The notes beneath the pieces were generated by a model, which did no database searches, was not told where the DNA came from, and saw nothing but the letters and a program-made list of their open reading frames with translations. The position numbers and the translations under genes are program-made. Positions 1 to 64,000 of a DNA stretch of 64,000 nt are shown piece after piece; the first letter of the stretch is position 1, and every line of letters starts with the position of its first letter. The stretch spans positions 1 to 64,000 of the forward strand of contig NZ_JAOVZT010000005.1 of assembly GCF_025716945.1 (NCBI RefSeq), written 5' to 3'. Source of the DNA: Geodermatophilus sp. YIM 151500 (lineage in GTDB: Bacteria; Actinomycetota; Actinomycetes; Mycobacteriales; Geodermatophilaceae).

Positions 1-8
1 GCTCGTTC

Positions 9-23
9 CTCGCTGCGATGCTC
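9..23 (-). repeat. Short dispersed repeat GAGCATCGCAGCGAG
   Basis: Read on the minus strand, positions 23-9 give GAGCATCGCAGCGAG followed by GAACGAGC. The same 15-mer core recurs at 33641-33655, and a 13-base version at 33604-33616. It lies just beyond the selD stop codon in non-coding sequence. Such GAGC-rich strings are probably a dispersed intergenic repeat of this genome. No function can be assigned. Confidence 0.55.
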
Positions 24-32
24 CCGCGGCTG

Positions 33-1048
<1,016 letters not shown>

Positions 1049-1052
<4 letters not shown>

Positions 1053-1900
1053 CTGGCCGATCGTAGGTGGATGACGGGGGCCAGCCCGCGGTCGTCGTCG
1101 GCTCCGGAGCCGGTTCCGGCGGCCGCCGGGCCAGCCGCGCCGGTGAGCCGGCGGCCGGCGGGGTGGGCCGCCCCGGGGAGCCGGCGGCCGGCGGGGTGAG
1201 CCGGGCTCCGGCGTGGGCGGACCGGGTGGGCGTCGGGCGGCGGCGTGCCGAAGGAGGCGGGGTCGCGCTCGGCCGCGGCCTCGGGCGTCAGGGCGGCGCT
1301 CTCGACCCGGTCGCAGCGAAACCAGCGCGGAGCGTCCCGCTCCAGGCACCAGGCGATCAGGTACCAGTGGTCACCGGTGCGGACCAGCATCTGCGGTTCC
1401 ACGCGCCGCCGCGTGACCCGGCCGGCGCCGTCGCGGTAGCCGATGACCACGACGCGGCGCCGCGACAGCCCCTGCTCGACGACCGAGCGGACGCCGGACG
1501 CCTGCCCGGCCGGTGTGCGCACCCACACCCGCTGGGCGAGCAGCTCGACCCGCTCCCGGCCGCCGGGGTCGAGCACGTCGAGGACCTTCTCGAGGGCCAC
1601 CCGTCCGTCGGTCGCGAACGGGCCGTCGGGCTGGGTCGCCAGGGCGACCGCGATGGCGGCGGCCTGTTCCGGCGTGAGCGTGACCGGCGGCAACGTGGCC
1701 GCGGCGTCGAGGACGTAACCGCCGCCGGGGCCGGACCGGGCCCACACCGGCAGCCCGGCCTGCTGCAGCGCGGACACGTCGCGCTTGACGGTGCGGACGC
1801 TCACCTCGAGCCACGCGGCCAGCCGAGCCGCGGTGCGGCCGCGCGAGCCCGCGCGGCGCAGCTCCTCGGACAGCGCGTGCAACCGGTCGGTGCGGTTCAT
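1049..1900 (-). CDS. WYL-domain transcriptional regulator (DeoR/YafY type)
   Basis: 283 residues. An N-terminal helix-turn-helix (about 1-55, LAAWLEVSVRTVKRDVSALQ) is followed by a WYL domain with the signature HWYLIAWC (WYL at 179-181). This architecture is that of ligand-responsive actinobacterial regulators. The C-terminal tail is low complexity and carries a duplicated 11-codon unit (AHPAGRRL...). The ATG at 1900 lies divergent from a dienelactone-hydrolase-like gene, with an 8-bp dyad between them that is the likely operator. The stop overlaps the selD start by 4 bases. The usual partner of such regulators is the adjacent hydrolase; linkage to selD may be read-through or real co-regulation. 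Confidence 0.88.
1145..1198 (-). repeat. 33-bp-period direct repeat inside the WYL regulator gene
   Basis: A 21-base GC-rich string occurs at 1145-1165 and again at 1178-1198, a period of 33 bases (11 codons). It duplicates a Pro/Arg/Gly-rich segment in the regulator's C-terminal tail. It is a small in-frame slippage product outside the recognisable domains. Confidence 0.7.
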
Positions 1901-1941
1901 GCCCGGAGGGTGGCAGGACCCACCGACATTTCTCCGGGGAC

Positions 1942-1961
1942 GGTGACAGGCCGCTGTCACC
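1942..1961. promoter_or_regulatory. Perfect 8-bp dyad, probable WYL-regulator operator
   Basis: GGTGACAG, 4 bases, CTGTCACC: a perfect inverted repeat in the 84-bp divergent region between the WYL regulator (start 1900) and the hydrolase gene (start 1985). Its position and symmetry fit an operator for the neighbouring regulator. The assignment is inference. Confidence 0.6.
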
Positions 1962-1984
1962 GGGGCCGCGGGACCGTGGTCCGC

Positions 1985-2590
1985 ATGACCGATGTCGCGC
2001 TGTTCCACTCCGCCCTCGGCGTCCGGCCGGGAGTGCTCGACGCCGCCGAGCGGCTCCGCGCCGACGGGCACACCGTGCTCGTCGTCGACCAGTACGACGG
2101 CCGGGTGTTCGACGACCAGACCGAGGCCGGCCGCTTCGTCGACGAGGTCGGCTTCCCCGAACTCATGCGCCGGGCCGTGGCGGCCGCCGAGCCCCTGGCC
2201 GACGGGTTCGTCGCGGCCGGGTTCTCCAACGGCGCCGGCATGGCCGAGCACGTCGCCACCACGCGCCGCTGCAGCGGGGTGCTGCTGGTGTCCGGAGCGC
2301 TGCCGCTGGCCGTGCTCGGCGGCCCGGCGTGGCCGCGCGGGACCGCCGTGCAGATGCACAACGCCCTCGGCGACCCTCTGCGGCACCAGGACTGGCTCGA
2401 TGCCTTCGTCGGGGAGGTCCGGGCCGCCGGTGCCCCGACCGAGACCTACGAGTACCCGGCGACCGGCCACCTGTTCACCGACCCGAGCCTGCCCGGCGAG
2501 TACGACGCGCAAGCGTCCGAGCAGCTCTGGGAGCGGGCGCTGCGCTTCGTCCGGACGGCGCCGGACGGGGCGGCGGCCACCGGCACGTAG
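1985..2590 (+). CDS. Dienelactone hydrolase family protein (alpha/beta hydrolase)
   Basis: 201 residues with an alpha/beta-hydrolase fold: N-terminal strand MTDVALFHSALG, nucleophile elbow GFSNGAG (Ser81 in place of the Cys of classical dienelactone hydrolases), an acid loop around GDPL and a C-terminal His in TGHLF. Such proteins are routinely paired with divergent WYL or ArsR regulators and annotated as dienelactone hydrolases without a known substrate. The stop codon is TAG (2588-2590), which matters because UAG is also proposed here to encode selenocysteine. The tRNA-Sec gene begins 10 bases downstream, so the tRNA may be processed from a shared transcript. Confidence 0.88.
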   Translation: MTDVALFHSALGVRPGVLDAAERLRADGHTVLVVDQYDGRVFDDQTEAGRFVDEVGFPELMRRAVAAAEPLADGFVAAGFSNGAGMAEHVATTRRCSGVLLVSGALPLAVLGGPAWPRGTAVQMHNALGDPLRHQDWLDAFVGEVRAAGAPTETYEYPATGHLFTDPSLPGEYDAQASEQLWERALRFVRTAPDGAAATGT

Positions 2591-2600
2591 CATCGCCGGC

Positions 2601-2696
2601 GGAGGCGTCAGGGTGCCTGGTGGCCCCCGCGGCCTCTAAAGCCGACGTGGCCGAGCATCTCGGTCAGGCGGGTTCGATTCCCGTCCGCCTCCGCCA
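2601..2696 (+). tRNA. selC: tRNA-Sec with anticodon CUA (reads UAG)
   Basis: A 96-base gene including an encoded CCA. Its features are those of bacterial tRNA-Sec. The acceptor stem starts GGAGGCG and pairs with CGCCTCC (an eighth position is T opposite C). The D stem is long, 6 positions (GGGTGC / GCCCCC, one mismatch), with GG in its loop. The variable arm is long (GGCCGAG-CAT-CTCGGTC). The T arm is GCGGG-TTCGATT-CCCGT. The anticodon stem CGGC/GCCG encloses the seven-base loop CTCTAAA (2634-2640), giving anticodon CTA at 2636-2638. Standard tRNA-Sec has UCA for UGA; this one would read UAG. selD, selA and selB flank it, and the next gene has an in-frame TAG. Confidence 0.95.
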
Positions 2697-2705
2697 GCCC
2701 TGCCC

Positions 2706-2737
2706 GCGGCCGGCCGGGCACCGCCCCGGCCGGTCGC
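2706..2737 (+). terminator. Hairpin terminator after tRNA-Sec
   Basis: GCGGCCGGCCGGG (2706-2718), a 6-base loop, then CCCGGCCGGTCGC (2725-2737): 13 pairs including one G-T. It starts 10 bases after the tRNA 3' end. There is no T tract, as is common in high-GC actinobacteria. Confidence 0.65.
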
Positions 2738-2867
2738 GGCGTGCGCCCGAAGTGGGTGACGCGCGATCCGGTTGCCCGCTATGGTCCGGTTGCGGCGTGA
2801 CCCCGCTCACTCAGCGCCGCTGCGCCGGGCGCCCGGGCCGCCCGGGCGGGACCCAGGGGAGACACCC

Positions 2868-4556
2868 ATGACCGCACCTCCGGAACCGGTCGGCACCGTC
2901 CACGTCGTCGACCCCTCGCCACTGAACTGGTTGTTCATCACCTGGAACACCATGGAAGAGCCGATCCGGATCGACCAGGACGGCCGCACGGTCTACTCCC
3001 TGGCCGAGTCCTCGGAGTGGCTGGACGACGGGACGCTGGAGCTCGAGCTGCGCCGCGGCGTCCGCTTCCAGGACGGCGAGCACTTCACCGCGCACAACGT
3101 CAAGCAGAACTTCGACGAGATGCAGCGCTGGGCCGCCCCGCACCCGCCGGGCACCTGGCTCAACTTCCCGGCGCCGGAGTCCACCGCCGAGGTGGTCGAC
3201 GACCACACCCTGCGCTTCCACTTCCCCGGTCCCGACGGGCTGGCCATCGGCAAGTTCCGCGGCTTCCACATAGCCAGCAGCGCCTTCTGGGACGGCCCGG
3301 ACGCGCCGGGGTTCGGCTACAAGAAGCACGGCTCCGGCGAGGGGCACTGGTAGGTGATCGACGAGCCGGGCCCGTGGGGCACCGGTCCGTTCACCCTGGT
3401 CCAGGGTGCTTCGTCCATCACCACCCGCCACGTCCTGATGGCCGCCGAGCCGTACACGTCCAGCTGGCTCATCGAGAGCGAGCAGCGCGATCCGCAGGTC
3501 GTGCTGGAGGCCAACCGCGACCACTGGAACCGGGCCGACCGCGGCCCGCGGATCGAGCGCGCGGTCTTCCGCAACGACGTCGACCCCGCCGAGGCGCTCC
3601 GCCTGGTCTGCGACACCGAGGGCGAGGTCGACATCGTCACCGAGGTCTCGCCCGCCGACGCCCGGCGGGTGCAGGACTCCGCGCACGCCCGGCTGGTCGT
3701 CTCCGATGCCAACCGGGTGCTGGTCGGCATCGTCAACCGGGGCAGCGACGCGCCGCTGTCCGATGTGCACGTGCGGCGGGCGCTGAACATGGCCATCGAC
3801 CGGGAGGCGGTCGTCCGCGACGGCCTGCACGGCTACGCCTCGGTCATCCCCGCGATGACCCCGCCCTGGTGCAGCGGCTTCCCCGAGGGCGCCACGCCCT
3901 ACGAGCTCGATCGGGAGAAGGCGCGGGAGGCCTTCGCGACGGCGTCCTGGCCGGCCCGCCGGCCGCTGCGGATCGCCGCCGGGGAGAACTTCGCCGAGAT
4001 CGCGCACATGCTCGCCGCCGGCATCCGCTCGACGCTGGAGCTGAAGGTCGAGGTGCTCGTCGTCCCGGCCGACCAGCTGCCCGCAGGTGCGCGGGCGCTG
4101 GTGGAGAAGAAGCTGGACCTGCCGTGGGACGTGCTGGTGCACGGCTGGTTCGACCTCTCCTCCGAGGCGCCCCCGGCCGCGGTGCACCGGGAGTACTTCG
4201 GCCGGGACGGTGCCTTCCGCGCCGGGCCGCCGGACGAGGGCTTCGACGCGCTGTTCGACGAGATGAGGGTGCAACTGGGCGGCGAGGCGCTGGTCCGCGT
4301 GGCCGAGAAGATCGACGCCTACGTGCACGACCAGGCGCTCGCGCTGTTCGTGTGCGCCCCGCAGGCGCTCTACGCGGTCAACGAGCACGTGCAGTTCTCG
4401 CCCTACCGGACGACCTTCGAACTCGCGGAGGTCACCGTCGGAGAGCGGCACTGGTCGCGCACCGGTGGCGGCGGCGCGAGCCCGTCGGACCGCATGGCAC
4501 CGGGGACGGCCACGGCCAGGCCGGGCTTCGCCGGCGCGTCGGGCAACGCCTGCTGA
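2868..4556 (+). CDS. Family-5 extracellular solute-binding-like selenoprotein, UAG-encoded Sec at residue 162
   Basis: Two in-frame open segments are separated only by TAG at 3351-3353. Read through, they give 562 residues matching ABC-transporter solute-binding proteins of the oligopeptide/DppA class (SBP_bac_5): LELELRRGVRFQDGEHFTA early, and PGPWGTGPFTL directly after the TAG. Homology continues across the codon without gap or frame change (GEGHW-U-VIDEPGPWGTG). With tRNA-Sec(CUA) 170 bases upstream, selA/selB downstream and a hairpin at the SECIS position, I read TAG as selenocysteine U162. ATG 2868 is preceded by AGGGGAGA. There is no signal peptide or lipobox and no permease or ATPase gene nearby, so transport is doubtful and a cytoplasmic redox or binding role is possible. 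A true nonsense mutation is the alternative. Confidence 0.88.
3361..3390 (+). promoter_or_regulatory. Candidate bacterial SECIS hairpin after the UAG codon
   Basis: Stem 3361-3390: outer pairs ACG/CGT, one mismatch, GCCGG paired with CCGGT, a bulged A (3381), GCCC paired with GGGC, and an apical GTG (3374-3376). The apex lies 21 bases after the UAG, about where E. coli fdhF places its SelB-binding loop. It lies in coding sequence, as bacterial SECIS elements do. SelB binding is inferred from position and the G/U apical loop. Confidence 0.65.
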
Positions 4557-4571
4557 CCGGCGGCCGTCCGG

Positions 4572-4609
4572 GGTCCCGGGGCCGGGCAGTCCGGCCCGGC
4601 CCCGGGACC
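4572..4609 (+). terminator. Perfect 16-bp hairpin after the selenoprotein gene
   Basis: GGTCCCGGGGCCGGGC (4572-4587), six-base loop, GCCCGGCCCCGGGACC (4594-4609). It begins 15 bases after the stop of the solute-binding-like gene and precedes selA, so the selenoprotein gene and selAB are probably separate transcripts. No T tract. Confidence 0.7.
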
Positions 4610-4612
4610 ACG

Positions 4613-4638
4613 GGTGCACCCGGTGCACCCGGTGCACC
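4613..4638 (+). repeat. GGTGCACCC tandem repeat upstream of selA
   Basis: Three head-to-tail copies of the 9-base unit GGTGCACCC (4613-4621, 4622-4630, 4631-4638 with the last base changed). Each contains the palindrome GGTGCACC. They lie 21 bases before the selA ATG and could be an operator array or simple slippage. Confidence 0.6.
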
Positions 4639-4658
4639 GCCTCCTACGCTCGGCGGCG

Positions 4659-5975
4659 ATGACCGACGATCCGCGGCGGCTGGTGCCCCGCACCGACGCG
4701 CTGCTGGCCGAGCCACCCGTGGCGGCCGCCGCGCTGCGGCTGGGCCGCGACCTGGTCAAGGCCGCGGTGCAGGCCGCCCAGCAGCGGGTACGGGACGGCG
4801 AGCTGCCGCCGGACGGCGTGGTCGACGCCGTGCTGGCCTCGCTGCCGCAGCGGCCGAGCAGCCTGCGGCCGGTGCTCAACGCCACCGGCGTCGTCGTGCA
4901 CACCAACCTCGGCCGGGCCCCGCTGTCGGCCGCCGCCGTCGAGGCGGTGGTCGCCGCCGCCGGCACCACCGACGTCGAGCTCGACCTCGCCACCGGGCGG
5001 AGGGGTCCCCGCGGCGAGGGCGCGCTGGCCGCCGTGCGCGAGGCGGTGCCCGCGGCCGAGGCCGCGCTCGTGGTGAACAACTGCGCGGCCGCGCTCGCCC
5101 TGGTGGCCACGGCCCTGGGGCAGGGGCGCGAGCTCGTGCTCGCCCGTGGCGAGCTGGTCGAGATCGGCGACGGGTTCCGCATCCCCGACCTGCTCGTGGC
5201 CACGGGCGCCCGGTTGCGCGAGGTGGGGACGACGAACCGGGTGACCCTCGACGACTACCGCGACGCCCTGCACGAGGAGACCGGTGCGGTGCTCAAGGTG
5301 CACCCGTCGAACTTCGTCGTCCGGGGCTTCACCCGGGCCGTGCCGGTGGCCGAGCTCGCCGTCGCGCTGGCCGGCAGCGGCGTCCCGCTGGTCGCCGACA
5401 TCGGCTCCGGCCTGCTGCGCCCGCACCCCGCGCTGCCCGACGAGCCGGACCTGCAGACCACCCTGACCGCCGGCGCCGATCTGGTCCTGGCCAGCGGGGA
5501 CAAGCTGCTCGGCGGACCGCAGGCCGGCCTCGTGCTGGGCCGCGCCGACCTGGTCAAGCGGCTGCGCCGGCATCCGCTGTACCGGGCGTTCCGGGTCGAC
5601 AAGACGACCCTCGCGGCGCTCGAGGCCACGCTGCGCGGGCCGCAGCCGCCGGTCCTGCGGATGCTCGCCGCCGACGCGGCCGGGCTGCGCGCCCGCGCCG
5701 AGGCGCTGGCCGCGCGGCTGGCCGCCGAGGGCGTCGACGCGGCGGCGGTCGCCTCCGGGGCGCGGGTGGGCGGGGGCGGGGCCCCCGAGCAGCCGCTGCC
5801 CAGCGCCGCCCTGGCGCTGCCCGCCACGTTCGCCGAGCCGCTGCGCCTGGGCACGCCCCCGGTGGTCGGCTACCTCGCCGACGACCGCACGCTCCTGGAC
5901 CTGCGCAGCCTGCCGCCGTCGGACGACGACGCGCTCGCCGCCGCGGTGCTGGACGTCGCCCGGCGGTGCACGTGA
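4659..5975 (+). CDS. selA: L-seryl-tRNA(Sec) selenium transferase
   Basis: SelA converts Ser-tRNA(Sec) to Sec-tRNA(Sec) using selenophosphate, with pyridoxal phosphate. The 438-residue product has the family N-terminal helical domain (PRTDALLAEP), the NATGVVVHTNLGRAPLS motif, and the PLP lysine in SGDKLLGGPQAGL (K282). It ends in a typical C-terminal domain (RSLPPSDDDALAAAV). The ATG at 4659 starts MTDDPRRLVPRTD; the longer upstream reading only translates the GGTGCACCC repeat. The selB GTG overlaps the selA stop by 4 bases, so they are translationally coupled. Its tRNA substrate is the CUA-anticodon tRNA-Sec about 2 kb upstream. Confidence 0.97.
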   Translation: MTDDPRRLVPRTDALLAEPPVAAAALRLGRDLVKAAVQAAQQRVRDGELPPDGVVDAVLASLPQRPSSLRPVLNATGVVVHTNLGRAPLSAAAVEAVVAAAGTTDVELDLATGRRGPRGEGALAAVREAVPAAEAALVVNNCAAALALVATALGQGRELVLARGELVEIGDGFRIPDLLVATGARLREVGTTNRVTLDDYRDALHEETGAVLKVHPSNFVVRGFTRAVPVAELAVALAGSGVPLVADIGSGLLRPHPALPDEPDLQTTLTAGADLVLASGDKLLGGPQAGLVLGRADLVKRLRRHPLYRAFRVDKTTLAALEATLRGPQPPVLRMLAADAAGLRARAEALAARLAAEGVDAAAVASGARVGGGGAPEQPLPSAALALPATFAEPLRLGTPPVVGYLADDRTLLDLRSLPPSDDDALAAAVLDVARRCT

Positions 5976-7741
5976 CCCCGACGGCGACGGGCGGCATGGA
6001 CGTCATCGCGACCGCCGGCCACGTCGACCACGGCAAGTCGGCGCTCGTGCGCGCGCTCACCGGCATGGAGCCCGACCGGTGGGAGGAGGAGCGCCGCCGC
6101 GGGCTGACCATCGACCTGGGTTTCGCCTGGACGACGCTGCCCTCGGGCCGGCGGCTGGCGGTGGTCGACGTCCCCGGCCACGAGCGGTTCGTCGGCAACA
6201 TGCTCGCCGGCGTCGGCTCGGTGCCGGCGGCGCTGGTGGTCGTCGCCGCGGACGACGGCTGGTCGGCGCAGACCGCCGAGCACGTCGCGGTGCTCGACGC
6301 GCTGGGGGTGCGGCACGCGCTGCTCGCGGTGACCAAGGCCGACCTGGCTGATCCCGCTCCGGTGCTGGCCGACGTCCGGGAGCGGCTCGCCGCCACGTCG
6401 ATGGGTGCGGTGCCCGGGATCGCGGTGAGCGCGCTGACCGGGGCCGGGGTGCCGGAGCTGGTCGCGGCGCTGGAGCGGCTGCTCGCCGGCCTGCCCCCGG
6501 CCGACCCGGCCGCGCCGGTGCGGTTGTGGATCGACCGCGCCTTCACGATCCGCGGCGCCGGAACGGTGGTCACCGGCACGCTGGCCGCGGGCACCGTGAG
6601 GGTCGGCGACCGGCTGCTGCTCGGGGACCGCGACGTGGTCGTGCGCGGTCTGCAGTCGCTGGGGGAGCCGGTCGAGACGGCCGCGGCCACGGCCCGCGTG
6701 GCGCTCAACCTGCGCGGGGTCGCCGTCGAGGACCTCCGCCGCGGCGACGCGCTGCTCACCCCGGGCGCCTTCCGCCGCACCTCGCTGGTCGACGGAACGC
6801 TGGCCGGGCGGGCGGCGGGCCGGCTGCCGGCCGAGCCGGTGGTGCACGTCGGCTCCGCGGCGGTGGGTGCGCGGCTGCGCCCGCTGGACGGCGCGGCCGT
6901 GCGGCTGCGGCTGGCTGCGCCGCTGCCGCTGCGGGTGGGGGACCGGCTGCTGCTGCGGGACCCGGGTGCGCGGCGGGTGGTCGGCGCCGACGTCCGGGAC
7001 GTCGACCCGCCGGAGCTGCGGCGGCGCGGCGCGGCGCGGGTGCGGGCGGGCGAGCTCGCCGCGCAGGAGCCGGGCGCCGCCGGGGCGGCGGCCGACCTGG
7101 CCCGCCGCCGGGTGGTGCGCGCCGACGACTTCTCGGCGATGGGCTGGCCGGTGCCGGACGGGGCGACCGCGGTCGGGCCGTGGCTGCTGGCCGCGGGCCT
7201 GGTCGACGAGCTCGCCGTCCGAGTGCCGCCGCTGGTGGGCGCCTACCGCCAGCGGCACCCGCTGGAGCCGGGGCCGCCGGTCGAGGTGGTGCGCCGCGAG
7301 CTCGACCTGCCCGTCGCCGAGCTGGTCGCCGCCGTGGTCCGCCCGCCGCTGGCGCTGCGAGACGGTCGGGTGACCGCAGCGAGCGCCGCGCTGCCCGACA
7401 GGGTGCAGAAGGCGGTCGACGCGGTCCGGGCGCGGCTGGCCGCCGATCCGTTCGCCGCGCCGGAGGCCGGTGAGCTGGGAGCCGCCGGCCTGGGGGTGCG
7501 GGAGCTGGCCGCGGCGGTGCGCGACGGCCAGCTGCTGCGCATCGCCGAGGGCGTCTACCTGGCGCCGGACGTCGAGGCCGAGGCGCGATCGCGGCTCGCA
7601 GGGCTGCCGCAACCGTTCACGCTCAGCCAGGCCCGCCGGGCGTGGGGGACCACCCGCCGGGTGGCCGTGCCGTTGGCCGAGTGGCTCGACGCCCGGGGCG
7701 TCACGCAGCGGCTGCCCGACAACACCCGCCGCCTGCGCTGA
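5972..7741 (+). CDS. selB: Selenocysteine-specific elongation factor SelB
   Basis: SelB carries Sec-tRNA and GTP to the ribosome and binds the SECIS hairpin. About 589 residues, close to the family length. GTPase motifs are AGHVDHGKS (G1), DVPGHERFV (G3) and TKAD (G4), followed by EF-Tu-like beta-barrel domains and C-terminal winged helices (about 350 to the end, finishing ARRAWGTTRRVAVPLAEWLD). The GTG at 5972 overlaps the selA stop (GTGA). An ATG at 5996 (MDVIATAGHVDHGK) aligns better with most SelB N-termini and is an equally good start. This factor would have to work with a UAG-reading tRNA here, so codon identity lies in the tRNA and not in SelB. Confidence 0.96.
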   Translation: MTPTATGGMDVIATAGHVDHGKSALVRALTGMEPDRWEEERRRGLTIDLGFAWTTLPSGRRLAVVDVPGHERFVGNMLAGVGSVPAALVVVAADDGWSAQTAEHVAVLDALGVRHALLAVTKADLADPAPVLADVRERLAATSMGAVPGIAVSALTGAGVPELVAALERLLAGLPPADPAAPVRLWIDRAFTIRGAGTVVTGTLAAGTVRVGDRLLLGDRDVVVRGLQSLGEPVETAAATARVALNLRGVAVEDLRRGDALLTPGAFRRTSLVDGTLAGRAAGRLPAEPVVHVGSAAVGARLRPLDGAAVRLRLAAPLPLRVGDRLLLRDPGARRVVGADVRDVDPPELRRRGAARVRAGELAAQEPGAAGAAADLARRRVVRADDFSAMGWPVPDGATAVGPWLLAAGLVDELAVRVPPLVGAYRQRHPLEPGPPVEVVRRELDLPVAELVAAVVRPPLALRDGRVTAASAALPDRVQKAVDAVRARLAADPFAAPEAGELGAAGLGVRELAAAVRDGQLLRIAEGVYLAPDVEAEARSRLAGLPQPFTLSQARRAWGTTRRVAVPLAEWLDARGVTQRLPDNTRRLR

Positions 7742-7787
7742 TCCCCCGGACCGCCGGCTCGACCCGGCCGTCGCACGTCGCGGGTCA

Positions 7788-8213
7788 TCAGACGCGCCCG
7801 GGGACCACCGTGACGAGCTCGCACCGGATCGAGGCGCCGGACCTGCCGACGCGGCCGTCGGCAGTCAGCAGTGCAGTGGCGTGGCGTTCGGCGGCAGCGA
7901 CGTAGAGCCCGTCCGCGTACCGCATCGACCCCTGGAGAGCCCATGCGCGGTGGACGTCGGACCACGGAGTGCCTTCGATGACTACTTCCAGCGACTCGGC
8001 AGCCGCAAGCGCCGACGGGACGTCGGCCGGTCGCAGCGGGTGCCCGGGACGGTGCGCCGCGGCTCGCAGTCCGGACATGACCTCGAAGGCGAAGTGGCCG
8101 GGTGCGATCAACGGCTCGGCGGCCGGTACCGCTGCGAGGGCCGACCGTGCTGCCGTGCCCCGCGGGCCGGCGTCCGCGACGGCGTCGATGACGACCGACG
8201 CGTCGACGATCAC
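7788..8213 (-). CDS. PIN-domain ribonuclease toxin (VapC-like)
   Basis: 141 residues starting VIVDASVVIDAVAD, the first acidic strand of PIN nucleases. Later acidic positions are FEVMSG and DGLYVAAAE, with the C-terminal ALLTADGRVGR strand, as in VapC toxins that cleave RNA with Mg2+. The GTG start at 8213 overlaps the stop of a short upstream reading frame (GTGA), the usual VapB-VapC arrangement. That partner, however, is reduced to about 29 residues (see the 8210-8299 entry), so the toxin lacks a complete neighbouring antitoxin. Confidence 0.85.
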   Translation of the reverse strand: MIVDASVVIDAVADAGPRGTAARSALAAVPAAEPLIAPGHFAFEVMSGLRAAAHRPGHPLRPADVPSALAAAESLEVVIEGTPWSDVHRAWALQGSMRYADGLYVAAAERHATALLTADGRVGRSGASIRCELVTVVPGRV

Positions 8214-8299
8214 GGCTCCGGCCGGAGCAGGTCTTCGGCTCGCTCGTCGTGCGCGGTGTCCATCACGTCGAGGACGGCCTGTCGTTCGCCGGCCGGCAC
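8210..8299 (-). pseudogene. Remnant of a VapB-like antitoxin
   Basis: A short frame ending DTAHDERAEDLLRPEP and overlapping the PIN toxin start by 4 bases. The acidic, arginine-containing C-terminus looks like an antitoxin tail. No DNA-binding N-terminal half is present: upstream the frame runs into a hairpin and then the enoyl-CoA hydratase gene. Read as a truncated antitoxin; it could also be a very small intact one. Confidence 0.4.
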
Positions 8300-8328
8300 C
8301 CCGGGGCCGCACCTGGGTCCACCGACTC

Positions 8329-8365
8329 CTCGTGCCGTGGGTGCCACGGGCACCCACGGCACGAG
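8329..8365. terminator. Perfect 17-bp inverted repeat
   Basis: CTCGTGCCGTGGGTGCC (8329-8345), ACG, GGCACCCACGGCACGAG (8349-8365). It lies between the hydratase stop at 8395 and the toxin/antitoxin-remnant pair, all on the minus strand. It fits a factor-independent terminator for the hydratase gene, again without a T tract. Confidence 0.65.
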
Positions 8366-8394
8366 CGCGACGGACACGTCCCTCGGCCGGGGCC

Positions 8395-9162
8395 TCAGCC
8401 TTCCGGCACCCAGCGGGGACGGCGCTTGTCGCGGAACGCGGCGATGCCCTCCTGCCCCTCCTCGCCGGCGAAGCGCCGGGCGGAGATCTCCAGCAGCTCG
8501 TCGACGTCCAGCCGCTCCTGCCCGCCGCGCAGCAGCCGCTTGGTCTCGGCGAGGGCGGAGGGTGCCCCGGCGGTCAGCTCGCCGGTGAGCCCCGCCGCCT
8601 CGGCGTCGACCTCGTCGTCGGCCGCCACCAGGTCGACCAGCCCGCCGGCCAGCGCCGTCGCGGCGTCGAAGACCTGGCCGGTCAGCATCAGCCGGTGCGC
8701 CACGTGCCGCACCATCCGCGGCAGCACCACGGCCGAGATCACCGCCGGCACCAGCCCGAGCCGCACCTCGGAGAAGGCGAAGGTCGCCGACCTCCCGGCG
8801 AGCACCACGTCGCAGGCCGCGAGCAGGCCAACCCCGCCGGCCCGCGCCGACCCGCGGACGACGGCGACCACCGGCTTGGGCGCCGACCAGATGGTCTGCA
8901 GCAGCTCGGGGAACTCCCGCACCCCCTGCTCCTGCGCCGATCCGCCGGCGGCCTCGCGCAGGTCCATGCCGGAGCAGAACACCCGCCCGGTGTGGTCGAG
9001 CCGGACCACCCGCACCGCGTCGTCGGCCAGCGCGTCGGCCAGCGCCGTCCGCAGCCGCGCGCGCATCGCGCGGGACAGCGCGTTCCGGTCGGTCGGGGAG
9101 TCCAGCGTCAGGGTGGCCACGCCCCGGTCGACCGTGACGTGCAGCACCTCGTCGTCGTCCAT
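8395..9162 (-). CDS. Enoyl-CoA hydratase/isomerase family protein
   Basis: 255 residues of crotonase fold: LDSPTDRNALSRAM near the N-terminus, an oxyanion-hole strand RVFCSGMDLREA, and GSARAGGVGLLAACDVVLAG with the second oxyanion Gly. The ending DKRRPRWVPEG is typical of acyl-CoA hydratases. ATG 9162 (MDDDEVLHVTVDRG) gives the normal family N-terminus; a longer reading to 9255 would run into the divergent hemW promoter. Its substrate is not readable from sequence. Another crotonase at 21146 is only distantly similar. Confidence 0.9.
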   Translation of the reverse strand: MDDDEVLHVTVDRGVATLTLDSPTDRNALSRAMRARLRTALADALADDAVRVVRLDHTGRVFCSGMDLREAAGGSAQEQGVREFPELLQTIWSAPKPVVAVVRGSARAGGVGLLAACDVVLAGRSATFAFSEVRLGLVPAVISAVVLPRMVRHVAHRLMLTGQVFDAATALAGGLVDLVAADDEVDAEAAGLTGELTAGAPSALAETKRLLRGGQERLDVDELLEISARRFAGEEGQEGIAAFRDKRRPRWVPEG

Positions 9163-9253
9163 CCCGGCATCGTGCCCGGTGGCCCCGGGCTCGCGGCCCG
9201 GCCGAGCGCGGTCGGCGCACCGTCCGACCGCGGCGGGGGACACTGGGAGGCCC

Positions 9254-10489
9254 ATGGACGCGCCCGTGCCGCTGCTACCGGCTCCCGCTGCCGCGGATCG
9301 GCTCGGACCGGACTGGCTCCCCGGGCCGGCGCGCGAGGGGCTGACCTCGACGCCCTTCGGCCTCTACGTGCACGTCCCGTTCTGCGCGACGCGCTGCGGC
9401 TACTGCGACTTCAACACCTACACCGCCGACGAGCTGGGGCCCGGCGCCGGCCGCGCCGAGTACGCCGGGACGGCGATCGCCGAGCTGCGCGCGGCCGCCG
9501 ACGTGCTCGGCCCCGACCGGCCGACCGTCTCCACCGTGTTCGTCGGTGGCGGCACGCCGACCCTGTTGCCGGCCGACGACCTGGCCGCCGTGCTGGCCGC
9601 CGTCCGGGAGCTGTTCCCGGTCGCCGACGACGTCGAGGTGACCACCGAGGCCAACCCCGAGTCGGTCGGCCCGGCCTCGCTGGCCCGGCTGCGGGAGGCC
9701 GGCTTCACCCGGGTCAGCCTCGGCATGCAGTCCGCGGCCGAGCACGTGCTGGCGGTGCTCGACCGCCGGCACACCCCCGGCCGGGCCGTGGCGGCCGCCC
9801 ACGAGGCCCGTGCCGCCGGCTTCGAGCACGTCAACCTCGACCTCATCTACGGCGCCCCGGGCGAGACCGACGCCGACTGGACCGCCTCCCTCGACGCCGT
9901 CCTGGCCGCGCCGGTCGACCACGTCTCGGCCTACGCGCTCATCGTCGAGCCCGGCACGCGGCTGGCCCGCCGGGTCGCCCGCGGCGAGCTGCCGATGCCC
10001 GACGACGACGTGCTCGCCGACCGCTACGAGCTGGCCGACGCGACCCTGCGCGCGGCCGGCTTCGAGTGGTACGAGGTGTCGAACTGGGCCACCTCCCGCA
10101 CCGCGCGCTGCCGGCACAACGAGCTCTACTGGGCCGACGCGCACTGGTGGGGGATCGGGCCGGGCGCGCACAGCCACGTCGGCGGGCTGCGCTGGTGGAA
10201 CGTCAAGCACCCGGCCGCCTACGCCGACCGGCTGGCCCGCGGCGAGAGCCCGGCGGCCGACCGCGAGCTGCTCACCGACGCCGACCGGGCGCTCGAGGCG
10301 GTGATGCTCGGCCTGCGGCTGCGCGACGGCCTGCCGCTCGACCGGCTGTCGGCCGCCGGCCGCGCCCGGGCCGCCGAGGCCGTCGTCCGGGGGCTGCTCG
10401 AGCCCGGCGCGCACCAGGCGGGGCGTGCCGTGCTCACCGGTCGCGGGCGGCTGCTCGCCGACGCCGTCGTCCGCGACCTCAGCGACTGA
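9254..10489 (+). CDS. hemW: Radical SAM coproporphyrinogen III oxidase-like heme chaperone
   Basis: 411 residues. FGLYVHVPFCATRCGYCDFNTY contains the radical-SAM CxxxCxxC cluster site (C44, C48, C51), with VGGGTPTLL and EANPES downstream. The HemN-specific fourth Cys arrangement is absent, so this is the HemW type that inserts heme, rather than a true oxygen-independent HemN. ATG 9254 follows GGGAGG. Its place next to hrcA-dnaJ is the conserved actinobacterial arrangement. Confidence 0.93.
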   Translation: MDAPVPLLPAPAAADRLGPDWLPGPAREGLTSTPFGLYVHVPFCATRCGYCDFNTYTADELGPGAGRAEYAGTAIAELRAAADVLGPDRPTVSTVFVGGGTPTLLPADDLAAVLAAVRELFPVADDVEVTTEANPESVGPASLARLREAGFTRVSLGMQSAAEHVLAVLDRRHTPGRAVAAAHEARAAGFEHVNLDLIYGAPGETDADWTASLDAVLAAPVDHVSAYALIVEPGTRLARRVARGELPMPDDDVLADRYELADATLRAAGFEWYEVSNWATSRTARCRHNELYWADAHWWGIGPGAHSHVGGLRWWNVKHPAAYADRLARGESPAADRELLTDADRALEAVMLGLRLRDGLPLDRLSAAGRARAAEAVVRGLLEPGAHQAGRAVLTGRGRLLADAVVRDLSD

Positions 10490-10531
10490 CCCCGACCGCG
10501 GGGTGCAGGGGAGCCGCGCTCCCGCGCCCCG

Positions 10532-10990
10532 CTACCAGCGGCGCGCGCCGGGCACCGGCGGCTGGGCGGGGATGGCCTCGGTGCTGGGACCGGCGGCCGG
10601 GTCCGCCGCGCCCGCGGCCGCCGCCGAGCCGCGGGAGTCGGCGCCGCGGGTGTCCATGTCGAACACCCGCACGTGGATCACGGTGCGCTGCTGCAGCGCC
10701 GAGCGGAGCGCGCGGTGCAGGCCGTCCTCGAGGTACAGCTCGCCCTGCCACTGCACCGCGTGCGGGAACAGGTCGCCGTAGAAGGTCGAGTCGTCGGCCA
10801 GCAGGGTGTCGAGCGCCAGCTCCCGCTTGGTGGTCACCAGGGTGTCCAGCCGCACCTGCCGCGGCGGGATCGCGGCCCAGTCGCGCGTGGACAGGCCGTG
10901 GTCGGGATAGGGGCGGCCGTTGCGTACCGCTTTGAAGATCAGGGGGACGACCTCCGTGCTCCTGCCCGGACCCGGGCGCGACGTCGTCAC
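10532..10990 (-). CDS. Conserved actinobacterial protein (Rv2375-like), function unknown
   Basis: 152 residues. The core [20 protein letters not shown] through [35 protein letters not shown] is a conserved actinobacterial family always found divergent from hrcA (Rv2375 in M. tuberculosis). A C-terminal Ala/Gly/Pro tail is extra. The start is uncertain. A GTG at 10990 has a poor ribosome site. The conserved family N-terminus falls at VPLIFKAV, where the only start-like codon is a CTG preceded by GGAGG at 7 bases' spacing. The family is sometimes labelled an antitoxin or ParB-like; I see no firm evidence for either. Confidence 0.8.
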
Positions 10991-11086
10991 CCTAACGGGC
11001 AGAACGACCCCGTGCCGCTGTCCTCCCGTCGTGCCGCACGTCGCTCCGGGATCCGCGACGGGACGGCCCACCGGTCGTATGCTGGG

Positions 11087-11113
11087 TTGGCACTCTGTCC
11101 GTGCGAGTGCCAG
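11087..11113 (+). promoter_or_regulatory. CIRCE element (HrcA operator)
   Basis: TTGGCACTC-N9-GAGTGCCAG, matching the CIRCE consensus TTAGCACTC-N9-GAGTGCTAA in 16 of 18 positions. A -10-like TATGCT (11078-11083) sits just upstream, so HrcA bound here would block the hrcA-dnaJ-rsmE transcript: the standard autoregulated heat-shock circuit. Confidence 0.93.
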
Positions 11114-11182
11114 CCCGGAACCGGGCTCGGCCGCTCCGTGAGGTGCCGCACGGCACGTCGACCGGTCCGGGGAGGTGTCCGC

Positions 11183-12205
11183 GTGGCGCACGAGGAACGC
11201 CGGCTGGAGGTCCTGCGGGCGATCGTCCAGGACTACGTCTCGACCAACGACCCGGTGGGCAGCAAGGCCCTCGCCGAGCGGCACGACCTCGGCGTGTCGC
11301 CGGCCACCATCCGCAGCGACATGGCGGTGCTGGAGGAGCAGGGCTACATCACCCAGCCGCACACCAGCGCCGGCCGGGTGCCCACCGACAAGGGGTACCG
11401 GCTCTTCGTCGACCGGCTGTCGGCGGTCAAGCCGCTGTCGATGGCCGAGCGGCGGGCGATCGAGCGCTTCCTCGACGGCGCCGTCGACCTGCACGACGTC
11501 CTCACCCGCACCGTGCGGCTGCTCGCCTCGCTCACCCGGCAGGTGGCCGTCGTCCAGTGGCCGACGCTGTCGCGCAGCGCCGTCCGGCACCTGGAGGTCG
11601 TGCAGCTGACCGCGTCCCGCCTGCTGCTGGTGCTCATCACCGACACCGGCCGCGTCGAGCAGCGGGTGGTGGAGAGCCCGGTCGAGATCGACGCCGACGC
11701 CGTCGCCGAGCTGCGCAGCCTGCTCAACGCCACGTTCGGCGGGGCCCGGCTGGGCGAGGCGGGTGGCAGGGTGCCCGAGCTGCTCGAGACCGCGCCGCCG
11801 CACCTGCGCGGCCTGCTCGCCGTGCTGAGCGCCGCCCTGGTCGAGACGCTGGTCGAGCCGGGGGAGGACCGGCTGGTCGTGGGCGGCACGGCGAACCTCG
11901 CCCGCACCAGCGGGCTGGACTTCGCCGGCACGGTGCGCCCGCTGCTGGAGGCGTTGGAAGAACAGGTCGTGGTCCTGCGGTTGATCGGTGAGGTCGACGC
12001 GGGGACGGTGCTGGTGCGGATCGGCGAGGAGAACGCGCACGAGGCGCTGGCCGGCGCGTCGGTCGTGTCGGTGGGCTACGGCTCCGGCGGCCGGTCGTTC
12101 GGCGGTCTGGGCGTCGTCGGCCCCACGCGGATGGACTACCCAGGGAACATGGCCGCGGTCCGAGCCGTGGCCCGCTACGTCGGCCACCTGCTGGCCGAGA
12201 GCTGA
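11183..12205 (+). CDS. hrcA: Heat-inducible transcription repressor HrcA
   Basis: 340 residues: an N-terminal winged helix ([39 protein letters not shown]), the family motif [16 protein letters not shown], then the dimerisation domain. HrcA represses CIRCE-bearing chaperone operons until titrated by misfolded protein. GTG 11183 is preceded by GGGGAGG. The gene lies 70 bases downstream of a CIRCE element and is followed 15 bases later by dnaJ, so it represses its own operon. Confidence 0.96.
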
Positions 12206-12220
12206 GGCTGAGACTTCTCG

Positions 12221-13354
12221 ATGGCAACCGACTACTACGGCGTGCTGGGCCTGGCCCCCGGGGCGTCCGACGGCGAGATCAAGCGCGCCTACCGGCGGCT
12301 GGCCCGCGACCTGCACCCGGACGTCAACCCCGACCCCGGCGCCAAGGAGCGCTTCCAGGAGGTCAGCCGCGCCTACCAGGCGCTCAGCGACCCGGAGAAG
12401 CGCCGGATCGTCGACCTCGGCGGCGATCCGTTCGACAGCGGCGTCGGCGCGGGTGCGGGCGGCTTCTCCACGCAGGGCTTCGGCGGCCTCGGCGACATCA
12501 TGGACGCCTTCTTCGGGGGCGCCACCGCCCGCGGGCCGCGCAGCCGGGTCCGCGCCGGCCGCGACGCGATGATCCCGGTCGAGCTCGATCTGGACGAGAC
12601 GGTGTTCGGCACCACCAAGGACATCACCGTCGACACCGCCGTGTTGTGCGAGACCTGCACCGGCGGCGGCACCGCGCCAGGCACCCACCCGACCACCTGC
12701 ACCACCTGCGCCGGCCGCGGCGAGGTGCAGAGCGTGCAGACGGGCCTGCTCGGCCGGATGGTCACCAGCCGGTCCTGCCCGAGCTGCGGCGGCACCGGGC
12801 AGGTCATCCCCGACCCCTGCCCGAAGTGCGGCGGTGACGGCCGGGTCCGCGCCCGGCGCACCATCCCCGTGAAGGTGCCGGCCGGCGTCGAGGACGGCAT
12901 GCGCATCCGGCTCACCGGCCACGGCGAGGTCGGCCCGGGCGGCGGCCCGCCCGGCGACCTGTACGTGGAGATCCACGAGCGCCCCCACCCGGTCTTCACC
13001 CGCGACGGGGAGGACCTGCACTGCCAGGTCACGCTGCCGATGACGTCGGCGGCGCTCGGCACCACGCTGCACCTGGAGACGCTGGACGGCGAGGAGGACA
13101 TCGACATCCGCGCCGGCACGCAGTCGGGCAGCGTGCTCACCCTCCGCGGCCGCGGCGCGCCGCGGTTGCGCGCCACCGGCCGCGGCAACCTGGTCGTGCA
13201 CGTGGCGGTCAGCACGCCCACCCGGCTGGACGGCGAGCAGGAGAAGCTGCTGCGCGAGCTGGCGGTGCTGCGGGGCGAGGACACCGCCGGCGGCACCCGC
13301 GAGGGCCAGGGCGGCCTGTTCTCCCGGGTCCGCGACGCCTTCAACGGGCGCTGA
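12221..13354 (+). CDS. dnaJ: Chaperone DnaJ (DnaJ2-type)
   Basis: 377 residues: J domain with HPD at 32-34, a short Gly/Phe-rich linker ([14 protein letters not shown]), four zinc-finger repeats ([32 protein letters not shown]), then the C-terminal client-binding domains. It stimulates DnaK ATPase. Its position downstream of hrcA marks it as the HrcA-controlled actinobacterial paralogue usually called dnaJ2; the dnaK-linked copy would be elsewhere. Confidence 0.96.
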
Positions 13355-13362
13355 GGACGACG

Positions 13363-14118
13363 ATGACCGCTGCCGACGTGCCCGCCCTGGCCGGCGCCCC
13401 GCTGTTCCTCCTCGACGCGGTCCCCGAGGTCGAGGAGCTGCTGGTCGACGGGCCGGAGGGGCGGCACGCCGTCGACGTGCTGCGCCTGGCGCCCGGCGAG
13501 CGGGTGCGTGTGGGTGACGGCCGCGGGGTGGTCGCCGAGGGCGACGTGCTGGACGCCGGCCCCCTCGGGCTGCGCGTGCGCGTGCTCGCCCGCCACGAGG
13601 TGCCCGAACCCACGCCCGAGTTCGTCCTGGTCCAGGCGCTGCCCAAGGGCGACCGCGGGCCGCTGGCCGTCGAGCTCGCCACCGAGCTCGGCGTCGACCG
13701 GATCGTGCCGTGGACGGCGGCCCGCTGCGTCACCCGCTGGCGCGACGACCGCACCGCCAAGGGCCTGGCCCGGTGGCGCTCGGCGGCGCGGGCGGCGGCC
13801 AAGCAGTCGCGTCGCGCGCGGCTGCCGGAGGTCGGCGAGCCGATGAGCACCCGCGAGGTGTGCGGCCTGCTGGGCGACGCGGACCTGGCCGTGGTGCTGC
13901 ACGAGCAGGCGCGCCGGCCGCTCGCCGGTCTCGACGTGCCCGGCTCCGGCACGGTCGCCGTGGTCGTCGGGCCCGAGGGCGGGCTCACCGACGGAGAGGT
14001 GGTCGCGTTCCGGGCCGCGGGCGCGCACGCCGTCCGCCTCGGGGCGGAGGTGCTGCGCACGTCGACCGCCGGCGCCGCGGCGCTGGCCGCCCTGTCCGCG
14101 CGCACCCGCTGGGCCTGA
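13363..14118 (+). CDS. rsmE: 16S rRNA (uracil1498-N3)-methyltransferase
   Basis: 251 residues of the RsmE SPOUT family: an N-terminal PUA-like barrel (HAVDVLRLAPGERVRVGDG), then the SAM-binding knot with VVVGPEGGLTDGEV and RLGAEVLRTSTAGAAALAAL. It methylates N3 of U1498 in 16S rRNA. It starts 8 bases after dnaJ in the hrcA operon, the arrangement seen across Actinobacteria, and ends before a strong hairpin shared with the convergent PKD gene. Confidence 0.95.
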   Translation: MTAADVPALAGAPLFLLDAVPEVEELLVDGPEGRHAVDVLRLAPGERVRVGDGRGVVAEGDVLDAGPLGLRVRVLARHEVPEPTPEFVLVQALPKGDRGPLAVELATELGVDRIVPWTAARCVTRWRDDRTAKGLARWRSAARAAAKQSRRARLPEVGEPMSTREVCGLLGDADLAVVLHEQARRPLAGLDVPGSGTVAVVVGPEGGLTDGEVVAFRAAGAHAVRLGAEVLRTSTAGAAALAALSARTRWA

Positions 14119-14144
14119 CCGCCCCTCGTGAACCCGGCGGCGGC

Positions 14145-14179
14145 GCGGCCGGGCCGGGAGGTGCCCCCGGCCCGGCCGC
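14145..14179. terminator. Bidirectional 14-bp hairpin terminator
   Basis: GCGGCCGGGCCGGG (14145-14158), a 7-base loop, CCCGGCCCGGCCGC (14166-14179): a perfect stem in the 68-bp gap between convergent rsmE and the PKD-protein gene. It can terminate both. Confidence 0.75.
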
Positions 14180-14186
14180 CCCGGCG

Positions 14187-16772
14187 TCAGCGCCCGCCGG
14201 TCCGCAGGGCGTTGAAGAGCCAGCTCAGCACCTTGTGGACCACCGCGGGCACCCAGGAGGGGGTGGCCGGGGTGCTCGGCGCCGGTGCCACCGACCCCCC
14301 CGTCACCGTGACCGTGGTGGTGGCCGCGACGCCCTCGCCACCGGCGTTGCCGGCCACCAACCGGACCGTGTAGGTGCCGGCCCTGCTGTAGGTGTGCGAC
14401 GGGCTCTGCTCGGCGGACGTCGTCCCGTCGCCGAAGTCCCACGCCCACGACGTCGGCGCGCCGGTCGAGGTGTCGGTGAACCGCACCGGCAGCGGCGCAG
14501 TGCCGCGCGTCGTCGACGCGGTGAACGACGGCGTCGGGGCCACCACCTTCGCGGCCGGGCGCAGCGCCGCGACCCAGCCCCCGGCCATCGCGGGACCACC
14601 GAGGCTCCAGGTGACCGATCCGGTCGGGCCGGCCGCGGACGCGCCCTGCTGCACGAACTGTGCGACCTGGCCGCCGGCGCTCTCCCACACCTCGGTCCAG
14701 CCGGCCGGCTCGGTCACCGGCACGCTGGTGCTGTTGAGGCCGATCCCGCCGATCAGCACGGTGCCCGGGGTGACCGTCGTCGGCCCGGTCAGGGTGAGCG
14801 ACGCGGCGGTGCCGCTGGTGTCCACGCGGGTCGCGACCGCGGCGTCGAACGGCGCGCCCAGGTCCACGCCGGAGAACGCGGTGATGCCCGCCCCCCAGCG
14901 CTCGGCCGGCGCCAGCCGCCAGGTGTAGGCGGCCGGCTCGGCCTCCGGCAGGCCGACCACCCGGTAGTAGGCGAACACCCGCGCGCGGTTGCCGATCGCC
15001 AGCGGAGCGTCGAGCAGCGGCGCCCACCCGGCCGGTGCGACGCCCAGCGTCGGCGCGTTGTCCGCGGTCAGGTGCGCGACCAGGACGTCGCCGGCGCGGA
15101 CGCCGTCCGGCCGCGGCACGGTGATCTCCGCCGTCGGCACGGTGCTCGTCGCGCTCGCCGAGCCGCCGACCGTGATCACGCCGGTCCCCGTCGGCGCGGC
15201 GCCCACCATGACGGTCGTGGTGGCCGGCGTGCTGGTGCCCGTGGCGTTGCCGGCCCGCAGCGTGACGGTGTACGCGCCCGGCTTCGCGTAGGTGTGCGCC
15301 GGGTGCTGCTCGGACGAGGTGGAGCCGTCGCCGAAGTCCCAGGCCCACGCGGTCGGCGCACCGAGGGTGGTGTCGGTGAAGCCCACCGGCAGCGGCGCCA
15401 CGCCGCTCGTGGTCGACGTGGTGAACGACGCCGTCGGCACCACCGGCTGCGGCACCCCGCCGCTCAGGTCGGCGTGCCAGTACCGCTGCGTGGCCTTGTT
15501 GCTCGCCAGCACGACCAGCCCGCTCTCGGCGGTGACGCTCTGCTTGGTCGACGTCGCGTCGTTCATGCCCGGTGCGGTGACGTCGCGGATGACCGGCGTG
15601 CCGCGGCCCGGGGCGAACACCGGGTCGTCCAGCGACGCGGTCTTGGCGTAGATCGTGCCGGGCGCGCCCGAGTGCGGGCAGCCGCCGCTGCTGGGCGCGG
15701 TCGCGAACACGTGCACGCTCTTGCGGTGCTCGTCGAGCAGGAGCAGCGGCCGGGTGTGGCAGTCGGCCACGGTGCCGACCGTGGTCACCCGCCACTGGCC
15801 CTTCGACGGCTTGAAGCTGAGCAGCTTGATCAGCGCGGCCGACTGGTCGGTGGCCGGGTCGTCGGCGCCGGTCTTGACCACCGCGAACACCCGCCCGGAG
15901 GCGTCGGCCTGCACCGACTTGATGTTGACGTGGTCGTCGGCCGTCCGGTTGCCGCGGACCGCGGGGCTCCCGGTCCACGCCGAGGTCGCCGCGCCGTCGC
16001 GGTGCACCGCCCAGTGGACGGCGTCCTCGCGCTGGTTGCTCCAGATGATCCCGATCCGGTTGCGCCCGAAGGAGACCACGCTGGAGATGTCGTCGGGGGA
16101 CGCGGTCGCGCCGGCGACGGGCAGCGCGAACGGCGTGCCCCAGGCGGTGTCCGCGCCGGTCGTCGCGTTGGCGAAGACGGTGCTGACGGTGCCGGTCGGG
16201 GTGCTGCTCACCTGCGTCCAGGTGGCCCACAGCGTGCCGGTGGAGTCCTTGGCGATGGTCAGTGACTCGCTGGAGTTGTCGTTGATCGCGACCGGGAACC
16301 CGGCGTCGAGGCGGTAGCCCGATCCCGTCCAGCTGTACCGGTACAGCCGGGCGGGGCTGCCCGTCCTCGACGGCGTCGCACCCGACTCGCCGGAGATGGT
16401 GACCACGTGCGAGGCGACGTACAGGTGCGTGCCGTCCCACAGGACGTCGGCGAGCGTGTTCCGCCGGTCGTCGAGCTGGACGCTGGTGTCCACCCAGGTG
16501 CCGGTCGCGCGGTCGAGCCGGAAGATGTGCCAGGTGCCCGAGGCGGTGTCGAACATGTCGGCCCACCACGACCCGTGGGCGTGCCACAGCTTGCTCTGGG
16601 CCTTGTCCGACGTCGGGACGTAGCCGGCCCCCGCGTAGGAGGGACCCTGGTACCCGGCGTCCCCGGGTGCGGCCGCGGCGCCGGGGGCGGTGACCACCCC
16701 CATGCCCACCAGGACGGTCGCCAGGACGGCGGTCAGCAGACCGCGGACGTGCGTGATCACGGATCCCCCCAT
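14187..16772 (-). CDS. Secreted protein with two PKD domains and a beta-propeller-like region
   Basis: About 861 residues. A signal peptide (hydrophobic LLTAVLATVLVGMGVVTAP, cleavage near GAAAAPG) indicates export. An N-terminal half rich in beta strands and W/G repeats resembles a sialidase-like or propeller fold. PKD domain 1 contains WDFGDGSTSSEQHPAHTY. A jelly-roll-like segment of about 200 residues follows, then PKD domain 2 (WDFGDGTTSAEQSPSHTY). The C-terminal tail ends LSWLFNALRTGGR with no LPXTG anchor. The start is either ATG 16772 or GTG 16760; the latter has a GGGGGGA ribosome site. Probably a surface or matrix glycan-binding protein; no catalytic residues recognised. Confidence 0.85.
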   Translation of the reverse strand: MGGSVITHVRGLLTAVLATVLVGMGVVTAPGAAAAPGDAGYQGPSYAGAGYVPTSDKAQSKLWHAHGSWWADMFDTASGTWHIFRLDRATGTWVDTSVQLDDRRNTLADVLWDGTHLYVASHVVTISGESGATPSRTGSPARLYRYSWTGSGYRLDAGFPVAINDNSSESLTIAKDSTGTLWATWTQVSSTPTGTVSTVFANATTGADTAWGTPFALPVAGATASPDDISSVVSFGRNRIGIIWSNQREDAVHWAVHRDGAATSAWTGSPAVRGNRTADDHVNIKSVQADASGRVFAVVKTGADDPATDQSAALIKLLSFKPSKGQWRVTTVGTVADCHTRPLLLLDEHRKSVHVFATAPSSGGCPHSGAPGTIYAKTASLDDPVFAPGRGTPVIRDVTAPGMNDATSTKQSVTAESGLVVLASNKATQRYWHADLSGGVPQPVVPTASFTTSTTSGVAPLPVGFTDTTLGAPTAWAWDFGDGSTSSEQHPAHTYAKPGAYTVTLRAGNATGTSTPATTTVMVGAAPTGTGVITVGGSASATSTVPTAEITVPRPDGVRAGDVLVAHLTADNAPTLGVAPAGWAPLLDAPLAIGNRARVFAYYRVVGLPEAEPAAYTWRLAPAERWGAGITAFSGVDLGAPFDAAVATRVDTSGTAASLTLTGPTTVTPGTVLIGGIGLNSTSVPVTEPAGWTEVWESAGGQVAQFVQQGASAAGPTGSVTWSLGGPAMAGGWVAALRPAAKVVAPTPSFTASTTRGTAPLPVRFTDTSTGAPTSWAWDFGDGTTSAEQSPSHTYSRAGTYTVRLVAGNAGGEGVAATTTVTVTGGSVAPAPSTPATPSWVPAVVHKVLSWLFNALRTGGR

Positions 16773-17055
16773 GTCGGCGCCGGCCGGAGCCAACGCCTGT
16801 CCCCCTGGGCCGGCAGCATCCGGCCCTTGGTGACAGACAGTGAAGGAGGAACCGGATCGTTCCCAGCCGCGGCGGCCGGATGCACCCCCGATGGGGCAGA
16901 CCGAGCGGCTCCGGTCCGCACTCGCTACCGTGCGTGACACCTGATCGGGTGAACGCGGGCCCGGGCGACGGCTCGCGCGCGCCGGGGCGGCCCGCCCGGG
17001 TGCACGATCCGGTGCTGGGCGCGGGCGACGCCGCCCAGGTCCTAGGGTCGGCGGC

Positions 17056-17415
17056 GTGCCCGACTGCCTCTTCTGCCGCATGGTCGCCGGCGAGGTGCCG
17101 GCCGACGTCGTCCACCGCACCGACCGGGTGCTCGCCTTCCGCGACATCAACCCGCAGGCGCCCACCCACGTGCTGGTGATCCCGCGGGACCACCACCCGA
17201 CGGCCGCCGCCCTCGCCACCGCCGATCCGGGCCTGCTCGCCGAGGTGGTCACCGCCGCGAACACCGTCGCCCGGCAGGAGGGGCTGGTCACCGACGACGG
17301 CACCCAGCCCGGTTACCGGCTGGTCACCAACACCGGTCCGGGGGCCGGGCAGTCGGTGGACCACCTGCACTTCCACCTGCTCGGCGGGCGCGGCCTCGGC
17401 TGGCCCCCCGGCTGA
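17056..17415 (+). CDS. HIT-family nucleotide-binding protein
   Basis: 119 residues: CLFCRMVAGEVPADVV with a zinc-type CxxC, a central strand HVLVIPRDHH, and the histidine triad HLHFHLLGG (H103, H105, H107). HIT proteins hydrolyse nucleotide phosphoramidates such as AMP-lysine. GTG 17056 is used. It is convergent with the response-regulator gene across a repeat-filled 76-bp gap. Confidence 0.93.
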   Translation: MPDCLFCRMVAGEVPADVVHRTDRVLAFRDINPQAPTHVLVIPRDHHPTAAALATADPGLLAEVVTAANTVARQEGLVTDDGTQPGYRLVTNTGPGAGQSVDHLHFHLLGGRGLGWPPG

Positions 17416-17430
17416 CGGCCTACGGCCCGG

Positions 17431-17516
17431 CCTCGCGGGCCTCAGCACAGCCCCGCCTTGCGGGCCCCAGCCCAGCCCCGCCTCGCGGGCCTCAGCCCAG
17501 CCCCGCCTCGCGGGCC
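17431..17516. repeat. 25-bp tandem repeat, about 3.4 copies
   Basis: Units at 17431-17455, 17456-17480 and 17481-17505, plus a partial 17506-17516, with consensus CCTCGCGGGCCTCAGCCCAG then CCCCG. They lie in the intergenic gap and extend over the last codons of the response-regulator gene, whose stop (17492-17494) is inside the third copy. Slippage may have shifted the gene's C-terminus. Confidence 0.75.
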
Positions 17517-18136
17517 CGCACGATCGCCTGCGCCCGGTCGGCGACCTGCAGCTTGGCGAAGATCGCCGAGATGTGGTTGCGGACCGTCCTGGGGCTCACG
17601 ACCAGCCGCGCGGTGATCTGGGCGTTGCTCAGCCCCCGGGCGATGAGGTCGAGCACCTCCCGCTCGCGCGCCGTCAGCTCGGGGAAGGCGCGCGGCGGAG
17701 CGGCGGGGACCCGTCCGGAGAAGAAGGCCAGCACGCGGCGGGCGACGGCCGGGCTGAAGATCGCCTCGCCCCGGGCCACCGCACGGATGGCGTCGAGCAC
17801 CTGCTCCTCGTCGGTGTCCTTGAGCACGTAGCCGCGGGCGCCGGCCCGCATCGCGGCGAACACCGAGTGGTCGTCCTCGAACATCGTCACCACGAGCACG
17901 CCCGCCGCCGGGTCGGCCGCCACGATGCGCCGGGTCGCCTCGATGCCCGAGAGGCCGGGCATCTGCAGGTCCATCACCACGACGTCCGGACGCAACTGCG
18001 CGGCACGCTCCACCGCCTCGGGACCCGACGCGGCCTCGCCGGCGACGGTCAGCCCGTCGACCGCGGTGAGCAGGGCCCGGAGCCCGCTGCGGAACAGCGG
18101 GTGGTCGTCCACGACGAGCACGCGCAGCGGGTTCAC
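17492..18136 (-). CDS. NarL/FixJ-family response regulator
   Basis: 214 residues: a receiver domain with phosphoacceptor D56 (VVVMDLQMPG), the acidic pair VVDDH at the N-terminus and the K in GYVLKDTDE. A LuxR-type helix-turn-helix follows (LTAREREVLDLIARGLSNAQI ... SPRTVRNHI). The GTG start overlaps the stop of the sensor kinase gene (GTGA), so the pair is translated together. DNA targets are unknown. Confidence 0.94.
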   Translation of the reverse strand: MNPLRVLVVDDHPLFRSGLRALLTAVDGLTVAGEAASGPEAVERAAQLRPDVVVMDLQMPGLSGIEATRRIVAADPAAGVLVVTMFEDDHSVFAAMRAGARGYVLKDTDEEQVLDAIRAVARGEAIFSPAVARRVLAFFSGRVPAAPPRAFPELTAREREVLDLIARGLSNAQITARLVVSPRTVRNHISAIFAKLQVADRAQAIVRAREAGLG

Positions 18137-20283
18137 GACGGGTCCGTCCCGAACGGCAGAGCCGCCCGCACGGTCGTGCCCGCACCGGGCGCCGACTCGA
18201 GCGTGAGGGTGCCGCCCAGCTCCTCGGCGCGCTCCCGCATCGAGCTCGTCCCGACGCCGGGTCCGGCCCGCGAGGGCAGCCCGGCACCGTCGTCCGCCAC
18301 CGACACGAGCAGCCGCGGCCGGTCGGGGGGACCGTCCAGGCGGAAGCGCACGCGGCAGGTCCGCGCCGCGGCGTGCCGGGCCGCGTTGGTCAGCGCCTCC
18401 AGGGCGATGCGGAAGGCGGCCACCTCCACGGCGGCCGGCAGTGCCGGCAAGGGCGTCGCGACGACGTCCACGCGCAGGTCCCCGGCGTCCTCGGCGCCCG
18501 CCAGCCGCTCGGCGGCGTCGGTGACCGCCGCGACCAGGCCGAGCTGGTCGAGCACGGGCGGACGCAGGTCGTAGGCCAGGGCGCGCACGCCGGAGACCGT
18601 CGTCCGGACGTCCTCGCGGACGACGCGGAGCAGGTCGTCGGCCGGTGACTCGGGCGGCAGCATCCGGCGGACGGCGCCCAGCTTCAGCACGGCGCTGGAC
18701 AGTGCAGGGCCTACGTCGTCGTGCAGCGTCCGCCGCAGCCGGCGGCGCTCCTCCTCCCGGGCGATGACCAGCCGCTCCCGCGAGCGCTGCAGGTCGCCGG
18801 TCAGCCGGACCGCCTGGACGGCGACTCCAGCCGACCGGGCCAGCTCGCCGAGCAGCCTCCGGTCCGCCGCGTCGAAGGACTCCCCGGGTCCCCGCGGGCT
18901 GGCCACGATCCGGCCGAGCGGCTGCCCGGCGTAGGAAAGGGGGAGCACGAGCGGCCGGCCGACCGGGGTGCCGACCTCGGCGCCGCACTGGAACCGCTCG
19001 CCGACCCGCAGGTCGACGGCGGCGTGCGGCAGCCGCAGCGCCCGGGCCACGCTCTCGGCGACCGCCTGGAGGACCGCCTGCGGCCCGGGCGCGGACTCCA
19101 CCTGGCGGTTGAACCGCGCGAGGACGGCATAGGGGTCACCGCGGTCGCCGTACATGAGCCGGTTGACCGCCCGCTGCAGTCGTCCGCGCAGCGGGGCGAA
19201 GGCGACGGCGACGACGCCGGTGGCCACCAGGGAGACCGCCAGTTCCGCCGCTCCCGACACCAGGGCGCCCACCGTCGCGACGGCCGCGACGTAGCAGCCG
19301 GTGACCACGGCGACCAGCAGGCCGTAGACGACAGCCCGGTTGAGCACGAGGTCGATGTCGTGCAGGCGGTACCGGAGGACGGCGATCCCCGTGGCGACCG
19401 GGATCGCCGGCACCACGAGCAGGCCCGCCAGGACCAGGCCGGCCTCCACCGATCCGCCGTCGGCCGCCGGGAGGGTCACCAGCGCGATGGCGTAGACCAG
19501 GCAGAGGACCACGGCGGCCAGGAACCACGTCATCTGCCTGCGCCCGGCCCCGTCCGCTCGACGCAGCCGGGCCGCCAGCGACAGGAGTGCGCCGCACGCG
19601 GCCAGGAGCAGCAGCGGGACGGCGACGGTGTCCAGCAGCAGCACCCACCGGGGGGCGAGCGCCTCCTCGGCGTTCCCGTCGACCAGCAGCAGCGCGGAGG
19701 CCCGCTCCGGCCAGAGCGGCACCGCGAGCAGCGCCGTGCACAGACCGATGGCCCCACCGCCCACCCAGCCGACCGACCACCACCGTCGGGACGTCGGGTG
19801 ACCGTCGGGGAACAACAGGGGCAGGAACACCAGGATCAGCCCGAGCCCCGGGGCCCAGATCCACTCCTTGAGCCACGAGGCCTCCGCCCCCAGCGGCAGC
19901 GACCCCGGCCGCGTGCGCAGGGCGTAGAGCGCGTACTCCTCGGCGAGGACGACCGCGCCCTGGCAGACGGCCGCGGCGCAGAACAGCCAGCCCAGCGGGT
20001 TGCCCGGCCGCCGGGAGGCCAGGAACGCGCCGACGACCGCGAAGGACACCGACAGGACGGCGAGCGTGGTGATCCCTTGGTCGAGGACGATCCACGCGGC
20101 GGTCCGCCCGTTGAGCACCGCCAGCGCGACCGTCGTCCCGGCCATCCCCGCGCACAGCAGGGCCGCGGACCAGGCGAGCGGGCGCCGCAGGTCCGGCGTC
20201 CGGCCGGGGCCGCGACGGGCGGCCGCCGGGCGGTCGGCACGGACGTCACCGCGGTTCCCGGTGCCGTCCGTCCCGACCACCAT
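18133..20283 (-). CDS. Membrane sensor histidine kinase (HisKA_3 type)
   Basis: 716 residues. About eight to ten membrane segments fill the first 350 residues (LLCAGMAGTTVALAVL, LGLILVFLPLLFPDG and others). A GAF-like region follows (about 390-500), then the dimerisation helix with phosphorylated His521 in RRRLRRTLHDDVGP, and an ATP-binding domain with ALTNAARHA (N box) and VADDGAGL (G1). The 7-TM-like sensor with GAF is common in actinobacterial kinases of this class. It works with the overlapping response regulator; the stimulus is unknown. Confidence 0.93.
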   Translation of the reverse strand: MVVGTDGTGNRGDVRADRPAAARRGPGRTPDLRRPLAWSAALLCAGMAGTTVALAVLNGRTAAWIVLDQGITTLAVLSVSFAVVGAFLASRRPGNPLGWLFCAAAVCQGAVVLAEEYALYALRTRPGSLPLGAEASWLKEWIWAPGLGLILVFLPLLFPDGHPTSRRWWSVGWVGGGAIGLCTALLAVPLWPERASALLLVDGNAEEALAPRWVLLLDTVAVPLLLLAACGALLSLAARLRRADGAGRRQMTWFLAAVVLCLVYAIALVTLPAADGGSVEAGLVLAGLLVVPAIPVATGIAVLRYRLHDIDLVLNRAVVYGLLVAVVTGCYVAAVATVGALVSGAAELAVSLVATGVVAVAFAPLRGRLQRAVNRLMYGDRGDPYAVLARFNRQVESAPGPQAVLQAVAESVARALRLPHAAVDLRVGERFQCGAEVGTPVGRPLVLPLSYAGQPLGRIVASPRGPGESFDAADRRLLGELARSAGVAVQAVRLTGDLQRSRERLVIAREEERRRLRRTLHDDVGPALSSAVLKLGAVRRMLPPESPADDLLRVVREDVRTTVSGVRALAYDLRPPVLDQLGLVAAVTDAAERLAGAEDAGDLRVDVVATPLPALPAAVEVAAFRIALEALTNAARHAAARTCRVRFRLDGPPDRPRLLVSVADDGAGLPSRAGPGVGTSSMRERAEELGGTLTLESAPGAGTTVRAALPFGTDPS

Positions 20284-20315
20284 CGGGGCCTCCTGATGCC
20301 GACCCGGCGCGGAGC

Positions 20316-20975
20316 CTAGTCCCCGTGCGGGGTCCGGGGAGCCGGTCGCGACCGGGCCGCACGCACCGGCACCGGTCCGCCGGAGCCGGCGGAGCGCAGG
20401 GCGGCTGAGTGCAGGGCGTAGGCCACGCCCAGCAGCGGCAGGCCCACCAGCGCCCGCACCTCACCGGCCTGGTCGACCGCGAGGAAGGCCGCCGTGAAGA
20501 CGACGGGGTAGCCGCCCACCAGGGCCGCGCACCACCGGGGCAGCAGCCGGGCGCGGAACGTCGCGAGGCCGAGCAGCGGCAGCCCCGCGTACCACCCCAG
20601 GAGCCAGCCGTTCTCCAGGACGGTGAGCACGACCCCGTCGGTGAGCCGGGGGACGTAAAGCAGGTAGGTCCCGATCGCGCTGAGGGCCCCGGCGGCCGAG
20701 AGCGCGAACCCCACCGTCCCCAGCCGGCCGTGGTGCGGGACCTGGCGGGCGTGCAGTCCGATCAGGGCGAGCAGGGTCCCTGCCACGGCGATCCCGTCGG
20801 AGGACTCGATCAGGTACCACGACAGCGATCCCTCGGGCCCCATGTTGCGGACCCCGAAGGCGAAGGCGAGGAGCCCCGAGAGGATCCACATCGCGCCTCC
20901 CAACAGGGCGCCGCGCGCCCCCCAGCGGACGGCCCGCGACCTGGCTGCGGGTGGAAGGGCGGTCGTGGACGACAT
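20316..20975 (-). CDS. Multi-pass membrane protein, function unknown
   Basis: 219 residues with about six hydrophobic segments (LGGAMWILSGLLAFAFGV, IAVAGTLLALIGLHA, FALSAAGALSAIGTYLLYV, and others) and a short basic C-terminus. The ATG at 20975 has an AGGAGA ribosome site 6 bases upstream. It lies 32 bases before the histidine kinase on the same strand, so it may be first in a three-gene operon with the two-component pair, perhaps as an accessory sensor. No conserved catalytic motif was recognised. Confidence 0.85.
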   Translation of the reverse strand: MSSTTALPPAARSRAVRWGARGALLGGAMWILSGLLAFAFGVRNMGPEGSLSWYLIESSDGIAVAGTLLALIGLHARQVPHHGRLGTVGFALSAAGALSAIGTYLLYVPRLTDGVVLTVLENGWLLGWYAGLPLLGLATFRARLLPRWCAALVGGYPVVFTAAFLAVDQAGEVRALVGLPLLGVAYALHSAALRSAGSGGPVPVRAARSRPAPRTPHGD

Positions 20976-21145
20976 GGCAGGTCTCCTTCCGGTGCTGCCG
21001 GACCGGCGAGCCGGTGCGGGCAGCGTCCGCCCGCGGCAGGGGTCCCGTCCTGGGAGCGGCGTCCTGCTTCCGGTCCCATCCCCGCTGGGACCCCGCCCAC
21101 CGGGCCGGTCGAGCCGACGGCCGGGAGCTGCCCGAGGATGCACGG

Positions 21146-21967
21146 ATGACCCAGACCGCCGCGCCCGTCCGGATCGAGCGGGACGGCGAGGTCGCCGTCG
21201 TCGTCCTCGACGCCCCGCCGCTCAACCTCTTCGACGAGGCGGTGTTCGCCGGGTTCGAGCGGGCCGTCGACGAGCTGGCCGCGCTGAGCGACCCGGCGCG
21301 GCCCGACCGCGCCCGCGCGGTGCTGCTCGAGGCGCGCGGCAAGGTCGTCTCCGGCGGGGTCGACGTGGACGTCTTCCGCGACATCGCCGAGGGGCCCGAC
21401 CCGGCCGGGCGCGGCCGCGCCCTGTGGGAGCGGCTGCTGCGCATCCCGCAGGCCCTCGAGGACCTGCCCGTGCCCACCGTCTTCGCCGCGCACGGGCTGT
21501 GCCTGACCGCCGCCTTCGAGCTCGCGCTGGCCTGCGACGTGCTGCTGGCCGCCGAGCGGGCCAGCTTCGGGCTGGTCGAGATCGTCGTCGGGCTCACCCC
21601 GTCGATGGGCGGGCCGCAGCGGTTGGCGGAGCGGGCCGGCCCGGCGCGGGCACGGGAGCTGGTCTTCACGGGTGAGCGCTACCCGGCCGCCGTCCTGGAG
21701 CGGTGGAACGTGGTCAACCGGGTGCTGCCGGACGACGGCTTCGCCGAGGCCGCCCGGGCGTACGCGCGGCAGGTCGCGGCGGGGCCGACCCGCGCGCACG
21801 CGGCGACGAAGCGGCTGGTGGCGGCGGGCGTGCGCGAGGGCGCCCGGGCCGCGGACGCCGCGGTCCCGGCGGTGTCCGGTGCGCTGTTCGCCACCGACGA
21901 CCTGCGCGGCGCGGTGGCCTCCTTCCTGCGCGAGGGGCCGGGCAAGGCGACCTACTCGGGCAGGTGA
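21146..21967 (+). CDS. Enoyl-CoA hydratase/isomerase family protein
   Basis: 273 residues of crotonase fold: VAVVVLDAPPLNLFDEAVF, oxyanion strand GKVVSGGVDVDVF, then AHGLCLTAAFELALACDVLLA and FGLVEIVVGLTPSMGG. The Glu usually found after the second oxyanion loop is present (VEIVVG). The substrate is not determined. It sits between the two-component operon and phoH, outside the conserved actinobacterial block, so it is likely an insertion there. Confidence 0.9.
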   Translation: MTQTAAPVRIERDGEVAVVVLDAPPLNLFDEAVFAGFERAVDELAALSDPARPDRARAVLLEARGKVVSGGVDVDVFRDIAEGPDPAGRGRALWERLLRIPQALEDLPVPTVFAAHGLCLTAAFELALACDVLLAAERASFGLVEIVVGLTPSMGGPQRLAERAGPARARELVFTGERYPAAVLERWNVVNRVLPDDGFAEAARAYARQVAAGPTRAHAATKRLVAAGVREGARAADAAVPAVSGALFATDDLRGAVASFLREGPGKATYSGR

Positions 21968-22057
21968 GGGTTGCGCAAAGCACGGGCTCGGGGGGTCTCC
22001 CGCGGGTAGACTTGCCGGGGTCCGAGCTCCGTAGCAGGAAGGCAGGGTCGAGGGTTC

Positions 22058-23179
<1,122 letters not shown>

Positions 23180-23184
23180 GCGGC

Positions 23185-23688
23185 GTGCCTGTCGAGGTGG
23201 CCAACGAGAGCGAGATAGCCGTCGACGAGGCCGAGTTGGCCGGCGTCTGCCGGTACGTGCTGGCCGAGATGGGGGTCAACCCGCAGGCCGAGCTGTCGGT
23301 GCTGTGCGTGGACACCGACTACATGAGCAGCCTGCACGAGCGGTGGATGGGGGAGAAGGGTCCGACCGACGTGCTGGCCTTCCCCATGGACGAGCTCGAC
23401 ACCGCCCGACCCGACGACCCCGAGCCCGGGCCCGCGCTGCTCGGCGACGTCGTCCTGTGCCCGGCGGTCGCCGTCCGCCAGGCCCGCGCCGCCGGGCACT
23501 CGATGGACGACGAACTGGTGCTGCTGGCCACGCACGGGGTGCTCCACCTCCTCGGGTACGACCACATGGAGCCCGACGAGGAGAAGGAGATGTTCGGCCT
23601 GCAGAAGAAGCTGATCGACGGCTGGCACTCCGCGCCGCGCGAGCCGATCACCGGCGCGCCGGCCAACCGCCGGCCGGGCCCCCGATGA
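23185..23688 (+). CDS. ybeY: Endoribonuclease YbeY (rRNA maturation)
   Basis: 167 residues with the metal-binding motif [12 protein letters not shown] (about 116-127), three His coordinating zinc. YbeY is a single-strand endoribonuclease for 16S rRNA 3' maturation and quality control. The GTG start at 23185 follows GGGGAGC; the gene is 5 bases after phoH and its stop overlaps the next gene (ATGA). The tail ([18 protein letters not shown]) is an unconserved extension. Confidence 0.95.
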
Positions 23689-25034
23689 GCGCCGTCGCGA
23701 TCACCGCGCTGGTGATCGCCATCTGCCTGGTGCCCCTCGCCGGGCTGTTCGCCGCCATGGACGCCGCCCTGCAGCGCGTGTCCAAGGCCCGGGTCGACGA
23801 GCTGCGCCGCGACGGGGCCCGCGGGGCGGTCGCCCTGGCCGAGGTGGTGTCCGAGCGGGCCCGGCACATCGCCCTGCTCCTCCTGCTGCGCATCGCCTGC
23901 GAGATGGTCGCCGCGGTGCTTCTCACGCTGGTCCTGCTGGGCCTGCTGCCCAGCACCTGGCAGGTCGTGCTCGTCGCCGCGGGTGTGATGACCGTCGTCA
24001 GCTACGTCCTCGTCGGCGTGGGCCCGCGCACGCTGGGCCGCCAGCACGCCTACGGGACGGCGCTGGCGACGGCGGGCGTGATCCGCTTCTTCGGCCGGTC
24101 GCTCGGTCCGGTCGCCACGCTGCTGATCCTGGTCGGCAACGCGATCACTCCCGGCCGGGGCTACCGCGACGGGCCGTTCTCCTCGGAGGTCGAGCTGCGC
24201 GAGCTGGTCGACATGGCCGAGGAGCGCGGCGTCGTCGAGACCGGCGAGCGCAACATGATCCACTCGGTGTTCGAGCTGGGCGACACCATCGCCCGCGAGG
24301 TCATGGTGCCGCGCACCGACGTCGTCTGGATCGAGAAGCACAAGACCGTGCGGCAGGCGCTGGCGCTTGCCCTGCGCAGCGGCTTCAGCCGCATCCCGGT
24401 GATCGGCGAGAACGTCGACGACGTGGTCGGCGTCGTCTACCTCAAGGACCTCGTCCGCCGGTCGCAGTCAGCGGGCGACGCACGCAACGGTCCCAAGGTC
24501 GAGGAGCTCATGCGGCCGCCGACGTTCGTGCCGGAGTCCAAGCCCGTCGACGAGCTGCTGCGCGACATGCAGGCCGCGCGGATCCACATCGCCATCGTCG
24601 TCGACGAGTACGGCGGCTTCGCCGGGCTGGTCACGATCGAGGACATCCTCGAGGAGATCGTCGGTGAGATCGCCGACGAGCACGACCGCTTCCAGCGGCC
24701 GGAGGTCGAGGAGCTGCCCGACGGGTCGATGCGGGTCACCGCCCGGCTGCCGGTCCAGGACCTCGCGTCGCTGTTCGACGTCGAACTGCCGCTGGACGAC
24801 GACGTGGAGACCGTCGGCGGGCTGCTCGCACGGGAGCTCGGTGTGGTACCGATCGAGGGCTCCGAGGCCGTGGTCGGAGGGCTCAAGCTGGTCGCCGAGT
24901 CGCTCGGCGGCCGGCGCAACCGGATCGACACGCTGCTGGTCTGCCGGGTCGACGAGCCCGAGGAGGTCACCGAGGGCGAGACCGCGACCGCCGATCCCGC
25001 CCGGCTCGAGGAACCGGCGGTCGTGGAAAGCTGA
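23685..25034 (+). CDS. CNNM/CorC-type transporter with CBS pair (hemolysin family)
   Basis: 449 residues. A DUF21 transmembrane domain (four segments within about 1-150) is followed by two CBS domains ([16 protein letters not shown] ... [36 protein letters not shown] ... [20 protein letters not shown]) and a C-terminal CorC_HlyC domain (about 345-430). Members of this family move Mg2+ or other divalent cations. It overlaps ybeY by 4 bases and keeps the position of Rv2366c between ybeY and era. Confidence 0.94.
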
Positions 25035-25040
25035 GCCCCC

Positions 25041-25394
25041 GTGCCAGCACCCACTCCCGAGGCCGGGCTGTCGGCCGAGGACGCCAAGCTCGTGACCCTC
25101 GCCCGCTCCGCCCGCGGCCGCACCGGCGCGCCCGAGGGGGCCGCTGTCCGCGACGGCGACGGCCGCACCTACCTGGCGGCCACGGTCTCCCTGCCGTCGC
25201 TGTCCCTGTCCGCGCTGCAGGCCGCGGTCGCCGCCGCCGTGTCGAGCGGCGTCGGCCGGCTGGAGGCGGCGGCGGTCGTCTCCGAGGCCGCGACCGTGGA
25301 GGAGGCCGGGCTGGCCGCCGTCCACGACCTGTCGCCGTCCGCCCCGGTGCACCTGGCCGGCCCCGACGGCTCGCTGCGGACGACGGTCGACTGA
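25041..25394 (+). CDS. Cytidine deaminase-like conserved protein (Rv2365c-like)
   Basis: 117 residues. The N-terminal SAEDAKLVTLARSARGRTGAPEGAAVRDGDGRTYLAATVSLPSLSL resembles the first half of cytidine deaminases, but the zinc ligands (HAE and PCxxC) are missing, so it is unlikely to deaminate. It is the conserved small gene between the CBS exporter and era in Actinobacteria (Rv2365c position). GTG start 6 bases after the previous stop. Confidence 0.8.
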   Translation: MPAPTPEAGLSAEDAKLVTLARSARGRTGAPEGAAVRDGDGRTYLAATVSLPSLSLSALQAAVAAAVSSGVGRLEAAAVVSEAATVEEAGLAAVHDLSPSAPVHLAGPDGSLRTTVD

Positions 25395-25401
25395 AGAAGG
25401 A

Positions 25402-25500
25402 CCCCCCTGCCCCCCGCCACTCGCACGCTCGTGGCGGGGCCCTGCAGGGGGGCCGCCTGCCCCCCGCCACTCGCACGCTCGTGGCGGGGCCGTGCAGGGG
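25402..25500. terminator. Two tandem copies of a large hairpin
   Basis: A 34-base string is present identically at 25407-25440 and 25457-25490 (period 50). Each copy folds on CCCCGCCAC / GTGGCGGGG with a 10-base loop, and each is flanked by outer CCCTGC / GCAGGG arms. They lie between convergent genes (the deaminase-like gene and the DUF1801 gene) and fit a duplicated bidirectional terminator. Confidence 0.75.
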
Positions 25501-25542
25501 AGCCGCCCTACCCCTGGACGAGGCCGTACCGGGAGCGGGCGG

Positions 25543-25974
25543 TCATCGGTCCTCGGCGTGCTGGGCCCGGGCGGCGGCGCTGATCTCCTTGTCGTTCGCG
25601 AGGAAGTGGTCCCGCGTGTCCAGCGCCTCCCGGACGTAGCGGCCGACGGCCTCGGCGTCGACCTCGGCGCCGCGGGGGAAGTCCCAGGTCTTCTGCGTCG
25701 ACGTGCCCGCCCGGAGCACGCCGAGCGGGTCGTCGAGGAGAACGCCCCAGAGGAAGCGCAGGTTGACCGCGTCCTTCGTGGTGCTCAGCGCCACGACCCA
25801 CTGCCGCCAGCGGCCGTCGAGCGTGTAGGTGGGCATCCGGTACTTGATCGCCGACTCCAGCTCGGGCGCCGCCCGCCGGATCGCGGCGTCGAGCGCGCGC
25901 AGCGTCGGTGCCGCGGCGTCGTCCACGGTGCGCAGGTACGCGTCGAGCGGCTCGGTCCGGTCGTCGTCGGGCAC
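25543..25974 (-). CDS. DUF1801-domain protein
   Basis: 143 residues: LDAYLRTVDDAAAPTLRALDAAIRRAAPELESAIKYRMPTYTLDG and WVVALSTTKDAVNLRFLWG are the hallmarks of the DUF1801/YdhG fold. The family binds small ligands or iron-like cofactors in a few structures; function is unknown. GTG 25974 is preceded by GGAGGAGA, a strong ribosome site that fixes the start. It interrupts the otherwise conserved order between the deaminase-like gene and era. Confidence 0.85.
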   Translation of the reverse strand: MPDDDRTEPLDAYLRTVDDAAAPTLRALDAAIRRAAPELESAIKYRMPTYTLDGRWRQWVVALSTTKDAVNLRFLWGVLLDDPLGVLRAGTSTQKTWDFPRGAEVDAEAVGRYVREALDTRDHFLANDKEISAAARAQHAEDR

Positions 25975-26145
25975 GTCGTCTCCTCCGGTCGTCGTAGCCC
26001 AGGGGCGGACGGCGGGGCGCCGCTCCCGCGGGGTCCTCCGTACTCCCGCGCCGTGGGAGTACCGCAGGAGTGTGCACGGCGCCGCACGAGCCGGGTGGCG
26101 GCGTCCGCACCGGTCGCGTCGGTGCCGGGTGGGAGACTGTCCGGC

Positions 26146-27063
26146 GTGGACGTGAACGACCAGCAGCCGTACCGCAGCGGCTTCGCCTGCCTGGTCGGGC
26201 GTCCCAACGCCGGCAAGACCACGCTCACCAACGCTCTGGTGGGCACGAAGGTCGGCATCGTCAGCAACCGGCCGCAGACCACCCGGCACGCCATCCGGGG
26301 AGTGGTGCACCGGCCGGGTGGGCAGCTGGTGCTCGTCGACACCCCCGGGCTGCACAAGCCGCGCAGCCTGCTGGGCCGGCGGCTCAACGACGTCGTCCGC
26401 GACCAGCTGGCCGACGTCGACGTGGTGGTGTTCTGCGTTCCGGCCGACGAGCCGGTCGGCCGGGGCGACGCGTTCATCGCCCGCCAGCTCCGCGACGTCC
26501 GGGCGCCGGTGGTCGTGGTCGTCACCAAGACCGACGCGGCGTCGAAGAAGCAGGTCGCCGAGCAGCTCGTGGCCGCCAGCCAGCTGGTCGACGCCGCCGA
26601 GGTGGTGCCGGTGAGCGCGGTCAGGGGCGACCAGGTCGAGCTGCTGGAGGACCTGCTGGTCGGGCTGCTGCCCGAGGGCCCGCCGCTGTACCCCGAGGAG
26701 CAGACCACCGACGACGACACCGAGCGGCAGATCGCCGAGCTGATCCGCGAGGCGGCGCTGGAGAAGGTGCGCCAGGAGGTGCCGCACTCGCTGGCGGTCA
26801 CGGTGGAGGAGCTGGTCCGCCGCGCCGACCCCAAGCGGGCCGGCGCGGAGCTGGTCGAGGTGCACGCCCTGCTGCACGTCGAGCGGCCCAGCCAGAAACC
26901 GATCGTCCTGGGCCGGCAGGGCGCGACGATCAAGCAGATCGGCACCGAGGCCCGGCTCGGGCTCGAGCAGCTGCTCGGCTCGCGGGTGCACCTCGACCTG
27001 CACGTCACCGTGCTGGGGGAGTGGCAGGACGACCCCAAGAAGCTGAACCGGCTGGGGTACTGA
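26146..27063 (+). CDS. era: GTPase Era
   Basis: 305 residues: GTPase motifs [10 protein letters not shown] (G1), DTPGLHKP (G3), TKTD (G4) and a C-terminal KH domain ([16 protein letters not shown]). Era binds the 3' end of 16S rRNA during 30S assembly, alongside YbeY. The start is GTG 26146 or GTG 26152; both leave the conserved [12 protein letters not shown] intact. recO begins 2 bases after the stop. Confidence 0.96.
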
Positions 27064-27065
27064 CC

Positions 27066-27812
27066 GTGGCCACCGTCCACAAGTCGCTGTACCGCGACGA
27101 GGGCATCGTGCTGCGCACGCAGAAGCTGGGCGAGGCCGACCGGATCGTCACCGTCCTGACCCGCCGGCACGGCAAGGTGCGCGCGGTGGCCAAGGGCGTG
27201 CGGCGGACGAAGAGCAAGTTCGGGGCGCGGCTGGAGCCCTTCAGCCACGTCGACCTGCAGCTGTGGACCGGTCGCAGCCTCGACATCGTCAGCCAGGCCG
27301 AGTCGATCCGCGCCTACGGCTCCGGCATCGCCGCCGACTACCCCGCCTACACCGCCGGCACCGCGGTCCTCGAGACCGCCGACCGGCTGACCGTCGAGGA
27401 GAAGGAACCCTCGCTGCGGCTGTTCCTGCTCGTCGTCGGCGCGCTGCGGACGCTGACCGAGGGCACCCACGCGTCGGGCCTGGTGCTCGACGCGTTCCTG
27501 CTGCGGGCGATGTCGGTGGCCGGGTGGGAGCCGGCGCTGGGCGACTGCGCCCGCTGCGCCGAGCCGGGGCCGCACCGGCACTTCTCCGTGCCCGCCGGCG
27601 GCACCGTGTGCCCGGCCTGCCGGCCGACCGGCGCGGCGACGCCCAACCAGCTGACCATCGAGCTGCTGGAGGCGCTGCTGTCGGGCGACTGGAACATCGC
27701 CGACGCCAGCCAGCAGGCCCAGCGCCGGGAGGGCAGCGGGCTGGTCGCCGCGCTGCTCCAGTGGCACCTGGAGCGCGGCCTGCGGTCGCTGGCGCTGGTG
27801 GACCGCTCGTGA
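27066..27812 (+). CDS. recO: DNA repair protein RecO
   Basis: 248 residues: an N-terminal OB fold ([24 protein letters not shown] ... [19 protein letters not shown]), then a helical domain with the zinc site CARC ... CPAC. RecO loads RecA onto SSB-coated DNA with RecR. GTG start 2 bases after era; its stop overlaps the uppS GTG (GTGA). Confidence 0.95.
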
Positions 27813-28573
27813 GGTGGCCGGTCCGGGCGCCCGACCCGCACCCGTCCGGCGTCCGGCCGCCGCCGATCCCGGCCGACCGGGTGCCGCGGCACGTCGCCAT
27901 CGTCATGGACGGCAACGGCCGCTGGGCCAAGCAGCGCGGGCTGCCCCGCACGGCCGGGCACGAGGCGGGGGAGCACTCGCTGTTCGACTGCGTCGAGGGT
28001 GCCATCGAGCTCGGCGTCCAGGCGATCAGCGCCTATGCCTTCTCCACGGAGAACTGGCGGCGCAGCCCCGAGGAGGTCCGCTTCCTCATGGGCTTCAACC
28101 GCGACGTCATCCGCCGGCGGCGCGACGAGATGCACGAGCTGGGCGTGCGGGTGCGCTGGGCCGGCCGCCGCCCGCGGCTGTGGCGCAGCGTCATCCGGGA
28201 GCTCGAGATCGCCGAGGAGATGACCCGCGACAACGACGTCCTGACGCTGACCATGTGCGTCAACTACGGCGGGCGGGCGGAGATCGCCGACGCCGCGGCC
28301 GCCCTCGCCCGCGAGGTCGCCGCCGGCCGGCTCGACCCCGACAAGGTCGACGAGTCGACCTTCGCCCGCTTCCTCGACGAACCCGACCTGCCCGACGTCG
28401 ACCTGTTCGTCCGCAGCTCGGGTGAGAACCGCACCAGCAACTTCCTGCTGTGGCAGTCGGCCTACGCGGAGTACGTGTTCATGGACACCCTCTGGCCCGA
28501 CTTCGACCGGCGCCACCTGTGGGCCGCCTGCGAGCAGTACGCCGCCCGGACGCGCCGCTTCGGCAAGGCCTGA
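27809..28573 (+). CDS. uppS: Isoprenyl (decaprenyl/undecaprenyl) diphosphate synthase
   Basis: 254 residues of the cis-prenyltransferase family: [20 protein letters not shown] with the catalytic Asp, [10 protein letters not shown], and the C-terminal [21 protein letters not shown]. It makes long-chain polyprenyl diphosphate for cell-wall lipid carriers. Start GTG overlaps recO; convergent with zur with only 19 bases between stops. Confidence 0.95.
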
Positions 28574-28592
28574 CCCGGGGTCCCGCGGTGCG

Positions 28593-29009
28593 TCAGGCGC
28601 TGTCGCGGGCCGGAGCGGTCGTCGGCGCGACGGACCGGCAGGCCGCGCACGTGCCGAAGATCTCCAGCGTGTGGCTGACGTCGGCGAAGCCGTGCTGTTC
28701 GGCGACGCGGTCGGCCCACTGCTCGACCGCCGGGCCCTCGACCTCGACGGTCCGGCCGCACGCGCGGCAGACGAGGTGGTGGTGGTGCCGCGGGCTGCAC
28801 CGCCGGTACAGCGCCTCACCCGAGTCGGTGCGGATCGAGTCGAGTTCGCCGTCGTCGGCCAGCGACTGCACCGCCCGGTAGACCGTCGACAGCCCGACCG
28901 GATCGCCCGCCGCGCGCAGCCGCGCGTGCACCTCCTGCGCGCTGTGGAAGCCGTCGAGGTCGGCGAAGACCGCGCGGACGGCGGCGCGCTGACGGGTGGT
29001 GCGGGCCAT
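28593..29009 (-). CDS. zur: Fur-family zinc uptake regulator
   Basis: 138 residues: an N-terminal winged helix (QRAAVRAVFADLDGFHSAQEVHARL ... LSTVYRAVQSLADDGELDS), the His-rich metal region SPRHHHHLVCRACG and a second CxxC near the C-terminus (CAAC) forming the structural zinc site. Position beside uppS-recO matches furB/zur in mycobacteria. Hence Zur rather than Fur, by synteny. ATG 29009 gives MARTTRQRAAV; a longer reading is Arg-rich and unlikely. Confidence 0.88.
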   Translation of the reverse strand: MARTTRQRAAVRAVFADLDGFHSAQEVHARLRAAGDPVGLSTVYRAVQSLADDGELDSIRTDSGEALYRRCSPRHHHHLVCRACGRTVEVEGPAVEQWADRVAEQHGFADVSHTLEIFGTCAACRSVAPTTAPARDSA

Positions 29010-29139
29010 GCACCCATGGTGACAGGCCGTGGCGGCCGGCCGCCGCGACGATCGTCGTCCGGTCGTGGCACCGTGTCGTCGGGCAGGTGCCGGCGCGGTC
29101 GTGCCCTGCCGGGCAGGCACGGCGGAAGGGGACGGGCGG

Positions 29140-29427
29140 GTGTTCGCGGTGACGCGCCTGCGGGTGACCGAGGCGGACGGCGGGGTGCTGCCCGCGCAGG
29201 CGCGGGCGTTGCTCGCCGCGCTGGCCGGGCGTCCCGGCTACGTCGACGGTCGGCTCGGGCGGTGCGCCGACGACCCCGGCCTGTGGGCGCTGGTCACCCG
29301 GTGGGACGGCGTCGGCGCCTACCGCCGGGCGTTGTCGGCCGCGGACGTCAAGATCGCCGGTGCTCCGGTGTGGGTGCACGCCGTCGACGAGCCGAGCGCC
29401 TACCTCGACCTCGACGAGGGCGGCTGA
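29140..29427 (+). CDS. Antibiotic biosynthesis monooxygenase (ABM) fold protein
   Basis: 95 residues of dimeric alpha/beta-barrel type: an N-terminal strand FAVTRLRVTE, PGYVDGRLGRCADDPGLWALVTRWDGVGAYRRAL. Family members are small cofactorless monooxygenases or heme-degrading-like proteins; the catalytic role here is unknown. The GTG at 29140 is preceded by GGAAGGGGA. It is divergent from zur, so zinc-dependent control is possible but no Zur box was identified. Confidence 0.75.
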   Translation: MFAVTRLRVTEADGGVLPAQARALLAALAGRPGYVDGRLGRCADDPGLWALVTRWDGVGAYRRALSAADVKIAGAPVWVHAVDEPSAYLDLDEGG

Positions 29428-29551
29428 CCCCGGTGCGCCGCGGGTTCGTCCCGACCAGGCGTAGGCCGGTCCGGGCCGGGCATCCCGGAGGGGCCCGGTG
29501 CCGCCGTCCGGCCGGCGGAGTCGCGCGGCCCGGGCTCCGGAGGGGACGCCG

Positions 29552-30073
29552 ATGACCGACCGACCGCAGGAGGACCGCGGCCGCCGGCCCGCCGTCGGCG
29601 ACGTGGACGCACCGACGTCCGACCTGTCGCTGCCGCGGGTGCCTCCACCGCCCCGGGACGACGGCACGCGGCCGCCGCGACCGGCGACGTCGACAGCGAC
29701 GGGACCGGCGGTGGCGACGGGCTCGGCGGCGGACGGGTCGACCGGTGCGCCGGCCACCCCGCCCAGCCCGCCGCAGCGCCGCCCGTCGGTGGACCCGGTC
29801 GCGGACCAGCCGACCGATCGGCTCGCGCCGCGAACCGGGCACGGCCGGAAGAGGACCCTGACCTTCGCGCCGGTCGGTCCCTCCGGCGGGCACGCGGCGA
29901 CGCCCGACGGCACCGCCCCCCGGCGGCCGGGGGCTCCCCGACCGCCCGGCATGCCCTCGGTCGTCCCCCGGCGTCGACGTCGGCGGTGGCCCTGGGTGCT
30001 GCTCACCCTGCTGCCGTTCGTGGTCATCGCCGGGGCCGGCGCGGTCCTGGCCGTGCTGCTGCTCGGCGGCTGA
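29552..30073 (+). CDS. Proline-rich single-pass membrane protein, function unknown
   Basis: 173 residues: a disordered Pro/Arg/Thr-rich cytoplasmic stretch (1-145), a basic RRRRRRWP cluster, then one C-terminal membrane helix (WVLLTLLPFVVIAGAGAVLAVLLLGG). This is a tail-anchored topology. ATG 29552 has GGAGGGGA upstream. No domain recognised. Confidence 0.7.
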   Translation: MTDRPQEDRGRRPAVGDVDAPTSDLSLPRVPPPPRDDGTRPPRPATSTATGPAVATGSAADGSTGAPATPPSPPQRRPSVDPVADQPTDRLAPRTGHGRKRTLTFAPVGPSGGHAATPDGTAPRRPGAPRPPGMPSVVPRRRRRRWPWVLLTLLPFVVIAGAGAVLAVLLLGG

Positions 30074-30199
30074 CCGCCGGGCGCACCGCCGGTGGCGGGT
30101 CGCGGTGGCGAGGCTCCGACGTCCGGCCGGAGGTCCCCGCCGGGGGGCCTCTACCGTGGACGGGTCAACCCCGCCGACCGCCAGCCGGATGGAGCCCCC

Positions 30200-31627
<1,428 letters not shown>

Positions 31628-31663
31628 CCCATCGCCGGTCTTACCGGGCGCGGTGGCGCAACC

Positions 31664-32239
31664 TCAGCCGCGCCGGCGGTAGAGGTCGCGCAGCAGGGCG
31701 ATCTCGGCGCCGTGGTGGATCACCTCGCGGTTGATGTGCAGGACCAGCATGGCGATCGGCGCCTCGGCGTACGCCCCCTCGGCCGGGCCGCACGTGCGCC
31801 GCAGGTCCTCGACGGACAGCCCGCGCACGCCGGTCGTCCACGCCGCGTACGCCGCGTCGAGCTGCTCCAGCGCGCCGGCGGCGTCGCCCGCGTAGTGGTG
31901 GTGGACGTAGTCCGCGGGCGGTCCGCCGAAGTGGCTGGCGGCACGCTGCCCCAGGACGCCGACGATGACGTGCCCGAGCCGCCACGCGATGGTCGTCACC
32001 GGCGGCGGGTCCGGCTCGGGATAGGCGAAGTCGATCGTGAAGTCGCCGCCGCCGGCCGCCATCGGCGCCGTCGCGGTGCCCCGAGGCCGGACGCTCCAGG
32101 CGCCGCCGACCGGCTCCCACAGGTACTCGTCGTCGGTGAGCCCGTCCAGACGGGGGCGCAGCTGGTTCCGCCAGTGCCAGTCCAGCTGCTCGGCGAGCTG
32201 GCCGGTCCAGTCGAGCGGCGCCGCCAGGGTGGTCTCCAT
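31664..32239 (-). CDS. DinB-superfamily protein
   Basis: 191 residues: a four-helix DinB/mycothiol-dependent maleylpyruvate isomerase-like fold with the metal-ligand His residues spread across TIAWRLGHVIVG and INREVIHHGAEIALLRDLYRR. WYLWEPV-like LWEPVGGAWSVRP is typical of actinobacterial members. ATG 32239 (METTLAAPLDW) is chosen. Convergent with glyS. Some relatives use mycothiol; no specific reaction can be assigned. Confidence 0.85.
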   Translation of the reverse strand: METTLAAPLDWTGQLAEQLDWHWRNQLRPRLDGLTDDEYLWEPVGGAWSVRPRGTATAPMAAGGGDFTIDFAYPEPDPPPVTTIAWRLGHVIVGVLGQRAASHFGGPPADYVHHHYAGDAAGALEQLDAAYAAWTTGVRGLSVEDLRRTCGPAEGAYAEAPIAMLVLHINREVIHHGAEIALLRDLYRRRG

Positions 32240-32415
32240 CCCGCCACGGTAGGGACGGCTCGCCCCGGTGATCCACGACTCCGCGGTCGCTGCGGTGGCG
32301 CTGCGGCACGGCGTGCCCGTGCACGCGAGCGTGTGCGCCGACGCCCTTCGCCGCCCTCGAACCGGGCCCCGGCGCACACGCTGGCGGGGAGCAGCCGCCG
32401 CCTACCCTGGGTGGC

Positions 32416-33579
32416 GTGACCAGCACGCTCGCCGCGACGACGACGGCCGCCCTCCCGGCGTTGAAGTTGGGCGCGCTCGCCGTCGACCCCGCCGTCGTGC
32501 TCGCGCCGATGGCCGGCATCACGAACCCCGCGTTCCGGACGCTGTGCCGGGAGTTCGGCGCCGGCCTCTACGTCTGCGAGATGATCACCACGCGGGCGCT
32601 GGTCGAGCGCAACGAGAAGACGCTGCAGATGGTCCGCGCCACGGCCGACGAGCGGGACGCGTTCTCCGTGCAGCTGTACGGCGTCGACCCGGCGACCGTC
32701 GGCCGCGCGGTGGAGATGCTGGTCGACGAGCAGGTCGCCGGCACCCGCCCGGCGCACGTCGACCTCAACTTCGGCTGCCCGGTGCCGAAGGTGACCCGCA
32801 AGGGCGGCGGCGCGGCGCTGCCGTGGCGGCGGCGGTTGTTCCGCGACATCGTGCGCGCCGCCGTCCGCGCCGCCCGGGACGTGCCGGTGACGGTCAAGAC
32901 GCGGGTCGGCATCGACGCCGAGCACGTCACCTACCTGGAGGCCGGGCGGATCGCGCAGGACGAGGGCGCCGCCGCGATCACGCTGCACGGGCGCACCGCC
33001 GACCAGCTCTACAGCGGCACCGCCGACTGGACGCACATCGCCCGGCTGGTCGAGGCCGTCGACGTCCCGGTGCTCGGCAACGGCGACGTCTGGGAGGCCG
33101 ACGACGCCCTGCGGATGGTCGCCGGCACCGGCTGCGCCGGGGTGGTGATCGGCCGCGGTTGCCTGGGCCGGCCCTGGCTGTTCGGCGACCTGGCCGCCGC
33201 GTTCGCCGGCCGGACCGAGCGGGCGCTGCCGACCCTGCGCGAGGTCGCCGGGGTGATGCTGCGGCACGCGCAGCTGCTCAGCGAGGAGCAGGGCGAGCTG
33301 CACGGCTGCACCGATTTCCGCAAGCACGTCGCCTGGTACCTCAAGGGTTTCGCGGTCGGCGGCGACGTCCGGCGGGCGCTGGCCATGGTCAGCGGCCTCG
33401 ACGAGCTGGCCGGGCTGCTGGCCCGCATCCCCGACCAGCCCTATCCGGCCGACGTCCTCGGCGCGCCGCGGGGCCGGACCAGCCCGCCGCGGCCGGTCGC
33501 CCTGCCCGAGGGCTGGCTGGCCGACCGCGACGACCCCCGACCGCCGGCCGGGGCAGAGCTGCTGGTGGGGGGCGGATGA
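32416..33579 (+). CDS. dusB: tRNA-dihydrouridine synthase
   Basis: 387 residues: a TIM barrel with LAPMAGITNPAFRTLCREFGA, the catalytic Cys motif NFGCPVPKVTRKGGGAAL, VKTRVG and GNGDVWEADDA/GRGCLGRPW FMN-binding loops, then a helical C-terminal domain. It reduces uridine in the tRNA D loop with FMN and NADPH. GTG start. Followed by a repeat-rich gap and a small membrane protein. Confidence 0.94.
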   Translation: MTSTLAATTTAALPALKLGALAVDPAVVLAPMAGITNPAFRTLCREFGAGLYVCEMITTRALVERNEKTLQMVRATADERDAFSVQLYGVDPATVGRAVEMLVDEQVAGTRPAHVDLNFGCPVPKVTRKGGGAALPWRRRLFRDIVRAAVRAARDVPVTVKTRVGIDAEHVTYLEAGRIAQDEGAAAITLHGRTADQLYSGTADWTHIARLVEAVDVPVLGNGDVWEADDALRMVAGTGCAGVVIGRGCLGRPWLFGDLAAAFAGRTERALPTLREVAGVMLRHAQLLSEEQGELHGCTDFRKHVAWYLKGFAVGGDVRRALAMVSGLDELAGLLARIPDQPYPADVLGAPRGRTSPPRPVALPEGWLADRDDPRPPAGAELLVGGG

Positions 33580-33603
33580 GCACCGCGAGGACGACGGCCG
33601 AGG

Positions 33604-33720
33604 GAGCATCGCAGCGGGATGCCCGGAGCCGACAGCGAGTGAGCATCGCAGCGAGCGCCAGCGAGCGAGGAGCGGAGCGAGCGCGGAGGCGACCCGCGGC
33701 GTCGAGCGAGGAGCGGATCG
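33604..33720 (+). repeat. GAGC-rich repeat patch downstream of dusB
   Basis: Contains GAGCATCGCAGCG at 33604-33616 and GAGCATCGCAGCGAGC at 33641-33656, then GCGAGCGAGGAGCGGAGCGA from 33661 and a similar GAGCGAGGAGCGGATCGA from 33705. The 15-mer core also occurs on the minus strand at 9-23. The patch separates dusB from the next gene and appears to be a dispersed genomic repeat. Confidence 0.6.
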
Positions 33721-33736
33721 AGGCCGGAGTCGGACC

Positions 33737-34174
33737 ATGAGCACGGGCCCGTACCTGTACGACGACGACCCGGCGCCGCTGCACACCGGCACCCCGCGGC
33801 AGCGCCCGTGGCTGCTGGTCGGCCTGCTCGTGGGCACGGTCGTCGTTGCCGTCGCCATGGTGGTGACGCTGCCGCTGTTCCGCGGCAGCCCGGGGGAGCA
33901 GGCCCGCCAGAGCGTCACCGTCTTCCTCGCCGCGCTCGCCGCCGACGACACCGAGACGGCCTACGGCCTGCTCTGCGAGGCGGAGCGCGACCGGATCGAC
34001 GAGGCCTCCGTCGCCGAGGAGTACCTCGGCGACGGGCCCGGCCGGGTCGTCTCCTCCGCCGACGAGGGGGCGGTGCAGGCCGTGCGGGTCGAGTGGGGGG
34101 ACGGCGCGTCGTCGGAGTTCACCGTGGTCAACGAGGACGGCGCCCGCGTCTGCGGCACCGCCCCGGCGGGCTGA
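33737..34174 (+). CDS. Membrane-anchored small protein (DUF4878/lumazine-binding-like)
   Basis: 145 residues: a short cytoplasmic N-terminus, one membrane helix (LLVGLLVGTVVVAVAMVV), then an extracytoplasmic domain (QARQSVTVFLAALAADDTETAYGLLCEAERDRI ... SSEFTVVNEDGARVCG) resembling the NTF2-like stress domains of actinobacterial lipoproteins. Function unknown. ATG 33737. Confidence 0.75.
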   Translation: MSTGPYLYDDDPAPLHTGTPRQRPWLLVGLLVGTVVVAVAMVVTLPLFRGSPGEQARQSVTVFLAALAADDTETAYGLLCEAERDRIDEASVAEEYLGDGPGRVVSSADEGAVQAVRVEWGDGASSEFTVVNEDGARVCGTAPAG

Positions 34175-34388
34175 CGCGGGAGGGTCGACACCGGACGGCT
34201 GACACCGGTCACCCGTCCCGCGGACGCGGACTCGCGTGTCGCCGTCCGGCGCGCCACGATGCCACCGAGGTCCGGCAGCGTGGCCGTGCCCGCGTCCCGG
34301 TCGTCCCGCGAGGGGTGGTCCGACCGGCGTCCGTGCGGCACCGTCTCGACCATGCCGGCCCCGGCTGTCGAGCGCGGAGGTGTCGAAC

Positions 34389-37097
<2,709 letters not shown>

Positions 37098-37126
37098 CGC
37101 CGGCGTCGATCACCCCCCCACCCGGC

Positions 37127-37189
37127 GTTGATCATCGTCGTCCGGCTGCCGCCACCGGCGTGTCGGGCAGCCGTACGGCGATGATCAAC
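37127..37189. terminator. Long imperfect hairpin after ppdK
   Basis: Arms 37127-37150 and 37166-37189 pair at 22 of 24 positions, from GTTGATCATCG outward to GGCTGCC at the loop side. The outer end GTTGATCATC is unusually AT-rich for this genome. Probable ppdK terminator, or a repeat element of the REP type. Confidence 0.6.
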
Positions 37190-37255
37190 TTCGGGTGACC
37201 GGACCACCCATCCCACCCGTCCCGGACGGTCGGCGGCCCGTGGTACCCATGACCC

Positions 37256-37885
37256 GTGGGGGTGCGCACGGGGAGCCTGGTCGGTCGGGTGGTGGTCGCC
37301 GCCGTCTTCGCGGCCGTGCTGCTGGTCGTGGCCACCGCCGCCGCGATCTGGTGGACGGCGCGGCAGGACGCGCGGCCCTCGTCCGACGCGATCGTCGTCC
37401 TCGGATCGGCGCAGTACGACGGCGTGCCGTCGTCGATCTTCGAGGCGCGGCTGGAGCACGCGCTGGCCCTGTACGAGGCCGGCGTCGCGCCGGTGGTGGT
37501 GACCGTGGGCGGCCGGGCGGACGGCGACCGGTTCGCCGAGGCCGAGGCCGGTCGCGACTACCTGGCCGGCGCGGGCGTGCCCGGCGACGCCCTGCTCGCC
37601 GTGCCCGAGGGCGTCGACACCCTGCAGAGCATGCGCGCGGTGTCGGCGGCGTTCGGCGAGCGCGGGTGGCGGAGCGCGGTGCTGGTCACCGACCCGTGGC
37701 ACGTCATGCGCACCGAGCGGATGGCCGAGGACGCCGGCATCGCCGCCGAGAGCTCGCCGACCCGCCAGGGCCCGTCGGTCTACAGCCGGGCCACGCAGTT
37801 CCGCTACATCCTGCGCGAGACGGCGGCCTACCTGCTGTACCGCGCGACCGGTGAGAGCATCGCCGGGGCCCCGGGGATCGGCTGA
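37256..37885 (+). CDS. YdcF/DUF218 family membrane-associated protein
   Basis: 209 residues: an N-terminal membrane helix (VVVAAVFAAVLLVVATAAAIWW) then the DUF218 core (SDAIVVLGSAQYDGVPSSIFEARLEHALALY, GVDTLQSM, SAVLVTDPWHVMRTERMA). The family includes ElyC/SanA-type proteins tied to envelope or vancomycin phenotypes; catalysis is unproven. GTG 37256. Confidence 0.88.
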   Translation: MGVRTGSLVGRVVVAAVFAAVLLVVATAAAIWWTARQDARPSSDAIVVLGSAQYDGVPSSIFEARLEHALALYEAGVAPVVVTVGGRADGDRFAEAEAGRDYLAGAGVPGDALLAVPEGVDTLQSMRAVSAAFGERGWRSAVLVTDPWHVMRTERMAEDAGIAAESSPTRQGPSVYSRATQFRYILRETAAYLLYRATGESIAGAPGIG

Positions 37886-37895
37886 GGGAGCTCGG

Positions 37896-38402
37896 ATGCT
37901 GGAACTCGGCAAGCCCGGCTCGACCGGGACGAAGGGCGAGACGCCGGTGCTGCGCGACGGGGTCGTCGTCGCCACGCTGCGCGCGTCGAGCTGGAAGGAG
38001 GCGGCCACCGCAGTCGTCGGCGGCCGCGAGTGGATCTTCACCAGGCGGAAGGGCGAGCTGACCGCGCGCCGCGGCGTCGACCCGGAGCACGCCGTCCGGT
38101 TCCGGGCCCGGCAGACCTCGTGGTGGAAGGGCAGCTGGGCGGTCGACCTCGAGGGCAGCTCCGTCGAGGTGGAGAAGGCGTCGATGTGGAAGGGCACGCA
38201 CCGGTACTCCTCCGGCGGCCGGCCGGTGGCCGAGAGCGGCAGCACCGGCGGCTGGTCGCCCCGGCCCACCCTCGCGGTCCACGGTGACCTCACCGACGAC
38301 CAGCAGGTCTTCCTGCTCTGGCTCGAGCTCGTGGTCAGCCGGCGCCACCAGGCCGCCATGACCGCGGGCATCGGCGCCGCCGTCGTGGGCGGGAGCAGCT
38401 GA
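37896..38402 (+). CDS. Conserved protein, paralogue A, upstream of dnaG
   Basis: 168 residues of strand-rich sequence: TPVLRDGVVVATLRASSWKE, a central VGGREWIFTRRKGELTAR, SWWKGSWAVDLEGS, and the end DQQVFLLWLELVVSRR. The pattern of short strands and W residues recalls a Tubby/LURP-one-like barrel, but I cannot confirm it. It shares this whole framework with the next gene, so the two arose by tandem duplication. ATG 37896 with GGGAG upstream. Confidence 0.7.
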   Translation: MLELGKPGSTGTKGETPVLRDGVVVATLRASSWKEAATAVVGGREWIFTRRKGELTARRGVDPEHAVRFRARQTSWWKGSWAVDLEGSSVEVEKASMWKGTHRYSSGGRPVAESGSTGGWSPRPTLAVHGDLTDDQQVFLLWLELVVSRRHQAAMTAGIGAAVVGGSS

Positions 38403-38448
38403 TGGCCGGGCGCGGGCGCCGCCTCCCGCCGACGGCGACGGGGGAGAG

Positions 38449-38985
38449 ATGGCGGTGACCGGGGGGACCGTCCTGGAGCTGGGCGAGGCCGGTGTCGGGG
38501 GGGTGGCCGTGCTGAGCGGTGGTGCGGTCGTCGCCACCCTCCACCTGTCGCCGTGGCGGACGTCGGCGACCGCGGTCGTCGCCGGTCGCGACTGGGTGTA
38601 CGGCGCTCGGCGGCGCGAGCTGACCGGGCGGCTGGCCGCCGAGCCGGCGGGGACGGCGCGGCTGCGGGCCTGGCCGACCTCGTGGTGGCGGAGCCGGTGG
38701 GCCGTCGCGCTCGACGGCACGGTGCTCGAGGTGCAGCACGCGGCCAAGGGGCCGGGCGCTCGCCGCTTCCTCTCCGGCGGCCGGATCGTCGCCGCGAGCG
38801 GACGGACCGGCGGCCGGCCCGCGCTGCCGACGCTGCACGCTGCGGACGGCGTGCCGCTCGACCACCAGGTCTTCCTGCTGTGGGTGGGGATGGTTCTCGA
38901 CCGCCGGTCCGGGTCGTCGGCGGACGGGGGCGGCGGCGAGTTCGGTGACGACGGGGGAGGCGACGGCGGGGGAGGAGGCGACTGA
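38449..38985 (+). CDS. Conserved protein, paralogue B, upstream of dnaG
   Basis: 178 residues; same framework as the preceding gene (VVATLHLSPWRTSATAVVAGRDWVYG, TSWWRSRWAVALDGT, SGGRIVAASGRTGG, DHQVFLLWVGMVLDRR). The C-terminus is a Gly/Asp tail (GGGGEFGDDGGGDGGGGGD). The stop overlaps the dnaG ATG by one base (TGATG), so it is co-translated with primase. Function unknown. Confidence 0.7.
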   Translation: MAVTGGTVLELGEAGVGGVAVLSGGAVVATLHLSPWRTSATAVVAGRDWVYGARRRELTGRLAAEPAGTARLRAWPTSWWRSRWAVALDGTVLEVQHAAKGPGARRFLSGGRIVAASGRTGGRPALPTLHAADGVPLDHQVFLLWVGMVLDRRSGSSADGGGGEFGDDGGGDGGGGGD

Positions 38986-41813
38986 TGGCCGGTCGGGGAC
39001 GCATCCGGGCGGCCGACATCGCGCTGGTGCGCGAGCGCAGCCGCATCGACGAGGTGGTCGGCGAGCACCTGCAGCTCAAGCGGGCCGGCGGGGGCAGCCT
39101 CAAGGGCCTGTGCCCGTTCCACGACGAGAAGTCGCCGTCCTTCCACGTCACCCCGAGCCGCGGGCTCTACCACTGCCTGGCAGGTGAGACGGGCGTGCTC
39201 ACGGAGGACGGGACCGTCCCGATCCGGGAGCTGGCCGGCCGGACCGTCCGGGTGCTCAACGGTGACGGCGGCTGGGTCGAGGCGCCGTTCAGGTCCTACG
39301 GCGTGCAGCCGCTCATGCGGCTCACCCTGACCCGCAACGGTCGAACCAAGGTCATCCACGCGACCGACGAGCACCGCTGGTTCGTCCCCACCGGTCGGCT
39401 GCGCCAGGACCGCTGGGAGAAGCTCACCAAGGAGTTGTGTGCGGGCGACGTCCTGTCGCCGTCGTTCCCGATGAGCCGGGTCCTCAACCCGGCGACGCAG
39501 CCCTCGCCGTTCGGGATCGCCCGGGGCATCGTCTTCGGTGACGGGACGCGTGCCGGCGCCGGCTCCATAGCTGTGCTGTTCGGTGAGAAGGACGCGGAGT
39601 TGAGCCACTTCTTCGAGGGTTGCCGCTCGTGGTCGGAGGAGCGCGGGACGCGGTACTACGGGCTGCCCGCCTACTTCAAGGAGGAGAGGCCTGCGCTCGA
39701 CGAGGACGGCGCCTACCTCCTGGGATGGTTGGCCGGCTACTTCGCCGCTGACGGGTGCGTCGCGGAGGACGGGGACACCATCCTCAATTCCGCTGACGTC
39801 GAGAACCTCGAATACGTCCGGCGGCTGTGCACCAGGCTCGGCGTCGGCACGTACGGCATCGCCAAGCAGAACCGAGTGGGAATCGACGGGGTGCCGAGCG
39901 ACATCTACAACCTCCGTCTCATGACCAAGGGCCTGCCCGACTCCTTCTTCCTCCTGTCCCAGCACCGTGCCCGGATCCTGGCCAACCGCAAGAACTACGA
40001 GCGCAAGCGGTGGGTCGTGCGGTCGGTGGAATGGAGCGACCGCGTCGAGGAGGTCTTCTGCGCCGAGGTCCCCGGTACGCACGCCTTCACGCTCGAGGAC
40101 AACATTCTCACCGGGAATTGTTTTGGTTGCGGAGTGGGCGGCGACGTCATCTCCTTCGTCCAGCAGATCGACCATCTGTCCTTCTCCGAGGCCGTCGAGC
40201 GACTGGCCGCGCGGGCGAACGTCGAGCTGCGCTACGAGGACGACGGCGGCCGCCCCACCGCCGCGCCCGACCGCGCCGCGGTCGGCCAGCGGGCGCGGCT
40301 GGTCGCCGCGAACACCGCCGCGGCCGCCTTCTACGCCGAGCAGCTGGGCACGCCCGACGCCGCGCCGGCCCGGCAGTTCCTCGCCGACCGCGGCTTCGAC
40401 CGGCAGGTGGCGGTCGACTACGGCTGCGGCTTCGCCCCGGCCGGCTGGGACGCGCTGACCCGGCACCTGCGCGCGAAGGGCTTCAGCCAGCAGGAGCTGG
40501 TCACCGCCGGGCTGGCCAAGGAGTCGTCGCGCGGCACGCTGATCGACCGGTTCCACCGCCGGCTGCTGTGGCCGATCCGCGACCTCACCGGCGACGTCAT
40601 CGGCTTCGGCGCGCGCAAGCTCATGGACGACGACCCGGGGCCGAAATACCTGAACACCCCCGAGACGCCGCTGTACAAGAAGAGCAGCGTGCTCTACGGC
40701 ATCGAGCGGGCCAAGCGCGACATCGCCCGCTCCCACCAGGCGGTCGTCGTCGAGGGCTACACCGACGTGATGGCCTGCCACCTCGCCGGGGTCACCACCG
40801 CGGTCGCCTCCTGCGGCACCGCCTTCGGCCCCGAGCACATCGCCGTCCTCCGCCGGCTGCTCATGGACCAGGACGAGTTCCGCGGCGAGGTGATCTACAC
40901 CTTCGACGGTGACGCCGCCGGCCAGGCCGCCGCGATGAAGACCTTCAAGGAGGACCAGCGCTTCGTCGGGCAGACCTTCGTCGCCGTGGAGCCCGACGGC
41001 CGCGACCCCTGCGAGCTGCGGCAGGCGCACGGTGATGCCGCCGTCCGCGACCTCGTCGCCCGGCGGACGCCGCTGATCGAGTTCGTGCTGCGCACGCTGC
41101 TCGCCGAGTACGACCTCGACACGGTGGAGGGCCGGGTCGCCGCGCTGGAGCGCACCGCGCCGCTCGTCGCGCACATCAAGGACCACGCGCTGCGCCCGGC
41201 CTACGCCCGCCGGCTGGCCGGGCTGGTCGGCAACACCGACGAGGCCGAGGTGGTCGAGCGGGTGCGCCGGCTGACCGGGGAGGGTGGTCGGCCGGCGCAG
41301 GCCCGCGGCCGCGTGCCGCGGCGCAGCCCGGACGACGCCGCGGTCGCGGTGGAGCGGGAGGCGGTCAAGGCGGCGCTGCAGGTGCCCGAGATCGCCGGCC
41401 CGTCCTTCGACGCCGTCCCGGCCGCCGCCTACACCGATCCCGACTACGCGGCGGTGGCCGCCGCGGTGGCGGGCGCTGGGGGAGCGGCGACGGCGACCGT
41501 GACCGGTCCGGCCTGGCTGGACCAGGTCGCCGCGCACTGCGAGCGGGAGACCGCGCGGGCGCAGCTGACCGCGCTCGCGGTCGAGCCGCTGCGCTCGGTG
41601 GGGGAGGGCGACCCCGCGTACGTCGGCGCGGTGCTGGCCCGGCTGCAGGAGATGGCGACCGTCCGGCGGGTGGCCGCGCTCAAGGGCAAGCTGCAGCGGA
41701 TGAACCCGGTCGAGGACCCCGACGGCTACACCAAGGTGTTCGGCCAGCTGGTCGCGCTGGAGCAGGAGGCCCGGTCGCTGCGGGAGCGGGCGATGGGCGG
41801 GCTGACACCATGA
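38985..41813 (+). CDS. dnaG: DNA primase DnaG precursor containing an intein
   Basis: 942 residues as translated; removing the intein (64-378) leaves 627, the normal actinobacterial primase length. The extein has the CHC2 zinc finger (CPFH at 43-46; second pair CFGC at 379-382 after splicing), the TOPRIM core (VVVEGYTDVMACHLAG, VIYTFDGDAAGQAA) and a C-terminal DnaB-binding domain. It makes RNA primers at the fork. The intein interrupts the zinc finger immediately before a zinc-ligand Cys, so primase should be inactive until splicing. Downstream gene overlaps by ATGA. Confidence 0.95.
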   Translation: MAGRGRIRAADIALVRERSRIDEVVGEHLQLKRAGGGSLKGLCPFHDEKSPSFHVTPSRGLYHCLAGETGVLTEDGTVPIRELAGRTVRVLNGDGGWVEAPFRSYGVQPLMRLTLTRNGRTKVIHATDEHRWFVPTGRLRQDRWEKLTKELCAGDVLSPSFPMSRVLNPATQPSPFGIARGIVFGDGTRAGAGSIAVLFGEKDAELSHFFEGCRSWSEERGTRYYGLPAYFKEERPALDEDGAYLLGWLAGYFAADGCVAEDGDTILNSADVENLEYVRRLCTRLGVGTYGIAKQNRVGIDGVPSDIYNLRLMTKGLPDSFFLLSQHRARILANRKNYERKRWVVRSVEWSDRVEEVFCAEVPGTHAFTLEDNILTGNCFGCGVGGDVISFVQQIDHLSFSEAVERLAARANVELRYEDDGGRPTAAPDRAAVGQRARLVAANTAAAAFYAEQLGTPDAAPARQFLADRGFDRQVAVDYGCGFAPAGWDALTRHLRAKGFSQQELVTAGLAKESSRGTLIDRFHRRLLWPIRDLTGDVIGFGARKLMDDDPGPKYLNTPETPLYKKSSVLYGIERAKRDIARSHQAVVVEGYTDVMACHLAGVTTAVASCGTAFGPEHIAVLRRLLMDQDEFRGEVIYTFDGDAAGQAAAMKTFKEDQRFVGQTFVAVEPDGRDPCELRQAHGDAAVRDLVARRTPLIEFVLRTLLAEYDLDTVEGRVAALERTAPLVAHIKDHALRPAYARRLAGLVGNTDEAEVVERVRRLTGEGGRPAQARGRVPRRSPDDAAVAVEREAVKAALQVPEIAGPSFDAVPAAAYTDPDYAAVAAAVAGAGGAATATVTGPAWLDQVAAHCERETARAQLTALAVEPLRSVGEGDPAYVGAVLARLQEMATVRRVAALKGKLQRMNPVEDPDGYTKVFGQLVALEQEARSLRERAMGGLTP
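39174..40118 (+). mobile_element. LAGLIDADG homing-endonuclease intein in DnaG
   Basis: 315 residues. It starts with Cys1 (CLAGETGVLTEDGTVPI), block B is IHATDEHRWF, and the end is HAFTLEDNILTGN followed by the extein Cys. Two LAGLIDADG-type motifs are visible: FGIARGIVFGDGT and YLLGWLAGYFAADG. The terminal Asn is present, but the residue before it is Gly in place of the usual His. The endonuclease looks intact, so it may still home. Confidence 0.93.
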
Positions 41814-42382
41814 GCCTGCTCGACGCGGTGAAGCGGCGCCTCGCCCGTCCGCCGGAGCCGGTGCGGTCTGCGATCGCGGCCACGGCCGACGCCGACGAAC
41901 GGGTCCTCGCGTGGGGCGGGCTGGTGGCCGGTGAGGGCTGGCTGGTCGCCACCTCGCGCGGGCTGCGCGTGGTGGCGACGGCCGGCACCGAGCGGACGGG
42001 CGCGCACGTGCGGTGGCACGAGGTCGGGCACGCGCGGTGGGCCGGCACCGCCGACGGCGGCGGCACGTTCACGGTCACGCCGCTGACCGAGGTCGAGCCG
42101 GGGGTGCAGGCGCGGCTGCCCGCGGTGCGGTACGTGCTGGACGAGGCCGGTGACCTGCCCGCCGTCGTCCGGCGGCGGGTCGACCAGACGGTGGTGGCCA
42201 GCCAGCGCTACCCGCTGCCCGACCGGGGCGGGGTGCTCCTGGTGGCGCGGCGGGTGCCGGGGCAGGCAGCGAAGGAGTGGACCGTCGTCTTCGACGACGA
42301 CGCCGACCGGGACGACCCGGCGGCCCGGGAGGCCGCCCGGCAGCGCCTGGCCGACGCGGTCGCGGCCGAGCAGCCCGGCTGA
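41810..42382 (+). CDS. Conserved actinobacterial protein downstream of dnaG
   Basis: 190 residues. Strand-rich sequence (ERVLAWGGLVAGEGWLVATSRGLRVV, HVRWHEVGHARWAG) and a C-terminal acidic helix. It is a family commonly found right after actinobacterial dnaG and shows a PH-like pattern (start of a GRAM/bPH-like domain). ATG overlaps the dnaG stop (ATGA). No catalytic motif. Confidence 0.8.
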   Translation: MSLLDAVKRRLARPPEPVRSAIAATADADERVLAWGGLVAGEGWLVATSRGLRVVATAGTERTGAHVRWHEVGHARWAGTADGGGTFTVTPLTEVEPGVQARLPAVRYVLDEAGDLPAVVRRRVDQTVVASQRYPLPDRGGVLLVARRVPGQAAKEWTVVFDDDADRDDPAAREAARQRLADAVAAEQPG

Positions 42383-42436
42383 CCGCGATCCCGGTCCGAG
42401 CGGCGCCGGCAGCCGGGCCGGCGCGCCGGCGGTGCT

Positions 42437-42658
42437 TCAGCGCGCGGTGGTGTCCGGCGCGTCGCTGCCCATCTTGGTGCGCACCGAGGCGAGCGCGTCG
42501 TCGGCCCGGGCCTGCGCCATCCCCGCGACGCTCTGCAGGCGCGGGTCGTCCTTGGCCCTCGCCCAGGCGCGGCGGATCTGCTCGTAGCGCTCGCGGCCGG
42601 CGCGGGCGCCGAGCACGTAGCCGGCGCCGAAGCCGAGAAGGAAAGGCAGCTTCGCCAC
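42437..42658 (-). CDS. Small conserved protein (YtxH-like)
   Basis: 73 residues: a Gly-rich hydrophobic N-terminus (FLLGFGAGYVLGARAG) then a charged helix (RERYEQIRRAWARAKDDPRLQSVAG). Such small membrane-associated proteins accompany dnaG in Actinobacteria. GTG start with AGGAGG 6 bases upstream. Confidence 0.8.
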   Translation of the reverse strand: MAKLPFLLGFGAGYVLGARAGRERYEQIRRAWARAKDDPRLQSVAGMAQARADDALASVRTKMGSDAPDTTAR

Positions 42659-42798
42659 GGAGGACCTCCTGGTGAGGTGGGGCCGATGGGGCTGATCACG
42701 CTACCTGCGGCGGGCGTGACGGCCCCCACCGCGAGCCGGTGCCGGGTCGGCCATGTGCGTGGGGTAACCTCGTCGGGCGTGCGGGTCGCACCCGCCGA

Positions 42799-42871
42799 TC
42801 CCCCGTAGCTCAATTGGCAGAGCATGCGACTGTTAATCGCAGGGTTATTGGTTCGAGTCCAATCGGGGGAG
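42799..42871 (+). tRNA. tRNA-Asn (anticodon GUU)
   Basis: Cloverleaf: acceptor TCCCCCG/CGGGGGA, D arm with AATTGGC loop, anticodon stem TGCGA/TCGCA with loop CTGTTAA (anticodon GTT at 42832-42834), T arm TTGG-TTCGAGT-CCAA. CCA is not encoded. tRNA genes are frequent integration sites, and an accessory island with a decayed transposase starts immediately downstream. Confidence 0.97.
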
Positions 42872-43302
42872 CAAAACCACAGATCAGAGGGCCGCCAGCT
42901 CCTTGAGCGTCCGAGCGGGCCATGAAGAACCCATGATCTAAGTGCGAATCCTGGCGCCTCCGCGGGCTGCGGTCGGATCAGCGCAGTCGCGGAAATCGAT
43001 GGGCCAGTCGATGCCGGACGCCAGGCAGCCGAGGTGCCGGGGCGGATCAGGCTCAGCTTGGCGGGTCGGCCGTAACGGCCCAGGCGGTCTTGACGGCCCC
43101 AGGTCACGCGTACCGGTATCGCCCCAGCACACCGTCCTCCTGTTCACCTCCGGTATCTGCGCCCGCAGCCCACCCGTCTGGCGCACGGCCGCCGGTCCGG
43201 TCATGTGGTCTTCGAGTGCACGGCCGAGTCGCGCTGGGTGAAGAGGCGTCATGGGCTGCGGTGGGCGCTAGGGTCCAGCGCCACGGCGGATGTCCACCAA
43301 AT
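42872..43302. other. Non-coding stretch after tRNA-Asn
   Basis: About 430 bases with no convincing gene. GC is a little lower near the tRNA. No second copy of the tRNA 3' end was seen in the window, so no attachment-site pair can be drawn. The last part precedes the transposase fragment and may be the decayed front of the same insertion sequence. Confidence 0.5.
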
Positions 43303-43722
43303 GCGCTGGCCGAGCTCGATGCGGTCATCGCACAGGCGTGCCGGCCGTGGGCGCACCAGGTGGAGCTGCTGCAGACGATTTTCGGAGTGGGGCCGAAGGT
43401 GGCCCAGGTGATCCTGGCCGAGACCGGCGGGGACATGTCCCGCTTTCCGACCGCCGAGCACCTAGCCTCCTGGGCGGGAGTGGCGGCAGGCGTGCACGAG
43501 TCGGCCGGCAGGCGCACCCCGGTCGGGGCGCCGCACGGCAACAAGTGGCTGACCGCGATGCTGGTCGAGGCGGCCGGCTCGGTAGGCCGGATGAAGGGCC
43601 GGAACTACTTCTCGGCGCAGTTCGCCCGGCTGGCCACCCGCCGCGGGATGAGCCGGGCCGCGGTCGCGGTCGCGCACGGCGCGGACCGGGGCCACCGCGT
43701 GCACCTCTGCCCACCGCGTTAG
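43303..43722 (+). pseudogene. IS110-family transposase, C-terminal fragment
   Basis: About 140 residues matching the Transposase_20 half of IS110/IS116/IS902 enzymes: LLQTIFGVGPKVAQVILAE, FPTAEHLASWAGVAAG, GNKWLTAMLVEAA, ARLATRRGMSRAAVAVAH. The N-terminal DEDD catalytic domain is absent, and after AVAVAH the frame degenerates (HGADRGHRVHLC). A truncated, dead copy at the edge of the catabolic island. Confidence 0.85.
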
Positions 43723-43961
43723 TGGCGGCTCGCTCGCCATCCCGACCTGCCAATCGGCGCGCCGGAGTCGGCCGCCGACCTGCGGGACGCCGACCACGAC
43801 GTCCACCGCCGGAGGTCAGAGCGACGGTCGGCAACCCGGGGCGGGAGGGGTCAGGGCCGGACCGCGAGCTCCCGCAGCGGCCCTAGAGTGCTTTCCGAGG
43901 GCTTCCCTCGCCAGCAGGTGACCCTCGTCCGTGGCGTCCAGGACGGACGGGCACGTGCTTA

Positions 43962-44504
43962 TTAAACCTGCGGCCGCAGTGCGGCCAGCGCTGGGGAGGA
44001 GCGGACGGTGATGGTGAGATCGACCAGTGCCGAGCCGTGGGTGGCTGCAAGGGCTGCGCTGTCCTCTGTGAGGGTCTTGCGATCAAGAAAGCCGGAGTGG
44101 TCGAGGTACAGCCCGGGGGCGAGCACCTGGACAGCGAAGAACCCCGCGAGTACGCCCCGAAGGTCGTTGACCGCCAGGAAGTGGTGGCCGCTGGCGCCGG
44201 TCAGGACGACGGCTGCGGCCTTGCCCTGCAGCGGGGCGCGGGTCTCTCCCCACTTGCCGCGTTCGGTGCCCTCGAGCACGCCCTTGAGCAGGGCGCTGTA
44301 CGTCGCCCGGTAGACGGGGCTGCCGAACACGACGGCATCGGCGCCCTCGATGGCTTCGACGACCTCGGACAGCGCGGTCCGGCTGAGTTCGAGGAGTCCG
44401 GTCTCGGCGCCGCGGTCAGCAGCTCCGGCGAGGATGCCTGCGACCGCCGTGGCCGTCCGGCCGCCCACCTCCGGTCCGCCGGCTAGTCCGAGGACCCTGG
44501 TCAT
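43962..44504 (-). CDS. NAD(P)H-dependent FMN reductase (SsuE/MsuE-like)
   Basis: 180 residues of flavodoxin-like fold: VLGLAGGPEVGGRTATA near the N-terminus, then GADAVVFGSPVYRATYSALLKGVLEG, the classic FMN-reductase motif, and PGLYLDHSGFLDR. It would supply reduced FMN to the FMN-dependent monooxygenase at 54183. ATG overlaps the stop of the FAH-family gene (ATGA). Codon use is slightly less extreme than the housekeeping genes. Confidence 0.9.
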   Translation of the reverse strand: MTRVLGLAGGPEVGGRTATAVAGILAGAADRGAETGLLELSRTALSEVVEAIEGADAVVFGSPVYRATYSALLKGVLEGTERGKWGETRAPLQGKAAAVVLTGASGHHFLAVNDLRGVLAGFFAVQVLAPGLYLDHSGFLDRKTLTEDSAALAATHGSALVDLTITVRSSPALAALRPQV

Positions 44505-45394
44505 CCGGCTTCCCGCATCCGGTCCGGCACGAGGAGCGTCTCGTCGGGACCGGTGAAGGTCTGGACGAGCTCGCCGATGCCCTCGACGTGGCTGCGCAGC
44601 ACGTCGCCCGGACCGAGAAACCGCGGCGGGGTCCGGCCCACGCCGACACCGGGAGGGGTCCCGGTGAACAGGACGTCTCCGGGACAGAGCTCGACAGTGC
44701 GGGAGAGGTAGGCGACCAGGTCGGGCACGGAGAAGATCATCTGCGAGGTGCGGCTGCGCTGGACCACCTCGCCGTTGATCGTGGCGCCGAGGTCGAGGTC
44801 GTCCGGGTTGTCGAGTTCGTCGATCGTCACCAGCGCCGGACCGATCGGCGCGAAACCGCGATGCGACTTCGCCAGGCTGAACTGCGGCACCGGGCCGGAC
44901 ATCTGACCGCGGCGCTCGGACAGGTCCTGTCCGACGGACAACCCGGCGACGGCATCCCAGGCACGAGCGGCGGGGATGCCGCGGCCCCCGCGGCCGATCA
45001 CGACCACGAGCTCGACCTCCCAGTCCACCGACCCGGGCGGCAGCGACACGGTCGTGACCGGGCCGGAGATCGCCGAGGCGAACTTGGTGAAGATCACCGG
45101 CGTCTCGGGTCGAGCGATGCCGGCCTCGGCGGCGTGGTCGGCATAGTTCAGTCCGACGGCGAACACCTGCCGCGGCCGCGGCGACGGCGCCCCGAGCCGG
45201 ACAGGGTCGAGGTCGCCGGTGTCGGTCGGCGTCAGATCGCCGGCGCTGGTCTCGCACCAGGCGACGAACTCCTCCCACCTGTCGTAGACGTCCTGCGGGC
45301 CGGAGGAGAAGTGGCCGCGGCTGGCCGCCGCGACGTCGACGAGGCCACTGGCGGTCGACACCTGCAGGCGGCCATCGAGGTTGAGCAGACGCAC
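44501..45394 (-). CDS. Fumarylacetoacetate hydrolase (FAH) family protein
   Basis: 297 residues: an N-terminal cap, then the FAH core with FAVGLNYADHAAEAG, the metal ligand run VDWEVELVVVIG, and FSLAKSHRGFAPIGP; the closing motif is LCPGDVLFTGTPPGVGVG. FAH members hydrolyse C-C bonds, decarboxylate or isomerise beta-diketo or enol acids with Mg2+. In this cluster it probably acts on a ring-opened keto acid. GTG 45394. Followed with 4-base overlap by the FMN reductase. Confidence 0.92.
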   Translation of the reverse strand: MRLLNLDGRLQVSTASGLVDVAAASRGHFSSGPQDVYDRWEEFVAWCETSAGDLTPTDTGDLDPVRLGAPSPRPRQVFAVGLNYADHAAEAGIARPETPVIFTKFASAISGPVTTVSLPPGSVDWEVELVVVIGRGGRGIPAARAWDAVAGLSVGQDLSERRGQMSGPVPQFSLAKSHRGFAPIGPALVTIDELDNPDDLDLGATINGEVVQRSRTSQMIFSVPDLVAYLSRTVELCPGDVLFTGTPPGVGVGRTPPRFLGPGDVLRSHVEGIGELVQTFTGPDETLLVPDRMREAG

Positions 45395-45472
45395 CTGGGC
45401 TCCGTTTCGTCCGTGAAGCGTGCTGGGGATGTTCGATCGGTCGACCGGCGCGACTGACGGTCCGACGCGGGA

Positions 45473-46276
45473 TCAATCGCCGGCCGAGTCCTGCCAGAAG
45501 ACGTCGACCAGTCGATCGACGATGTCCTGCATCTGCTGCAGGGCCTCCGGGATGCGGGCGCGTCCGAAGCGGTAGCGGGGACCGTTGAGGGTCAGGACCG
45601 CCACCAGGGTTCCGGACGAGTCCCGCACCGGCCGCGACAGGGAGATGAGTTCTTCCTCGAGCTCGTTGTCCATGACCGCGAACCCCTGTTCCCGGACCTG
45701 GTCCACTTCCCTCAGCAGGACTGCCCGGTCGGTGATGGTGTGCGAGGTGTAGGCCTCGAGCTTCTCGGGGAGCAGCGCGACGACCCTCTCGGTCGGCATC
45801 TCGGCGAGCAGCACCTTGCCGGAGGAGCTGGCGTGCAGCGGGTACCGCTGGCCGACCATGTGCTGGGACATGCTGCTCCGGATGCCGACCAGGTGCGAAC
45901 CGAAGGCCTCGGCGACCAGATCCAGCCCGTCCTGAGCATTCGGTACTGACAAGGTCGCTGACTCGTTGAACTTGTCCGCCAGTTCCTGGACCAACGGCTG
46001 CGCCCTGGCGACCAGTCCGACGTAGGGGTCGGCGTGGCGCCCGAGCCGGGCCATCTCCCACCCCAGGATGTAATTGTGGTCGATCCGGTCCACCAGTCCG
46101 GTTCGCTCGAGGCTGTAGAGCAGGCGGAAGGCGGTGGGACGAGAGATGCCCACCGCCTTCGCCAGCGTGGTCACGGTGGCCCCGGTGCGCGGTTGGGCAG
46201 CCAGTTCCCGTAGCAGCCGCACCGCCTTCGTCACCGACTTGTTGGCCATGTCCGCAGGTTCAGGTGCCTCGCTCAT
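45473..46276 (-). CDS. IclR-family transcriptional regulator
   Basis: 267 residues: an N-terminal winged helix (KAVRLLRELAAQPRTGATVTTLAKAVGISRPTAFRLLYSLERTGL) and the IclR effector domain (SMSQHMVGQRYPLHASSSGKVLLAEMP, EEELISLSRPVRDSSG). It is the only regulator in the 43-62 kb island. A GTTCA-N5-TGGAC dyad lies upstream of its own gene and the same dyad occurs in tandem in four other promoters, so it is the likely regulon master. ATG 46276; the effector is presumably a pathway acid. Confidence 0.94.
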   Translation of the reverse strand: MSEAPEPADMANKSVTKAVRLLRELAAQPRTGATVTTLAKAVGISRPTAFRLLYSLERTGLVDRIDHNYILGWEMARLGRHADPYVGLVARAQPLVQELADKFNESATLSVPNAQDGLDLVAEAFGSHLVGIRSSMSQHMVGQRYPLHASSSGKVLLAEMPTERVVALLPEKLEAYTSHTITDRAVLLREVDQVREQGFAVMDNELEEELISLSRPVRDSSGTLVAVLTLNGPRYRFGRARIPEALQQMQDIVDRLVDVFWQDSAGD

Positions 46277-46354
46277 GCCGCCCTCTCGTCCCGTTGTCCG
46301 ACGTGTCCGCGTCGCGGCGCGTGCGCCGGCATCGCCGACTAAGTGTATCGGCGT

Positions 46355-46369
46355 GTTCAGATAGTGGAC
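46355..46369. promoter_or_regulatory. IclR dyad at its own promoter
   Basis: GTTCA-GATAG-TGGAC, one mismatch from GTTCA-N5-TGAAC. It overlaps a plausible -35 on the minus strand, with TACACT (46347-46342) as -10. Unlike the other four promoters, only a single dyad is found, which suggests weaker autoregulation. Confidence 0.6.
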
Positions 46370-46427
46370 ACCGCGTGGGTGAGCGTGGCCGCCATGGAGT
46401 GTGGCGGAGCGACAGAGGTGGACCTCC

Positions 46428-47774
46428 TCAGGTCGAGGTGCCGACGGGAGCGGCGGTTCGGAAGTGGGCGGTGCGCAGTGCGCCGGTGATCTCACGGGCC
46501 GCGCGCAGACCGGTCTCGATGGCGCCGTCGATGAAGCCGGCCCAGAGGTTCGCGATGTCGCTGCCGGCGAAGTGGAGGACGCCCTCGGGAGCCTGCTGCG
46601 CGGCCAGGTAGCGGGTGACCTGCCCCGGGCGGTTCATGAGCCAGGTCTCCCGCGAGTACGGGTCGCTCATCCAGTCGTGACCGGTCACCTCGAGGACTTC
46701 GAGGTCGTCGCGCCACACGGCCAGTGCGCGCTGGACGGCGTCGCGGTCGGTGACGTCCAGCCGCGTCGAGTCGGCGCCGAATCCCACCAGGACCGCGTCG
46801 TCGTCACCGATGTACTCGGTGCGGACCACCGACAGCGGTTCCGCGCCCCGCGAGTAGGCGAAGAAGGGGCGGATCGGGCCGCGCACCCGGATCCAGACCT
46901 TGGTGCCGCGTGAGGCGGTCTTCTCCCGGCTCGCGGCGAGCTTGCCCTCGTTCAGCGGAGGGGAGACGTCGAGGTCGCCGAGGATGTTCATGGGCAGGGT
47001 GAGGACGACTCGCCCCGCTGCGACGGTCTGGCCGTCGGCCAGGTGGACGCGGGCGCCGTCCGGCTGGTGCTCGATGCGCCGGACCTCCGCGCCGGTGCGG
47101 ATGTCCGCGGCCGTGTCGGCGGCGATGGCGGCCACCAGGGCCTGGGTGCCCTCGGCGAGCCGGAAGACGGCGGAGGCCTCGTGCATCAGGTGCCAGGAGC
47201 CGGCGGTGGCGGCGGTCCAGCGCAGTGCCGAGCTGAAGGCGCCGTCGGTGAGCGGAGCGTTGAAGTGCCCGACCCAGGCGGCCTCGTTCGCGTGGTACTC
47301 CTCGACGCTCAACTGCAGCTCGTCGAGCTTTTCCTGCACGCTGTACCGGTCGGCCTCGGCAAGCTCCGGGGCCGCGGTGGGGGCGTCCGGGCGCGGAATG
47401 AACCGCATCGTGTCGGCGAGCAGCCGGCGCATCCCGGGGTCGATGAGCCGCATGAACTCCTCGAGCGTTCCCCGGCGGAGCTGGTCGCCGGCGAGCCAGT
47501 ACGCCTCCTCCGGCCGTGGGCCGCGGGTCACGCCCAGTCCGTAGCGGGTGACCTCGGCCCACGCGTGCGGCTGTACCCAGTGCAGCCAGTTCCCCCCGAT
47601 CTCGAGATCGCGGCCGAGTCGACGGTCGGTGAACACCCGTCCGCCGAGCCGGTCGCGCGCCTCCAGGACGATCACGCTGAGACCGGTACGGGACAGCTCA
47701 CGAGCGGTGATCAACCCCGCTATGCCGCCACCGACGACGACCACGTCGGCCTCCCTGTCGATGCTGCTCGCCAT
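46428..47774 (-). CDS. FAD-dependent amine oxidase (monoamine oxidase family)
   Basis: 448 residues: a dinucleotide-binding N-terminus (DVVVVGGGIAGLITARELSRTGLSVIVLEARDRLGGR), a conserved substrate region, and a C-terminal FAD motif (LHFAGSDIANLWAGFIDGAIETGLRAA). It oxidises an amine to an imine with H2O2 release. No signal peptide, so cytoplasmic. The promoter carries the tandem IclR dyads. It suggests the island's substrate is an amine, but not which. Confidence 0.93.
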   Translation of the reverse strand: MASSIDREADVVVVGGGIAGLITARELSRTGLSVIVLEARDRLGGRVFTDRRLGRDLEIGGNWLHWVQPHAWAEVTRYGLGVTRGPRPEEAYWLAGDQLRRGTLEEFMRLIDPGMRRLLADTMRFIPRPDAPTAAPELAEADRYSVQEKLDELQLSVEEYHANEAAWVGHFNAPLTDGAFSSALRWTAATAGSWHLMHEASAVFRLAEGTQALVAAIAADTAADIRTGAEVRRIEHQPDGARVHLADGQTVAAGRVVLTLPMNILGDLDVSPPLNEGKLAASREKTASRGTKVWIRVRGPIRPFFAYSRGAEPLSVVRTEYIGDDDAVLVGFGADSTRLDVTDRDAVQRALAVWRDDLEVLEVTGHDWMSDPYSRETWLMNRPGQVTRYLAAQQAPEGVLHFAGSDIANLWAGFIDGAIETGLRAAREITGALRTAHFRTAAPVGTST

Positions 47775-47841
47775 AGCCTGCTCCTCGCGGTTCCGAAGGC
47801 GGTGGGACGCGTAGACCTGCGCCGGCGAGGCGCTCGTCCAC

Positions 47842-47902
47842 GTCCATTTTCTGAACGAAACGTTCAGGAAGAGAGCCTGAGCTGTAGGTCACAGTCTGTC
47901 AA
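47842..47902 (-). promoter_or_regulatory. Amine-oxidase promoter with two IclR-type dyads
   Basis: On the minus strand: -35 TTGACA (47902-47897), 17-base spacer, -10 CAGGCT (47879-47874). Dyads in plus orientation are GTCCA-TTTTC-TGAAC at 47842-47856 and GTTCA-GGAAG-AGAGC at 47862-47876, exactly 20 bases apart; the upstream one overlaps the -10. A bound regulator would block the polymerase. Confidence 0.65.
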
Positions 47903-48202
47903 GGCGTCCAGCGCCCGGCTCGCCCTCCCCACGCTCGTCGCCGCGCGAGCCGGAGATGTCCCACAGGGGGTCGGCGTGCTGCCTCGGCGGCGGTCCGGCG
48001 ACCCCGGTGGCCGGTCGGGTCGCGGGTCATCGGTTCCCCCATGGTGACTGCCATTCCCGCCTCAACTGCGGATTCGCGGTTCGGCTCCCCCGGGGGCGTC
48101 GAAGGGGAGGTGTCACGACGCCTCGGGCGGCGTGGCGACGGGCCGTCGAGGCGCGGCGCATCCCCGCGTCGAGGTCTTGTGGCGGTCCGCACGAACAAGT
48201 TC
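47903..48202. other. Non-coding region between amine oxidase and MFS transporter
   Basis: Divergent spacer of 300 bases between the two promoter boxes. It is GC-rich with several short open readings but no credible ribosome site or family match. Nothing else recognised. Confidence 0.5.
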
Positions 48203-48257
48203 TTGACGAGGCCTGAGGCGCCTGTCACACTTTGGACGCAACGTTCACAAATTGAAC
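48203..48257 (+). promoter_or_regulatory. MFS-operon promoter with two IclR-type dyads
   Basis: -35 TTGACG (48203-48208), 17-base spacer, -10 CACACT (48226-48231). Dyads: TGTCA-CACTT-TGGAC (48223-48237, weak) and GTTCA-CAAAT-TGAAC (48243-48257, perfect), exactly 20 bases apart. The first overlaps the -10, as at the amine oxidase. The 147-base leader before the GTG shows nothing further. Confidence 0.72.
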
Positions 48258-48404
48258 GACGGGGATCGCGACTCTGTACCGACGGTGATGGCATCACGTG
48301 CGACCAGCCCATCGCCGAACATCCGTTCATCCGCTGGCGACCGTCCGTCGCCTCCTCGTCGTCCGAGACCACGACGACGACGGCCGTGCCCCTTAGGAGC
48401 GCTG

Positions 48405-49766
48405 GTGTCAACCAACAACAGATCGGTCGGAAAGATCCGCACGCCGGAGGCCAAGCGGCGTTTCCTGATCCGGCTGGCCGCCGTCCTCGTCGGCGGGATG
48501 TTCATCGACGGCTACATCCTCGGGATCATCGGCACGGTGATCGGCACGATCGGGACCGATCTGGAGATCACGCCGCTCTACGAGGGGCTCATCGCGGCGT
48601 CCGCGCTGCTGGGCATCTTCATCGGCTCGCCGCTGGGCGGCTGGGCCGCCGACAAGTTCGGCCGCAAGCCGATGTTCATGGTGGACATGGGCCTGTTCGT
48701 CGTCGGGTCCGCGCTGCAGTTCTTCGTCGACTCACCGTTGCAGTTGTTCCTGGTGCGGCTGCTGATGGGCATCGCGATCGGCGCGGAGTACTCCGTGGGC
48801 TGGCCGCTGATGTCGGAATTCGCTCCGGCCCGGCTGCGCGGGACGCTGTTGGTGCTGAGCGAGGTCGGCTGGTACGTCGGCTTCATGGTGGCCTTCATCG
48901 TGGGCTACGTGCTCACCGAGTACACCAACGTGGATTGGCGGGTCGTCCTCGGCACCAGCACCGTGCTGGCCGTGATCCTGCTCATCGCCCGACTCGGCCT
49001 GCCCGAATCGCCGCGCTGGCTGTTCAACGTCGGCCGTATCGACGATGCCCACGCGGTCGCGCACGAGTACCTGGAGAACCCCCGCGACATCACCGACATC
49101 GACCACGAGGACCAGCGCAAGGGCAGCTTCGGGATGCTGTTCTCCCCGCAGTACTGGCGGGCCACGGTCTTCATCTCGGTGTTCTGGTTCTGCGCCGTCA
49201 CGCCGTACTTCGCCATCGCCACCTTCGCCGCCAGCGTGCTGGAGGACTACGGCCTGGCGTCGGGGCTGGCCGGCGGGGTCGGGCTCACCGCGCTCGCTGC
49301 CCTCGGGGTGGTGGTCTCCACGATCCTGGTCGACCGGGTCGGCCGCCGTCCGCTGACCAACCCGCCGCAGTGGCTGTGTGCCGTTCTCCTCGCCGTCATC
49401 GGCCTGTGGGTGGGCGCGCCGCCGGTGGTCGTGCTGATCCTCTTCCTCGCCTTCTCCTTCTTCAACGCCATGTACACCGCGCTGACCGGGGTCTACCCGG
49501 GTGAGATCTTCCCGACCGAGGTCCGTGGGCTGGGCACCGGCTTCGCCGCCGCCGTCAGCCGGATCGGGGCCGCCGCGGGCACCTTCCTGATCCCGACGTC
49601 CCTCGAGCAGCTCGGGGCCGGGCCGACCATGCTCATCGCCGCCGCCATCGCCGCCATCGGTGCCGCGGTCTCCCAGGCCCTGGCCCCGGAGACCAAGGGG
49701 CTCAACCTCAGCGACACCTCCGCCGGGCTGGAGCACGGGCACCACCTGGTCCGCGAGGCCGCATGA
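48405..49766 (+). CDS. MFS metabolite:H+ symporter
   Basis: 453 residues, 12 membrane segments. Signature GWAADKFGRKPMF between segments 2 and 3, the sugar-porter-like RLLMGIAIGAEYSVGWPLMSEFAPARLRG, and the second-half VDRVGRRPLT. This set is that of carboxylate or aromatic acid symporters (AAHS/sugar porter clade). The likely importer of the island substrate. GTG 48405 with AGGAGC; a longer reading is Arg/Pro-rich shadow. First gene of the IclR-controlled operon. Confidence 0.92.
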   Translation: MSTNNRSVGKIRTPEAKRRFLIRLAAVLVGGMFIDGYILGIIGTVIGTIGTDLEITPLYEGLIAASALLGIFIGSPLGGWAADKFGRKPMFMVDMGLFVVGSALQFFVDSPLQLFLVRLLMGIAIGAEYSVGWPLMSEFAPARLRGTLLVLSEVGWYVGFMVAFIVGYVLTEYTNVDWRVVLGTSTVLAVILLIARLGLPESPRWLFNVGRIDDAHAVAHEYLENPRDITDIDHEDQRKGSFGMLFSPQYWRATVFISVFWFCAVTPYFAIATFAASVLEDYGLASGLAGGVGLTALAALGVVVSTILVDRVGRRPLTNPPQWLCAVLLAVIGLWVGAPPVVVLILFLAFSFFNAMYTALTGVYPGEIFPTEVRGLGTGFAAAVSRIGAAAGTFLIPTSLEQLGAGPTMLIAAAIAAIGAAVSQALAPETKGLNLSDTSAGLEHGHHLVREAA

Positions 49767-49771
49767 CTCCC

Positions 49772-49868
49772 GCTCGGGCACCGGCCGATCTCGGCCGGTG
49801 CCCGAGCTGGTCTCGATCCGGGCGGAGCGTCCGCACCGACGACCCACCGCGGCCGCTCCGCCCGGATC
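49772..49868 (+). terminator. Two perfect hairpins between MFS gene and ribBA
   Basis: First: GCTCGGGCACCGGCCGA (49772-49788), TC, TCGGCCGGTGCCCGAGC (49791-49807), 17 pairs. Second: GATCCGGGCGGAGCG (49815-49829) and CGCTCCGCCCGGATC (49854-49868), 15 pairs with a 24-base loop. They follow the MFS stop by 5 bases. They may partially terminate or stabilise the transporter mRNA, leaving ribBA expression lower. No FMN-riboswitch core was seen. Confidence 0.7.
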
Positions 49869-49916
49869 GGCTCGACACCTCACCGACGTCCGCGCCGAGG
49901 AAGGAACTCTGCAGTC

Positions 49917-51125
49917 ATGTCACCTCTCACCGCCGCCGTCACCGCTCTGGCCAACGGGGGCATGGTCCTCGTCGTCGACGACGAGGACCGGGAGAACGAG
50001 GGCGACCTCATCATGGCCGCGGAGTACGCGACCACCGATGCCGTCGCCTTCTTCCTGGAGCACACGTCCGGGTTCCTGTGCGTGGCCGTCGACGAGGCCC
50101 GCGCGGACGCCCTCGGCCTCGAGCTGATGGTTCCGGACAACACCGAGGCCCACCGGACGGCGTTCCTGGTCAGCGTCGACTACCGGCGCGGGACCACGAG
50201 CGGCATCAGCGCCGGCGACCGCGCGGCCACCATCCGCGCCCTGGCCGACCCGGCCCTCGACCCCACCGACCTCGCCCGACCCGGGCACGTCATGCCGCTG
50301 CTGGCCAGGCCCGGCGGCGTGCTGGAGCGCCCAGGACACACCGAGGCCGGCGTCGACCTGTGCCGCATGGCGGGGCTGAGCGGTGCGGCGCTGCTCTGCG
50401 AGATCGTCACCCCCGACCGGCGCGACATGATGCGCGGAGACGACCTGGCGCGGTTGGCCGCCGAGCACGGGATCCCGATGATCTCCATCGCGGACCTGCG
50501 GACGTGGCGGGAACGGGCCGAGCGGGCCGTGACCCGGGCCGGGCAGAGCTCGCTGCCCACCGAGATCGGGCACTTCGACGCGATCGCCTACTCCTCGCCG
50601 AGTGACGACGTCGAGCACCTGGCCCTGGTCATGGGTGACGTCGCCGCCGCCGATGCGCCTCTGGTCCGTGTGCACAGCGAGTGCCTCACCGGGGACCTCG
50701 CGGGCTCGCTGCGCTGCGACTGCGGCAGCCAGTTCCGGTCGGCGCTGAGCGCCATCGCCGACGCCGGCACGGGGATCCTGATCTACCTCCGCGGGCACGA
50801 GGGCCGCGGCATCGGTCTCGGCCACAAGCTGCGCGCCTACGAACTCCAGCAGTACGAGGGCCTCGACACCGTCGACGCCAACGTGAGCCTCGGCCTGCCG
50901 GTGGACAGCCGGGACTACCGCGCCGCCGGCGAGATCCTCGACGACCTCGGCGTGTGCAGCGTGCGGTTGATGACCAACAACCCCGACAAGGCGCGGGCAC
51001 TGACCGACCACGGCATCACCGTGGCCGGGCGCGTCCCCCACGAGTCGATGCCCAACCCCCACAACTGGTCGTACCTGGCCGCCAAGCGCGACCGCATGGG
51101 TCACACCCTGCAGCGACTCAGCTGA
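49917..51125 (+). CDS. ribBA: Bifunctional DHBP synthase / GTP cyclohydrolase II
   Basis: 402 residues: an N-terminal RibB domain (VVDDEDRENEGDLIMAAEYAT, RTAFLVSVDYRRGTTSGISAGDRAATIRAL) and a C-terminal RibA domain (VRVHSECLTGDLAGSLRCDCGSQ with the zinc cysteines, YLRGHEGRGIGLGHKLRAYELQ). It makes the two riboflavin precursors. Placed in a catabolic operon next to FMN- and FAD-using enzymes, it probably raises flavin supply when the pathway is on; the housekeeping rib operon is likely elsewhere. ATG 49917 after GGAAGGAAC. Confidence 0.95.
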   Translation: MSPLTAAVTALANGGMVLVVDDEDRENEGDLIMAAEYATTDAVAFFLEHTSGFLCVAVDEARADALGLELMVPDNTEAHRTAFLVSVDYRRGTTSGISAGDRAATIRALADPALDPTDLARPGHVMPLLARPGGVLERPGHTEAGVDLCRMAGLSGAALLCEIVTPDRRDMMRGDDLARLAAEHGIPMISIADLRTWRERAERAVTRAGQSSLPTEIGHFDAIAYSSPSDDVEHLALVMGDVAAADAPLVRVHSECLTGDLAGSLRCDCGSQFRSALSAIADAGTGILIYLRGHEGRGIGLGHKLRAYELQQYEGLDTVDANVSLGLPVDSRDYRAAGEILDDLGVCSVRLMTNNPDKARALTDHGITVAGRVPHESMPNPHNWSYLAAKRDRMGHTLQRLS

Positions 51126-51240
51126 TCCAGCTGCGGACCGTCGCACAGCGGCGATCGCCGGCGCCGCACCGCCGTGCCCGGCCGCCGACCACACACACCG
51201 ACACCGATCGACCTGTGCCAGACACAGGGGAGGATCCCTC

Positions 51241-52338
51241 ATGTCGTTGCCACGAACGATGGCCGCCGTCCTCCTCACCGGCCACGGCGGGTTGGAGAAG
51301 CTCGAGTACCGGACGGACGTACCCGTTCCCCGCCCCGGGAAGGGGGAGGTGCTCATCCAGGTCGCCGCCGCCGGGATCAACAACACGGACGTGAACACGC
51401 GGATCGGCTGGTACTCGAAGGCGGTCAGCTCCGCGACCGGAGAGGGCGGAGCAGCGGGGTTCGACGCCGTCGACGACGTCGACGCCACGTGGTCGGGCAC
51501 GGCCCTCGAGTTCCCCCGCATCCAGGGTGCGGACGTCTGCGGTCGGATCGTCGACGTGGGGGAGGGGGTCTCCCAAGACCGCATCGGCGAACGGGTCCTC
51601 GTCCGCACCATGCTCCGCGCGCCGGTCGACCACCGGCCGTTCGAGTGCTGGACCTTCGGCAGCGAGTGCGACGGTGGGTTCGCGCAGTTCACGGTCGCTC
51701 CCTCTCGGGAGACGTATGCCGTGCGCAGCGACTGGAGCGACGAGGAACTCGCGGCTGTGCCCTGCGCCTACTCCACGGCGGAGAACATGCTGCACAGAGC
51801 CGCCGTGGGGGCGGAGCGGGTGCTGGTCACGGGCGCCTCGGGGGGAGTGGGACTCGCCGCGGTGCAGCTCGCCAAGCGCCGGGGCGCGACGGTCACCGCG
51901 GTGTGCTCGGCCGCGAAGGCCGCCGACGTGACCGCACAGGGCGCTGATCGGACCGTCGATCGCGGCGAGGACCTGGTCGGCACCCTCGGCAGGGCATCCG
52001 TCGACGTCGTCATCGATCTCGTCGGCGGTCCCCAGTTCCCGGAGTTGCTGGACCTGTTGCGGCCAGGTGGTCGATACGCCATCGCGGGCGCCATCGGAGG
52101 ACCGATCGCGGAGATCGACCTGCGCACGCTGTACCTCAAGGACCTCTCGCTCTTCGGCTGCACGTTCCAGCAGGACGAGGTCTTCGAGAACCTGGTCGGC
52201 TACGTCGAACGCGGCGAGATCCGACCGGTCGTCTCGCGCACATACCCCCTGGAGGAGATCGCCTCCGCGCAGGAGGCCTTCCTGACCAAGGGGCACACCG
52301 GGAAGCTGGTGCTTGTCCCGCCCGGTTCGGCGGCCTGA
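51241..52338 (+). CDS. Zinc-type alcohol dehydrogenase / quinone oxidoreductase family
   Basis: 365 residues of MDR fold: an N-terminal GroES-like domain (GGLEKLEYRTDVPVPRPGKGEVLIQVAAAGINNTDVNTR), the nucleotide fold with VLVTGASGGVGLAAVQLAKRRGA, and a closing EEIASAQEAFLTKGHTGKLVL. Zinc-binding residues typical of true alcohol dehydrogenases are not clear, so a quinone- or enone-reductase activity is equally likely. ATG 51241 with GGGGAGG upstream. Same operon as ribBA and the enolase-superfamily gene. Confidence 0.9.
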   Translation: MSLPRTMAAVLLTGHGGLEKLEYRTDVPVPRPGKGEVLIQVAAAGINNTDVNTRIGWYSKAVSSATGEGGAAGFDAVDDVDATWSGTALEFPRIQGADVCGRIVDVGEGVSQDRIGERVLVRTMLRAPVDHRPFECWTFGSECDGGFAQFTVAPSRETYAVRSDWSDEELAAVPCAYSTAENMLHRAAVGAERVLVTGASGGVGLAAVQLAKRRGATVTAVCSAAKAADVTAQGADRTVDRGEDLVGTLGRASVDVVIDLVGGPQFPELLDLLRPGGRYAIAGAIGGPIAEIDLRTLYLKDLSLFGCTFQQDEVFENLVGYVERGEIRPVVSRTYPLEEIASAQEAFLTKGHTGKLVLVPPGSAA

Positions 52339-52379
52339 CCACACCCACGTCCGTCAGTCCACCGAGGGGAGAGGAACAC

Positions 52380-53504
52380 GTGAAGATCTCGCGGATCGAG
52401 CTCTACACCACCACGTTGCCGTACTCGGGCGGGGTGTACCGGCTCTCATCCGGCCGGACGTACGAGTCGTTCGACGCCTCCATCATCCGCATCACCTGCG
52501 ACGACGGCACCGAGGGCTGGGGGGAGAGCACGCCGTTCGGATCGACCTACATCGCCGCCCACTCGCTGGGGACGCGCGCCGGCATCGCCGAGCTGGCGCC
52601 TGCGCTCCTGGGGCGGGACCCCCGGCAGACCGACCGGATCGCCGACCTGATGGACAGCACCCTGGTCGGTCACAACCACGCCAAGACCCCTTTCGACGTC
52701 GCGTGCTGGGACGCCTTCGGCAAGTCGGTCGGCCTCCCGGTGTGCGACCTCCTCGGTGGCTCCACGGACGTCCCGATGCCGATGATCTCCTCGATCCACG
52801 CCGGCGATCCGGAGGAGATGCGCGCACGGGTGGCCGACCACCGCGGCAGGGGGTACCGGGGTCACTCGATCAAGATCGGCGCTCTGGACGCCGAAGGCGG
52901 CCCCTCGCTCGATGCCGAGCGCATCACCGCGTGCCTAGCCGACCGGCGCCCGGGGGAGTTCTTCCTGGTCGACGCCAACGGTGGGCTCCTCCCGGAGACG
53001 GCGCTGCGCATGATCCATCTGCTGCCCTCCGGCCTGGACTTCGTCCTCGAAGCGCCGTGCGCCACGTGGCGGGAGACGATCTCCCTCCGCCGCCGGTGTC
53101 CGTTCCCCATCGTGGTCGACGAGCTGGCCCAGCTCGACGGGGACATCGCCCTGATCGCGGCACAGGACGTGGCCGACGGAATCGGGCTGAAGATCTCCAA
53201 GGCCGGCGGGTTGACCCCGGGTCGACGCCACCGGGACATCGCCCGTGCCGCCGGACTCACCGTCAGCGTGCAGGACACCGTCGGGTCGTCGATCGCCTTC
53301 GCCGCGATCGTCCACCTGGGCGCCACCGTGCCGACGCGACTGCTCCGGTGCGTCCTGAACTGCGAGGACATGGTCAGGCTCAAGACAGCGCACGTCGACG
53401 CCCAGTTCACCGAGGACGGTGTGCTGCCCGCCGGTTCACCAGGTCTGGGACTCACGGTGGACGAGGACGTCCTCGGCGATCCGGACATGACCTGGGGCGA
53501 CTAG
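52380..53504 (+). CDS. Enolase-superfamily enzyme (mandelate racemase / MLE type)
   Basis: 374 residues: a capping domain (MKISRIELYTTTLPYSGG, GWGESTPFGSTYIAAHSLG) and a barrel with metal ligands in VDANGG, LEAPC and VVDELAQ. Acid-base lysines are in HSIKIG (only one Lys of the usual KxK) and in LKISKAGGLT, the position used by muconate lactonising and dipeptide-epimerase types. The overall look resembles hydroxyproline-betaine epimerases and cis-3-hydroxyproline dehydratases, but this is recall of family features, not a search. GTG 52380, AGGGGAGAGG upstream. Ends in TAG. Confidence 0.88.
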   Translation: MKISRIELYTTTLPYSGGVYRLSSGRTYESFDASIIRITCDDGTEGWGESTPFGSTYIAAHSLGTRAGIAELAPALLGRDPRQTDRIADLMDSTLVGHNHAKTPFDVACWDAFGKSVGLPVCDLLGGSTDVPMPMISSIHAGDPEEMRARVADHRGRGYRGHSIKIGALDAEGGPSLDAERITACLADRRPGEFFLVDANGGLLPETALRMIHLLPSGLDFVLEAPCATWRETISLRRRCPFPIVVDELAQLDGDIALIAAQDVADGIGLKISKAGGLTPGRRHRDIARAAGLTVSVQDTVGSSIAFAAIVHLGATVPTRLLRCVLNCEDMVRLKTAHVDAQFTEDGVLPAGSPGLGLTVDEDVLGDPDMTWGD

Positions 53505-54104
53505 GGGCTCGTCCCGGACGCCGCGCACCCGGCGGCTGCCAGGAGCACCCTGGTCCCCGCGGTCGTGGCCTGGACCCGACTCGTCGGGGTCGCCGACGTC
53601 GGCCTGGCCCCACAACAAGGGTTCGGCTGCGGCGCTCCTCGAAGCCGGTGGACACAGCGGGTCAACTGGGTCCCGGTGTCAGCGGTCGTCCGGCAGGCAA
53701 ACGGTGCGGCGTGGGCGTCCAGCTCGGCGGTGTGCGGTCCTCTGGCCTTCACCACCTTGCGCGTGCCAGGGCGAGTCCGCCCCGATCCGGAGGAGTCCGG
53801 CGGCTGGACATGCCATGCCCGCGCCCGTCCAGAACACCGAGTTCTCCGACGGACCGGGATCAGACACGGCCGGACGCATCGGGCCCGGCGGTGAACGCAC
53901 CGGCGACACGAGACCTGGGACGGCGTGGCCTGCGGGCCGGCGGTGCTCCCGTCGCGACGCTTCGCGTCCGCTGGCCAACGGAGCGCCGCGGGGGTTCTCG
54001 CTCCCCTGGATCATCCCGACCACGCGGGCCCAACCGGCCGGACCGGCACGTTTCCTGCCGTCCGGTCATGCAGTGGCCGGCCGGGGAGCGACGCGACAGG
54101 TGTG
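53505..54104. other. 600-bp region without recognisable genes
   Basis: Between the enolase-family gene and the monooxygenase promoter. No reading frame has a family match or a believable ribosome site; codon pattern in all frames is shadow-like. It may hold a decayed gene. A terminator could not be identified. Confidence 0.5.
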
Positions 54105-54171
54105 TTGACGGCCACACATCCCATCTCTACAGTTGTGTTCACCACATGGACGCGGTGTTCATCATTTGAAC
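54105..54171 (+). promoter_or_regulatory. Monooxygenase promoter with two IclR-type dyads
   Basis: -35 TTGACG (54105-54110), 17-base spacer, -10 TACAGT (54128-54133). Dyads: GTTCA-CCACA-TGGAC (54137-54151) and GTTCA-TCATT-TGAAC (54157-54171, perfect), 20 bases apart. The second ends 11 bases before the ATG. This is the clearest of the four tandem-dyad promoters. Confidence 0.78.
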
Positions 54172-54182
54172 GGAGCTTGACG

Positions 54183-55568
54183 ATGACTCGACGCATGGCG
54201 CTGTTTGCCTTCGACTTCCAGGGGCCGGCTCACCTGTCGGCGGGTCTCTGGCGGCACGAGCAGGACCAGGGGCACCGGTACACGGACCTGCGGTACTGGA
54301 CCGACTACGCCCGGCTGCTCGAGCAGGCCCGGTTCGACGGCATCTTCTTCGCCGACAACGTCGGCTACCACGACGTCTACGAGGGCAAGGCCGATGCGGC
54401 GCTCGCCGACGCCGCGCAGATCCCGGCGAACGACCCCCTCCTGACCGTGTCGGGGATGGCCGCTGTCACTGAGAACCTCTGCTTCGGCGTGACCGGGTCG
54501 ACCTCCTACGAGCACCCGTACGCGCTGGCCCGCCGGTTCAGCACCCTGGACCACCTCACCAACGGCCGGGTGGGCTGGAACCTGGTGACCTCCTACGCCG
54601 ACAGCGCCGCCCGCAACCTCGGCACGGGGCAGCAGGTCCCCCACGACGAGCGGTACGACATGGCCGCGGAGTACCTCGAGGTCTGCTACAAGCTGTGGGA
54701 GGGGTCCTGGGAGGACGACGCCGTCGTCCGCGACCGGGCCAAGGGCGTCTACGCCGACCCGCGCCGGGTGCACGACATCGCCCACCACGGCAAGTACTTC
54801 ACCGTCCCCGGGTTCCACCTGTGCGAGCCCTCGCCGCAGCGCACCCCGGTGATCTTCCAGGCCGGCGGCTCCTCGAAGGGGCAGCGGCTGGCGGCCAGTA
54901 GCGCCGAGGCGGTCTTCGTCAACGCCGTGTCCATCCCCGCCCTCAAGCGGCAGGTCGACAAGCTGCGCGAGCTGGCCGCCGAGGCCGGGCGTGACCCGCA
55001 GAACGTGAAGGTGCTGCAGATGCTCAACGTCGTCTGCGCGCCGACCGACGAGGCGGCCCACGCCAAGTTCGAGGAGTACCGGAAGCTGGTGAGCTACTCC
55101 GGGGCGATGGCCCGCTACAGCGGCTGGACCGGCCTGGACATGTCCCAGTTCGACCCCGACGTGCCGCTCAAGCACGTGAAAACCAACGCCGGGCAAACCA
55201 TGGTCGACCTGTTCTCGAAGATGGACCCCGACAAGGAGTGGACGCCCCGGGACATCGCCGAGTTCATCGGGATCGGCGGCACCGGTCCCACCATCGTGGG
55301 TTCCCCGAGCACGGTGGCGGACGAGCTGACCCGGTGGATGGACGAGACCGGCATCGCCGGCTACAACCTCGGCCACGCGGTCAAGTACCGGGACATCGCC
55401 GACTTCGTCGAGCTGGTCGTCCCCGAGCTGCAGCGCCGCGGGACCATGTGGACCGAGTACGAGGGCTCCACGCTGCGCGAGAAGCTGTACGGCCCAGGCG
55501 CCGTCCGCCTGCGCGACGACCACCCCGGCCACCGCTTCGCCGCGCCCGCCGTCGGCGCCGCGCGCTGA
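54183..55568 (+). CDS. FMN-dependent monooxygenase (NtaA/SnaA/DszA type, LLM class)
   Basis: 461 residues of luciferase-like barrel: an early WRHEQDQGHRYTDLRYWTDYA, GIFFADNVG, FSTLDHLTNGRVGWNLVTSY, AAEYLEVCYKLWEGSW, and the FMN phosphate region QAGGSSKGQRLAASSAEAVF. NtaA/DszA enzymes use FMNH2 supplied by a separate reductase to oxidise C-N or C-S bonds; flavin reductases at 57495 and 43962 could serve. ATG 54183 with GGAG upstream. First gene of an IclR-dyad operon. Confidence 0.93.
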   Translation: MTRRMALFAFDFQGPAHLSAGLWRHEQDQGHRYTDLRYWTDYARLLEQARFDGIFFADNVGYHDVYEGKADAALADAAQIPANDPLLTVSGMAAVTENLCFGVTGSTSYEHPYALARRFSTLDHLTNGRVGWNLVTSYADSAARNLGTGQQVPHDERYDMAAEYLEVCYKLWEGSWEDDAVVRDRAKGVYADPRRVHDIAHHGKYFTVPGFHLCEPSPQRTPVIFQAGGSSKGQRLAASSAEAVFVNAVSIPALKRQVDKLRELAAEAGRDPQNVKVLQMLNVVCAPTDEAAHAKFEEYRKLVSYSGAMARYSGWTGLDMSQFDPDVPLKHVKTNAGQTMVDLFSKMDPDKEWTPRDIAEFIGIGGTGPTIVGSPSTVADELTRWMDETGIAGYNLGHAVKYRDIADFVELVVPELQRRGTMWTEYEGSTLREKLYGPGAVRLRDDHPGHRFAAPAVGAAR

Positions 55569-55587
55569 GACCACTGCCGGCACCCGC

Positions 55588-55633
55588 CTCCCGCCCTGCT
55601 CCCCGCGCACCAGCCGCGGGAGCGGGGCGGGAG
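55588..55633 (+). terminator. Hairpin between monooxygenase and hydratase genes
   Basis: Arms 55588-55607 and 55615-55633 pair over about 18 positions with one mismatch and one bulge (CTCCCGCCC against GGGCGGGAG at the base). It may attenuate or process the transcript; the next ribosome site follows directly. Confidence 0.55.
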
Positions 55634-55654
55634 CGACCCTGGAGGGACCCACCG

Positions 55655-56437
55655 ATGCAGACCACCGAGCTCCACGACGTCGCGGCCGCCCTGCGCACCG
55701 CCCGAGCGACCGGCGAACCGATCCCGGCACCCACCAAGAACTGGCCAGCCCTCGACGCCGACGCCGGCTTCGAGGTCCAGCGCATCAACGTCGACGACGC
55801 CGTCGCCCACGGCGACCGCGTGGTCGGGTACAAGCTCGGCAACATCGCGAAGGTCATGCAGGACGCCTTCGGGCTCGACCAGCCCGACTACGGGTACCTG
55901 CTCGCCAGCACCTTCGCCTACGAGGGCACCGCACTCGCGCGCGAGCGGTTCATCGAACCGTTCGTCGAACTCGAGCCGGCCTTCGTCCTGCGCGGCAGGC
56001 TCGGGGGCCCCCACACCACCGTCGCCGACGTGGTCAACGCGATCGAGTACGCAGTCCCCGCGATCGAGGTCATCGACTCCCGCGTCCAGAACTGGGCGAT
56101 CAGCCTCCCGGACACGCTGGCCGACAACGGGTCCACCGGGGCGGTCATCCTCGGCGGGACCCCCCGGCACATCACCGATCTCACCCTGCGCGACACCCGG
56201 GGCACCCTGTACTTCAACGGGCGCGAGGTCATCGCCGGGAACACCGGCAACATCCTCGGGAACCCGCTGTCCGCTGTCGCTTGGCTCTGCAACCGGCTCG
56301 CCGCCTACGACGTCGAGTTCAACCCCGGGCAGGTGATCCTGCCGGGCAGCTGCCTGCAGGCGGTCCCGATGAAGCAGGCCGGGCGCTGGTCCGGCACGTT
56401 CGAGGGCTGGGGAACGGTCGAGTTCGACGTCTCCTGA
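55655..56437 (+). CDS. 2-keto-4-pentenoate hydratase-like protein
   Basis: 260 residues of the MhpD/FAH-like fold: VGYKLGNIAKVMQDAFGLDQPDYGYLLAS, FVELEPAFVLRG with metal-ligand Glu residues, AIEVIDSRVQNW, NTGNILGNPLSAVAWLCNRL, and LPGSCLQAVPMKQ. Relatives add water to, or decarboxylate, 2-keto-4-enoic acids in meta-cleavage-type pathways. It pairs logically with the FAH-family enzyme at 44501. ATG 55655 with GGAGGGA. Confidence 0.9.
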   Translation: MQTTELHDVAAALRTARATGEPIPAPTKNWPALDADAGFEVQRINVDDAVAHGDRVVGYKLGNIAKVMQDAFGLDQPDYGYLLASTFAYEGTALARERFIEPFVELEPAFVLRGRLGGPHTTVADVVNAIEYAVPAIEVIDSRVQNWAISLPDTLADNGSTGAVILGGTPRHITDLTLRDTRGTLYFNGREVIAGNTGNILGNPLSAVAWLCNRLAAYDVEFNPGQVILPGSCLQAVPMKQAGRWSGTFEGWGTVEFDVS

Positions 56438-56444
56438 CTCCGGC

Positions 56445-56480
56445 GGCGGAGGGGGTCGGCATCGTCCAGCCCCCTCCGCC
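56445..56480 (+). terminator. 11-bp hairpin after hydratase gene
   Basis: GGCGGAGGGGG (56445-56455) and CCCCCTCCGCC (56470-56480), perfect, 14-base loop, 8 bases after the stop. The thioesterase start follows at 56508. Confidence 0.6.
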
Positions 56481-56507
56481 GAGCCGACCGTTCCGTATGA
56501 GGAGTCC

Positions 56508-57062
56508 ATGACCGAGTCGGCAGAGCTGGCGTCACCGGGTTCACCAGAGACCGTGGACGCGGACCGGCACCGGCTGTCGATGACGATCCTGATGACGCCG
56601 GACATGTCCAACTTCGCCGGCAACGTGCACGGCGGCATCCTGCTGAAGTACCTCGACCAGGTCGCCTACACCTGCGCCACCCGCTGGGCCCGCGCCTACG
56701 CGGTCACGCTCTCGGTGGACCAGGTCGTCTTCCGCGAGCCCATCCACGTCGGCGAGCTGGTCACCTTCGACGCGAGCGTCAACCGCACCGGCCGCACGTC
56801 GATGGAGGTCGGCGTGCGGGTGACCACGCAGGACCTCGTCTCCCAGACGGTCCGGCACACCAACAGCAGCTACTTCACGATGGTCGCCATCGGCTCCGAC
56901 GGCAGGCCGGTGCCGGTACCGCCCTGGCAGCCGCGGACGCCCGAGGAGCGTCGCCGGCACGACGCCGCCGAGCGGCGCAGCCGGCTGCGGCAGGAGATCA
57001 ACCGGGCTGGGACGGAAATCAAGCAGACCTCGTACGACGAGGAGATGGCAGGTCAGGGGTAG
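56508..57062 (+). CDS. Acyl-CoA thioesterase (YciA/hot-dog type)
   Basis: 184 residues: MTILMTPDMSNFAGNVHGGILLKYLDQVAY is the hot-dog signature with the catalytic Asn/Asp region, followed by ARAYAVTLSVDQVVFREPIHVGELVTFDASV. It would release a pathway acid from CoA or prevent CoA trapping. C-terminal 40 residues are a charged helix. Ends in TAG. Confidence 0.9.
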   Translation: MTESAELASPGSPETVDADRHRLSMTILMTPDMSNFAGNVHGGILLKYLDQVAYTCATRWARAYAVTLSVDQVVFREPIHVGELVTFDASVNRTGRTSMEVGVRVTTQDLVSQTVRHTNSSYFTMVAIGSDGRPVPVPPWQPRTPEERRRHDAAERRSRLRQEINRAGTEIKQTSYDEEMAGQG

Positions 57063-57161
57063 TCGCGCCGCCCGCGGCGTCGCTCGGAGCAGACGCCCGG
57101 GGAGGCCGTACCGCGCGTAGCGCCCGCCCCCATACGACGCGCGGGACAGGGGAGCGGCCGC

Positions 57162-57195
57162 TGTGCGCAGCCCTCCATTGTGCGCAGCCCTCCAT
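57162..57195. repeat. 17-bp perfect tandem duplication
   Basis: TGTGCGCAGCCCTCCAT occurs at 57162-57178 and again at 57179-57195, in the 430-base gap between the thioesterase and flavin-reductase genes. No coding role; probably a slippage event. The rest of the gap up to the -35 shows nothing recognisable. Confidence 0.7.
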
Positions 57196-57350
57196 AGCTG
57201 GGGAGGTGCCGAGTACCCGCCGCGTCGGGTGTGCCACGTACGTGGGCCCAGTGCGGACGACGGTGTCCGGCCGCGACCTACCGGCCAAGCACGGGAAGCG
57301 CGCCCTGTCCAGCTGCCGCGCCGACGCCGCCGATACGAGTGAACCGACTC

Positions 57351-57416
57351 TTGACTGCGTGATGAGACTCACGCTACCGTAGTTCATCCAGTGAACGGCG
57401 CGTCCAATTAACGAAC
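57351..57416 (+). promoter_or_regulatory. Flavin-reductase operon promoter with two IclR-type dyads
   Basis: -35 TTGACT (57351-57356), 18-base spacer, -10 TACCGT (57375-57380). Dyads: GTTCA-TCCAG-TGAAC (57382-57396, perfect) and GTCCA-ATTAA-CGAAC (57402-57416), 20 bases apart. Same layout as the other three promoters. Confidence 0.75.
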
Positions 57417-57494
57417 GTGTAGCCCCACGCGAAGTGGATGCAATTCCTAGCGCTCGCGCTGGATCCCCCTTCACTGCCCAACTGGAGTCAGACC

Positions 57495-58022
57495 ATGAGC
57501 AACCTGACAGCACCCATCACTCCCGAGCACTACCGCAAGGTGATGGGGCGCCTGCCCACCGGGGTGGTGGCCATCACCGGGGTGGACGACGACGGCAACG
57601 ACCTCGGGTTCATCGTCGGGACCTTCGGTGCCCTGTCCCTAGAGCCGCCCATCGTCACCTTCAGCGTCGGGCACACCTCCTCAAGCTGGCCGAGGATCCG
57701 CCGCCGGCAGGTGTTCACCGCCAACGTGCTCTCCAGCACCCAGGTCGGCGAGTGCCGAGCCCTGGCGGGCAAGGGGCCGGGGAAGTTCGAGTCGGTCGCC
57801 TACACCGCCGGCCCGCTCGGCGCGCCCCGCCTCCGCGACTCGATCGCCTGGATCGACTGCACCGTCCAGGCCGAGGTCCTCGTCGGCGACCACTTCATGG
57901 TGATCGGGACCGTCGGGGCCATGGAAGCCGCGGACGGCGAGCCCCTGCTGTTCCAGGCCGGCCAGTTCGGTACCTACCAGCCGCTCGGCCCCGTGCCGAG
58001 CCCCGCAACGACAGGAGCCTGA
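57495..58022 (+). CDS. Flavin reductase (HpaC-like)
   Basis: 175 residues of the flavin-reductase-like domain: YRKVMGRLPTGVVAITGVDDDGN, PPIVTFSVGHTSSSWPRI, FTANVLSS, and WIDCTVQAEVLVGDHFMVIGTV. It reduces FMN with NAD(P)H and passes it to a partner oxygenase, here most likely the monooxygenase at 54183. ATG 57495 with GGAG 8 bases upstream; a longer reading is not needed. Confidence 0.93.
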   Translation: MSNLTAPITPEHYRKVMGRLPTGVVAITGVDDDGNDLGFIVGTFGALSLEPPIVTFSVGHTSSSWPRIRRRQVFTANVLSSTQVGECRALAGKGPGKFESVAYTAGPLGAPRLRDSIAWIDCTVQAEVLVGDHFMVIGTVGAMEAADGEPLLFQAGQFGTYQPLGPVPSPATTGA

Positions 58023-58026
58023 GGAC

Positions 58027-58443
58027 ATGGACAAGAACCGGACCGAGTTCGTCCTCGACGCCTGGCGAGCCGCCTGGGGCAACGGCGAGGTTGACGCCTT
58101 CGAGCGGATCCTCGCCCCCGGGTACGTGCGGCACACGAAGTCCGGGGACGAGGACGTCGAGAAGCTGCGCCAGGCCATCAACGACTCCCGGGCGGCCTTC
58201 CCCGATCTCGTCACGGAGATCCTGCAGAGCGTCGAGCAGGACGACATGGTCGCAATCCGTTGGACCAGCCACGGCACCCACACCGGCTCCTTCATGGGAG
58301 TGCCCTCCACCGACCGGACGGTCACCGTCTACGGAGCCAGCTTCTGCCGGTTCGCCGACGGGCTGCTCGCCGAGGAGTGGGTGGTGTGGGACCCCCGAGA
58401 GCTTCTCAGCGCCATGAGCATCCTGACCGTCCCCCATGAGTGA
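58027..58443 (+). CDS. SnoaL-like / ester cyclase family protein
   Basis: 138 residues of NTF2 fold: FVLDAWRAAWGNGEVDAFERILAPGYVRH, a central DLVTEILQSVEQDDMVAIRWTSHGTHTG, and DGLLAEEWVVWD. SnoaL-like enzymes perform cyclisation, hydration or isomerisation of small acids. The gene starts 4 bases after the flavin reductase. Confidence 0.87.
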   Translation: MDKNRTEFVLDAWRAAWGNGEVDAFERILAPGYVRHTKSGDEDVEKLRQAINDSRAAFPDLVTEILQSVEQDDMVAIRWTSHGTHTGSFMGVPSTDRTVTVYGASFCRFADGLLAEEWVVWDPRELLSAMSILTVPHE

Positions 58444-58498
58444 TGCCCTCACCGACGCCGAGCACCGACCGTGCACCGCAGCATTGGAGGAGATCCGC

Positions 58499-60013
58499 AT
58501 GTCCGACGTCGTGAGCTTCGAACCGCGCACCGGGGAGGTCGCGGAAGTCGTCGCGCCGGAGACGACCGGCGAGGAAGTCGACCGGCTCTGCGCTGCGGCG
58601 CTGGCCGCAGCGCCCGCCCTAGACGAGTTGGGCCGGGCCGGCCGGGCCGCGCTGCTGCGGGCCCTGGCCGACGCTGTGGAGAGCCGGCGCGACGGAATCG
58701 TGACCGTCGCTGACCGGGAGACCGCACTGGGCGCCACCCGGCTCAACGGCGAGCTCACCCGAACCTGCTACCAGCTGCGGCTGTTCGCCGAGGTGCTCGA
58801 GGAGGGCAGCTACCTCGAGGCGGCCATCGACCACGCCGGGGACACCCCGATGGGGCCACGCCCGGACCTGCGCCGGATGCTCGTCCCGATCGGCCCGGTC
58901 GCCGTGTTCGGGGCCAGCAACTTCCCGCTAGCCTTCTCCGTGCCCGGCGGCGACACCGCCTCGGCGCTCGCGGCCGGCTGCCCCGTCGTCGTCAAGGCGC
59001 ACAGCTCGCACCCGGCCACGTCCCGGCTGTGCTTCGACGTGATGCTCGCCGCCGCCCGTGAGGCCGGCGCGCCCGACGGCACGCTCGGCATCGTGTTCGG
59101 CCAGCAGGCCGGCGCGGACCTGGTCGCCCACCCTGCTATCCGCGCCGTGGGTTTCACCGGCTCGGTCGGCGGCGGCCAGGCGCTGCTGCGGATCATCGAC
59201 CAGCGCCCCGACCCCATCCCCTTCTTCGGCGAGCTCTCCAGCCTCAACCCCATCGTCGTGACGCCGCAGGCCGCCGCCGAACGCGGCGAACAGGTCGGCC
59301 GCGAGCTGGTCGGCTCCTTCACCCTCGGCGCCGGCCAGTTCTGCACCAAGCCCGGTCTGGCCTTCGTGCCCGCCGGCCCCGACGGGGACCGGCTGGTCGA
59401 CGCCATGGCCGAGGCGGTCCGCGGCACCGGGGCGCAGGTTCTGCTCAACGAGGGCATCGCCGCCTCCTACGGCCGCATCTCCGATGGCCTGGCCGCGGCT
59501 GCGGGGGTAGAGGAGGTCGCGCGTGGCGGGGACCCCTCCGGGCAGGGGTTCGAGGCGGTGCCGCGGCTGCTGGTCGCCTCGGCCGGTGACCTGCCGCACG
59601 AGGTCACCGAGGAGTGCTTCGGCCCGGTGTCGGTCGTAGCGCGCTACGACGGGGAGAAGGAGTTGTTTGCCGCGCTGGACGCCATGCCGTCCTCGCTCAC
59701 CGCCACCGTGCTGCGCGGCGAGGAGGAGACGGACCTGCCGCTGGCCGTCTCGCAGGAGCTGCGCACCCGGGCCGGCCGGCTTGTCTACGACGCCTACCCG
59801 ACCGGGGTCGCGGTGTCCTGGGCGCAGCACCACGGCGGGCCGTGGCCGTCGACAAACTCGCAGCACACCTCGGTGGGGACGACGGCGATCCGGCGGTTCC
59901 TGCGCCCGGTCACCTGGCAGGGGGCGCCGCCAGAGGTGCTGCCGGCCGAGCTGACCGACGACTTCCGCGGCATCCCGCGCCGGGTCGACGGCACCCTCAA
60001 GCTGCCCCGGTGA
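58499..60013 (+). CDS. Aldehyde dehydrogenase, alpha-ketoglutaric semialdehyde type
   Basis: 504 residues of ALDH fold. VFGASNFPLAFSVPGGDTASALAAGCPVVVKAHSSHP is the signature of alpha-ketoglutaric semialdehyde (2,5-dioxovalerate) dehydrogenases; catalytic Glu245 (FFGELSSLNP) and Cys282 (GAGQFCTKPG). It would yield 2-oxoglutarate, a plausible pathway end. The ATG at 58499 with GGAGGAGAT is chosen over an in-frame ATG at 58436 that overlaps the SnoaL-like gene. Confidence 0.9.
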   Translation: MSDVVSFEPRTGEVAEVVAPETTGEEVDRLCAAALAAAPALDELGRAGRAALLRALADAVESRRDGIVTVADRETALGATRLNGELTRTCYQLRLFAEVLEEGSYLEAAIDHAGDTPMGPRPDLRRMLVPIGPVAVFGASNFPLAFSVPGGDTASALAAGCPVVVKAHSSHPATSRLCFDVMLAAAREAGAPDGTLGIVFGQQAGADLVAHPAIRAVGFTGSVGGGQALLRIIDQRPDPIPFFGELSSLNPIVVTPQAAAERGEQVGRELVGSFTLGAGQFCTKPGLAFVPAGPDGDRLVDAMAEAVRGTGAQVLLNEGIAASYGRISDGLAAAAGVEEVARGGDPSGQGFEAVPRLLVASAGDLPHEVTEECFGPVSVVARYDGEKELFAALDAMPSSLTATVLRGEEETDLPLAVSQELRTRAGRLVYDAYPTGVAVSWAQHHGGPWPSTNSQHTSVGTTAIRRFLRPVTWQGAPPEVLPAELTDDFRGIPRRVDGTLKLPR

Positions 60014-60406
60014 TCGAGGCGGCCGCCGAGGACGTGATGGCGATCCGTCGTGTGATCGACCCACCCGTGTGGGGGCAGGGTGACGCGATCGACCGGCGTC
60101 CGAGAAGGACCAGCACTCCGGCTATCGCGGTCAGGCCAATGGCGCGCGGCCGGGCATGGCTAACCAGAGCCTAGAAGCCAGCGATCCCGGCCGACGCGGC
60201 CAGCAAGACGAGCTGTAACGCAAATGCAGGGTGCAAAAATTCTCGGAGGCTCGGGCGCTCTAGGTCTGCCCGGCTCCTCAACCTTCCCAGCTCGTGAGTG
60301 AGTCCAGATCGAATGCCGCGGGGTCAGCTACCCGCAGACGTCGGCATGCGTTGCGCAGGAATGCGGCTGTATCCGGCAGTCGAGAACTCAACGAAAGAGA
60401 AGGAAC
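60014..60406. other. 393-bp gap before the BCCT gene
   Basis: Includes the AT-rich GTGCAAAAATTCTC near 60232. I found no GTTCA-N5-TGAAC dyad here, so the transporter appears to lie outside the IclR set. No gene or strong hairpin seen. Confidence 0.5.
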
Positions 60407-62023
60407 ATGACTGGGACACATCAAGAAGGCGCCTCCAAGCTCGGATCCGTGTTCTACATCTCGAGCGGTATAGCGCTCCTGTTCGTCGTGTGGGGTGTCT
60501 TCTTCTCGGAGAGCATGGAGGCTTTCAATGCGGCAGCCATGTCCGCCGTGACAGGCGCATTCGGCTGGGTGTACTTGATGGCCACCACCCTCTTCATCGT
60601 GTTTCTGGTCTTCCTGGCTCTCAGTCGCTTCGGGAGGATCCGGCTGGGCAAGGACGACGACCGGCCGGAGTTCAGCACCGGTGCATGGCTGGCCATGCTC
60701 TTCAGTGCCGGCATGGGGATCGGGCTCGTCTTCTACGGGGTCGCCGAACCCATGACGCATTTCGCCGCGCCGCCGCCGTTCGGTGCGTCCGAGGGAGGTA
60801 CGCCGGAAGCCGGACGGCTGGCGATGCAGTACACCTTCTTCCACTGGGGCTTGCATGCTTGGGCCATCTACGGCTTGGTCGCCCTCGCCCTCGCCTACTT
60901 CCAGTTCCGCAAGGGAGCTCGTGGCCTGATCAGTTCGGCCTTCTACCCCCTACTCGGAGATCGGGTCAACGGACCCATCGGCAAGGCGATCGACGTGCTG
61001 GCCATCTTCGTCACCGCGCTGGGCGTCGCCACCTCGTTCGGTATCGGTGCCACGCAGATCAACAGCGGGATGAACTTCGTGTTCGGTGTCCCGGAGAACA
61101 TCCCGGTGCAGGTGGTCATCATCGTCGTGGTGATGCTCCTATTCCTGACGTCCGCGGTGTCGGGGCTCAACCGTGGCATTCGGTATCTGAGCAACACCAA
61201 CATCGCCCTCTTCGTGGCGCTCATGCTCTTCGTCCTGGTGTTGGGGCCCGGGCTGTTCATCCTGAGGACCTTCACCGAGTCGATCGGAAACTACCTGCAG
61301 AACTTCCTCACCATGAGCTTCAACTCGGGGGCTTTCACCAGTGCGGAAGGGGAGACCTGGCTGCAGGGTTGGACCATCTTCTACTGGGCGTGGTGGATGA
61401 TGTGGGTCATGTGGGTCGGCACGTTCATCGCACGGATCTCCAAGGGGCGGACGATTCGCGAGTTCGTCGCCGGCGTGCTGTTGGTTCCGTGCCTGTTCAG
61501 CTTCCTCTGGTTCTCCGTGATGGGGGGTGCGGCGCTCGACCTGGACCTCTCCCAAGGCGCCGACATCGGTGCCGCCGTGGCGGACAACATCAACACGGCG
61601 TTGTTCGTCACCCTGGACGAGTTCCCGTTCGGAACAGTCGTCTCAGTGGTGGCGATGATCCTCATCGCCACGTTCTTTATCACCTCGGCCGACTCTGCCG
61701 CCTTCGTCCTCGCCATGCTGTCGACCGACGGGAACCAGAACCCCGGATGGCGGATCAAGGTCATGTGGGGCGTCTTCGTGGCCTTCTTCGCCTTCGTGCT
61801 GCTCCTGGCGGGAGGGCTCGAGGCCGTGCAGCAGGTCGCCATCATCACGGGCGTGCCATTCACGATCCTCCTCATCGGCATGGGCGTGTCGTTGTACAAG
61901 GCGGTGTCCGAGGAGGTGCTGCCGGAACGAGGGGGCGGCGCTGATCCTTCTCCTGACGGGCGTCCCGTGAGCCGCGAAGCCGCCCACTCGAAGTCCACTG
62001 TCGAGCCGTCGCGGGCTGAGTGA
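60407..62023 (+). CDS. BCCT-family (betaine/choline/carnitine) transporter
   Basis: 538 residues, 12 membrane segments. The signature WTIFYWAWWMMWVMWVGTFI forms the aromatic substrate box for trimethylammonium-type ligands, with GMGIGLVFYGVAEP and FITSADSAAFVLAML elsewhere. It imports quaternary-amine compounds such as betaines. ATG 60407 with AGAAGGAAC. It hints that the island's substrate could be a betaine-like molecule, or serve osmoprotection independently. Confidence 0.94.
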   Translation: MTGTHQEGASKLGSVFYISSGIALLFVVWGVFFSESMEAFNAAAMSAVTGAFGWVYLMATTLFIVFLVFLALSRFGRIRLGKDDDRPEFSTGAWLAMLFSAGMGIGLVFYGVAEPMTHFAAPPPFGASEGGTPEAGRLAMQYTFFHWGLHAWAIYGLVALALAYFQFRKGARGLISSAFYPLLGDRVNGPIGKAIDVLAIFVTALGVATSFGIGATQINSGMNFVFGVPENIPVQVVIIVVVMLLFLTSAVSGLNRGIRYLSNTNIALFVALMLFVLVLGPGLFILRTFTESIGNYLQNFLTMSFNSGAFTSAEGETWLQGWTIFYWAWWMMWVMWVGTFIARISKGRTIREFVAGVLLVPCLFSFLWFSVMGGAALDLDLSQGADIGAAVADNINTALFVTLDEFPFGTVVSVVAMILIATFFITSADSAAFVLAMLSTDGNQNPGWRIKVMWGVFVAFFAFVLLLAGGLEAVQQVAIITGVPFTILLIGMGVSLYKAVSEEVLPERGGGADPSPDGRPVSREAAHSKSTVEPSRAE

Positions 62024-62077
62024 ACGCCTCCTCGACAGAAGCAGAAGGTGAAGGTCGGCCCCGCTCGCAGCCCGTGG

Positions 62078-63142
62078 TCATACTGCGCCGAGGGATGCGC
62101 GTCGGCGGGAGATGGTGCGCTTGGTCGCGCCGAGCTGGGCAGCGGTGTCGCGGTTGGACGTGCCGCGGGCGCTGAGGCGGCGGATGACCTCTTGTTGTTC
62201 GACTGAGGTGAGGTCGTCGTAGGTGATGTTGTCGCCGGCGAGGGCGCGTTCCACGGCGATCTCGTCAATGTCGTCCCGCTGGGGAAGTCTGGTGGCCGGT
62301 GCTGGCGGTGTGGGGTCGGTGTCGATGTCGTCCCAGGCCAGCGGTGGCTGCCACCCTTGTGTGGCGGCGTGTGCCCGGGCGGCGTCGGCGGCGGCGCGCT
62401 GCCCGCCGGTCAGCCGTGGTGACGGGACATCCCATAGCCGTTGGTAGAGGGTCGCGACGTCGTGGGCGGTGCTCGCGGTGACCGACTCACCGGTCATGCT
62501 GCGGTGCAGGCTGTTCGGGCGACGGCCGAGGTGGGCTGCCAATAGCTCGGCTGGCCAGCCGATGGCGATGAGCGCTTGCAGGCGTCGGCGGGTGCCGGTG
62601 GCGTCCACGCGGCTGTGCGGCGTCCGGCTCGTGTCGTTGATGCCGATGGCCAGGATGCGGGTGGCCGTGCTCGGGCGGACCCGTCGCGTTCCTAGGGTGT
62701 CGCCGTGGCTGTGCTCGGCCAGTTCGCGGAGATACCTGACCGAGGGGCCGGCAAGCTGGGCGATGCGCACGACGCCTGTGCCGGCCGCGCGCAGTGCGGC
62801 GATGTGGTCGCGGACGGGGCCGGCGTCGACGTAGGGCTGCCAGCGGCCGTAGGTGCGTTCTCGGGTGGCGGTGCGGCTGGCGGCGGTGTTGGCGGCGGTG
62901 CAGTCAGCACAGCGGCAGCGGTCCTTGACGTAGGCGGCGCGGGTGCCGTGCCGGTGACGGGCCTGTGGATGGGAGCACTCCCGCGGCACTCGCGACTGGA
63001 GGCGCTCGGCTCGGCGCGCGACTCGCTCGAGGCCGCCCCGGTGCTTGGCGCACGAATGGCGCCGATGGTGCGCGTCGGCGAGTGGTGCGCTGCCGTAGTC
63101 GGCGGTGTAGCCGCAGGACAGGCAGGTACGGCTGACCCTCAT
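62078..63142 (-). CDS. Mobile-element/phage-type DNA-binding protein, function unknown
   Basis: 354 residues: an N-terminal zinc-ribbon-like section (CLSCGYTADYG ... HHRRHSCAKH), CRCADCTAANTAASRTATRERTYGRWQPYVDA, two helix-turn-helix-like regions (IAQLAGPSVRYLRELAE; RDTAAQLGATKRTISRRRASLG) and a basic tail. This composite is widespread in actinobacterial phages and integrative elements, without a known role. Its ATG overlaps the stop of the next upstream gene (ATGA). Confidence 0.72.
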   Translation of the reverse strand: MRVSRTCLSCGYTADYGSAPLADAHHRRHSCAKHRGGLERVARRAERLQSRVPRECSHPQARHRHGTRAAYVKDRCRCADCTAANTAASRTATRERTYGRWQPYVDAGPVRDHIAALRAAGTGVVRIAQLAGPSVRYLRELAEHSHGDTLGTRRVRPSTATRILAIGINDTSRTPHSRVDATGTRRRLQALIAIGWPAELLAAHLGRRPNSLHRSMTGESVTASTAHDVATLYQRLWDVPSPRLTGGQRAAADAARAHAATQGWQPPLAWDDIDTDPTPPAPATRLPQRDDIDEIAVERALAGDNITYDDLTSVEQQEVIRRLSARGTSNRDTAAQLGATKRTISRRRASLGAV

Positions 63143-63579
63143 CGCCGCCTCGGCTGCCGCGATGGCCCTGACCTGCCGGTGGCGTGCAGGGTGAAGCCGG
63201 GGACGCCGGCGCGGTGGAGTCTGTCCTCGATCCAGTCGGTGCGCAGGGTGCCGGCCTCACCGACGTGTTCGTCGAAGGCCATCGCGGTGAACTGGGCGGC
63301 GAGCGCCGACCACTCGCCGTCCGACAGCGGCCGCTCGAGGTGGGCCTCGACGGTGAGCCGGTCGACGTAGGCGACGCTCGCTCCGAGGGCATCGGCCAGC
63401 TCGGTGAGCAGCCGGTGGGTGTTCCCGCCGTAGGCGGCGACGAGGGCCTCGATCGCCCAGGAGCGCGCGACCTGCCCGACCGGGACGACCGAGTCAGCGG
63501 GTCGGGGCCGGCGATGGTCGTTCGAGTTCACGGTCGGGCTCGGGTCGGCGACGGCGGCTGCTGGGTCCTGCCTCGACAT
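63139..63579 (-). CDS. Mobile-element-associated hypothetical protein
   Basis: 146 residues from ATG 63579 (GGGAGGG just upstream); an alternative ATG lies at 63609. Sequence EALVAAYGGNTHRLLTELADALGASVAYVDRLTVEAHLERPLSDGEWSAL suggests a helical DNA- or partner-binding fold. Co-translated with the gene at 62078; the pair looks like cargo of an integrative element or prophage. Confidence 0.65.
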   Translation of the reverse strand: MSRQDPAAAVADPSPTVNSNDHRRPRPADSVVPVGQVARSWAIEALVAAYGGNTHRLLTELADALGASVAYVDRLTVEAHLERPLSDGEWSALAAQFTAMAFDEHVGEAGTLRTDWIEDRLHRAGVPGFTLHATGRSGPSRQPRRR

Positions 63580-63793
63580 CGGCCCTCCCACCGGGTGGCT
63601 GGTGCTCACACCGGGAGAAGGCGTCGTTTTCGGCCGTTTGGTGACACCCTCGGCGAAGAAATCTCAGCGGCGCCGACACTGCGGCCCGCGTCGAACCCGG
63701 GAGCCTGCGACCGTGTGCGCTCACGACGGCGGGCGCGGGTGTCAGCACCGACCGGCAGGCTGATCGGCGTCTGGGACGTCGGGAGGTCCGTGA

Positions 63794-64000
63794 ATGGGGA
63801 GCAGCGGGTCCCGGCCATCCGGGAGCGCCCGGGGTCAGAGCGCCCGGTTCGGGCTGTGGCGGGCGATCGCCGCGACGCCGGCCATGATCGGCAGCCTGCT
63901 GCTGCTGTCGGTCGTCTTCGGTGCACTGGGTCGGTGGGCGGGACTGGTGCTGCTGGTCTGGGTGGCCTGCGGAGCGGCCCTGGTCACCCGGGTCGGTGAA
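63794..64000 (+). CDS. N-terminal part of a membrane protein (cut by window end)
   Basis: Begins MGSSGSRPSGSARGQSARF then GLWRAIAATPAMIGSLLLLS and GRWAGLVLLVWVACGAALVT, two hydrophobic helices. It reads open to the last base. The look is that of M48-like metalloprotease or similar actinobacterial membrane proteins, but no HExxH is in view. A GTG four bases upstream opens a different, less likely frame. Confidence 0.5.
   Translation, partial: MGSSGSRPSGSARGQSARFGLWRAIAATPAMIGSLLLLSVVFGALGRWAGLVLLVWVACGAALVTRVGE

What the first reader, a model, noticed from the sequence alone, without database searches (positions are those of the whole stretch)
2634..2640. tRNA-Sec carries anticodon CUA and so reads UAG, not UGA
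The seven-base loop CTCTAAA between stem arms CGGC and GCCG gives CUA at 2636-2638. The 96-base tRNA has the long D stem, long variable arm, 5-bp T stem and encoded CCA of tRNA-Sec, and selD, selA and selB flank it. UAG-reading tRNA-Sec and UAG-directed selenoprotein synthesis were reported for Geodermatophilus and Blastococcus (Mukai and co-workers, 2016), so the phenomenon has precedent. This locus shows a complete cassette with its target next door.
Basis: partly seen in the sequence, partly recalled or inferred. Interest (0 to 1): 0.95.

Follow-up and report, generated by a model that had tools for sequence, protein, structure and literature searches.

The report
UAG-reading selenocysteine tRNA with its target
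This soil-bacterium genome appears to use the stop codon UAG, instead of the usual UGA, to insert selenocysteine; that trick was already reported for this bacterial family, but here the switch from UGA to UAG can be traced at the same gene, and one related genome seems to use both codons.

Summary
The tRNA at 2601-2696 is a true tRNA-Sec (Rfam 66.4 bits) with anticodon CUA at 2636-2638. It is the only tRNA-Sec in a 99.8% complete genome and lies in a selD / tRNA / target / selA / selB locus. The target is a substrate-binding-protein-like gene (2868-4556) with UAG at 3351-3353. Formate dehydrogenase and UGSC genes elsewhere in the genome also have UAG; no UGA selenoprotein was found. Pyrrolysine is excluded (no PylS).

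The phenomenon is known: UAG-directed Sec in Geodermatophilaceae (Mukai et al. 2016; confirmed computationally 2017). This is a new member, not a new kind.

Three things go beyond the papers I could read. (1) CUA is near family-wide and arose once; genera g6-g8 (metagenome-assembled) keep UCA, and in one of them the orthologous target, in the same synteny, carries UGA. (2) The target belongs to a large selenoprotein family: 61 of 61 alignable loci have a stop at this site. (3) One Geodermatophilus genome carries both the CUA tRNA with UAG genes and an acquired UCA tRNA-Sec beside a UGA selenoprotein gene, so it may use two Sec codons. Nothing here was shown by experiment.

The parts
2601..2696 (+). 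tRNA-Sec gene (selC), 96 bases with encoded CCA
   Evidence: RF01852 66.4 bits, whole model; ARAGORN same span
2636..2638 (+). anticodon CUA, complementary to UAG
   Evidence: direct reading; ARAGORN position 36
2868..4556 (+). target selenoprotein: SBP_bac_5-like protein of 562 residues, Sec at residue 162; no signal peptide seen by eye
   Evidence: PF00496 E 2.2e-43; open through the UAG; 61 of 61 alignable homologous loci have a stop at the same site
3351..3353 (+). UAG codon read as Sec (motif GEGHW-U-VIDEPGPW)
   Evidence: only UAG in the window with a convincing in-frame continuation
3354..3398 (+). SECIS-like hairpin overlapping the coding sequence, apical loop about 20 nt after the UAG
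   Evidence: fold -22.3 kcal/mol; raised synonymous-codon conservation just after the Sec codon in homologs; but not more stable than synonymous shuffles
33..1052 (-). selD, selenophosphate synthase (start codon inferred)
   Evidence: TIGR00476 386 bits, cut-off 125
4659..5975 (+). selA, Sec synthase
   Evidence: TIGR00474 424.8 bits, cut-off 267.9
5972..7741 (+). selB, Sec-specific elongation factor
   Evidence: TIGR00475 281.9 bits, cut-off 242

Best explanation
The locus is the complete selenocysteine system of a Geodermatophilaceae bacterium whose Sec codon has changed from UGA to UAG. SelD makes selenophosphate. Seryl-tRNA synthetase and SelA turn Ser-tRNA-Sec(CUA) into Sec-tRNA-Sec(CUA). 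SelB carries it to ribosomes at a UAG that is followed by a SECIS-type hairpin, and Sec is inserted there, while UAG elsewhere still terminates. Shown here: the genes, the anticodon, the absence of any other tRNA-Sec, three UAG selenoprotein genes in the genome, codon and anticodon agreement across the family, and a single origin of CUA on a SelA tree. Inferred: charging, SelB binding, the SECIS function, and actual Sec insertion.
For: tRNA-Sec by covariance model; sole tRNA-Sec in the genome; selD, selA, selB. Target with in-frame UAG; 61 of 61 alignable homologous loci have a stop at that residue: 49 TGA, 11 TAG (all Geodermatophilaceae), 1 TAA. Own formate dehydrogenase (NQARI*HSATV) and UGSC protein (VGD*GSC) have TAG at the known Sec site. 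In CUA genomes all 74 stop-interrupted UGSC hits are TAG and none TGA. In UCA genera the SBP (G075) has TGA at the Sec site and so has formate dehydrogenase in G075 and G076, with a TGA-interrupted hit in G073 too. CUA is one clade with support 100/100 and one change on the SelA tree. PylS absent.
Against: No expression, aminoacylation or selenium-labelling data here. The hairpin after the UAG is not significantly more stable than synonymous shuffles (0.13 of shuffles as low), and RNAalifold supports only a 4-bp stem, one pair with compensatory change. The UCA genera g6-g8 are represented by metagenome-assembled or fragmented genomes, some with the locus cut by contig ends.
Confidence: 0.95

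Rival explanations
1. The tRNA is a pyrrolysine tRNA, as ARAGORN's label says, and UAG encodes pyrrolysine.
For: ARAGORN labels it tRNA-Pyl because of the CUA anticodon.
Against: It matches the tRNA-Sec covariance model end to end; no PylS at its cut-off in any of 115 family genomes and none at all in this genome; sel genes flank it; UAG sites align with known Sec sites of formate dehydrogenase and UGSC.
Confidence: 0.01
2. The tRNA is an amber suppressor that inserts serine (not converted by SelA), so UAG is read through as Ser.
For: SerRS recognises tRNA-Sec backbones and none of the Sec enzymes bind the anticodon arm (review PMC7609411).
Against: selA and selB, mostly with selD, are retained next to it in about 100 loci; the UAG sites are those where UGA relatives have the Sec codon.
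Confidence: 0.02
3. The UAG in the SBP-like gene is a true stop, and the gene is a pseudogene or two separate genes.
For: Standard reading gives two ORFs, up to 3353 and from 3354 to 4556.
Against: All alignable homologs in Actinomycetota, Bacillota and others have a stop exactly there with the same flanking motif; coding composition continues through the UAG.
Confidence: 0.02

Closest known systems
UAG-decoding tRNA-Sec and UAG-directed selenoproteins of Geodermatophilus and Blastococcus (Mukai et al. 2016, known to me here through PMC5330540 and PMC5133445)
   Same: Same family, same CUA anticodon, same selenoproteins (formate dehydrogenase, UGSC).
   Different: Those texts name formate dehydrogenase, UGSC and AhpC; the SBP-like target next to the tRNA is not among them, and they do not map the UCA to CUA switch. 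The 2016 paper itself is not held, so I could not read it.
Canonical bacterial UGA Sec system (selABCD)
   Same: Same four genes and SECIS-type recoding; UCA genera of the family have the same gene order.
   Different: Codon UAG in place of UGA; anticodon arm CGGC-CTCTAAA-GCCG in place of CGGT-CTTCAAA-ACCG.
SBP_bac_5 solute-binding proteins (NikA, DppA, OppA)
   Same: Pfam match and fold (Z 32.5 to 5u4o, rmsd 2.5 over 452 residues).
   Different: Carries a Sec codon; no signal peptide seen at the N-terminus; no ABC permease or ATPase noticed beside it in the window or the four Bacillota loci looked at.
ABC transporter selenoproteins SaoX and SaoB (listed in PMC13188914)
   Same: Substrate-binding proteins with Sec.
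   Different: Neither model is among the NCBIfam matches of the target at E 1e-3.

Membership tests
tRNA-Sec (RF01852) | Score over the gathering cut-off along the whole covariance model | tested here: met
   66.4 bits against 47, model 1-91
tRNA-Sec (RF01852) | Charging with Ser and conversion to Sec by SelA | not testable with these tools
   The structural elements (long D stem, long variable arm, G73) are in the alignment; charging needs an experiment
UAG-directed Sec system of Geodermatophilaceae | Anticodon CUA and no UCA tRNA-Sec | tested here: met
UAG-directed Sec system of Geodermatophilaceae | Selenoprotein genes with UAG at the Sec site | tested here: met
   SBP-like, formate dehydrogenase, UGSC
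UAG-directed Sec system of Geodermatophilaceae | Sec shown in the protein | not testable with these tools
   Reported for relatives; not for this organism
Pyrrolysine system | Pyrrolysyl-tRNA synthetase PylS | tested here: not met
   No match in this genome; none over the cut-off in 115 genomes
SBP_bac_5 (PF00496) | Pfam gathering score and fold | tested here: met
   149.3 bits against 32.4; fold
ABC importer solute-binding protein (by function) | Secretion signal and partner permease/ATPase | tested here: inconclusive
   N-terminus MTAPPEPVGTVHVVDPSPLNW shows no signal by eye, no predictor run; no ABC genes noticed nearby
SaoX / SaoB selenoproteins | Match to NF040735 / NF040727 | tested here: not met
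   Not among NCBIfam matches at E 1e-3

The most novel reading that the evidence does not exclude
One Geodermatophilus genome (G060) decodes two different stop codons as Sec at once: UAG through the native CUA tRNA-Sec (formate dehydrogenase and UGSC genes) and UGA through a horizontally acquired, divergent UCA tRNA-Sec lying about 315 bp from an AhpD-like gene with a CxxU motif encoded by UGA. Together with the orthologous SBP gene (UGA in a UCA genus, UAG in the CUA clade), this gives a natural record of a Sec-codon switch and of its partial re-invasion.
Probability: 0.55. Interest if true: 0.75.

Novelty: new member of a known kind. Interest (0 to 1): 0.5.

Why it matters
UAG-coded Sec in this family is known, so this locus alone adds one species and one selenoprotein family. 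The comparison matters more: genera g6-g8 keep UCA and UGA while the rest of the family has CUA and UAG, in the same gene order and at the same residue of the same gene. That makes the question of how a recoded codon changes identity testable with native pieces (swap tRNA, codon and SECIS between the two). UAG-containing selenoprotein genes in this family are probably annotated as broken genes.

Tried and rejected
Pyrrolysine (no PylS). A second tRNA-Sec in this genome (none). CUA tRNA-Sec outside the family: one hit in the order sample, genome G233, rejected as contamination because its contig carries selA and selD 79-86% identical to this genome's while another contig has a UCA tRNA-Sec beside a 62% selA. 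A TGA in a formate dehydrogenase hit of CUA genome G081: tblastn shows no stop at the Sec column there and the gene aligns in two pieces. Proof of the SECIS by folding energy: not significant against synonymous shuffles; RNAalifold gave only a 4-bp stem, so I rely on synonymous-codon conservation. Cys forms of the SBP-like family: none found. Mobility of the G060 UGA cassette: no relative in viral contigs, only the tRNA part matched plasmids. SelB copy number in G060 was not searched genome-wide.

Full report
OBSERVATION. The tRNA gene is at 2601-2696 on the + strand. Its anticodon loop CTCTAAA lies at 2634-2640 between CGGC and GCCG, so CTA is at 2636-2638. The Rfam tRNA-Sec model matches end to end with 66.4 bits (cut-off 47). 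ARAGORN finds the same 96 bases and the same anticodon but calls it tRNA-Pyl. The whole genome (4.77 Mb, 53 contigs, 99.8% complete) holds no other tRNA-Sec: the remaining model hits are Ser, Leu, Thr, Met and Gly tRNAs.

LOCUS. selD lies upstream on the other strand (33-1052). Downstream on the + strand come an SBP_bac_5-like gene (2868-4556), selA (4659-5975) and selB (5972-7741); all three sel genes pass NCBIfam cut-offs. The SBP-like gene is interrupted by a UAG at 3351-3353 in the motif GEGHW*VIDEPGPW. Of all in-frame UAGs in the window this is the only one with convincing coding on both sides. UAG still appears as a terminator of other genes; a rough gene count gives 33 TGA and 4 TAG stops, one of the four being this site.

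TARGET FAMILY. Homologs were fetched from 64 loci in named genomes, in Geodermatophilaceae, Pseudonocardia, Rubrobacter, Solirubrobacterales, Bacillus and others. In all 61 loci where the site could be aligned, the codon is a stop: 49 TGA, 11 TAG and 1 TAA; every TAG is from Geodermatophilaceae. The other three loci were too short or frameshifted at the site. No Cys form was seen. The gene lies beside sel genes also in Pseudonocardia, and next to selB in two alphaproteobacterial loci, one of them an unannotated stretch of a Methylobacterium plasmid. The predicted structure (mean pLDDT 86.5) is a family-5 solute-binding fold, best match 5u4o with Z 32.5 and rmsd 2.5 over 452 residues; Sec 162 sits in a low-confidence loop (block pLDDT 56-67). 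No signal peptide is visible by eye and no ABC permease was noticed beside it, so its role is open; a cytosolic ligand-binding selenoprotein is my guess.

RECODING SIGNAL. A hairpin can form right after the UAG with its apical loop about 20 nt downstream, within the spacing described for bacterial SECIS (16-37 nt, PMC10778597). Its energy is not unusual against synonymous shuffles (0.13 of shuffles as low in the window) and covariation is weak. But the 12-codon windows that overlap the codons just after the Sec codon have the highest synonymous-codon conservation of the gene in all 49 sequences together, in Bacillota alone and in UGA-using Actinomycetota alone. In low-GC Bacillota (GC3 0.29-0.47) codons +6 and +7 stay GGC CCG nearly throughout. 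This supports an RNA element overlapping the coding sequence.

OTHER SELENOPROTEINS. This genome has TAG at the Sec site of formate dehydrogenase (NQARI*HSATVPG, contig C52) and of a UGSC protein (VGD*GSC, contig C11), each followed by a hairpin. In the family, all 74 stop-interrupted UGSC hits are TAG, and so are the listed formate dehydrogenase hits that cover the Sec site with a stop. The whole genome was not scanned, so further selenoproteins may exist.

EVOLUTION OF THE CODON. Of 115 family genomes, 111 have a tRNA-Sec. I read the genes at 114 loci: CUA in genera g1-g5 and g9-g12, UCA in g6, g7 and g8, plus one extra UCA gene in G060. Apart from the anticodon, the loop-closing pair of the anticodon stem differs between the groups, U-A against C-G. 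The order selD, tRNA, selA, selB is conserved in both groups where contigs are long enough. On a SelA tree of 59 rows the CUA sequences are one clade (100/100) and one change suffices. In an order-wide sample the CUA pattern occurs in 77 family genomes and in one other, a contaminated MAG. In G075 (UCA) the SBP-like gene sits in the same place, between tRNA and selA, and has TGA where this window has TAG. In G076 (UCA) a more distant SBP homolog has TAA there, with one more stop later, so it is likely decaying or a consensus error. UAA is the one-step intermediate between UGA and UAG, but one MAG proves nothing.

TWO SEC CODES IN ONE GENOME. G060, a genome of genus g4 (Geodermatophilus, by its match with named records), has the native CUA locus on contig C11 and TAG in its formate dehydrogenase and UGSC genes. 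At the end of contig C17 lies a lower-GC stretch (0.64 in the first 5 kb, against about 0.77) with a divergent UCA tRNA-Sec. About 315 bp away starts a CMD/AhpD-like gene with in-frame TGA at codon 98, aligned with the second Cys of the CxxC motif of relatives. A transposase gene is nearby. Bases 48-52 kb of the contig are collinear with five other genomes of the genus, so the contig belongs to the genus, though a chimeric join at the island is not excluded. G060 has a single SelA, which would have to serve both tRNAs. This is inference from sequence.

COMPARISON WITH WHAT IS KNOWN. PMC5330540 states that Mukai et al. 2016 reported CUA tRNA-Sec in Geodermatophilaceae with UAG formate dehydrogenases and UGSC proteins, and adds AhpC in Blastococcus saxobsidens. 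PMC5133445 repeats UAG for Sec in Blastococcus. The 2016 paper is not in the library; that it confirmed Sec by labelling or mass spectrometry is from my own memory of its abstract. A 2026 review of prokaryotic selenoproteins lists SaoX and SaoB but shows no SBP_bac_5 family in my term searches. I therefore rate the finding a new member of a known kind, with the switch map, the SBP-like family and the dual-code genome as possible additions.

Noticed in passing
L057:1169-2157 (G060:C17): Geodermatophilus genome with an acquired UCA tRNA-Sec next to a UGA-coded AhpD-like gene (CxxU), besides its native CUA system; possible dual Sec code.
   Followed up: yes
L217:3179-3181 (G076:C70): SBP-like gene of a UCA genome with TAA at the Sec site and one further in-frame stop; decaying gene, consensus error, or a trace of the UGA-UAA-UAG path.
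   Followed up: partly
L358:6001-7470 (Methylobacterium radiotolerans plasmid pNYY1_1): Unannotated UGA SBP-like selenoprotein gene directly upstream of selB on a plasmid typed as mobilizable.
   Followed up: partly
L167, L168 (G111:C255): One genome with two CUA tRNA-Sec / selA / selB / selD loci about 59 kb apart on one contig.
   Followed up: no
window 2601-2608 and 2685-2692: The eighth acceptor pair is a U-C mismatch in this tRNA and in the others of the family that I read, so the acceptor branch has 12 standard pairs plus a mismatch.
   Followed up: no
L356 (G233:C194): A MAG of another family contains a Geodermatophilaceae-like sel contig: probable contamination in the collection.
   Followed up: yes
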